Shown: piece after piece, positions 1 through 64,000 of the stretch
Layout: every line of letters begins with the position of its first letter
Position numbering within the stretch: position 1 is the first letter of the stretch
Origin: Apostichopus japonicus
Lineage: Eukaryota; Echinodermata; Holothuroidea; Aspidochirotida; Stichopodidae
Reading direction: 5' to 3'
NCBI RefSeq assembly: GCF_037975245.1
Contig: NC_092574.1
Coordinates: 5,570,713 to 5,634,712, forward strand
DNA length: 64,000 bases
Notes under the pieces: generated by a model
The model's database searches: none
Seen by the model: only the letters and a program-made list of their open reading frames with translations
What the model was told of the DNA's origin: nothing
Program-made: the position numbers and the translations under genes

Positions 1-56
1 AAGTTGGCGGGTAAACTTTCCTTCTTTCGATTCCTATTTTTCGTAACATACCGATG

Positions 57-447
57 GTCGACCTCAGTGGCGGAGCTAGGGGTATTGGTCAAGGGGGCGA
101 GAATGGTCTGTAGTGGCGCTTTCAACACTATCTAGGCGGAGCGCCATGACAAGTTGGCGCGGACCGTACAGAATTTTTTGAGTAAAGATACCTACTAGAT
201 CGCCGGAAATGACCCTTTCCTGGCCTTGCTAATTTGCAAATAAACGAAGAATAAGTAGGTGTCATCGCCAACAAAATGTGACAAATGTCAATAGGTAGAT
301 GAGAGCGCAATGAAAAAGTAAATAATCGCGAATAAGTAAAAGTGGTAAAAAGCTGAAAAGGGCGCCAGCAGTCCATGTGAGTCCGTCAGGGGAGGGGGGC
401 ATCCGCCCCCCCCCCGACTGTATGGACGCACCGCCACTGGTCGGCCT
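57..447. mobile_element. hAT-like MITE with 8-bp target duplication
   Basis: A non-coding element of about 375 bp runs from 65 to 439. It begins CAGTGGCGGAGC and ends with the near inverse, so the terminal inverted repeats are about 12 bp. It is flanked by GTCGACCT (57-64) and GTCGGCCT (440-447), a 7-of-8 match consistent with the 8-bp target duplication made by hAT transposases. A G/C-rich tract lies just inside the right end. The CAGNGGCG terminus is typical of hAT-derived non-autonomous elements in marine invertebrates. No transposase is encoded. Confidence 0.72.
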
Positions 448-739
448 TGCGAGAGGCCGGTGACCTCGACCAAGTTCCTTCTCCCCAAATCTTCCAGTAT
501 ATACCTACACACGTTCTGAGTAAAGAACTTGCTTGGAATGTAAACAGCGAGAGTATAACCATCGCACATGCATATTCTTATCAGTATCCAAACATCCCTT
601 GTACCCACTTAGTTTTGATTTTTCCAGCAAACTTTTCATAGGTGCCCAATACAAAAACGTCCAGGTTCCGTAATTCTTTCTTACCTGAGGCAACACACTT
701 ATTTAACTCACGTGTAAAGAGATCTAGCCACAGTGTGTG

Positions 740-942
740 ATCTATCACTTGCAGCCCTCTGTTCTGCCCCTGTTACTGTTCTGGTTCTGCCTATTTAGTT
801 TTATTCTCGTAGTTGTTCACTTATAGTTTACTTATTGTATGTTTATGTTTGTATTCACTATTATGTTTACTGTCGACGGGAAATAATTTCCGTTTTCTGT
901 TTTTCTGAAATGGACAATAAATTTTCTATCTATCTATCTATA
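740..942 (+). mobile_element. Putative LINE 3' tail ending in (TCTA)n
   Basis: A T-rich non-coding stretch ends with a polyadenylation-like segment (GACAATAAATTTTC) followed directly by four TCTA units at 925-942. A short tetranucleotide tail directly after the 3' UTR is typical of CR1/L2-type non-LTR retrotransposons, which lack poly(A) tails. No reverse-transcriptase residues remain, so this is a 5'-truncated copy if the reading is right. Confidence 0.4.
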
Positions 943-1635
943 GATGACGCAATTTATGATGGCCCCGTTCGCCCGCAGACATGTCAACTCCGATCTCTAC
1001 AATTGCGTGCCCAAAGATAAATGAATACTGTACTCAGTTTGGAATGCAGAAAATGTTTACTAGACTTGTTACCAGTCGGTTCTACCGATTGTAACCGTTT
1101 AGCGTAGTGGGTATATATGATATGAACAAACTATACTATTTCGCTGGTAAATATTGTACGCCTACGCCGGCTAGCCTAACGAAAGGAATGATGTTGTCGG
1201 GTAACGACAGTCTATTTCATTAGTTTTATCGACGGGTTACCTACCGATATCCAGGTTCGGAAGAAATTTCTTGCTTTAAATACATACCGCAATATTTCAT
1301 TGTAAAGGCAATTCTTCTAACGTTAGATTTAGCGTTAGGCCTACCTAGTTTTAGTCAACGCCCTTGCCTAACGTTAACTTGCGTGTAGGGTAGCCAAGAT
1401 AACGTTTCTGCGTGAGGCCTAACTCAGTAACTATGCAAGCTATCTTTGTACAGTAGACACGTTTGTTGCTAAAATTAAGGCTACAATGCTTAGGCCTACC
1501 CTTTAGTATAATAATAATAATGTACCTTTACATAGGATAATTCCAACGAAAATACTTGCCACCTATGGCAAGATACACATTCGAAGGTTCTGTAGATGGT
1601 ATAGGCCTAGGCCTAGGCAGCATGATTCATAGGGT

Positions 1636-2228
1636 GTTACTAAAACGAATGACAATTGCTTTACACATAACGAATGACAGTATGTTGTACACACTAAAAA
1701 ATTGCGTTGACTAAAACGAATGCGGGTGAATGACAGCACAGACATTTGCTTCAACCGGATATCACAGTTCAGACTTTGTGGGTATATTGAAGCCACGCAA
1801 ACCGAGTGGACGCGAAGTGCGTTGCTTACAGATCTAGTAAAGAACGGAGAAGATACAAACGCACCTTATAGTAAATTAATCGTGGATAAATCAGTTAGCC
1901 AGCACCTATCAATTACTTAAGTTATCTTTCTATATAAATCTACAGAGGTAAATGTCAAAAGCAAAGCACTCAAGCGCATTCTCACACAAAAACTTTCCCT
2001 GATTTCTATCCGTAAACTACATCAAAACCCTGCAACCACGTAACATGCGATTTTCCTTAACTCATTTTTGCGCAGAAAACCAATAACCGCATTTACTCCA
2101 CTCCGTTAATCATTCTATCTCTTCTCACCACCGTCCTTCGTTGTTATTCGTTGTCATTCGAAAATGATAATTAACCCTGTACAAAGTCAATTGTCATTCG
2201 GTCATTCGCTGTCATTCGTTTTAGTTTG
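1636..2228. repeat. Element bounded by inverted ACTAAAACGAATGACA motifs
   Basis: ACTAAAACGAATGACA-type motifs occur near 1638, in variants near 1670 and 1711, and in inverse orientation at about 2130-2227, where ATTCGTTTTAGT closes the segment. The inward-facing arrangement resembles subterminal and terminal repeats of a small transposon of about 590 bp. I see no clear target duplication and no open frame in it. Confidence 0.4.
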
Positions 2229-2628
2229 TCCTTGATTCATACCATGATTCATGAATCTAGTGCCATTCCGCCTATGTACATACCTGTCCGCCATGGCGGA
2301 AGGGCTCCAAGTCCAAACCCATGGCGTTTACGATCGAATTTCGAAGTCATTCCACAAAGATATTAATGTAATCAATTATTTTTTCAGTCATTCACATGAC
2401 TGCAGATATTTTTATTATGTGATCAATACATGATATAAATGTCGCAATTTGGGAAAACATCGGGTACATTTCACCGCTAACTCTGGCAAACAAGGCTTCA
2501 GAGGAACTTAAAAGTTATTCCCACAGATATTTGATTAAAGTTATCACAAAATGTTATGGAAAAGCATGGATAACATTTTACATTTATATTTCTAACCTAT
2601 GTATACTAACATAACTCCTACCCACAAT

Positions 2629-2718
2629 AATGTGCTCTTTCCGCTATAGAAAAGTGCTTTACCGCCATGTCAGTAACATGGCGGAAAGGCCCTTTTTTAA
2701 TGACTAAAAGAGCACATT
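2629..2718. repeat. Imperfect palindrome / hairpin
   Basis: AATGTGCTCTTT at the left is repeated in inverse at the right as AAAGAGCACATT. Nested inside is a second inverted pair around GCCATGT...ACATGGC. Together they make a bulged hairpin of about 90 bp. It may be a tiny foldback element or MITE relic upstream of ILK. Confidence 0.45.
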
Positions 2719-4171
2719 TTCGATGGCGGGAAGTACCAATGGCAGAATGACACTGCCCCCCGGGCAGTATTGGTACTGAAATGAAGCACAGTAGACATCT
2801 GTAAGTGTAGCCTAGCCTCACAATCACATTAAAGTCAGGCCTATTGGTATTGCAAGTTATGCTGCTGGTAGCATTTGTGCTGCACCAGAGGCAACACTAT
2901 TGACTGACAGTGTCACTGCTGAACAGAACAGGTGTCCCAAGTCCTACAGGCTAGGCCTAACAAAGGATAAGCCGCTCTTTTGGTAAAACAGATCAAATCT
3001 TCTCTTGCACTACAGGTAAATATTAAATATAAATGTTTTAATTTTATCCAGTGTATTCTCATACTCAAAACAATATGTTTTGCAAAGTTTATCATCATGT
3101 AGATTATCCTGTAGTATAGGTACCCAATGAAGTTTGATTGTATATGACTCTTAGAGGCCATCATTTGTCTGTCATCCAACCCTCACCACCATTGTCTTAG
3201 CATCAAGCGTGACATAAACACCGGGAATATTAGCACATGATTTGTATACCAGAATGATATTAACTGACATGGTTTGGAATCAATTGGTTCAGTCACTACA
3301 TAGTACTCATCATTATGACATCATTCATTCTTTACCTATAACAATCATTGGCTGCAATCCCATTGGTCAAAGTACAAGTATGGTACAAAACAACATTGGT
3401 TCTCAAACTACAGGTTGTGACCTCAATTTGAGTCGCCCGGTTATTTTAATAATGTTATTAAAATACAGGCATCGACCGTCTTAGTCTAGCAGTCTATTGG
3501 CTTTTCTACGCTGGTGAATACCGTCCTTTTGCATGAAAACTTGAAAAGATCCCGAGTGATTTTTTTTAGGTCACATCAAGATGAAATGTTGATGTTGAAA
3601 ATGTTTCATTTAGTGTGTTCCAGTGAATCGGAATCACTGCTAGCCTCCTTTAACAAATCATGTTTAACCAATCTCACAATGTGAATTGTGAAACGTTTTT
3701 TTTCAATTTCTCCCTGGAACATAAAGTTTAATGAGTTCTATGTCTTGAGATAAGCTCTTCAAGAACTAGATTATGCTGGGTAAATATGAGAATGAAGGCA
3801 ACTTAGGCAAAGTAGTATATTCTGCACTGATCAAATTAGGAGTTGACACTGTTTGCAACCTAAAATTCTTAGCAGGAGGTATACTACATATAAAAAAAAA
3901 TCTTTTTCGACCAAAGATCACGAACCTAATCATGTACAGTATAGCTTGAGACAGTTAAAGTCCATTTTAAAAATACAGATAATATAAAACACACTGTCTG
4001 GCCTATGAGGAAGACTTATGTGTTAATAAATTTTACCCATTAACTTACTGTATTTGAGTGATGATACCATCTGAAAACTGGTACAGTTTGATGTGCTCTG
4101 AGTAGATTATTACTCGGGGTCAAGTACATTACTTTTCTTTTTCTTTTCATTTTTGTTTTAGTGCACTTAAA

Positions 4172-7100
4172 ATGGATGACATTTTCTCCCAAATTCGAGA
4201 AGGGAATGCTGTTTTTGTGAGAGTCTGGTTGGACAAAGTGGAGAATGATCCAAATCAAGGGTAGGTTGTTACAATTGGTCTAATATAGAATAGTGTATCA
4301 TTTGATTTGATCTTTAGATGTGTAAAGGTCACATAAGGTGAAATTATATGCACAATACATGTATACTCCCTATTTGCATAAATAGTACTATGATGGTATT
4401 GTAAGCACTGAGGTTATGTTAGGTAATGTTAGGCGGTGTCTTCTATTAATATTGCCAGTCAATATTTGGTAGTCTTTGGACTGCCTGTAATTATAGAACA
4501 CGTTAACGTTACCCTCCTGGTATCTATGTATGTATGTTATAAAGCACCCAATGTTGGGAAACAGGTTTTTTTTTCTTTTTTCGCAACTGTTATCTTTCAC
4601 TATTTATGTACTAAGTGTCATAATTGGATTCTTCTGTCTGTAAAAAACAGAAGATTTTTGGACATTTCTCCTCTTTCTGCCTGAAAATGTTACACTTCAT
4701 ATGAATAGCTGCACTTGGTCACTGGATACTTATAGTGATGTTGCTCTGATTCTTGTCCTCTAGCGATGATCATGGGTTCAGTCCCATGCACTGGGCCAGT
4801 AAAGAGGGACATTTGAATATTGTAGATATGCTGATCAGTCGAGGAGCCAAAATCAACTCTACAAATATGGGGGATGATACAGCACTGCATCTAGCTTCTG
4901 CTCATGGCCATCGAGAAATAGTTATGAAGGTAAAAATTCTATTCTATGTTCATGGATGAGTTTACTTTATATACTAATTCTCCAATAACTGTTGTAATAA
5001 TGTTGTGTTGAATTTTAATAAATTCACAGTTTTAATGATGCATACAGTTATCTATGTTGTAGACAATGAAGTCATATTTAAGGAGACAATTGATGCTGCC
5101 TTGCATTGATTCCGATCAAATTTTCAATGCTATTGAATTTGATACAATTATCACATAACAATATATACAGTAGATCATTAGATTGGTTAATACACAATTT
5201 TGTTTAAAATTGGTCTATTATTAGACGACAGACATCACCATGTAAAATAAGGGGTAATTGAAGATGTAAAAATATAAATTATGTTATTTGTTCAGACATA
5301 TATATATTAACAGTTTCTACAGTTTTTGTGTCAGATTTTGTATGACCAAATTCTGCAGTGGCCCTTGAAGAATAATACTCGTTCATTCATACCTGAACAA
5401 AACTAGTTAAGTACTACTGTTTCAGAGTATTTATTGTCTCTACTTTACAGTTACTGCAGTGTAAAGCAGACTTGAATGCTGTTAATGAGCATGGCAACAC
5501 ATCTCTTCATTATGCTTGTTTCTGGGGATATGAACAAATAGCAGAGGTGAGCAACTTTCTAAGAGATGCATCATGTGTGTATATTTTAATAAGATAAGAT
5601 GAGACCCCCCCACCCCCCTCCCCCCATTTTTTTCCGGGTGGTAACTGTATGTACCACAAAGTGATTATTTGGCAAAATAGCGTTAATATTTATTAAAATC
5701 AAGTGGATTATGTCAAGTTGCGAGTTTTTTAGAATCTGAGCTCCAATTATGCTCTTGCAAATATTTCTTAATGATGGGTACATATTATTTACTGAATTAC
5801 TAATTATTAATTTATTAGTGTGAACACACTGTAAATGAAGCTGTTTAAATCAGAAGAAAATTAAATTATTTTAGGGGAAACATTAGATCAGGGTTTATTA
5901 TATAGTTTTAAGGAGGTCTGTTCTTAACGTACCATATATGTTATTTATGTAACTAGTAATATTTTGTACTGGAACTGTATACACTTATATCTCGTCAGGA
6001 CCTTGTCAACAATGGGGCGAACATTAATCTTGCCAATAAATTCAATCATTCACCATTGGAGAAGGCAAAACCATCACTAAGGAAGCAGTTAGAAGGTACA
6101 GTTTCTCTTTTACTTTCTGAATCAAATTAACTAATTATTTTGGTGTGTGTTACGATTGTTTATTGTCATAATGGATTCTTTGTTCATGTCATACTGTACC
6201 TTTGTTTCAATACATTTTAAAGTAAGGTAAATACAGCATATTTATGTTGTTGAATGGATATAGTCTTTAAAAACTTCCATGAGTTGTACTCTGGTAGTAG
6301 CTGTAAAGTTCTTGCTAGCATATCATGATTTGTTGACCAACTTAAAATATAAAACCACAAAATTATACTCATAAATTATTAGTTATCCATGAATAAACAT
6401 TCGTAGGTGTGCTGACTAAAAAAGTCCAATTGACAGAAAAATGCACAATTGTGTTTAGTTATTGGTGAATCGAAGATGATCTTCAGGGAAGTTCAGGCTA
6501 AGCATTCACATTGGATTATTTAGATTAGTTACAGTACTGTACATGGAAAGCATCAAGAATTAAAGAGGATTATTTGTGTAACCCCCACCTTGCAACTTTT
6601 CTTTCAGAACAAGCTAAAGAAATGGGCCAGGAAATAAACAAAATACCCTACAGGTCTAACAACTGGAGTGGCACCAAAACGAGAAGTCGTGAGTACAATT
6701 TCTATCATCTCTCTTATTTCATTGATTCCCGTTGTTCTTTATTTTTATTTTTTATATAGTCATTATTTTACTGCTAATTTATATGTACCAACTTCTTGGC
6801 CTTGTCCAACTCAGTATAATATTTGATAAACTAAGTTACATAATTAAGGAAACATTATTTTTTGCAGGTGATGGTACGTTGTCCCGGTATGCTGGAATTG
6901 AACTTAAACACATTAAAATGCAGACCAAGATCAACGTAGGGCCGACAGGGGAGGTGAATATGTTTTATATGCAAATCCATAGAACTCAACATGAGCTGCA
7001 ACCGCAACATATTTAAGGAGGTTAACAATATCAATAAAATGTTCTAATTCAGTCAAAATGTCTTGTTTGAATTCTTCAATGAGTTTTAGGATTTTCAAAT

Positions 7101-10100
7101 GTTATTTTTAACTTTGTTGAAATTCAGCAACTGTTAGAATTATCTAAATGTTGCAAAACAATTATAAGGAGGAAGTATTTTCTCACATTGTATTGTTGTC
7201 GTTGATGAAATTGAAGAATTAATTGAATCTGTTCAGAACTAAGAAGTGTAAAAATGACAGTACTTAAGAAATGTGTCTGTTTTAAAATTGTGTGTTTCTT
7301 GCGTGTTTTGCATGTATCAGATGTGGAAGGCTCTTTGGCAAGGATCAGAAGTGATGGCAAAATTTGTTCGAGCACCAAATGTTTCTCAAAGAGTATCGAG
7401 GGAGTTTGCTGAGCAGTTTCCTCGTCTGAGAATCTTCTCTCACCCCAACATCCATCCTGTGCTGGGATGTGTTAATCAACCCCCAAGCCTGGTGGTTCTC
7501 AGTGAATATGTTCCGTATGGGTCGCTGCACCATGTCTTACATGAAGCCACAGGTTAGTAGTCCTCAGTAAAGCCATGAACTAGGAGCATGTAGTATCTGC
7601 CAAATTCAATTTGGAGGCTTTGCTAACATAAACTGGAATAACATGTAATAAGAAAGGAGCAAGAGAAAGAAAAAATTGTTAAAAAAGTACTTCACATTTG
7701 CAAAATGAGCCTCCGTAAGAAATGCATAAATTTATGTCGGCCTGTCATTTTGATTACGGCAATCTATCTGTGAAGTAGATCCTGCTATGATTGAAGCATC
7801 AATCCCTCAGTATCTTCATACAATACTTAAATGGTATGCTTTAGGAATAGCATCAAACTAACACTTCCTCCTACAGTTTATGTGTTTACAAGTAATTGGC
7901 GAGTAAGTAATGATTTCATTCGTTTCTGATAGATGTCACAGACATTTTTGTTACTGATTACAATTATTTTACGATTATGAAGTTTTTTACATCAACTTCA
8001 TTGAGTGAATTGCAGTTATTGAGTTGGCTGTTGGTAAATTGTTACACTAGTGGATGATTAAACCCTGTAACATGCAGATACTTGAATTCACCAGTCAAGT
8101 GTCATGAACTGGCTGGTGAATGTCAGGTTTAGCTGTGCTTGTTGTCCACTAAGGTTATCTGCCTTAAACTGAGATGAATCAACAAAGATTGTTTTTATAT
8201 GATACCTGTTCATTTGAAAATTTAAACTTTGCTCAGAGACGTTTTCAGTTACCTTTATCAATGTTACAATAATAACCAGAGATTTATAAAAGCCAAATTC
8301 AGCATTCACTCACGACTTAAATGGATTTATTAAATTACTTTCAGTAAATAAGAAATATATGATAGTGTCAAGTGCCATCTTTTAATTTAGTTATACTTGG
8401 TAGGTTTGGTGAATATGCTCAACAAACTAAAAAAACTGCTTTAATGCTAATTATTAACATTTAACTAGTTTCACATTAACTGTACTGATGGGTCTATTAG
8501 CATATATGTTAACAAAAGGGTAAAGATCTGTAAATGGTAAAAGATAACCGTTTTTTTCATATTTATTTTAATTTGGCAGATATTATGATAACACATGAAC
8601 AAATGGTGAGCTTTGCCTTAGATATTGCTAGAGGGATGGCCTTCCTCCATGCTATGGAACCACTAATACCTGGCTACCACCTCAATAGCAAGAACATAAT
8701 GGTAATTACTTAACTTTCATTCACAATGTCAAGTTAGAAAAACACTTTTGATTTGATGTTCAAATATGCAGGGAATACTGTCAATGTTGCCCATTTGTGG
8801 TGTAGTTCATATGACATGGTTAAGGAGAACTGTTGATAAGAGGTTTACAATATGCAGCTAAAATCTATCTCCACCCGGGACTGTATATTGTAGCCTAGAG
8901 GGTGCGGTACTGGTACACACAGTGAAGTACGGTACTTGAGACTTGATGCTGTAATGGAATGGATTCGTTAATTATTGCGGAGGGTTCCACCATGTCATTT
9001 ATAGTTATCTTTGGCTAATTTTTTAGAACTTTTTGTACGAAAGATGGATATTGTACTTATTGAAGTATATTTTCTGGAGAAAACAACAGCCGATTAACGA
9101 TATAAATAATTCTGTACTATTCTCATGTATATAGTTTAAAACCCCGTATTTACATAGCCCCTATGTTACATTCTTCTTGTCTGAAGTTCCAAACACGTGG
9201 TGACTTGTTGATAGTTGAAAACTTTTCATTGTGAACTTTTGAACATGAAGGGTTGCCCTATTCCAATATCATTGAATAGTGGAAAATCCCCAATTTCTGT
9301 TTGTGTACGTATTTCTGGTTTAATCCACGCAAACATGTTAATCTAATATCGTACGTTGAGTATGAATGAAGGATAGTGTGGGGTGCTTTTTCCAAGTTTT
9401 TGGAAAGTATGATAAAAACTAAAGCCCTAAGATAGCATGTTATTTTGACCTTATAAATGGATAATTCCTAAAATGTCTCTTGCTTACTTCTGACATTCCC
9501 CCAAAAATGGGGAATCAAAAATTGCACCTGACCCAGGTTGCCTAAGCTACCTGGCGATGCATTAGTGTGTTTTATTGGTGTCAGCAGGACTACGCTCACT
9601 TTACGATCATTGAATAATCATGCTCCCCATGGTAAAGACGATAAAAGTTGAAATTTGTCGTCTTCATCATATAAACAAATAAGGTACTCGTTTCAAAAGT
9701 TGTATCAAGAAGGAGGTACTTATTTAGAAATAGGTTTTTTTTGTAGGTTGTATTATTGCTTTACAGTCAGATGTTTCAGTTTTGTTACTGATATGTGAAA
9801 TTTGGTTTCATATACTCCATTATTTCTTGCATTTAATAAAGAAAATGACGTATTGTTGCCTAATTTGCATAATATGCAAATGAGGTACTTTATAGAGACA
9901 GTTTTCCATAGCAATCTGTATAATTTCTTGAATGTTACAAGGTAAATTTGTGTCTTAAATCAAACAAGGATGGAACATTCTTACCCTTCTTGATATGTTC
10001 AGATGTATTCACATTGCAGATTAATATTAGTTAAAAGTGGGTGGAGCTTACACACTATGAAAGTGATTTGTGTGTTACAAATGATTTGCCTCAAAGGTGA

Positions 10101-13100
10101 TTTTATTGATTGATGTCTCCTGCATGAAAGCAACACCTAGCTTTCATGCTTGAAATTTGATTGAAATTAATAGGAAATATGGAATGAGAGTTGGCAAATG
10201 TGAGTAACATGTCCATAAAAATATCAAAGAATAGCATTCTCCTCAAAATTTAGTGATGTACTCTGCATTAGAATGTTGGTTAATTCGTGTGCAGACATAC
10301 TGAAGTTAACCTTGACCATGAGGTTGCTGTCATGTTCTGGACATGCATTGTAGTATTGGGATTGAGAAAACAGTTTGTTTTGAACAGAAATGTAGGTCTG
10401 AGATCATCTGGAATTTTGACCTTTTTTTTCTCATTTAATGGAAATCTTTCTGTTCTTAATTTTAGATTGAGGATGATCTTACTGCCAAGATCAGCATGGC
10501 TGATACAAGATTCTCTTTTCAAAACAGAGGCAAAATGTTTTATCCTGCCTGGATGGCACCAGAGGGTAGGTAACAAAATGTTACAATGTGATTTTGCATA
10601 TTGTTTGTGGATGCCCTTACTATTGATGTAAATAAAGTTTCATATATATAGTAGATTTGTTGAAGAATATTGTTAGCTATTTATCATATGTAAGGTTCAA
10701 ACATTAAATTGCAACATTGTCCCATTGGTGCCTACTATTCTATACTGAATTGCTTTGTATGGTGTAGGTTTGTTATACAGGGATATTCTGGTGGCAGACC
10801 ATATGTCACATATCAAATATTCTGCACTGTAAGTTGAAAACCTTACTAGTAGGTCAGTACCTCTAGAAATGGTTGTCTGAAGGTAAACTATTTCCACCAG
10901 ATAAACCCTCCTTGTTACTCCAGGGTGTGGATGGTAGTAGGTGGCCTGTGATGTCATCATGACAGATGTTATTCAAACCTTTTAATACTTTCCTATCTTA
11001 ATAGTTTTGTTGATTAAGCTTTGAAATGTGATATAGGTTGGAATTGTCTGCTCAGTGCTTCAGGTAGAAAATCATCAGTATGTGACTTCTATTTAAGTAA
11101 ATTCAGTACATTAGAAAAGAAAAATATATTTTCAACTCAAATGCTGTGATCAATTCTGTTGTGGCCAGATGCTTTCATCAAAGTTTAAGCAAATTTTTCT
11201 TCCCAGGAATTTTGTTAAGCAATGGACTTCAGACACCAGAACATCACTTTAACATTTTGCCGATATTCTATTGTTTTTTTTTTCGAACAGCGTTGCAACG
11301 AGGGCAGGATGATATGAATGTCCGTGGTGCAGATATGTGGAGTTTTGCAGTTCTCCTGTGGGAGATAGCTACAAGGGAAGTTCCTTTTGCTGGTTTGTCA
11401 CCAATGGAAATTGGTATGAAGGTAGGTCAAAGGTGACATCAGGAAGTTGTAACTGTTTTTCTGTGGTGACTATGGGTGTAAGTGGAGACCGTATATAAAT
11501 GCTTGTAGAAGCCCGAATACCCAATTATCCACATTCACACCCAAAAATATCCATGGGAAATTGTCTTGATTGTGAACGATCTATGCAAAGGAAAGGCATT
11601 CCTTTGTTCTTGAAAATGTTCTTTCCTTTAGAGATGCCCATACAATACGGCCTACATGTGATAGTAAGGTGGTCAGCTATTAAATCCAATATAATTTCCT
11701 TATCTAGAATGTAAACACCCACTACCATGAAAGAAAAAATATAGTTTTTAGTTTCCATGACAAGAGAAACCTATGCAGTCATTGTGTGTGCGAGTGTATG
11801 TGTATGTATATGTGTAAGGGATGTTCCACCCTTTGGGTTTGACTGGAGGTATTTAGTACTAGTGTCCCATCAGTATGAAATAACAATAACACAAGGAAAC
11901 AGTGTGTAGCTGGCTAAGTTACACTTTAGTGAAGATTGTATTCGAATAATAGATTTTAACAGAGAGACTCATATATAACTGAAGAGTCCAATATGTGAAA
12001 TATGAATATTGATAAGGTTATTCTAACATGGGTAGGAGGGGATTGATAAGGCGGGGTCTTTTTAATGAAAACTGAAGGAATGATTTGACCTACAGGTTTG
12101 TTGCTCACCGCTGGCCACTTTCCATTCATACAAACACATACGCACAAATCCTTATAGAATATAAAAGCACACAGGGTAAAATAAATACAAGGCCATTGGG
12201 TCAACCCAAATGAAGTTGGTTGTTCTGCAGGCAGTCAAGATAGAGTAGAATCCAGGCTATATTTCCTACAAAGTTCCGAATTTTGAGGTCCATCCAAAAG
12301 ATGAACTATATTGTTTTTGGTGGATGTCGAAGGTCATCTGAGGTCACCAGAGTTCAAAAGCTTAAATCCTTAAAAACATATCTCAAGTAAGGAAGCATGG
12401 TTACATTTTATACTTGGCATGTGTATGTGCCATATTGAGTAGAAGACCCCTATTGTTTTTGGTGGAGGTCAAAGGTCTTCTGAGGTCACCAGAGGTCAAA
12501 CACTCTAACCTTTGGAAACGACATATCTCAAGGCAGGAAGCATGGATACCTTTCATAATCATTATCATGTGGATGTGTTATAAATATTGAGTAAAAGAAC
12601 TCTGTTATTTTAATGTAGGTCAAAACGTTTAAACGCGATATCTTGAGTTAGGAAGCATGGATACTTTTCGAACTTGGTATGTGGATGTGTTATATTAAAT
12701 AGAAAAGTCCTTGGCTTTCGGTGGACTTCTAAGGTCTTCTGGGTGACCAGCGGTCAAGCTTTGAAACCATTTGGTAGAAATCATGGATACTTCTCTTACA
12801 TGGTATACGGATTTGCCATATTGATTACAAGAAGCCTGTTGGTGGTGCTGTAGGTCAAAGTTCATTTGAGGTCACCAGAGGTCAAACTTTGAAGAACTTT
12901 AAACATGATGTCTCAAGGTAGGAATCATGGATACTTGTCATACTTGGTATGTACAAGACCCCTACTGTTTTTGGTTAAGGTGTTAATTGCCATGTACAGT
13001 AGACTGACCTGGGTTTTATCATGTCATAATTTAATTGTACATCAAAATAATGGTTCAGGATAATTATATTATAAAGAGCTATTTCTGGTCTAGTGTAATG

Positions 13101-13404
13101 AAGTTTATCGAAACCTCAATGCATTTTGCATTCTGGTTTAAACTTTTGTTACATTTGTGATTATTTCCTTTGACTAGTGTAAGATTGGTTAGTCTTCCAT
13201 ACATACATACATACTTACATAATATATTTTTTCCTTTATTTTCTCATTGTTTCACAGATTGTAGGCGAAGGTTTAAGAGTGGAAATCCCACCTGGTGTTT
13301 CTCCACACATAGCTAAGCTCATCAAGATCTGTATGAACGAAGACCCAGCAAAGCGCCCTCGCTTTGATATGCTTCTGCCAATTATGGAAAAGATGCGAGT
13401 GTAA
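4172..13404 (+). CDS. ILK: Integrin-linked kinase (pseudokinase), 11 coding exons
   Basis: ILK is the scaffold of the ILK-PINCH-parvin complex at integrin adhesions, linking beta-integrin tails to actin. Coding exons: 4172-4260, 4764-4929, 5451-5546, 5999-6095, 6608-6688, 6868-6953, 7321-7552, 8580-8701, 10466-10565, 11291-11421, 13258-13404. All are GT-AG with consistent phase and give 448 aa (human 452). The protein starts [14 protein letters not shown] and ends MEKMRV. Residues 1 to about 165 are ankyrin repeats ([42 protein letters not shown]), the PINCH-binding part. From about 185 to the end is the kinase-like domain. Lys219 (VMAKF) and Asp336 (ISMADT) are kept, but the HRD aspartate is absent ([14 protein letters not shown]) and no true DFG is present, as in known ILK pseudokinases. 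Arg338 stands where human has Lys341. The exon starting 4162 includes 10 nt of 5' UTR after an acceptor, so an upstream non-coding exon exists. Confidence 0.97.
12230..12980. repeat. Degenerate tandem repeat, ~110-150 bp units
   Basis: This lies in the last ILK intron (11422-13257). Units containing GGTCTTCTGAGGTCACCAGAGGTCA-like and GGAAGCATGGATACTT-like blocks recur about five times (near 12319, 12461, 12611, 12721, 12844), with insertions and deletions. It has no coding potential. It looks like an old tandem array or the internal repeats of a dispersed element. Confidence 0.65.
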
Positions 13405-13470
13405 AATCTTTGAAGCCTTAATTCTCCGACAACTCTTGCATTAGCTAAGTGCAATTTATTTTATAAACAA

Positions 13471-13476
13471 AATAAA
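13471..13476 (+). terminator. ILK polyadenylation signal (first)
   Basis: AATAAA lies 67 bp after the ILK stop codon at 13402-13404. A second AATAAA at 13696-13701 could serve a longer 3' UTR. Which is used cannot be told from sequence. Confidence 0.55.
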
Positions 13477-13885
13477 AATCAGATTAAGTAGTAGTCTTAC
13501 TAATACTCTACATTTTGCAGTATTTGGGAGATGAAATTTATTCTGGATTTTATCCTTCCTACGAGTGCAAAGTTGTGACGGTTTTGTTTTTTTACCATTT
13601 TTGATACAACATTCTCAATTAACCAGTTTTATGTAACTCACTGCTCTTCTGACCGTGCTATTACTTTGATAAACTTACAGATTCCTAGCAGTTAGAATAA
13701 AGATTAAGTTATTAACAAAGATAGACAGACAGTGAAAATAATGTTGCTATACTCTGATTATCATCTGATTGATACAGACTGTAGATTATGGCTGATTTAG
13801 AATGTAGTGCTGCAGACAAGTGAGATAACCTACCAACATATATAGAGTAGGAGTAAGTTGGACTGCATGGCTGGTCCATTCAGTA

Positions 13886-14270
13886 GGGTATTCCAAGGGC
13901 GTAGGAACCGGGGGGGGGGGAGGGCTGGGGGCGCCAGCCCCCAAGTGAAAAATATGGGGGAGCGGAAGTATCATTCCGCCCCCCGCTCCGCAAGTCAGAA
14001 AACCCCTTTTTCATTTCCAAATGAGAAAAAAATCTCATTTGGAGCACCAAATTGCATCTAAGGCCAGGTGAAATTGCAAAATTATTTACAAAATGGAATG
14101 GGTGTTGAAGTGTGCTATATTGCACCAAATTGCATCTGAGGCCACCTGGAAATGCAAAAAAAATTCAAAAGGGGAGGGGGACACTCATTCCCTTAGACCC
14201 CTCCCCCAGGCCGGCCATCAGTCTTCAGCCCCCCCACTCAAAAGTACCTTCCTACGCCACTGGGGTATTC
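13886..14270. mobile_element. hAT-like MITE with perfect 8-bp target duplication
   Basis: An element of 369 bp (13894-14262) starts CAAGGGCGTAGGAA and ends TTCCTACGCCACTG, so the terminal inverted repeats match the CAGTGGCGTAGG type with two changes at the left end. It is bounded by an exact 8-bp duplication GGGTATTC at 13886-13893 and 14263-14270. The interior has G-runs, C-runs and two GCACCAAATTGCATCT blocks. An intact duplication implies a fairly recent insertion. No transposase is encoded, so it must have been mobilised in trans. Confidence 0.85.
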
Positions 14271-17180
14271 CACTAAGGTTACCTGTACAGAAAGTGTGAA
14301 TGAATCTGATTACATCCAGGATGCTTATTTCAAATGATCGGGACACTGTTAATCTTTCAGTCCTGGATGGCAATCAGCAAAGGTTAACAGCAAGAGTGAA
14401 TTAATTGGAATGCATACATGGGTGTGAATGTCTATGACAGTATAGTGATTCAAGATCCAGTTTAGTGTTAGGTAAGTCAGGGCAATTACTAACATCAATA
14501 ATCAATGTATTGGATTGCATACATTTGTATATTAATTCTAGATTAGAATATGCTTATGCTATAATTCATTTCATCAAATCCATAACAAAGTCTACATTTT
14601 ATCTTGCCAGTATTTCCTCACAGCAAACAACATAGTTTGTCTGTTTACTTTTTTGGTCTGTTTATTCAAATACTAAGTTTCTTTTTAGATCACAAGTGTC
14701 CTTCATCAGTGTGATAGTAGATGTCTTATAGTTTCATGGCTTTACTACCATTAGGGTCTCTTAGTAGTGGCTGCTTTATTTACAAATCAACTACTACAAT
14801 GTGAGAAAATTGAAGAATTATTTTTGTTATCAAATTTACTTGAAACCTTCACATTGTATCCTTTAACTGTTCCTTAAAATATTACCCTATATTAACATGA
14901 ATCAAAAGCTTGGTTAATTCGCATTGAATGTCTACTTGCATGAGGTAATTTATGCAGTAAGTTGGGGTGGAAGCACCTTTGTAACATCTCACCATGCTAG
15001 GTGCTATTCATGGCATATTGGTGTTAGAGTGGTGTTAGAGTAACATACTGGTATTAATTATTGAGCTGGACTTTGGTAATGTTGATAGGTACAATCAGTG
15101 ATGGGGTATGGTATTCCATGAACTCATTCTGCAGACACCTAACCATGCATTGCAAGATTTATTGATATTTTCAAGAACTTGAACAGCCTTTGTAGCCAAA
15201 AGTTCTAGTAAATTGGGTATTCATTTTAAAAAGGAAGCCTTTTGACTTTGACCACATGAATATGTGGTTGCTTAGCATTGTAAAACAACTGCCTTCCAGA
15301 CCAGTTATTATTGTCTACCTCTTGTAAAGAGCTAAAAATGGAGTGTGTGTTATTAGCAATTCATTAATTTTGATGCACTACCCATTACTTTATACATTTC
15401 AACCACAGATGTCTGCAAGTAATAAAATTGATGGCTTTCTAGTGTTAAAGCCGCATTATTAATTCCATTATCAACACAGTCAAACCAGTACCCATCTCTT
15501 AGGTCTTTTTTGGCACTAATATGTTCCAAGTAATCAAACAATAGGGGCAATATAACTTTTTTGCCTATTGTATAGACCTAGGAATGAAATATCCAAACGT
15601 CAACATCACTTTGTTAACCTAATGAAGTACAGTTATTTTTCAAACATTAACTGGGCGCCTGGGCAAGCAAAAGTTTTGACCTGAGTATGTGATATTGAAG
15701 AACCATGTAGGGCCTTCACAGTGAAGTACTTTGACTGAACTCATTATATTCGTGGATTCTGCCAGCAAAGCAAGTAATAACTCAAGGGTATTTGATAACG
15801 TATCCTGTATTGAATGGCTCGCTCAGCTACAGAAACAATTTTTTCTGAGAGAAACCTTAAAATGTGCTAATTTGGGACAGACACATGTAATGGTGAAAGG
15901 TATAGTGACTGCATGAAATATGAAGCCCAATGTACAACCCTGAATGGAAAGGTCAATACAATTGCCTGTGCATGTGTCCAATGTTTATGTCTGAAATATT
16001 CATTTTGTGAACTTCCTGTTCGATACGTTGGTAAGTGGGCCACAATTTTTGCAAACTGTTCATTGAAACATATGAGTTTGTATTTATTATGCATTCACAA
16101 TACATAGGTTTTATTACATATGTAGTTATTATGTTAGGCTACATTAACACTAGCTGCTTTATGTTATAACTTCATACTTAAATAAGGTTTCCCTTCTACA
16201 TAATACCTTTGCATAATTAATTTGTATTTTGGTCTAATAAGTGCATTTTGCCATGAAGAAATGAAATAGAATGGTATAGCAAGGAATTAATTTCCCAACA
16301 GACCACAACCTTTTGTTACAAGTTCATAAAGCACCATTTACAAAAATTGTGTCAGTTTTATAGCTTTTCAGAATTTTAAGTTTTCTCAAAACTTCAAACC
16401 CATCAAGATTTGTAGTGACATTACTCTGCTGATCATTTAAAGTTGAGAATATTGGCATTTGTTCATCCAGGCTATTTACTCCTGAAGTAAGAAAAAGAAG
16501 TGATAGAGGTTATTATACAGATTCAATTTTTCAGAATATACAGTTATATTTTGAAAAGTTAGAAGTGTGATTTATTTAATGGTTTTTTTAAATAATGAAC
16601 AAATCATTCTGTAAATAGTGTTTGTGTATGCAAAATGATTATCTATTTTCACCATATGAAACAGACTTATGAGGAGGGTGTGTTATCAGCTTGATCAGAA
16701 ATATTGACTATCTTTGGGAGGTTACAAGAATGCAGATTTGATTATCTGTACAACCAGAAAGGTGGTTTGAGTTTTACCATCATTTGTAAATATTCATTAA
16801 CTTTATTATGCCTATGCATGAAGACAACATTTCTTTATTCAGAATATTATGTTTGTCAGCTTAAAATTAACATAATTAAATCTCTTGCAGAATCTGTTAG
16901 TATTAAATATAGTTAGTTTATTTAGTTTCCTAGCTTACAAGACTATAATTTATTTTGTTTTTTTTTGTATTTTGTTCATGCCAAATAGAAGTTTTTTTCT
17001 TTCTTTTTCTTTTTCTTTCATAACCTCTTGTAAATAGTTGCTACTGGTCAAACTAGTGGATAACTTGAGGTGTTTTATAGGTAACCTATATGATATTGTT
17101 AGTTTTTTCTTATCTCCTAGTATTAAAAACAATTAGTGTCTGCTAAAAAAGGAAAGAAAATGTCCTGGTTTAAGAGGTTG

Positions 17181-17626
17181 CATAGCTCCCAACTCTTGAG
17201 AAGGCAAATGCTGGTCCATGCCACGAATCGCCGTCCTGGGGGAGGGGTATAAGGGGAGGGGGACACTATAAGGGGAGGGGTGTCCCCCTCCCCTTTTGAT
17301 TTTTTGGGGAATCCTGGTGATGCCTACATGTAAAATGGTGGCACTTAGAAAGGCTTTGTTCATTCTTTCCCGTGGCATGAAATTGTTCGCTGCTCGCCCC
17401 AATGAAAAGAAATATAGGCTAATTTGAGGTTCAAATGATGCTGTAAAGGAGGTTTTATACTCTATTATGCTAAATGCTAAAGAAATGATGGTTGCTAAGT
17501 CAAAATTTGATGCAATTTTTTTTATGTATACTTGACAATTACAATGCGGGTTTTTCGGACGCTTGCGCAGGTTTGGGTGTTAGAATGCGGGTCCAACCGC
17601 GAATTGCGGGTCAGTTGGGAGCTCTG
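17181..17626. mobile_element. Candidate hAT-like relic with short inverted ends
   Basis: The left end carries AGCTCCCAACT and the right end carries its exact inverse followed by CTG, giving 11-bp inverted termini about 445 bp apart. The interior has G-rich and C-rich runs resembling those in the MITE at 13894. No clean target duplication was found. Confidence 0.4.
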
Positions 17627-18458
17627 GGTTGTCCCCCCCTCCTCTCCAAAAATTATCTAGTATAGTCCCAGAAATGAAAGATCCAGTATCACAATGCCTT
17701 CCTTTACCAACAAGGTTGGTATCAGCCGGAGGCCCTTGAGACAAACAGTTAAGTTTTAAGTGATTTACTTGCCAACCTCCTAGAATTTTACTGTTACCAT
17801 CTTCAAACAATTTCAGGAATCTGTCTTCTTACCCAAGTGTTCAACTTGCTGTGTTTCTATCCAATATCAAGTAAGGAAGGGATGTAATTACATCGGACTC
17901 TTAAGTCTCTCATTTGGTAATGATATTGGCAATGAAGTTTAAACTGACATTGAACACTGATCCAAAGAGAGTAAGGTTTCTGGATTGGTTACCATGGTAA
18001 GAAGAAACTTGATCATGTGAGTTATTGATATCTCAGACCATGTGGTAGCAATTGGGCAGTAACAGTACTATCATTGCACTCCAGTATCATCCTTAAAATC
18101 TGTAGCCCTCATTGATATAAATGAAGAGATAGAATTAAAAGCATGTGAAACAAGGTAGTGGATCAAGCAAACATATTGAAGACTCTCTCTCCTCTAATCA
18201 CTGTTTGGCTACCTTTCAATAGACATTTTGATTATGTTTTCCTGCTTCAGTGGACATTTGTAACTAGTAGCTATTATCTGTATTAAATGCAAATTTGGTG
18301 TATTCTTGCAACAGCACTGGTCTAGTTATATCTAATCAAAGTATTTGTTTACTTTGGAATCTTGTCTCCTGTTTATATGCAAAATTCATGGAACTGTTTA
18401 ATATAGAGCTCAGGTGAGCAATTTAAGGAGATCTGTAATATCTTTCCAGACTGAAAAT

Positions 18459-18775
18459 CCCAGGAATAGACTTGTTACTGTTCACTGATATTAGGATCCA
18501 GTACAATGAGGGCTTATTCTTGTAGCTCTACCAGTAAATCCCAGGAATAGACGTTACTGTTCTCTGACAATGGGATCCAGTACAATGTGGGCTTATTCTT
18601 GGAGCTCTACCAGTAAATCCCGGGAATAGACGTGTTACTGTTCACTGACATTAGGATCCAGTACAATGAGGGCTTATTCTTGTAGCTCTACCAGTAAATC
18701 CCAGGAATAGACTTGTTACTGTTCACTGACATTAGGATCCAGTACAATGTGGGCTTATTATGGAGCTCTAACAGT
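18459..18775. repeat. Minisatellite, ~80-bp unit, 4 copies
   Basis: CCCAGGAATAGAC-type starts recur at 18459, 18540, 18619 and 18700, giving unit lengths of 81, 79 and 81 bp. Each unit ends with GGGCTTATTCTTGTAGCTCTACCAGTAAAT-like sequence. The copies differ by only a few bases, so the array expanded recently. Confidence 0.9.
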
Positions 18776-19639
18776 CTTCCACGTATGGTTTATAAGTTCA
18801 CATCTTTACAGTAAGGTCGTATTTCTCTTCCAAATGTTAGCTGTTAGTGACTTCAAATTGGTGCTGTCTTGCTTATGTCTTCATAGCAGTCTTTGCTGTG
18901 AAGATAAGCTTAAATTTTGTCATGTTCAGATATTGCAAATAAAGAACATTTATTTGCAACTAGTAATATACTTGATCAATCCTACTTCATTTTGTAACTG
19001 TAGCATATGTTTGTATCCTTTTCTGAAGCAATATCATTAACTCCTAATTTAACCCAATACATGTATCTTGTGTTTTGTTTTGTTTATTGTTCTTTGAGGG
19101 GTTCCTTCGGGGGGGGGGGGGTGTTTCTATCAAAGGTATTGTTAATAATAGAGACAATAAAAGTAATAAAAATGCTAATACTCAAAATAAAAATGAAAGA
19201 AAAGTAGTCAATTTATTTAGATAATATCTTAAACCAAATATTAGTACACAATGTGTAAATTCATATACATTTCAAGTTAGAAATCTGTAACTGCAAGAAC
19301 TTAAAACTATGTTCTAAATAATGACACTTAGCTCTAGTTAACTGAAACATCACCAAAGCTGAATACTTTTAAAGACTTGTCCAGCTTGCAACCCTCTCAT
19401 TCCTCTCACCATCACCAAGTCCTCATGATGCCCAAAGCTTTTATCCTAGTTGATTCAAAGTTAAAACTGGAATAATTCAAAATTAACCTAGTACTGGTAG
19501 TTAATATTTCAAGGCAACTATCACTCATGACACAGCATATAATAAGTCAGGTCAAGGCTCAAGATGATGTATTGCCCCATTTTGCTTTCTCCGTTTCCTG
19601 GTAGCACTCTGCATGATTGACTGTGATGTAACATTTCAA

Positions 19640-20360
19640 TACACATGACATTGTTGTATACAGATAATGTACAAAGTACAAAAATGTACAGACAATGTAC
19701 AAAGTTTATACCACTAGCTCATAACCCTTAGTCCATTAACATAATTTCATACACATCACATTGTATACAAACCAACAAGTTTATACCACTAGCTCATAAC
19801 CCTTAGCCCATTAACATAATTTCACACACATCACATTGTTGTATACAAACCACTAGCTCATAACCCTTAGCCCATTAACATAATTTCATACACATCACAT
19901 TGTTGTATACAAACCAACAAGTTTATACCACTAGCTCATAACCCTTAGCCCATTAACGCAATTTCATACACATCACATTGTTGTATACAGACTACTACAA
20001 GTTTATACCACTAGCTCATAACCCTAAGTCCCATTAACATAATTTCATACACATCACATTGTTGTATACAAACCAACAAGTTTATACCACTAGCTCATAA
20101 CCCTTAGCCCATTAACATAATTTCATACACATCACATTGTTGTATACAGTTTACAGACTACTACAAGTTTATACCACTAGCTCATAACCCTTAGTCCATT
20201 AACATAATTTCATACACATCACATTGTTGTATACAAACCAACAAGTTTATACCACTAGCTCATAACCCTTAGTCAATTAACACAATTTCATACACATCAC
20301 ATTGTTGTATACAGACTACTACAAGTTTATACCACTAGCTCATAACCCTTAGTCCTTCAA
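19640..20360. repeat. Minisatellite, ~62-90 bp unit, about 9 copies
   Basis: The block CTAGCTCATAACCC recurs about nine times, with TTAACATAATTTCATACACA and CACATTGTTGTATACA between. Unit length varies because short blocks (ACAAACCAACAAG, CAGACTACTACAAG) are present or absent. The array is intergenic, downstream of VAMP7. Confidence 0.88.
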
Positions 20361-20802
20361 CAAATTAACATAATGGTATCAGTAGTTGAAGATAATACAC
20401 AATCTCGCATAGGATGTACTGCCTTACAAGCAATGCATATAGTCTAATGTTTTATAAAACAATAAAAATACAAAATTAATGAAAGTGAAGCAACTAGTTT
20501 AAAATAAATGTAGGACTGGAAAGGCAAAGAGTAAATACAGTTTGATTTATATCGAGCAAAACAAAATGGAAGATGTAAAGACCCCCAGTTTCAAAAGAAA
20601 ACATGTATTTCTGAGGAAAATTGGCCCATAATCAAGGTATCTGAAATGTATGAATTTTAATAGCTAAATGATCATTCAGTTTTCAGGGTTGAATCATGCA
20701 TGGCAATACACTTGTCAAGCTCTAATAGCCCTTATTTCTGGGTCCCTCTTAATAAAAAGATACCTTTTACTGTACTTCATTTGAATCTTATTTCACACAC
20801 CA

Positions 20803-20975
20803 ATTGTTAGACCCAACATGAAGATTCCTTTAACAATTGAGAGTGCCTGGAGAGTACACATCAAGATTACAACAGATAATGTGGTGGACCCATTGTTAGA
20901 CCCAATATGAAGATTCCATTAACAACTGCCAGTGCCTGGAGAGTACACATCAAGAGTACAACAGATAATGTGGTG
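20803..20975. repeat. Two-copy tandem duplication, 89-bp period
   Basis: The stretch starting TTGTTAGACCCAACATGAAG and ending AACAGATAATGTGGTGG is present twice, with a period of about 89 bp and a handful of differences. Confidence 0.85.
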
Positions 20976-21098
20976 GCTGGGAGGAGTGGGAAGCAGGTTT
21001 GGTCATTGGAGAGGTTAAGTATAAAATTCACAATTTCTTTCTAAATTGCTGTATGCTTTGATGCATTTCTTGCACACTATGCACTTTTCTGTCTCCCA

Positions 21099-21104
21099 TT
21101 TATT
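21099..21104 (-). terminator. Candidate VAMP7 polyadenylation signal
   Basis: The minus strand reads AATAAA here, about 380 bp past the VAMP7 stop codon (21488-21486). It is the nearest canonical hexamer I found downstream on that strand. Confidence 0.4.
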
Positions 21105-21194
21105 GACAGATTTCATAATAATGTTTGATATCAATTTATACCTAATTCATATCAACTCTCTGCTTGAATGAAGACTTATCCAGCGAAATTTGCA

Positions 21195-21320
21195 AAAGTT
21201 TATCAAAGTTATCCTGATTATCCCTCCAAAGTTATAATCCTGATTATCCTTCCAAAGTTTGATTTGAGATTATCCTGGTTATCCCTCCAAAGATTATCCT
21301 GATTATCCCTCCAAAGTTAT
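21195..21320. repeat. Short tandem repeat, ATTATCCCTCCAAAGTT-like units
   Basis: About five imperfect copies of CCTGATTATCCCTCCAAAG-like sequence lie in the probable VAMP7 3' flank. The spacing is irregular. Confidence 0.65.
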
Positions 21321-21485
21321 AATGGTTATCATCAAATTAAAAACTCTTTGTATCGTAAAAATGTGTATCAATAATCCCAAAGTAACAAGATGTAGTCCCA
21401 TGTGATCTACAGCTGCCAGAAGATCTAGCCAGGGTATCCTGATCCATCGATATCACCGAACACTATTGAAATTAATTCAACATGG

Positions 21486-28883
<7,398 letters not shown>

Positions 28884-29295
28884 CTTTACAGATCACACTT
28901 GCTATTCACATTAAAGCAACAATGGACTTTCTGCAAATGAAACAAAACTCAGTTAGCACTTGGGCTGTCTGTGTGGACTGGTATTTGCTATTAAATATGA
29001 ATTGTTACAGTGAATGACGTGACACATAAATGATAAAAGAACACAATAAAAGTAAACAAAACAAAGCTTTTGGTCAAAGCATTAAATTTGGCATCAAATT
29101 GATCTCTTTATGTAATAACTGTTTGGCATCTAGTACAGTATTCAATGCCATAGATTAGATTAGAAAGATTGATGAACTGCGGAGCTGGAAAGCTTGTTGT
29201 TAATTATAAATATATATACGTAGTATGTGAATTCAGTTATAGCAGTATAGTGCTCAATACAACTGGTGCAGAGCTATATAGATTTATGTAAAATC

Positions 29296-29466
29296 ACGCT
29301 ATTCCATCGCGTTGCAACTCAGAGTTTCACGCACACATTGAGTTCTTTTCACTGTGGCGATCATCAGACAATTCTGATTGAGTTGCCAACAAGTTACATG
29401 ATGATCGCAGCAGTGAAAAGAACTCAATGTGCATGAAATTCTAAGTTGCAATGCGATGGAATAGCG
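29296..29466. repeat. Long hairpin: ~70-bp inverted arms, ~32-bp loop
   Basis: The left arm 29296-29366 (ACGCTATTCCATCG...GCGATCATCA) is matched in inverse by 29399-29466, with about seven mismatches and small indels. The loop is at 29367-29398. AT-rich TATATA sequence flanks both sides. It lies in the spacer between the VAMP7 and CORO7 starts. It could be a foldback-type element, or a transcribed stem able to feed a small-RNA pathway. Confidence 0.85.
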
Positions 29467-30172
29467 TTTTTATACATATATCTATATTTATATATACCAC
29501 ATTTATCCAGAGGAATCTCAACTGTTAGACATGCAACCAAATGAGGAATAAAATTGAAATGATCAGAGAATGGCAACACCACATCACCATACTTTCATTT
29601 GAGATAGACTAGTGACTAGTTTAACAAATAACCACAATATTATTATATCAAAACCAAGCTTAGGCCTGCACTGGCAATGACATTTTACTCTTGCCAATTG
29701 ATCTAACGTTAGAATAAGATTTTTAGAGTTATGCTTTAAACTGGACTGCGATGTCGTACTATTAATCCAAACAATTTGATGCAGTACCAACATCACATGA
29801 CTGTACAACACCGTCAACACGTACCATTAGGTCTGTCAACATAGGCTTTTAGCCGTGTTATACTGTGATTGTGACTGTGTTACTTTGTACTCCGAATCTC
29901 TAACTAAAGGGTCAGACTCTAGTGTGGTGTTTATGTTTAACTTTTATCTTCAGCGCAATAAGTTTACCTGACATTTTCGTGAGACACCACCACTGTATAC
30001 TCTAGGTTATATTGCTTCTGAAGATCCAATTGATACAACAATCTTATGCTATTTACACAAATTGTTCTGCATTATTTTGGAACTTGTAATTTGAGTATCT
30101 ACAGTACGTCCTTCTCCGATTGTGGCACTATGGCTATATACAGTATGTACTTGTGTGTTTATACTTTAGTCG

Positions 30173-30825
30173 ACCGGTGTGAAGTTAGATACTTATTCCG
30201 CGTTCCTCGTTCGACATTCGCGAATAAGTAACTGTAGTACACATGTTACTTATTCATAATGGATTCGATATACAACTATGGAAAGCCTTTTGCCTCTGTA
30301 CGAGATGATCAAGGTTTTTTGTCGAAAAAGTACATTTTAGTGTATTTTTCCAAAGATAATGAAGTTTTATCAATGGGTCATATGAACTCTGAAGACGATG
30401 TAGAAAATTAACATAATGCGTCTTCCCCGGTCCAAACGTGGTCATTTAAATTGGTCAAGCCCTAATCCATGAAGCACGCATTGGATCACCAAACCGATGG
30501 GTAACATGAACTCTACGGACATTGTAGAAGAGTACCATAATGCGTCTTGCACCGTCCAAAGAGTGTTTGACCAATTTAAATGACCACTAAATCATCATGA
30601 AAGTAACGGGACCTGAAAAAATCCCTTAAGGCCCTAATCAAAACCAGCAGGCCTTAGACCACCTAACCAATTGGTCATATCATGGAGGTAAAAACAGAAC
30701 CTCCATGGTCATATGAACTCTAAGGACATTGTAGAAAGGTACCATAATGCGTCTTGCCCGGTCCAAAGAGTGCAAAGAGAACGTCGAACGAGGAACGAGG
30801 AATAAGTATCTAACTTCACACCGGT
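30173..30825. mobile_element. Element with ~45-bp terminal inverted repeats
   Basis: ACCGGTGTGAAGTTAGATAC and the next 25 bases at 30173-30219 recur in inverse at 30781-30825, with two or three mismatches. The interior (about 560 bp) is itself partly symmetrical: GGTCATATGAACTCT and CATAATGCGTCTTGC(A/C)C blocks recur three times, and AATTTAAATGACCA appears in inverse. No open frame of note and no clear target duplication. It is best described as a MITE or foldback element. Confidence 0.78.
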
Positions 30826-31921
30826 TTTTGAGTTTGATGTCTACAAAGTTTTTGACTAGAATCAAACTATCAAATTATGCCAGAGAGGAATGCACATGAC
30901 CATAGATCCACACAGTGTGTTTTACTATCCTTGAGCTGAATCAAATAAAATAGCGTAAACATGTTGCACCGAAATGGTCAAACAAGTAAAGTGAAACAAT
31001 CCAGGAAGTCGCAAAGCCAAGCAGTACAAAAGAGGCGTTGCAAATTTTGTTTGAGGTCGTACACAGAAAAGAAGGCAGCAGAACCATCATTTCGAAGAAC
31101 TGGAGATTGTGCATGAGAAGCAACAAGCAGGCCGGGTATTGAACTTTAACCCAGCTGGACAGACCAGAACTGATTTTCATTTATAAAGTATCCTTAATTT
31201 CGTTAATTAGGCCTAAGAATTGTAATCTGAGTAAGATATCAATCTCACGAGAGATTGTAATAAGGACCCACACACCCCTCCCTCAAACGCATGTGTAGAG
31301 CATCAGCCAATTGATAAAGCCACAAATCGTATTGTTTTTGAAATCTATAGTAATCAATGACAATGTTGGCAAACAAACGTTGGTTATTCAGCAGCAGCCC
31401 TCACAAGTTATACATAAGTAAACAAAGTAACATCACATACAGTAGACTCGGATAGAGCCTTTTAAGGAGAAACATTAACAAGCCAAACACTATTGGGGTA
31501 GGGGCGCTGTAATGACATCATCCAATTGTCTTGTCTCATGCTGGCGAAGGAAATTCAACACACATTGTCGTAAAAGAAAACCGTTTGCTTCATTGTATTT
31601 CTCTAATACGTTCTTCATTATCAGCATACAGCAGGATTAGCTTAGAAATGACTAGGTTTGTGTCTCTTTTAATATTTATTCATTGTTATTGTGTTTTTTT
31701 TCTTTTCACTTAAAGAATTTCACATTTTTACCATAAAATCATAATTTAATATAACAGTAATAATGCACAGCATTAATTGTTCAACAGAGGCAGTGCAGTT
31801 GTATAGTCTACCAATAACATATTGCACATGTAGATAAATGACACAAGATTGCTTGATAATTTTTTGCTCTATAGCACGTCTTCCCTTTTGGTCAACTTGA
31901 ACAGGAGAACCTTTCGACAGG

Positions 31922-34900
31922 ATGAGTCGGTTCAAGGTATCAAAGTTCAGGAATGCTCAGGAAAAGGTTCCTCATATGGAGGTAAGAGCAAACTTAATTT
32001 TCATTCTGACCTTGCATAGGTCTAGCTCATAATTTAGAAGTTATTGGAAAATGAAGGCAGTGCAATCTGTATTATCACAACTATGTATTTCATTAAGTAA
32101 AACTTTGTTTGATATTTCAAATATACGGTTTACCTTTCTAGTTCTTTTTCTAAGAGAGACGGAATATGGCTTTTGTTTAACTTTAATTTATGGACTTAAC
32201 CAACTATAATGTTTATATGCTAAAAATCAGAGGATCCCAATAGACGACACGATATTTGCTATTCAACACAAGTGTACTTGGCTATTTGATTGTACCATTA
32301 CTTCAACTGAAAATGATTTTTTTTATTATGATTTAAATTAATGTTGCTTAAATATAGTTTTGATTTCCAAGTCAGGGCCTGGTTGAGAATTTGTGAAGTT
32401 GTGGAATATTAATGGGATTGTAGGAAACTTTTTTAGTCTTGCTCTGGTTTCTGTTTGTGCTGAGTACATATTAAAACATTTTGATAAAAATAGAGTTTCA
32501 AACTATTCACAATGTTCAGTACTGATATGTCTTTAGATTGTTCTGTGGCAATTGATTTACACTGAAGTTGTGAAATTTATGTTACAAGATATATACAAAA
32601 TGAAAGTAGAAGTACAGACAACACACAGTTCTATAAGCAGCTATACTGATGAGTATGAGAAAAAGAGAGGAGTACATCCGATCATGTTCCTTGTTTCAGT
32701 TTGGAATAGGTTTGTGTAATTAAAACATGGCTCCATTGGTACAGACAGACATACATATCCTGTTGGAAGTTAAATTACTGTTCTTTCATTGCAAACCTAA
32801 AACATATCTTTTATATGCTGAAATTGTTCTCAATATTATTAATAAGGAATTAAATGTGCAAAGTCTTGGGTAAACAGAAACAGATGAATTTAAAATTATG
32901 TTTCAAATCTACATTCTGTGAAGCTCTTTCACCTTTTTTTTTTGTTTGTTTTTTGTACAGTCATGGATAACAGGACTCAGAGTGGGTTCTCTGCCCTTCA
33001 GCCATGGCAACCATATCAAGGCAAGCGCCGCTCTTATGGCCTTTAACGTCGAATCTGGAAGTAAGTTTGGTTTTTTCCGTATTACCAGCAGTTTTACACA
33101 GAGTTTTCAAAGTATTAAAGTCTCAATGCTTGTTTGCCAAATTTTAATTTTGACCTTTCCAGCTTACTGCTCTAAAAGCTTACTGAAAATGACACCATTC
33201 TCTGCAATTTTCATATTAATAAACATTATTTTTATTGAAGTATCTGTTAATAAACATTTTGAGCTGGATAAAATTCGCCAGATTTTTTAAAGAGTTCGTA
33301 GATTCTACAAAATTCAATCCAAATTTGCAAGCCCCGCCCAACAGGTCATTGGCCAATAAAATCACTCTGTTTAATTTACGATCATTCGCCTGTGTGCTAG
33401 CCTGTGTTAGGTCCATATTTGAATAGTATCTTTCTTTCAGCTTGCAAAATTGTGTCATTTCCTTCCATTGCAAGGAATAAACAGGTGTTTTCAGACGTTT
33501 TCTCCGTGAAATTGGGTATAAAAAGTGGACGATACGAGCTATATGTAGGTTACATTTGTGTACTGAACATACTGATATGGGCAGTCGCAGTGATTTTACG
33601 GTAAATCAATCGCGCCATAAGGGCAACAAAATAAAAAATTTTCTTTCAATGGCGACAGCTTTACTCCATTAAACCCACCTGGTTAGAGTGTATTTAGAAT
33701 AAGAAACATTTAATCTGCTTCGGAAGTTTCATCAGCAAACACACATTGAGACTTTAAGTTACATTAAAATAATATGTTTTTATTGGGACATTCAATGTAC
33801 CACACGGCTAGTTAAAATTTGCTGGTTTTTTTTTCTCATTAGAATATGAACTCTACTTTCGGCCAAATGCTCCCAGTCTCAATGAAAGTTGGATGATAAA
33901 ATTAATGATGCTTATCATTTTAAAGTATTAAAAAAAATCTGTTGAAAACAGATAAATGGTTTAAAGTATATGCAGCAATTAATCACTCCATTGTTAAATA
34001 CCTTTCTATGCCTTCTTTCTTTTCCTCCTTCCTTTGGAGCTTTTGTTGAAGAAACTGCAACTGTTAAGGTCTGAATAATGAACACAAATTTCAGCTTGAA
34101 CGAATTTGGGATGTAAAAAATGAGAAAATGTTATAAACTGATACTTGTTTTGCAGATGGAGGCAACCTAGCCGTCTTTCCTGTCGATGCCAAAGGTCGCA
34201 AGGATATGTCCATTCCCCAGCTACAAGCTCATTCAGAATTTGTGACAGATTTTGATTTCAACCCATTTGATGATTTTCAGTTAGCTACTTGCTCACAAGA
34301 TGGATTGGTAAGCCGGTTACATTGATTGAAAACCTGAAACCATTACTGTCTTTTGTAATTTCTCTTCACTCTGTGAGGATAAAAAACCTGTTAACAAGAA
34401 AGTAGTTGCATTGAATGTGTTTTAAAAAAAAATATAAATAATAAGAAATAAAAAAATGTTGATTATTATTTTTAACATTTTTATCTCTAAGCTTAGTAGC
34501 TGTCTCATGTTTGTGACAGAGACGAGAGTGTATGAAACGTTTCATCTGCTCGACAGATTCGTATCTGGGATATTCCAGAAGAAGGATTAAGTACGAGCTT
34601 ATCAACAGCCTCTCTGAGCCTGCCGCAACAAGATGGCCCAGTCGAGGTCATTTCCTACAATCCATCGGCTTCCAGTGTCCTTGCTGCATCCATCAAGAGC
34701 ACCCTGAAAATATTTGACATATCATCAGGAGCAGAGAAGCTTTGTAGGTTGCTTTTTCATATGCATATGCATATACATATATGCATATTCAGTTTCTTGT
34801 TTTGTCTTCTTTTGAATCACAGTTACAGTAGTTTTTTTTTGCCAATGTTTTTTAGAAAGTATTTGCCATAAACAGGTAATATGTACATACTGAAACACAT

Positions 34901-37900
34901 TACAAATATTATTTTGTAATGTTTCATAAACTTGTGAATAGTAAATGTCAGCACAACTGTCTTATTTGGTATTGTGCCCTCTTTAGCTGAATTTCTCTTT
35001 ATTTTTCATCCCATTATTTTGTCTTTATATTAATCCCAGTTCTTTTTGATGGATCAGAAAATTTGGTTTATTCTTGTTCACTAAAACCCTTCCCTGGCTA
35101 ATTTTTATCTCAATACATTACATGTATAGAGATATTGTAACAGTAAGTGGGACTCTCTCCTCTCTTAAAAATTTTTCAGCGTCTTCATATAAAGTTCTTT
35201 TTCTCTGGAATTTTCAGAGCAAGCATATATCATATAGGCCAACAAAAGTTACTATTTTTTATTCGAGAATTTTATCTCATTCTATGACTTTTTCACCGAT
35301 TTATGTCCAAATCGGGCCAATTTGGTCTGAAATCCAGTTTAAACAACCCATTTTTGCACACGCTCCAAAACTTATGTTTTATGAAAGAGAATAGAATAGA
35401 ATTGTCTGTCAACAGTGGTATCGTCTAAGATAGGGTCCTATGTATTATATATTTTATTAACATTTTAAACTTTCATTTGTTGTTTACAGGTAGGTATTAA
35501 TAAGAATTTTACCAGCTGTATATGACATTTTATGGCTTTTATTTGCTTTATTTTGATGTTTAAATGATTTTTCTTTCTTAAAACAACACTGAGCTGCCGC
35601 CCCTACTTTTAGTAAAAAGGTCCGTTTTTGATGATTAAGCCCCGCCCCCAAGTCTGTTTTGTAGCAGATTGGCTATGACTCATGGCAGCTACATGTTAGA
35701 TATACGAAAATGGCTACCCTCGCGACCAATTTTTGTATTGTAGTTAGGTACGCCAGGTGTAGTGTATTGCATGCTAATTACATATAAGTGCATTTTATAT
35801 CAGGCCTTCGTTTTTGTAACCTCCATTTAAGGATAGTACTGGTGTTCAGGTAGCTTTTCAGAGCAAGGGCCATGATAAGTTTGTTTGATTGCCCTTCATG
35901 TATTTTGTATAATTACGTATACACATTCTTGTATTTCTGAAGGCTACTTACTGTAGGCCTAGTGCATTTAAAAAAATATATATATAGGCCTAGCCTAGGC
36001 CCCCTAGGTCTATTAGGCTTTCAGTGATAGCCACATTAGCATTGTACTGGTGTTCAGACAGCTCTTCCTAGGAAGGACCAGGGTAAGTTTGTTGATGGGT
36101 ACGTATAAAAGAGGAGCCGGCCATAGCATCACAACTTTTATAAGACTATAAAAATTGTATAAGGTTATGTTTTATTTATAAGGATATAAGATGTATAAGG
36201 TTATAAGAAGTATGTTTAGCTTTCTTTTGAACCTGTAATATTTGACATCAAATGTACAAAGAATTAAAATAAAATAACAAAATGGAGAGGAACTGAGGTG
36301 GCTAAAAGGGGAGGAAGAGGCCACCCATCACTTGCATATAAAAACTTGTAATCTTCTTTTACATTATTTTTCCAAGTCATAAATCCATGAAATCTTCATG
36401 TCAGAAAAATTGAGATGAAAAACGTGGGTTGTTTTGATATCTAGAAGTGGACACAGTTTTGATGGTAGTCACCACTGCAGTCTACAGTAACATACAGTAG
36501 GTCAATAGGCCTAGCTCTCAAGGCAGGCATCAAGAATCTGGTCGAGCTGTTCGCCTCTTCTAATTTGGCCGTTGTCATTGACGTCAAACTATATGACCAA
36601 AAAGTCCAACAGAGACTGACCCAAGATGAAGGATACCACATAAGAAACAAGTTCTTAAATATTCTATGACATTACTAAACCTTGCAACGTCGTCCTTTCG
36701 ACTAACAGGCAATGAGCGCTAAAGGCAAGACTAGCAGGATAAAGTGTAACCTGCAGAGACTATTCGTGGCAAAGTAGCAAAAATGCAAGTTATATATTTG
36801 TTGTACCATGATTGATAATTGTAGAGACAGAGCAAAGATTTGAAATTAGGAATCAAAATTAAAACTTCCAGTATTGAGATACTGCATCATTGATGCTCTT
36901 GTTTATTCTATTTTCCTTTGGTTCATTTTTAGCTATTGATGGACATAATGACACCATTCAGAGCCTGTCATGGAAACAAGATGGCCGTCTTCTGGCAACT
37001 TCAGGAAAAGACAAAACAATTCGCATTGTTGATCCAAGGCAGAGCAGCATTTCTAGTGTAAGAATTTGTAATTCCTTCACTTTTTGTTAGCATTTATTTT
37101 TACAAACAAAGACGTTTTGTGATACAATTTTTCAAGTATTTTACAAAATTTAAAGTCTAGTTTAACCAAGCATATTTCATTGTAACCACTTTAATATTGC
37201 CTTAATGCTCAAGCTTTATGTTTTGGGGGGTGGGAGGGGGAAGGGGGAGGGGGTTTCTTGTACGGCAGCTCACTACAAGCAGTTTGTGCCCAAGTTCTTT
37301 CCAAATAATCTTTGGAAACATGAAAATTTCTGCTACAGTAGTCAATTTGTATCATCTTGCTCTGACTTGCATTTCAAAAAAGACAAAACTATTGACAGTA
37401 AATGTTAAAGTGGCCATGACACGAAAATTTCAAAGTCCTATATTTTTGGGATCCATCAAAGAATGTTCTCTAGAACATGTATCAACCATTCTGCCAGTTT
37501 AAAACTTGATTTTTCAAGTCGAAAATTGAGAATGAATTTACCCTTTTCGGCGTTTGAAACTTTGTTTACTCGAAAATTTTCCGATTCGCATGACGTCATG
37601 TGACGTCACGTTTTGAACACATTTACGATCCTCCGAATATACCATTCACGTACACAGTAGACAAGTACACATACCACTAGTAGTTACTAAACAAAACACC
37701 GATCACAAGTGCGATATCAAATCAAAATTTCCTGTGAAATGACGGATCCAGAACCAATTGCGGCAACCGAAGTTCAAAGTGATAATGGTTCTTCACTAGG
37801 CAGTGAAATTGGGCTATAATTAGAGTGCCCTTTCTCATATTCGAAGCAGAGAGTGAAGGCGATGATCATTCCAATATTGAACCGAACGTTGAGGGTGGAG

Positions 37901-40900
37901 CGGAGGTGTTAGAACCGTATCAGTTCGAGCCTGTTAAACGAGCCGAAATTGAAGCTCCACAACATATCGAAGAAGAAATCCGTTCGAAACCATTGCAAGG
38001 AACATACAACGTGGTAAGAATTTATTAACGAAGCATTTAAAAACAAAATCCAGTCCATTTTGTGCATGTGTTGTTGGAATTCGCGGAACACCCTAAACCG
38101 TATTGTGCGTTGTGTTACGGTAACTTACAACTCATATGTAGAGTGTGTAGTACTAGTAGGGTTGTTGCATACTGAAAGTTTGGCTCGGGGATGTAAGTTG
38201 CATTATGCAGCCATGCTAGGTAGGCATATGTGTTATTTCATACTCATTATTACTTGGCTAGTACTTTGGCCTGGAGTTTTGCAAATCAATTTTCTGAAAC
38301 AAAAGAATGTTTCATGATACACGGAAGGTGTAAAATCACAACAAATGTAACCATAACTGTACATTGTATGCCTGCTTGTTATTGTGGACATCATGGCCAA
38401 CATTAATACATTTTTAACTTTCATAAATTTTTTCCCAGGCAGTACAGATACATAGCCTACGGTCAACAGGTTCAATGATACTTGGGATTCCTAGCAAGAC
38501 ACGTCAGGGTTGTGCTACCATCATGTGCAGTCCAAAGGATCAGAAGTGATTTTCCAGCCAATGGTCATTACACTGGATTCAAGTTGCCAGGAGAAAACTC
38601 ATTGTATAGGAAGCCTTGGTTGAGAAATTCCTTTTCTAAACTACAATTGTGTTGGATTATCAACCGTCAGGGTTCCCTCAGTGTTGATATATTGAAATTC
38701 AAGACTTTTAATTCAGGATGAAAAGGTTATTTTCCAGACCCAACATCAACAATGAAAGAAAAGGCATGTTTTGAAGCATTTGGACACAAGTATTGGCGTG
38801 ACCGTGATGTCATATAATATGTGCATAAGGGAACGGGCATTGACCTTTTTAGGGGCATTTACCTCCCAGACGTTTGATTCGTACCTTTAATCTGGAAGCC
38901 AAAATATCCATATCACCAATGATATTTGACAGAAAAGTCATAATAAAGACCAATGGAGGCAGCAGAACTCTTGAATGTTTAGACTTTGTTTCTTCAGCAG
39001 CAGTTGGTTTGTTTTGTAGTCTTTCTTCAAAAACTCAGCAGTACACCCTGTTAATGGTCTTCGATTGTTTTAATGCGTGTGATGCTGTGTTTCACATTGC
39101 CCATCATCAGTGTTGTACGTGTCGTCGTGCTTGTGTAACATTTTTGCATGTGAGTTACTTCGTGCAGTGTTTCTTGGTTTAAATAACCCTTTATTGTATT
39201 TGATTCTGGATTATTCTAATTAATTTGTCACAACAACGATTGATAGCGATGGACATGCAACTGCTTTGTAGGCTTAAAGCAAAAAAATTCATGTAAGTTG
39301 TTTTCTTTTAACCTCCTTTGATGTCACAAATCACATTAGTGTTATTTAAGAATGATAATGTTTATGGAAAGTACAGTTTTACTTTTATGTCATATAATAC
39401 AATGATTGTTGTTAATGTTAGTTCAGATTGTCCAGAATGACTGTCTAGAACTGATATTGAATAAATTTTGTTCAATGATTTAACACTTGAACTATGTTGT
39501 GTGAAATTTTGGCTCTGTGACTTTAAAATAAATCGCTTTGAGATTTAATTAAACACCCTTTGGAATAAAATCTTTTTACCTACCTATTTTGACCCATCCC
39601 CATTACCCCCACTCCCTCCACAACATAAAAAATGGTTTTCCTGGAATAGGAATAAGAAATTATTGCTATAACTAACTGATCCAGCATATTCCAGAAATAA
39701 ATTGGGGCACTGAGATTTGTTCACAAGAAGATGTAACCCATTGCTTCTGAAGCTAACCTCATAGCTTATTAGTATACAATAGAGCAATGAAGGGGGTGTT
39801 AATTTAGATGATACAGTAAAATCTCTTCGTCTATTGCGACTTCAGTGTAGTAACGCTAATACTATAGTACTACTAGTGCTCGGCGCGCTACCTCCTAAGG
39901 ATCGCCACTTGCCCCATTGGAGGTTTCCTGTTCCCCGATCTGGTCTTCAGAGTAGTTTTTTGTGGATTACTTGACAGAAGAATGACTCTTTTATGTCGAA
40001 CCGTTAAAGTCCATTTGTTTTATTTCATAACAAAAAGGAGGGATCGTAGTATGCTTCCGTGAAGTGTTCGCTTCATTCGGAGCTGCATACTGGCTAGGCC
40101 CAGTGAAATCGGCGCTGGTGTTGTGCACTAACTTGGTCATAATCGCCGTGTTTTTTTCGTCCTTCAACCATGGATGAAGGCTAATTGCATGGGTAATGAT
40201 ATTTATGCAACCCCCAACAACACAACGGACCGGCATTTCTCTCGGATAGTTTACAACAGTTGAAAAACAAACTTGAAATTTCTAACGATATAGCGTAATA
40301 CAGTGGTTGTTCTCTCAGTGTAAATGTGCGTGTATATGGAACGGTATGATCGTCGCGTATCCGATACATGCCTGGGCTTTGCACGTGTGTTCCTAACATG
40401 ACGTCATCATTGTCTTGTTGTGAAATCGCATTCTCAGATATCTATTTTCGGATGCGAATATTAAAACGTTAATTACTAATTAGTCCTTGAGGTTTTCAAG
40501 GTGTTGAGGATAGTTTTGAACATAGATTTTCTCATAGATTCAGAGGAAGTTACTCTCGATGAGTTGGATTTTTCGTGTCATGGCCTCTTTAATATCAGCA
40601 GAACAAGCAATTATGTCTTTAATAGTTCAGTGAAATAAATGAAAATTTGTTCTATTAATTTTACCTACAAAAAAGTAGTACAATCTTTCTTTTTTTGAGG
40701 GGGTAAGGGGGTTGTGTTTGGGGGTGTTATAACTTCATTTGAGTTGCCAGATCTTGGTGGTCCATGACGTGAAGCAAAGAAATGCCTATAAGATACAAAT
40801 ACTCAGTGATAGATCACTTTGACGATTTGATAACTTCGTAAATGTAAAATTCTAGCAAAGATATAGGACGAATATTAGGTTAGTAGTAAATCAAAATAAG

Positions 40901-43900
40901 GAATGTTAGATTGTGTTGAAAGGTTTATCATTGGTAGCCTACCATGCAATTTAGGGGAGAACACATTATAGTCCATATGCTACAGACCATATGCTACAGT
41001 CCGTATGCTACAGTCATATGCTACAGTCCATATGCTTACAGTCCATGCTACTGTCCATATGCTACAGTCCATGATTTCTGTTTACAATTTCAGGAAACGA
41101 AAGGTCATGAAAATGAGAAAGATTCCAGAGTGTGTTGGTTTGGAGACCAGGACTATGTGCTATCAACAGGAGCTACCAAGGTAATGTATTTTATACTTGG
41201 ACTTATCTTCTGTGGGATTTCAATGGTTGGTCTTAGATCCGTATACACCATTATACTTGGTTTTTACCATTCCCTTTGATGTTTTCATCAATCTGTTAAG
41301 AATCTTTTAGAATTATGCTTTTTAAGAACTCATTTATCTACAGAGCAGCCATTTATATTCAAAATGGGTTCATTATAATCTCTGTTAGAATCCTTTTAAT
41401 CTTTCAAACTTCTAATCCCCCATCTTATTTCTTATTTGTTCATGTTTTCATGATTGTACATTTTTACGTCTTTTATGTATCATTATTATGTGTCCTATTT
41501 ATTAATTTTGTAATTTATACTGGAATACAGAAATTGAAATTGAAATCTGTTGCATTCATGTCAGCAGGGGAATTCTCGTTAAAAGACCTGTTCTGTTTTT
41601 TTTTATACAGATTTCAGCATTTCATAACATTTTCAAAGGGCAATGTACCTAACATTGTTGCACAACTGAAGCATTTTCTCGCTTATTTGCCCAAATACTG
41701 GACAATTTTAAAGACTAATCAAATCTGTTCTGTGCTTTCATTTTTGCAGTCACGACAGAGACAAGCATTTTTATTTGACGTGAGGAACTTTAAGCAGAAA
41801 GTAACTTCACTGAGTTTTGACCCCTCTTCAGGGTAAGTCTGTGTTTTTATTCTTACCAATGACTTCATTGATTTATTTTGATTGACTGATTGATTGATTG
41901 ATTGATTTACATTATTAAGCAGCAAGAAATGATCATTTCTACAAAACTTCCTGAAGTTGTCTGAATATCAATCATCAATCAATCATCAATCAGTCAATCA
42001 ATCAGTCAGTCAATCAATCAGTCATCATCAATCAGTCATCAGTCAATCATCAGTCAATCAATCAATCATCAGTCAATCAATCAATCAGTCAAATGATCAA
42101 TCAGTCATCAATCATCATCACAATCATCATCATCATCATCATCAATCAATCATCAATCAAACATCAATCAATCAGTCAAATGAACTAATGTTAGATCATT
42201 ATATATATAATAATATAATAATTATCAGCGGTAATTTTTACGATGATTAAGTGACCGCAAATGTGGGAGAAACCCGCAAGGGCTTATGAAATACGACTTA
42301 TACCTCGGGTGTCTTCCAATTCAAGACTTTAACTCAAATTTGGAAAACTTTTCAATTTAGAAAGCCATTTCAAATGGGTAAACCATAGATAGCTGTTGGA
42401 TGAAAAAACCCATCTTACTATATGACCGCCTTGATCCACTCTGGCCACAACACCGGTATTATGAAGGAGTGTTAGCTCAGTGGTTAACGCCGATGCCTTT
42501 CAATCATAAGGTGCCCCGGTTCGAGTCACTCCCAGATTAATGTATATGTCGTCCAGTTACAGAGTTGTTGACAATTGACAATTCATAATCATGGACGTTA
42601 AATATGAACGTAAGAGACTGATTTCGGTCAGCTTGCGGCTTTGATAAGCCAATGAGGCTTCTTCGCGAGTTCCTGCTTGCAGGAGGATCTAAAATACATA
42701 CATGAAACCTTCATGAATATGCAAATTTCAGATACTAGTATACATTTGTATTGGTGTACGACAACTTGATTTTGCTTCTCTTCTCTCTTCAGAATTATGA
42801 TTCCTCTCTACGATCCTGATACAAAGATGCTCTTCATAGCTGGCAAGGTACGTTCCTGATTCAACGACTTCATTTCGAAACCATCTCGTGACTTGGTTGT
42901 TTAATTTCAGCTGACAATCACATATCTCAGTGTATTGGTAGAAAAAGATTGAATTTCTGTTTCCTTAAATTGTATATCTCTCACTCACTATTCGAGACAG
43001 TCGTCATTTCATGACTTGGAATTTTACAAACAAAAGCAGAAATTTGGACATTTCATTCGGAATGATTTTAGTCAACATATTCTCAACTAGTAAAGAATGT
43101 ATTCTTTAGTATATCTGTAGATTTGTCTTTTAATTTATTCTTACATTTGCAATATTTGAACTAGCTAGCTTCTGTATAGTGACATTGGTGAGAGTTAACT
43201 CATTAACAGTGGGTCACAGTTGGCAGGAGGAATTGTTCTGAGTAATTTTCAATAACGGTTTAGTTACAAAACACTGAGTTGCATTCAATACGCCATTCTG
43301 GCTTAATAGGTAACATAGCTGTATCCCAATCTGTCATTTTTTTTCCTATTTAATTAATTTCTCCATTAATGTCGAGATTCTACAAGAGAGTTAACGAAGT
43401 AAAAGTGTCTGTCTTTGTTTCATCATTAACATCATCAAGATGATAAAATCTACATTTCACCCTTCAGACCTCATATTATAGTTTTATCTCTTTTATCTGA
43501 TTTTACAGGGAGAGACAACCATAAGATTTTATGATGTCATTGATTCCAGTCCCTTCCTCAAGGAATGTGAGTGATATCTTGTTGTGTGTGAGACTAGTGA
43601 CATATTACAGATGACTAATTCAACGTATAGATATGGTTGTATTGTATACTGTGACTGCTGGGAATACTACGAATCACATTCTTGCTTTCACAACCGTTTC
43701 ATTTTTCTTTGACATTAGTAAGATTATCTCTTTAAATCATTTTTGCAGTTCTGTCGATAATTGGCTACTTCATATGCCAGGGTTTATCTCATGTTGTATG
43801 GTTTTAAATGTATACATTTAACTCAACTTCATCACAATGGTTTAACAGTTGCTTCCATTATATGTTTCCCAATGATGTCTTGTTGTTCTTGTTTCTTCCT

Positions 43901-46900
43901 ATTGTCTTTATAGAAACTCTAATTTTCAGAAATAATTTGTCATAATGCTAACAGTTCTGTTAAAGAATCTGTTGTCAAACCGTCTAAATTTCTTACATTA
44001 CCCTCACAGACTTTTTAGAGTAGATAGCAGTTGGTTAAAAACAAATTCTATCTCTGTCAAAATATGGTTAATTGGTGTTCCAACTTTCAATTTTTTTTTT
44101 CCCCCTTTCAGGCTCTACCTATGTGGGCAAGGCGCAACAAAAGGGTGCTGCATTGGTCAACAAGAGGGCGCTAAATGTCATGTCATGCGAGGTGAATCGC
44201 CTGTTACAACTGACCCAAGATGGGGTCATACCGGTCTCCTATGAAGTTCCAAGAAAAGTATGTAAACAATAAAATCTGATAAGTGTGTGTGTGTATGTTT
44301 GTTTCGTATTCTGACCGAGGAATTGAACAAAAGAATTCCAGGTCCACGGTTGTGATTTCTAAAGAATCACCACGTCATCGGAAGAATTCTATTGTATGGG
44401 GTATTGTTAAGGTTAGGGTACGTGGATTTGAACAATGGAAAATACAATGGGGTCCTCGGTTGGAATGTAATAAAAACATGTATGGGTGTGTGTGTGAAGT
44501 GGTTTCTACAAATTTCTCCATCTCATAGAGAAAACTTAACAGTCATGTTTCCGTATGCTTCAAGTTATGATTTCACATTATGGTGTAGGTTTATATTCAG
44601 TGTGTATTCAGTATGTTTAGTGTAGCTCTATTACAGTTTCATGTACCTTTGCAGCATAAGAGATTATTGTATAATGTACACTTTTAGATCAAATGGATAC
44701 ATTTCATTCTCTTAATTCCATTAGGTAGCATAAGCCATTCAACTGGGAGTTGTATCAGTGATTTTCCTTTTAACACTTGGCATATATCGTATAAAATTTC
44801 TTCAATCTTCATAATTGCATAATTTTCTAATATGAGACATATTAAATGGTGGAAGTAATGTCAACTTTTATGTTTTATAGTCCCACAGAGATTTCCAACC
44901 GGAACTATTCCCTGATTTTAGAGGAGATGAACCAGGGTTGACCTCAGAGGAGTGGTTTGAGGGCAACAATGCAGAGGTCAGTAAAAATATGAATATTCAT
45001 TAAGTCCACCTTTTAGTAGATTTTATGAAGTAATGGTAGCTTCCTCCGTTTAAACTACAAGCGTAAAGACAGTTGGTCTTTTAGCTTGATAATTTTATAA
45101 TCACACGACCGTTGTCAAGGTAATTTGTTGAAATGGATATGTTTATCTTAATAAATTTATAATCACACGACCGTTTTCAAAGTAATTTGTTGAAATGGAT
45201 TTGAATCGGTGATTATTCAGGGGTCAGTGTTTGTTGACTGGAATTGTTGGTGAATGTTGTCTGAGTTTTGGTCATCATTGACTGTTGTTAGATAATTGTC
45301 TTAAACCACATAAACTAAACTCTGAATGAATAAACTATGATTGAAATTTCAGGTTGCAAGGGTGAGTTTAAATCCATCAAAGGCCAAGCCTGTTGGAAAG
45401 AAACAGAAAGGTTCCTCCTCTTCTGAGAACAAAGCTGAAAAGACAAAGACAGAAGAGGTCAAAGTACAAAAGGTAATTTTCCATCTTTATTAATTTCTGT
45501 TAAACAAAGTTGGTAATATGGAGTGTAAGAATATTTTGGTTGTCTAGAATCTTTCATAATGTTATTTGCATTCCTTTAATATAGATGTTTTTCTAGTGGC
45601 CAGTTCCTCCTGTGGCTACTAAGGCCAATATATCTCTTGCATTCCCAACCATTTGGGTATTAGGTTGTAACCAATGAAGCTGTAATATGGTTAAACAATA
45701 TGCAAGATTTGATTTCTTCTAATTAGCACCCTCATTTAAGGCAATTTATAGAGAAATAGCCATATTAAACTTGGACATAAATATATCAGTAAATCTCAGA
45801 GCACTGTACTTGTTGATCCTGAGGTTATATAAGTAGTTTTAGTTTACTTAATATTCTACATATTTATATATTGATCTTGAAGTGTGTCATTACAATGCTC
45901 CTCCACAGGATTGAATATGTCCTTCAGATGACCTCATTAATAACAAGAGCACTGAACATAACTATGTACTTCTGCTATTGTATGTATGTATTTATGTATG
46001 TATTTTAGATCCTCCTGCAAGCAGGAACTCACGAAGAAGCCATCATTGGCTTATCAAAGCCGCGAGCTGATCGAAGTCAGTCTCTTAGATTCATATTTAA
46101 CGTCCATGATTATGAATTGTCAATTGTCAACAACTCTGTAACTGGACGACATACATTAATCTTGGAGTAACTCGAACTCGGGACCTTATGATTGAAAGGC
46201 ACCGGCGTTAACCACAGAGCTAACACTCCTGAAGGATTTCTTGGAAGTCTAAGGATAATCAATTTCCTTAGGAACTGTCAAAGCCATTCTTGGGTTTCTG
46301 AGGGAGACCTATTAGTTCACTGAGTACTCAGTCATAACAAATTGTTGACATTAATTAATTATTTTTCTTATGTCTGATAGCCTGATAAACCAGCAAAGAC
46401 TACTTTGCCACAAAAGCCTTCACCACCTTCCAAAAGCACAAGTTCCAAGGCTGATGGTGTAGCCTCTAAAGTCAGTAATGGTGATGTCGTCAAACCTGCG
46501 GTTGCCGTGGAGAGCAAGTCAAAACCGAAGGGGCCCATCTTGAAGCGATTCACGTCAAAGTTCCGTCACATCAGCACCGTCATGATGCATCGGTCGTTGC
46601 AGTTCACCAGCCTCAAGAAGACCAGTATCAGCACCATGAGTGAATGTGACGGTTTCCATGTCAACAAGAAATGGGCGGCAGTCCCTCTGTCTGGAGCGGG
46701 TGGTAACATTGCCATCATTGATGTAAGTGGGCTACTTGGAATGTTTTTATTTATATCATCAAGACATACATGATAGTGGATGTGATAATATTGCAATGGC
46801 ATGAGTGAAGGACGCAGGTGGTAATTAGTACTTTTTATTTCTACTAAGAAATATTGAACTGCCTTTGTATGGATTAACTCATGTATAAAATATTCTATGC

Positions 46901-49900
46901 TTATGAGCTTTATCCTTGAGCCTGTCCTCAATGTAATACTAATAAGTTATCTCCTTGTGCCTGTCCTCAGTGCTATATTAAGAAGCTATCTTCTTTTGCC
47001 TGTCCTCAATGCTATACTAAGAAGCTATCTCCTTGCGCCTGTCCTCAATGCTACACTAAGAAGCTATCTCCTTGAGCCTGTCCTCAATGCTGTACTAAGA
47101 AGCTATCTTTTTGTGCCTGTCCTCAATGCTATATTAAGAAGCTATCTTCTTGTGCCTGTCCTCAATGCTATACTAAGAAGCTATCTTTTTGTGCCTTTCC
47201 TCAATGCTACACTAAGAAGCTATCTCCTTGTGCCTGTCCTCAATGCTATATTAAGAAGCTATCTCCCTGTGCCTGTCCTCAATGCTATACTAATAAGTTA
47301 TCTTCTTGTGCCTGTCCTTAATGCTACACTAAGAAGCTATCTTCTTGTGCCTGTCCTCATTGCTTCACTAAGAAGCTATCTTCTTGTGCCTGTCCTCAAT
47401 GCTATACTAAAAAGCTATCTTCTTATGCCTGTCCTCAATGCTATACTAAGAAGCTATCTCCCTGTGCCTGTCCTCAATACTATACTAAGAAGCTATCTCC
47501 CTTTGCCCATTTTCTGTCCTTCTACCGTTTGTGGTTAATTCCTTTTTGTTTTTCTTCCCTTATACTCATTTTTCCCTCTTGATTGTGACCTTTGGCTTTG
47601 CAGCTAGATAAACCATGCAAGCTGCCTGAATCTGTGCCTTTCATTGAGCATGGATCTGATGCGAGTGACTTTGCTTGGGACCCATTTGATGATAATCGTC
47701 TGGCTGTGTGCTGCCTCAATTGTAAGATAACCGTCTGGAAGATAAGTGGTCAAACTAGTGAAGGCTTTTCCGCTGATATTGAGGTGGTATTAATGGGTAA
47801 GTTCATCCTTGTTGTCTGTATATTAATATGTGATATATATATATATATTTTGTTGCTACCACTTTATTAGGGTAACTTTATTAATGGATGAATAAATCTC
47901 CAATTTTCATTCATTAACGGGTCTTTTGCCTGATTTTTTCTGTCAACAAAAGTAATAAATTATATTTTTTTCATTTTGATCTTTCAGGTCACAACGACAG
48001 AATATACTTGATTAAGTTTCATCCTCTTGCCAAAGATGTTTTACTGTCAGCATCGCAAGACCTGACAGTGAAGATCTGGAACATTTCAACGGGAGAGGAT
48101 AAAATTACCCTGGAGGGGCACACAGATCAGGTAGGTAAAACAATTATACATTAAACACTGAGTGAACAAATGGATAATAACCAAGCCATCTCACCTGTCT
48201 GGGTTAAAACTTTGTAGTCTAGTATCAATGTGCATTGGTATGGTAATTACTATGGTTTAATCTTAGAAAAAGATGAGTAAATCACCTAGCCCTATCCTAA
48301 CATACAAATGTATATACAAACCACAATATTTACTTTTACCACTGAAGTGGTTTACAAACTTGTAAAAGGTGCTAAATAGGATCTGACTTTTCTTTTCTTT
48401 TTTTTAAGATTTTCAGTGCAGCATGGAGTCCAGATGGTAAATTTGTCGCCACCTTATGTAAGGATGGCAAGATTAGGCTGTACGAGCCAAGATCATCTAA
48501 CTCTCCTGTTCAGGTAAGCATATCATATCTTCAAGAAGTAACACAAAAATTGAAACTTCCTTAGTTGGATTACTCAGAACGGATAAAAATATAAAATTCT
48601 GTTTTTTTTCCCCGTAAATATGATAATGGTGTATTTTTGTATTTTTATCTTTCATCTGCAAATCTCACTGACTATTTTAGTGTCTCTTTTGTAGGAACAT
48701 AATTTTGTTTCTGGCAATAAAGGAGCTCGCATTCTATTTGTCTTAAATGGAACTCATCTCATAGTATCTGGACAGAAAAAGTGAGTATTGTCATATTTGT
48801 ATTGATATATGATGAATTTATTATGTGATCCTTAATTACCTAAAATTTTGCAATTATTGAAAGCCTTTAACCGCTTAAAACCAATTCTTTGACATATTTT
48901 TACTCTATGGAATTTCCGTTTAGGTCATATTTTTGCGAGGATCTTGTGTTCACAATGTTGTCAAAGTTTCGGACTCTAGTGACCGTAACCATTCTATGAA
49001 CTAGGCAGCATCACACAATGTCTCTGTTGTTTGGTTCACTTTATACAGTCGCTTCTCGGCTTTTTGGCTGAGATCATGTGTAGTATCTGTTCGCTTTCAA
49101 GGGGAATGGTGATACACACCTGACGATGATCACACAGTCACAGTCCCGATGCAAGGGGACTGGGGCTGAGAGCGGATCAGTCGTTTGGTAGTTTGGTTTT
49201 CTTGCCCAGGTTCTTTCCTGGGCGACTTTTTCTTAAAAAGTATCTTTAAATCTGCTGTCCGAAATACTACAGTACCTATCTAACTATAATACTAATTACA
49301 AATGCTTCCATTTTTTTATTCTTCTATATGCTATATATCTCATATAATGAAACTGCATTAGGAATTCCACAATGTGTTTCTCTCATTCTCAACAATACTT
49401 TAATGCAGTAATCTTAAACAGTGTTTATAGCCTAACTGCAAACACAGTATACAGTAGCTATATACATAGCATACCTTCTTATTTTTGCATGTATGCAGAC
49501 AGTTAGGTTACTTGTATACTTTATAGTACCTAACTTATAGTAACCTATATAGTAACCTAACCTAACCTAACCTATATAGTAACCTTTATAGTAACCTAAC
49601 CTAACTATATTTTGCTCTAATAGAAATATTTCCAATTTGATAACTCCCTTATTCTTTACATATCTTCGTTTTAGATTATTTACAAGAGTTGTACTTAACA
49701 CATTTATGGTAGGGTTTTGACATTTCAGATTTTATTCCAAACATTTATTAGTTACCAGACACCATCAACTATATCTTTCCTCTCTAAACTCTCTTTCAGT
49801 CAGAGCACTAGGTTGGTTACTCTCCTTAAAGCATCCGATCTCAGCAGACCTGTTCACTCTGTCGATCTGAAGACTTCGCCGTCTTTCCTTATTCCACATT

Positions 49901-52900
49901 ATGATGAGGACACAAACATCTTGTTTCTCTCAGGAAAGGTTCGTCCGCTAAGACAATCAAACCGGTTTCATTAATAAAACGCATTTACAGGGCACTATAA
50001 CGTAAATTTACATCAACTGTGTCCACGTGATCAATCAAAGTAAATTCAGATACCTTTCAAATCACTACATTCTAAAATTAAACAGTCCTTTCAAGTAGAT
50101 TATATGTTATTTCAGGAATGATTCTACTGTATACCAATATTATTTCGATAGTACAAAGCTGAAATTGCTAGATTCCCAATATATTTTTCCTCTGCTATAT
50201 CTTGCTGCTGATATATACCTTCAGAAGTATTCAAGTTCACACTGATATGTCAGAGAAGTATGTATCGCTGGTACTGTTCATTCAGAGTGTTTCTGTTATT
50301 TATTTTCATTTAGGGGGATTCTACAGCTGATTTGTTTGAAGTTCTCGCAGAACCGCCGTACCTTTCAGATCTATCCGGTTTCTCAGCCACTTCAATTCAC
50401 CAGGTTGGTTATTCCCATGGTAACAAATTGCTTGAAGTAACTTGCTGTGGTTAAATATTGATTTTTTCCCTTCATGCAAAGAATTCTACACAAAAGAGTC
50501 ATGTCGTAGCATTCGTACCAGCTAAAGTCACATGACTGACAGCTTTTTGACAGCAGGTGAACCTAATTAGCATGTAAGATTTGGGATGAAGGTTGTCATC
50601 AGTACTTGTGAACCACACTCTTGGAAACCAAAGCTTAGAAGTAGCATAACTTAAAGGAAGTGGTTAAGGGAAATTATTACATACTGTTTATACATTTAAA
50701 CTTGATTGCAAAGCAATTTTTTTCAAGTTTTTCAAGCGATAAGACTGTCAGTGCTGTTGTTGTCTATTATATCACAACTCTCACAAGAAAATTTATGAAA
50801 CCATTGTAATGTTTTATATCTCACCTGACAGCACTTATTCAATGAAAAAGTTGCGGTCCCAAATTGTATGTTCTAGACCTTTTGTTTCACTTGCCATTGA
50901 TGTATCTACTTAACCAAGAGATTCAATGTCTTACAATGGTGTTTCTGTCAACAGGCATTCTCCTTCCTTCCAAAAACTATTTGTGCAGTTAAGGATGTGG
51001 AGGTTATGCGTGCTATGCGGCTGACTATGACAACAATGGAACCTGTGACCTTCACAGTGCCAAGGGTCAAGGTAAGTTGGAAGTTTTTCTTGTGGATTCT
51101 AGAAGACAAATTTGAGAAAGGGTAACCTTCATCTTTATTGGAGGGAGAGGTATACAAAAGGTGAGGTGTGGAACAGGGGAAGGTTGAGTGTAGGAAATAT
51201 GAAAGAGAACAGATGAAAGGAAGGTTGATGATACTAACTGATGACTTTCTCTATTGCAAGATTCAGAAAAGGTCAAAGTTCAGATGTCAATCTCAATGGA
51301 CTAACTTTTGATAGTTTGTACACTAATAGGGAAGGAAGGGGAGGGGGGGTGCGGGTGGGGCTCGATTGGAAGTTGAGGAGGAGGGAAGATGGAGGGTAAG
51401 TCATGGAAGTGAGCAGTAGAAGATAGGGATGATTAAGACTGAATAGTGACCTTTATGCTAGTTTGAGATAAATGACTATAATAATATCCTTGACTACTAC
51501 ATATGGATACAGGCAAAGGGGGAGGGGTGTAGGGGGATGGAGGGAAGGTGGTAAAGATGAAAATAATATTGATGTGAACGAATCTCCTCCATTTTACAGA
51601 AAGAATACTTCCAAGACGATATCTTCCCAGACACCAGAGCATCATGGGAATGGTCATTGGAAGGCTCTGATTGGTTTAATGGAGAGAATGGTCAAGAACA
51701 AAGAAGAGTCTACCTTGGACCAGAAGGAATGAAACCTTGTAAGTTATGTCATCAACAAGTATTGGCAACTTTCGGTGAAATTGGTGGATTATGCGTTATT
51801 GTAAACATGGACTTTAAATTTGAGAGTGAAATACATATTTGTATTTAAACAGTAAATGAAAAATGTTTCAGCGGTGAACAATAGTAACTTCATATCATTT
51901 ATCATTTTCTAAATTTGTATGAAATATTAATTGACTTTGATATGGTCATGTTTATACTAATTTATGCATACAGTTTTGAAAATGAAACAATATACTGAAC
52001 TCATGTTTGGTCTTCCCTGTGCATCGTTTTTAAGTAAAAATTTGTTTAATAACTTTGAATATTGCAAAAGAGACCTTTGGTACGGGTTCCCTGTGACAAG
52101 TTAACTCATCTTTCTTAAAGGCCATCTCTGCTAATTCATTGCTGAAAGGTGTTTCCGCAGGTTCTATCTCTACATATCATCATTATTATTTAATCTTATT
52201 ATTATTTGACCTTGTAAAGATTCAAGTTTTATGCTTTAAAAGGACTTCTTTAAGTTTTTCTGTTTTTTTCTTCTTTTTCGGTTTCTTCTCTTTGTTTGTC
52301 AGTGAGTGAAGTTCCTAAGGTGAACGCACCTCCTCCGAAGTATTCTAGTCAAGAATTACTCGAGATGAAGTCTGACCAGGAGAAGAAAGAAGAGGTTGGT
52401 GGTGCTTTGTTAAAGGATATGAGTGATGCAGCTGTAGTATGACATATGTGATGACAGTCTTATATTATGTATTAGAAGGGTAATTGTGATGTAGGGAGTA
52501 AGTGATGAATCTGTAATATAACATGTGTGATGACAGTCATATATTATGCACTTAGGAGAGTTATGTGATGCATCTGTAATATAAGTGATGCAGCTGCAAT
52601 ATAACAAGTGTGATAACACTCATATATTATGCACTTAGAAGACTAATTGTGAGACCGTGTTGTAAACAAAGTTTCTTCCTATTCTTTGCAGCTATTGAGT
52701 GCCATGACAAACGTTCTTACCTTAAATGAGACTCCCCTCCCCCAGGAAGAGATGGAAGGGGTTGAGGATGATGAATGGGTGAGTTTTTAAATTTACAAAG
52801 CTCGAAAATCTTGCTTTCTGGTGACACGTTTGTGAGAATTATCTGACATTCAAACACGGCGAGTAAGTTTTAGAGTAACGATCCTTCGTTGATGTATTAG

Positions 52901-53510
52901 TCCTCACAACCTTATCATTTGCTCATGTTTATAGCAACTTCCTTTATCATCCACTAGATATAAAATGGAAAAAAGTTAATAGAAGTCACAAAGTTTGTAG
53001 TTTCTGTTGGACATTGTCATTCATTTGTTTCTTAAATTATACCTTTGACATTGTTTATGCCTTTCTAAAAAGAACCAGTATGCATTGTATACTTAATCGT
53101 TTTGAAAGGCGTAAATAGTTTAACGGATAGAATTTAGTATACGGTTGAACACAGATAGAATGGTACTTGTCTTAAACATATTAACAAGCTGCTAAGAGCC
53201 TTGCTACCTACCTCTCCCTATTAACAATTTGGATGGTTTTTTGCAAGAATCACTATCACCATCATTGTGTAAAATCAATTTGCTGAAATCCGACAATCGG
53301 AAAAAAAAAGAAAAAACAATTCAGAAAACTTTTTGAACAATTATGTAGATACATAAATGGCCTCCTTTGCTAAAGATTATTCACAAATCAGACATTTTAC
53401 TAAAGGGCTGTCTATAAAGCCCTGAGAGAATTAATAGTTTGTATAAATGTATTTTTACTCTCAAATTGGGCAACTCTGGTTTGTTTCATTTCATTTCGCA
53501 GGATGATTAA
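31922..53510 (+). CDS. CORO7: Coronin-7, double beta-propeller, 24 coding exons
   Basis: Coronin-7 is an actin/Arp2/3-regulating WD-repeat protein of the Golgi and trans-Golgi network. Exons: 31922-31981, 32961-33060, 34156-34307, 34557-34743, 36933-37057, 41094-41180, 41750-41832, 42793-42847, 43509-43566, 44112-44257, 44881-44976, 45353-45472, 46381-46722, 47604-47796, 47988-48130, 48409-48513, 48695-48780, 49800-49938, 50314-50403, 50955-51071, 51600-51738, 52303-52394, 52692-52778, 53502-53510. All junctions keep phase and give 936 aa (human 925). It starts MSRFKVSKFRNAQ, the coronin signature. Propeller 1 covers about 1-380 (GHNDTIQSLSWKQDGRLLATSGKDKTIRIVD, split here: GHNDTIQSLSW and SGKDKTIRI). 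A Lys/Ser/Pro-rich linker in exons 12-13 leads to the second coronin signature (SKFRHISTVMMHR). Propeller 2 follows (GHNDRIYLIKFHPLAKDVLL, LTVKIWNI, GHTDQ). The acidic tail GVEDDEWDD is the Arp2/3-binding-like end. There is no coiled coil, as expected for the long coronins. Exon 18 uses the donor GTTCGT. The last exon codes only two residues plus stop. Confidence 0.97.
36540..36655 (-). pseudogene. Broken EF-hand fragment in CORO7 intron 4
   Basis: On the minus strand the frame reads LLDFLVI, a TAG stop, then FDVNDNGQIRRGEQLDQIL. The 12-residue loop DVNDNGQIRRGE (36585-36550) has acidic or amide oxygens at 1, 3 and 5, Gly at 6, Ile at 8 and Glu at 12, a full EF-hand calcium loop, with fitting hydrophobic helices either side. 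An in-frame stop just before the loop and another soon after (after ACLES) leave no usable exon. It is probably a relic of a calcium-binding protein gene or retrocopy. The parent gene is not identifiable. Confidence 0.55.
37739..38605 (+). pseudogene. Decayed P2X7-C-terminal-like protein in transposon relic
   Basis: ATG at 37739 opens MTDPEPIAATEVQSDNG, then stops at a TAA. A shifted frame continues with acidic residues and LEPYQFEPVKR (to about 38010), where a GTAAGA donor follows. After an AG acceptor near 38438 another frame reads YRYIAYGQQ, a stop, then YLGFLARHVRVVLPSCAVQRI and NGHYTGFKLPGE. This last block matches the end of the P2X7-C-terminal-like domain found in many multicopy invertebrate proteins. 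The Cys-rich middle (WCxCGxC, CCxE) was not found. Frameshifts, stops and the missing middle mark it as non-functional. Confidence 0.6.
40005..40236 (-). pseudogene. Degenerate THAP zinc-finger fragment in transposon relic
   Basis: The minus-strand ATG at 40236-40234 opens MPVRCVVGGC, the hallmark start of a THAP domain (C-x4-C). ISLHPWLKDEKNTAI and TKLVHNTSADFTGPSQY follow, then in a shifted frame SEHFTEAYYDPSF, the usual Cys-Ser-x-His-Phe region. A frameshift and a TGA near 40088-40080 break it. THAP domains bind DNA specifically and occur in P-element and Kolobok transposases, consistent with the TTAA termini. Its orientation is opposite to the P2X7-C-like relic and to CORO7. Confidence 0.62.
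40972..41073. repeat. ~15-bp tandem repeat next to CORO7 exon 6
   Basis: About seven units of AGTCCATATGCTAC with small changes end some 20 bp before the AG acceptor at 41092-41093. The array occupies the place where the branch point and polypyrimidine tract would be expected. Confidence 0.88.
41879..42180. repeat. (TGAT)n / (ATCA)n simple repeat, inverted halves
   Basis: TTGATTGATTGATT-type repeats at 41879-41907 face a long AATCAATCAGTC / CATCATCAT tract from about 41967 to 42180, so the two can pair as a hairpin. It lies in CORO7 intron 7. The 97-codon Ser/His/Gln frame across it is a repeat artefact. Confidence 0.9.
42464..42704 (+). mobile_element. tRNA-derived SINE, copy 1 (+ orientation)
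   Basis: The 5' part is tRNA-like: a box A-like TTAGCTCAGTGGTTAACG at 42472 and box B GGTTCGAGTC at about 42519-42528. A non-tRNA body of about 160 bp follows (ACAATTGACAATTCATAATC, CAGCTTGCGGCTTTGATAAG, CTTGCAGGAGGATC), and a short ATACATACAT tail ends it. The same body is found inverted at 45981-46232, proving a dispersed unit. The tRNA part does not fold cleanly, so I do not call a functional tRNA. It lies in CORO7 intron 7 (41833-42792). Confidence 0.9.
45981..46232 (-). mobile_element. tRNA-derived SINE, copy 2 (- orientation)
   Basis: On the minus strand it runs from AGGAGTGTTAGCTC (about 46230) through box B GTTCGAGTT to the shared body and a longer (ATAC)n-type tail at about 46008-45981. 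It is similar in length to copy 1 and differs from it at scattered positions. The tetranucleotide tail suggests mobilisation by a CR1/L2-like LINE. It lies in CORO7 intron 12 (45473-46380), in opposite orientation to copy 1, so the two could pair in the pre-mRNA. Confidence 0.9.
46895..47515. repeat. 39-bp minisatellite, ~16 copies, in CORO7 intron 13
   Basis: TATCTCCTTGTGCCTGTCCT plus CAATGCTATACTAAGAAGC repeats about sixteen times with point changes. Because 39 is a multiple of three and the unit lacks a stop in one frame, a 213-codon frame of (RSYLLVPVLNAIL)n stays open. The frame is not continuous with exon 13, which meets a stop after GT at 46723, and it has no splice sites. It is therefore treated as non-coding. 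Confidence 0.93.
49049..49231 (+). ncRNA. U2 snRNA-headed chimeric RNA or SINE
   Basis: Bases 49049-49092 match the conserved 5' end of U2 snRNA: stem-loop I (CTTCTCGGC-TTTTT-GGCTGAGAT) followed by GTGTAGTATCTGTTC, including the branch-point-recognition GUAGUA. After that the sequence leaves U2 completely. There is no Sm-site/stem II region and no stem III/IV. Instead there are two other hairpins, CAGTCCC...GGGGACTG near 49140-49165 and GCCCAGG...CCTGGGC near 49204-49223, then TTTTT. Either it is a SINE with a U2-derived head (such SINEs are known in crocodilians) or a U2 retro-chimera. It lies in CORO7 intron 17 (48781-49799), in the sense direction. Confidence 0.6.
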
Positions 53511-53810
53511 GGCATAAGTTGTCTTCAGATGGAGGACTTTAGCTTTATACTGGAGTATGGGCAGCTCAGTAATGCGAACGGCCGTGGAGGCTACCTCCAG
53601 ACGGCTCTCCACGTAACAAAACTTTAACACAACAAGGAAGATAACAGTATAGCATTGCTACAAGCGTATGTGTCTAGTGTAAGGTCTTTTAACAATCTGG
53701 TAGTCTTATCAAAAGTCCTCTAAAGATACACTGTACCATGAATCAAATATCATTTTTCCATGAATTTGCTAAGGAACATTTCAACTGTTGCAATATCCTT
53801 GGAAGCCCTT

Positions 53811-54180
53811 ACCTTAAAGGCATTGAAGACTCGCCCCAAACCGTGTGCCACCCTCTGTGAAAAAGTTAACTTTCCGTTGCTAGCAAATGACGTTTTCTTC
53901 TTGTCGCTACAAAATGCAGACAGTAATGAAACGTGATACCTTGTTATCCTTTATCTAGACCTGAGATGTCCATCGCTGCTATTTACACTGTGTTGTGGGT
54001 ATTGACCTTAGCTGTATGTATTGACTGTGCACTAGTGTCTAATTACCGACGGTAGCAAGCTGTGTGTGTATTTTCTGGGATTGATGGTGGTGTCTAACAC
54101 TTCTGTTACACCTCATTTGAAACTAGGTCAGATTGCGGGCATGCAACGTTTCTTTGTGCGCGATTCTTCACACCCTTTAA
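53811..54180. mobile_element. TTAA-type MITE, copy 1
   Basis: TTAA (53814-53817) and TTAA (54177-54180) flank about 359 bp, starting AGGCATTGAAGACTCGC and ending in a diverged inverse (GCGATTCTTCACACCCT). The interior is closely similar, in the same orientation, to 56409-56767. It begins about 300 bp after the CORO7 stop codon and before the first AATAAA seen (54523), so it is probably in the CORO7 3' UTR. Non-coding. A Kolobok- or piggyBac-type parent is inferred from TTAA. Confidence 0.85.
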
Positions 54181-54522
54181 GAAAATGGACATCCAGTTCA
54201 TAAGATATTACTCTCAAAAAAGGCTGGCCTGCATCACTCAAGTGAAATATTTTATACTTCAATATAAAACCTTTAATGACCATAAATGGTCTCAAAAGGC
54301 GACTCATTTCTCCATTGTAATATATATTTGCTATGCTTCTTTTTTTCATGAGGGGCTCAAGTTTTACAGTTTGGCCCTCTTCACTACTGATTTGAAAAAA
54401 ATATATTCAAGATATTAAATTCGTTGAGGAAAGCACATTTAGACTCTTCTTTGGGCAATAATTTGCTGTTCTTGTACTGACAGAGTATCTATTTAGCTGG
54501 CTATTTGGTTCTCTGTCAAATT

Positions 54523-54528
54523 AATAAA
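54523..54528 (+). terminator. Candidate CORO7 polyadenylation signal
   Basis: The first AATAAA on the plus strand that I found after the CORO7 stop (53508-53510) lies here, about 1 kb downstream and past the MITE copy. The next AATAAA is near 55014. Confidence 0.35.
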
Positions 54529-54529
54529 T

Positions 54530-56404
54530 AAATTAAGAATGAAATTAATATTTGATTGCTTTGCTATAGGTACATTTCAGCGTCAACAAAGATGATGAAT
54601 TTAAATTGAAAATATATTCAAATGACGTTTGACCAGCAGAAATTTCATAACATGGTAGTTGAGTGCACTAGTCATGTCTCAAACACTCAGGATTTAAAAC
54701 AGATCGTTCATAGGTATCCAGAGTTAACATAACTTTAAATTTTTCAGAAATGTAAATCTGTACGACAGGTCACTCGTAAGGAAGAGAAATATCGCATGCA
54801 TGTAGAAGACACTACGTAATTTTGTGTAAATTATTCTATATTCTGTTTGAAAGATGCATGTTATAATGAAACATGAGCCAGACATTCCTGACTTAAGGCA
54901 AATTTCATAATTCCAAATGCATATATATGAAAAGTTAAATCATTTAGGAGTAACACTTGCCTATCACTTGAATTGTTATGAAACTGACTAATTTTGTCTT
55001 ATTCATGAAATGCAATAAATTCACTTAAGTTCTTGATCATATGATCTTAGATTTGAAGTGAATCACGTACCAAAATACAAGACCTGTTTCTGCTACTCTT
55101 CTCTGACATTCACTCTATATGTACATTAATACCTAGTAACGTCATTCTGAATCATGAATATCTTTGAATATTCATAGTTGTTTTTATGAATAATCAGACA
55201 AAATATAAATCAACTGTTAAAAAGATTTCATCTTAAATACCTTTTTTTTATAACATTCCAGTCCACAAAGTAGCATTCTTATGATTTGTGATGTGAATTA
55301 TTTTGTTGATAAAGTCTCTTTGCAGGAATGCTTTCTTCCTTCAAGTTTGTGTTTTCCGTCAAGCTTTGAGAGTAACTTTACTTCCATAAGAGTTGTTTCA
55401 TCCATTCTCGTCATTAAGTCTTTCTTGTCATTAATGAAAACTTTTGTTTTTATGAAATGTCAATCAAGTTGTAGTAGAATGAAGACTCAAAAGATGGAAG
55501 TTTAGTTTCTAGAAATATCTTTTAAATATCAACAAAAATGTGTCTCTTTTTGCATTCATTGGGAGTAACCTTTGAGCTAAATGAAACTACTTTGCCAAAC
55601 CTTATCATCCAGAAGTTCAGCAAAGTCTTCCAATTATAAATTCCATCAATGTTACATTTGTAACAATTTGTAATTAATACATTCCGTTTGGGTAATTAAT
55701 ATGTAGTGTATTAAATCTGTTGCAGTTTCCTTTTGTTCTTTTCCTCCCTCCTTTGCTCCCCCCACCCCCATCCATTTTTGGGGGGTTATCTGAAGCTTTC
55801 CAAATTAGTAAAAAGCTGAAAAGTAAGTATTCCAGTAAAGAAATTCAATATATATTTAGTACATTTGAAAAAAAGTTGAAAGAATTTGTTTTCCGAGGGT
55901 CGGTCCATTAAATATTTCTATAAATCATAACTGATATTTAGTTTCCTGGTGAGCAATATCTTTTTGATATTATTATGAAAAGCACTTTTATAATCAGTAT
56001 TTCAACTTCAGTAGCAATACACAAAATTTATAGATGAAATATTTTAGAAAGAAAAGCATTGTCTGACATCTTCAGTAGTAAAATACATCGGTTTTGTATT
56101 TTCTAACTTGTTTTTATTGTATTTGGCATGTTTATGAAAAGGGTCTCCAATCTTTCAAAGCGAGAGAGAATAATATATAAGTATTTGTATTTTTACCACT
56201 TTAAAAGTTATTAAATTGATGGGAATAAACCAGACTCAGGGAAATATCATCTCGTACTTGTTTATTGTCATCAACTTGTGTAATACTTTTTTGGAAGAAA
56301 ATGAATAAAAGATAAGATATATATGAAACAAAATATTCTTTACCGTTTTATTGTGTAGACTATTCTGTCTGTGTGTACTAGCAGATTCAACAGGTTGAAC
56401 TGTC
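54530..56404. other. Intergenic AT-rich spacer, nothing recognised
   Basis: This is the spacer between the convergent CORO7 and UFM1 genes. It contains AT-rich unique-looking sequence with short chance frames and a small pyrimidine-rich run near 55735-55770. No known gene or repeat was recognised. Confidence 0.6.
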
Positions 56405-56771
56405 TTAAAGGCATTGAAGACTCGCCCCAAACAGCGTGCTGTGCTCTGAAAAAGTTAACTTTCCGTTGCTTGCAAGTTCAGGTTTTTTTTTGTGTCGCTA
56501 CAAAATGCAGACAGTAATGAAACGTGATACCTTGTTATCTTTTATCTGGACCTGAGATGTCCATCGCTGCTATATACACTGTGTTGTGGGTATTGACCGT
56601 AGCTGTATGTACTGACTGATCACTAGTGTCTTATTACTGACGGTAGCAAGCTGTGTGTGTATTTTCTGGGATCGATGGTGGTGTCTAACACTTCTATTAC
56701 ACCTCATTCGAAACTAAGTCAGATTACCGGCATAAGACATTTATTTGTGCGCGAGTCTTCAATGCCTTCAA
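56405..56771. mobile_element. TTAA-type MITE, copy 2
   Basis: AGGCATTGAAGACTCGCC at 56409 is matched in inverse by GCGAGTCTTCAATGCCT ending at 56767, giving nearly perfect inverted termini of 17 bp. It is flanked by TTAA (56405-56408) and TCAA (56768-56771), a decayed TTAA. The interior shares long runs with 53818-54176 (for example ACAAAATGCAGACAGTAATG and TAGCAAGCTGTGTGTGTATT). The 63-codon frame across its right end is by chance. Confidence 0.88.
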
Positions 56772-58868
56772 TACTCAAACAGCCCTTGGCTGTAACTACC
56801 ATACCACCACACCTGACAGAAAAGTCAGCTTTGATAAGAACAACTTAAAACTGAACGTGATCCTTTGATATGTTGAGAGGAACCATATTACATACTGTTT
56901 TCCTCATTTGCTATTACTTAAATTTTATGAAATTTACATATACTTATAATTAAGTATTGGCCAAAGCTGTCAGAAGCTAGCTCACTGTATATGAATTCTT
57001 ACTAACCCCATTCCCTCAAGATATAAAACATAACTCCAAATCCTCAAGACATATAACATACCTTACAAGGACTAATTTCTTTGCCACAAAAACAAAGCTT
57101 AATCCTACATAAAGTTATGACATATCAAATTGTATCACCAATAATAAAATGTCTGTGACCAGGAAAGAAAATGTATGATGTAATGTAAATGAACACGAAT
57201 CTATTAATTGGACTGAAAATCAGTACCCATGTCCGAATTTTCACACATCTTTAACCACCACCAAACAAAGCAGTTTCCCAAAAATTTGGCCCTCAATGAA
57301 CTGGGAATTTCAATAGTTGTTATACCCACAAGGAAACACTTTTAAGTTATTTTTGAATGCGTAAAGTTGGGTACGACACATAAAAGCCCTAATGTTAAAA
57401 ATAGATGGAACTGAAACATAGTTGAAACAAAACCATCCCATTCAAGTTGTTTTACTAAGAAACTGACACATAACAGGCAAGATATATAAGGAAGCTAGAG
57501 ACCCTAAATACGACTCCAATGTGTTTGCATTATATACTGTTAGACAAGTCGCCTTGATTACGTAGAGTGTTAAGATATTAGATAATTATTTAGGTCGACC
57601 AAAATAATTTGAAACATATCCGAACATTACCTAGGACATGCGATATTTACCTATAAACACATACTGTTTTCAATATAAACATTTGTCAGATATTAAAATC
57701 CACAAGGACTTAGTTAAATCCATGCATGAGATGAAGTGATACAAAGAATTTGATAAAACATTCAAAGTTTACATAGGACAGTCACACAAGCAGGAACAAA
57801 CCCAATGACAGTTAATCCCAAGCAGTGCCACAAGACTGGACTTTCTATCACTTCTTGCAAATCATGAACGTAGGAGTTATCTCAAACTCACTTGTATCAT
57901 TGACAACATAATCCTTTTGACACAGGTTTGTGAGTGTAACTGAGGCTGTAAAATGTATTAGCTGTTTCAGAGTTTATCTTCAGATGACCTTTGACATGAC
58001 ACCATGACTACCTGATCTCAGATCCTGATGAAATTGATTATAGATGTGGAACTGCATAGGGTTTTTAGCCTCAGTCTTAACAAAACTCCACAAGACAGAC
58101 TAAATACAAGTTATCATTACTTCCTCAACAAGAATAAACAGACAAGGATTTTGTTGCTATATGTCATTTGGCAAACAGTAAATATAACTTTCATGCAAGT
58201 ACTCTGCCATCAATTATTGTTACAAAGCTTTCTTCAGTTGTAATAAAGTTTTATAACACTTTATGCTAGCAAAGTTCTCCAGACATTTTGGCAATTTTTT
58301 TACCTTTGGCAAAAATTCATTGACATGATGAGAGATAGATGAATGGGTTTGATGGAAGAAAAATTGAGTAACTTGTATTAGATGTTTCCACCCAAACAAA
58401 CTGCCATGTCTCCTAATTGGTTCTGTCAGAACTCCTGTAGGCAAAACAAACTTTGCCAAAGATTGAGTTCAAATTCAAGGCAAACTACATATTAACAAAG
58501 ATTTCTCAAAGCTTAGAGAATCAAGATTGTCAATAAACTAAATTTGTAAATATATATAGAAAGAGAGAAAAAACGTTGTCCGAGTTTTACACACTAGAAG
58601 AAGCAATTTTAATGTGAGAATCTTCTAGTAGAGAGGTTGAAATCAGAAGAGCAACAAGCCAAAGTAAAATACAGCCAATGATATGTCCATCTGCAGGTTA
58701 CATAATCACAGACCCAAATATCTCCCAGACAGAATATTCATGTCTGTACCAGAGTCTGTATCATGTCTGTATTTAGGGTATTAACACAACAATCTTCATG
58801 CTTAGATTGGTGGGCATTGGGGCTTCTACTGGTTCCATCTGTGGAATGTTTACAGTGTATTAGGAGGA
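56772..58868. other. UFM1 3' flank / 3' UTR, nothing else recognised
   Basis: Downstream of the UFM1 stop on the minus strand. It must hold the UFM1 3' UTR, but I saw no unambiguous AATAAA close by on that strand. The nearest weak variant (ATTAAA) is at 58613-58608. Otherwise the sequence is AT-rich and featureless. Confidence 0.5.
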
Positions 58869-61748
<2,880 letters not shown>

Positions 61749-64000
61749 TTTGGTCGACGTAAGTCTTGCACAATATATGAGTTGAAGTTAGCGTTTGATA
61801 TGGTCACCGAATTCGATCCGCTTGTCTACTGCAGAAATATGACAAATGTGATCATACGCACTCTGTTGTTGACTTGTTGTACTACTCTACTGGAACTACA
61901 TCTTAGGTGGAATATTCTAGACAAGTCCATAATATTCGCTCGGGTCTTCCGACTCTTCTCCCAGGCGCTGATCCAGGGGTTGGGGGCTATATATTGCACA
62001 ACTAAAACAAATTTCTGGGTAGACCCCCGACCATCACCCACCAACAAGGGGGTTGGCAACAACCGGGCCCATGACAAAACCAGCTCATTTTTAAAAGTCT
62101 GGATCTGCACCGGTTTTTCTCATGAAAGGTGTCAACAGGCACATCTTTAGCAAGTAAAAATTGGTTTGTTTATCAAAATAATACAATTATATACCTTGCT
62201 TGTTGATGAGGATGAATCCAAGTACACCATGGTGTGGAAATCAGGTAAACTGAGGCAATTATGGACCACTTCAAATTCGGCCTTCAAAGAGTAGCTAAGA
62301 AATTTGTTGAATCACCGCGACTGATCCACATACCTAGTATGAAGTTAATCCATTATGTATTTTCCAAGTTACCTTCTTCACAAGCTATTGGCACACACAC
62401 AAACACATGTTATCTCCCTCGCTTAGCTTCCTTTTGCCCCGGCAAGGAATCAAATAGCCCATATGGTCCTGTGGGTCCACTCTAGGAGACACTAGTGTAC
62501 ATATAAAGAAGACAAACACATCTTTTCTTTCAATAAAATCTTGCTTTATTCTTCCTCAAATATTTAAATCCTGTCAAGAAATATGAAGGGAAAAAAATGC
62601 TATTAATATAGTAACTTTGCACATTGCCATATAAACTCATCAAACAAACCAATTTTCTCTTGGTTGCGACATCAATATTAAATTTGAGAGAAAAAAATAT
62701 TTAAGCGAAAAAGGAAGACTTTGAAAATAAAAAAAGGCATGATAAATTAGGTGAGAGTTGATATCCAAATTGTTCCCCTTTCATTAATTTAAAAAACATT
62801 AAGCCTTAACAGATCATGTGACATTTAAATAAGAATATCTCATGTCTCATTGCAGAATTACTTCCAAAAATTTCCTACAAATTTCCAGTCTATTGTTCAC
62901 GTGGTCAATTTGGTGGAGACAGACACACGATTGCTTTTCTACTCTATGTTAAAAAATCCTTCCTATAACATCATAATAATAATTATATATTATCATATTA
63001 TTATATATATTATCATATTATATTAATATATTATAATTATATCACAATATTATAATTATATTAATATATTATCATATATTATATTTTAATATTATAATAA
63101 TTTTGCCTTCTTGCATTTTGCAGTCTGTACTGTGTGCTAAAAACATCTCCATGACAACGCTTCCACTCTTTAAAGAGAATTACCACGGTTTTTATTCTGT
63201 AGACGCAAAAACAAAAGCCAAGGTGTTGTTTACATTTTCAATTACCGCCTGCATATGTGAAGACCGTGACACACAAGTCCCCTTCTAAATCATTAAAAGA
63301 CAAAGTCATTTTTTTTTTGTATGACTCTATTGATCATGGTTAGGTTGAAAGAAACGAAGGCAAAATATTTCATAAAGTTTGTGTGAGTTATATCTACAAC
63401 TTATGTAAACTTAAAAGACCCAAGTGAAAGTAATCAGCCATCTTCCAAACCATGCTTATATAGTAACAGCACATGATTCTTTTAACATCTAACTCAGAAA
63501 TGAAATATTAAAGCAGTGTATAAAGTTAAACAAGTTTTTATCAACTCTTTCTTAACAATTGGTAACAATTAATATTTCCCCACCACCCCCCCCCCCCAGA
63601 CACTTCCTTTCAAATTCAGAGAAACTGCTTGTGACCTTGTGTGTGAGAAGATTGACTCATGGTATCTTTCAGGGCATCTGTTTTTACATACATCAAAGTT
63701 CTTTTCTTTCAAATTTACTTACAAAGTTTTGCTTAAGAGGAAAAACATTGCTATCTAAGTCTGATGTTTTGGGTCAAATGCAATATGTTACTTTAAGTAA
63801 CACTTGCCTTATGACATAGACTGTAACCATTTGCAATACTTGACTTAACTTTAAAACACCCTTATATTATAAAAAAACGTTACCCTTTTGATACGATTGT
63901 GAACCTTTATAAGTATTGCATCTGTCATTCCTTCCCGCCCTTATCTCACTCTCCCTGCTCCTCGCCCTCCTCTACCCTCGCTACTCCCCCCCCCACCCTC
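61749..64000. other. UFM1 5' end and upstream flank
   Basis: The first tens of bases beyond 61748 are the UFM1 5' UTR on the minus strand, with the promoter presumably just beyond. No TATA box could be assigned. Further out are a repeat-like block (62311-62470), an extremely AT-rich stretch at 62980-63100, and C-rich runs at about 63582-63600 and at the window end. No further gene was recognised. Confidence 0.5.
62980..63105. repeat. AT-rich low-complexity tract
   Basis: Almost pure A/T (TTATTATATATATTATCATA-like) with many short palindromes. No coding or gene signal. Confidence 0.85.

Follow-up and report, generated by a model that had tools for sequence, protein, structure and literature searches.

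A young Kolobok-type transposon family of Apostichopus japonicus, apparently non-autonomous, with convergent pieces of a P2X7-like gene and a THAP gene

The stretch of Apostichopus japonicus DNA analysed here (64,000 nucleotides of contig NC_092574.1, in the following the window) contains at 37405..40592 what is very probably one copy of a young, Kol0-like family of Kolobok DNA transposons that looks non-autonomous. The genome contains well over a hundred recent copies of this crippled family, which still carries pieces of both of its own genes, a P2X7-C-like gene (KolX) and one with a THAP zinc finger. An earlier note made from the sequence had called the element a relic, which understates a family that is young, present in many copies and apparently non-autonomous.

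The complete element has no assigned strand and measures 3188 bp including the TTAA target-site duplications read in the window at its left (37405..37408) and right (40589..40592) borders. Directly inside lie the terminal inverted repeats, of the AGTGG type on the left (37409..37433, plus strand) and of the AGAGG type on the right (40564..40588, minus strand). The inverted arms 37402-37433 and 40564-40595 comprise 32 nt with 88% identity, and in their core AGTGGCCATGACACGAAAA matches AGAGGCCATGACACGAAAA at 18 of 19 positions, so that the TTAA borders and inverted termini of about 19 bp noted earlier were confirmed. For TTAA pairs of the window with a spacing of at most 8 kb, a single mismatch in 19 was reached only by this pair and by 42484-46211, which was rejected as part of a separate inverted repeat of 240 bp. 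The end sequence of the family is given by AGNGGCCATGACACGAAAA. An inverted-repeat search showed no second, nested set of long inverted ends within the element, in agreement with the expectation that the two gene pieces have no flanking elements of their own within the TTAA boundaries. To the left of the insertion lies a WD40 exon (36878..37087, plus strand) of a host gene which we take to be coronin-7-like. An exon with DUF1899, a coronin domain, follows at 46381..46770 (plus strand) and probably belongs to the same gene; the element would therefore be located in an intron of this gene.

A search of the host genome for further termini, as the earlier note had proposed, was performed with the 23-base end pattern TTAAAGNGGCCATGACACGAAAA and gave 352 exact matches in 671.6 Mb, compared to none for the reversed pattern used as control. 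Among 100 end matches listed, 33 facing pairs were found, every one consisting of one A-type and one T-type end, and 28 of these 33 measured 3114-3221 bp. In a DNA search, 37 rows among the best 40 of 522 candidates spanned the whole query with 96-100% identity (window included; one of them starts at base 3). The 30 best copies, again including the window and chosen by similarity, not by their ends, were 96.7-100% identical, and 29 of them had TTAA at both ends. For 43 copies compared, the median distance was 0.8% to the majority sequence and 1.5% between pairs. The flanks of sister copies are mostly unrelated to one another, and paralogous empty sites with a single TTAA were identified for sister copies L044 (copy on C20, empty site at window 27838..28238, plus strand, 96.8% over the joined flanks) and L021 (copy on C4, empty site at window 36208..36479, plus strand, 90.5%). 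That both of these empty sites fall in the window is a matter of luck.

All 47 distinct full-length copies carry the KolX exon on the plus strand and THAP on the minus strand, in convergent orientation. The layout expected in the earlier note was thereby recovered, and so was the joint presence of both gene pieces, apart from L060, a 2.07-kb relative which has the ends of the window family and an intact THAP and lacks the P2X7-like exon; it was rejected as a candidate for the full element. The longer copies L013, L017, L021 and L027 were likewise rejected as progenitors: their extra DNA lies at four different positions and is thus read as later insertion. That two unrelated host gene relics, one THAP and one P2X7-like, came to lie between chance TTAA sites would agree with both pieces being broken in the window copy. 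This reading is refuted already by the copy structure, namely the number of end matches against the control, the full-length copies with both pieces, the mostly unrelated flanks and the empty sites, and its probability is practically nil.

The broken KolX piece reads inward from the left end. On the plus strand, the last KolX exon (38437..38589, with an AG acceptor-like site at 38437-38438) was identified by its match to the profile PF20478 (P2RX7_C). Within the open frame, only positions 165-192 of 192 were matched (E=6.4e-5; 23.4 bits, with a curated cut-off of 23.5), while the genome search, reading through one TGA, extended the match to positions 143-192 and to 30.2 bits, above the cut-off. 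This confirmed the P2X7-C-like end described before and, with it, the Kol0 feature of a KolX similar to the P2X7 ballast. The TGA is common to 41 of the 43 compared copies, and we infer that the exon was spread by copying in its broken state. A probable first coding exon with a broken frame (37739..38013, plus strand), followed by GT at 38014, is suggested by open frames and a splice-like border and had no database match. The zinc-cysteine part of KolX with its seven ballast cysteines was not found in the window copy by profile search or tblastn.

On the minus strand, a frameshifted THAP relic (39815..40236), which reads inward from the right end, probably represents the start of the transposase gene. 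Since Pfam missed THAP in the raw, broken window frame, the intact frame of the sister element L060 (PF05485, E=1.4e-13) was needed; it matched the window at 39886-40236 on the minus strand, the main match, with E=4e-18 in the genome search and 2.6e-20 in tblastn, so that the THAP start reported earlier was verified by way of a sister copy. For the DDE core, which was also expected, the result was negative in the window copy: with the DDE frame of L061 as query, tblastn gave no match at E<=1, although L061 is of a different family and a decayed remnant could be missed. Pfam returned nothing for seven of eight window frames and P2RX7_C for the eighth, a result that says little about a piggyBac transposase with the core missing.

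Elsewhere in the host genome, the P2RX7_C profile and the P2X7-like exon of the family each matched at least 150 places, and the copy number of P2X7-C-like genes is accounted for by a transposon, as the earlier note had proposed. A DDE transposase lay within 8 kb of 35 of the 150 P2RX7_C matches listed, where 0.48 such neighbours were expected from shuffling with orientation ignored, and all 35 were convergent, which bears out the proposal that the P2X7-C-like gene is the second gene of a Kolobok-type transposon. For P2RX7_C and THAP within 12 kb, 38 of 39 pairs among the matches listed were convergent and one was divergent; these pairs are mostly copies of the window family and not independent. 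The proximity of PF20478 and PF05485 on its own is weak, with 4 pairs within 12 kb compared to 1.0 expected and a maximum of 5 in 2000 shuffles. The DDE frame of L061, beside a KolX gene, matched PF20700 (E=1.7e-8) and by eye contains the motifs GDGRCDSPG, VTDAHTQI, DVWH and ILESF. Among the matches listed, only C17:20707092-20715426 had all three genes in the expected order (KolX plus, DDE minus, THAP minus), the DDE match containing stops; in C12:21120509-21132388, all three are present with the THAP match downstream of DDE. No THAP was found beside the remaining KolX/transposase neighbours among the 150 best-scored candidates. A full KolX of the host genome (L004) matched rat P2X7 (6u9v) with E=2.2e-23, and seven cysteines were invariant in all eight aligned full KolX frames, of which L004-L007 are 90-99% identical. 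NCBIfam gave no match for two proteins searched. AlphaFold models of eight KolX sequences had a mean pLDDT of 47.8, too low for a fold search, so that statements on the KolX fold are drawn from sequence alone.

The Kolobok type, also assumed in the earlier note, is supported by the TTAA target, the RR/YY ends and THAP, and by the DxxH motif of a DDE transposase in related elements. Because the transposase core was not found in the window copy, filing under Kol0 rests on ends, THAP and KolX. This negative result, the likewise negative one for the zinc-cysteine part of KolX, and the common TGA make the family look non-autonomous. A piggyBac-type element would share the TTAA target and is nevertheless very improbable: all 50 copies retrieved have 5'-AG..CT-3' ends, with L046 read beyond the TT that it has lost, and according to the main text of PMC9587614 such 5'-RR and YY-3' ends set Kolobok apart from piggyBac. 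The THAP piece at the right end also speaks against piggyBac, as does the KolX match, which begins at profile position 143 in the window just as at C17:20707092, adjoining a Kolobok-type DDE. For the Kolobok element, a longer ancestor would have carried KolX and a THAP-DDE transposase gene in convergent orientation. An internal deletion may then have taken out the DDE core together with the zinc-cysteine part of KolX; the remnant, keeping both ends, would have been multiplied by transposase supplied in trans from a full element. The two gene pieces of the window copy would be leftovers; in full elements, KolX is read as a working second gene, for which a role as transposase partner is most likely.

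The earlier note had left open whether KolX is cargo or a second gene. The second gene was borne out, and cargo is the weaker half, as there are signs of purifying selection on KolX in one family of full elements, judged from substitution counts. There, most KolX substitutions do not change the protein: over 112 codons, L004 and L005 differ by 12 silent and no changing substitutions, while the counts are 13 and 3 for L005 and L006, and 5 and 3 for L004 and L006. On the L005 branch, the open KolX had 12 silent and 2 changing substitutions, while the adjacent transposase match has 6 stops and its C-terminal piece had 4 silent and 5 changing ones. That KolX is passive cargo without any part in the life of the transposon is unlikely given these silent differences, even though the window family seems to have multiplied with KolX already broken (common TGA), L060 lacks the KolX exon, and L002 and L003 are separated by 6 silent but 16 changing substitutions (ratio 0.70). 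The cargo reading is also favoured in that KolX is not known to have a biochemical role. At the other extreme, KolX might be a required and selected partner in Kol0 transposition that can act in trans, can outlive the transposase gene and so repeatedly seeds host genes of the P2X7/Nanor kind, a far-reaching proposal we consider rather doubtful; outliving is suggested by L005, where KolX is still open and 6 stops interrupt the transposase match next to it.

The analysis provides independent whole-genome support for a published, briefly argued claim, the origin of the intracellular tail of P2X7 from a transposon gene, and many multicopy P2X7-like tails of invertebrate genomes may be transposon genes, not receptors. 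Open pairs of KolX and transposase, an open KolX next to a broken transposase and a heavily copied family broken in both genes are all present in a single genome; such contrasts make the question of what KolX does for transposition a concrete one. The origin of the vertebrate P2X7 tail proposed in the earlier note is right, but was already printed in 2022: the main text of Kojima and Bao 2022 (PMC9587614) places KolX in the Kol0 lineage, explains P2X7 as a fusion of a P2X4-like gene with KolX, and derives both P2X7 and Nanor from KolX. New here are one further family, the statistics on convergent layout and the signs of purifying selection; the KolX-Kolobok link itself is known.

Compared with known systems, the window family shares the TTAA target and RR/YY ends with the Kol0 lineage carrying KolX (Kolobok-1_XT type, main text of PMC9587614). 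Kol0 there has a DDE transposase and a KolX resembling the P2X7 cytoplasmic ballast, whereas the window copy yielded neither the DDE core nor the zinc cysteines. Neither 'convergent' nor 'opposite' occurs in that main text; convergence was measured here. A THAP DNA-binding domain is usual in Kolobok according to the main text of PMC6004289, and the THAP-bearing Kolobok transposases of Xenopus described there are alike in THAP, DDE and TTAA; in contrast to our elements, neither KolX nor P2X occurs in that main text. Rump et al. 2020 (PMC7016195) described the same domain in zinc-coordinating ballast (ZCD) genes, from sponges to echinoderms and vertebrates; in their main text, from which 'transpos' and 'Kolobok' are absent, these genes show no large expansion and have an 'ancestral synteny' involving two markers. 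As part of the far-reaching and rather doubtful proposal given above, this synteny across animals might simply reflect the transposon's own genes. Here, in contrast to the absence of large expansion, the domain was found at at least 150 places, at least 35 of them beside a transposase.

The element at window 37405-40592 has exactly the boundaries given in the earlier note, with TTAA at its start and end, and the inverted termini described there were recovered as 32-nt arms that are 88% alike and whose core matches at 18 of 19 positions. On the plus strand it carries, at 38437-38589, the last part of KolX (C-terminal end of the P2X7 intracellular domain), the second gene of Kol0 Kolobok transposons, which was detected with Pfam PF20478 (P2RX7_C) at 23.4 bits in the open frame (cut-off 23.5) and at 30.2 bits when a TGA is read through. 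On the minus strand, at 39886-40236, lies a frameshifted THAP domain, identified by similarity to the intact THAP of a sister element; a direct Pfam search of the window frames detected no THAP at this broken frame. Both gene pieces named in the earlier note are therefore present on the strands proposed, and they are convergent. Two plus-strand exons, WD40 on the left and DUF1899 on the right, flank the element, which is therefore probably intronic in a coronin-7-like host gene, as we take this exon pair to represent such a gene.

Further repeats were found in the window. Directly after the DUF1899 exon, a 226-aa open frame includes a 39-bp minisatellite of 15.4 copies (46906-47507). Inverted arms of 240 bp, 93% alike and about 3.3 kb apart (42465-42706 and 45991-46230), suggest a further transposon, one with long inverted termini. 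A TTAA-bounded stretch of 643 bp (33115-33757), whose inverted ends AGTCTCAATG.. differ at 2 of 19 positions, resembles a miniature transposon. A dispersed repeat of 358 bp, 90% alike, is present at 53813-54170 and 56404-56761 and starts with TTAA followed by AGGCATTGAAGACTCGCCC.

The 671.6-Mb genome contains 352 occurrences of the 23-base end pattern of the window family (control pattern: 0), which at two ends per element represent at least about 176 elements. The first 100 listed occurrences comprise 33 facing pairs (66 places) and 34 unpaired places; in every pair an AGAGG end faces an AGTGG end, and 28 of the pairs span 3114-3221 bp, the rest 1447, 3721, 3855, 4715 and 4818 bp. A DNA search with 40 of 522 candidates scored gave 37 full-length rows (one starting at base 3 of the query) at 96-100% identity, window copy included. 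The best 30 of these (96.7-100%) have TTAA on both sides in 29 cases, with the left TTAA missing in L046. Together with 20 further copies, which were chosen for both ends being listed and whose ends thus carry no evidential weight, 47 distinct copies were obtained. Four copies with extra DNA were left out of the divergence figures, and the 43 compared differ by a median of 0.8% from the majority sequence and 1.5% pairwise, with L018 as outlier at 3.2%. The window family is a recently active transposon family. A search with the KolX exon of L018 found at least 150 places among 476 candidates, at 77-100% identity.

Insertion of the family at TTAA with target duplication was shown. The 200-base flanks of the copies share a single similarity at E≤1e-6 (L039 with L044), and among the sequences compared, the joined flanks of 2 of the 47 copies match an uninterrupted place with a single TTAA. 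Both empty sites fall, by chance, within the window: that of L044 at 27838-28238 (96.8% to the joined flanks) and that of L021 at 36208-36479 (90.5%). The joined flanks of L044 also match a 79% relative in L030.

By its sequence the window family looks non-autonomous. In the window copy, the zinc-cysteine part of P2RX7_C (before profile position 143) was not found, and a search with L061, a transposase frame from a different family, revealed no transposase core. The KolX TGA is common to 41 of the 43 compared copies and was therefore passed on through copying, not acquired separately in each copy; in L018 the last KolX exon is open. The proposed tie of both gene pieces to these termini holds for full-length copies, with the KolX exon on the plus and THAP on the minus strand in 47 of 47, and fails in the sister element L060 (2.07 kb, same ends), which has an intact THAP (1-86 of 87 profile positions) and no KolX exon, so elements with such ends can lose one gene.

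Elsewhere in the genome, PF20478 matched at least 150 places (150 of 471 candidates scored, 150/150 matching; 33 rows ≥60 bits). L061 adjoins one P2RX7_C match and itself matches PF20700 (Mutator-like transposase, E=1.7e-8); its motifs GDGRCDSPG, VTDAHTQI, DVWH and ILESF were assigned by eye to D, D, DxxH and E. Searching with L061 (98 of 261 candidates scored) yielded 109 pieces at 73 places. The suggestion that the P2X7-C-like gene is a second transposon gene was borne out, as a transposase lies within 8 kb of 35 of the 150 listed KolX rows, convergent in 35/35, vs a shuffle mean of 0.48 (maximum 4 in 1000 shuffles, orientation ignored); several places are near-identical copies, so these counts are not wholly independent. 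Within 15 kb, 38 listed rows have a transposase (37 convergent, 1 tandem). The remaining rows are mostly short matches of the window-family kind. A transposase within 8 kb accompanies 27 of the 33 strongest rows (27/27 convergent) and is lacking at the other six; one of these six, L002, faces a converging frame resembling that of L004, which is taken for the C-terminal part of a transposase (38% in blastp across 65 aa), and a frame like that of L002 was seen by eye at L003. Where a THAP row falls within 8 kb of a transposase, the two share a strand in 19/19 pairs (two overlapping lists), and THAP is upstream at 15/16 places; at C12:21120509-21132388, where KolX also matches, THAP is downstream of the DDE. 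With the sister THAP as query, KolX/THAP pairs were convergent in 38 cases and divergent in 1, mostly window-family copies. Among the matches listed, one locus, C17:20707092-20715426, has KolX, transposase and THAP in the expected order; its transposase match is interrupted by stops, and it is a candidate relative of the family's autonomous partner.

The full KolX frame L004 aligns with rat P2X7 (6u9v, chain residues 463-592, E=2.2e-23), and C66, C68, C71, C82, C83, C90 and C156 (L004 numbering) are invariant in 8/8 aligned frames, of which L004-L007 are 90-99% identical to each other. Judged by these features, KolX is a ballast-domain protein. Silent to changing differences over 112 codons were 12:0 (L004/L005), 13:3 (L005/L006) and 5:3 (L004/L006) in one family, which shows signs of purifying-type selection, and 6:16 (L002/L003) in another. 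Along the branch leading to L005, 12 differences in KolX are silent and 2 changing; the corresponding numbers for the C-terminal piece of the transposase are 4 and 5. L005 (G000:C15:4116277-4119678) has an open KolX next to a transposase match with 6 stops (C15:4119888-4120928), which hints, with small numbers and a branch including time before transposase death, that selection on KolX outlasted the transposase; L005 is a possible KolX-only or domesticated copy.

One shared deletion-like form of the window family is present at well over a hundred places. From what is known of such elements, a THAP-DDE transposase encoded by a full element would bind the ends of these copies and mobilise them in trans. 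Given zinc binding and the retention of KolX, we guess that KolX might act together with the transposase or with the host DNA-joining step.

Kojima and Bao (2022, PMC9587614) report that KolX of the Kol0 lineage resembles the P2X7 ballast, that P2X7 originated when a P2X4-like gene fused with KolX, and that Nanor is a likely domesticated KolX. In the literature searched, no other paper used the name KolX; a review mentions Kolobok and P2X7 once each, and a bone-disease review combines transposon, P2X7 and Nanor. Since a transposase constantly neighbours KolX here, the two markers of ancestral synteny of ballast genes in Rump et al. (2020, PMC7016195) may be transposon genes. The earlier note's inference that P2X7-C-like genes belong to a Kolobok-type transposon was thus right and already in print (PMC9587614), an independent rediscovery to which one more family and genome-wide statistics are added here.
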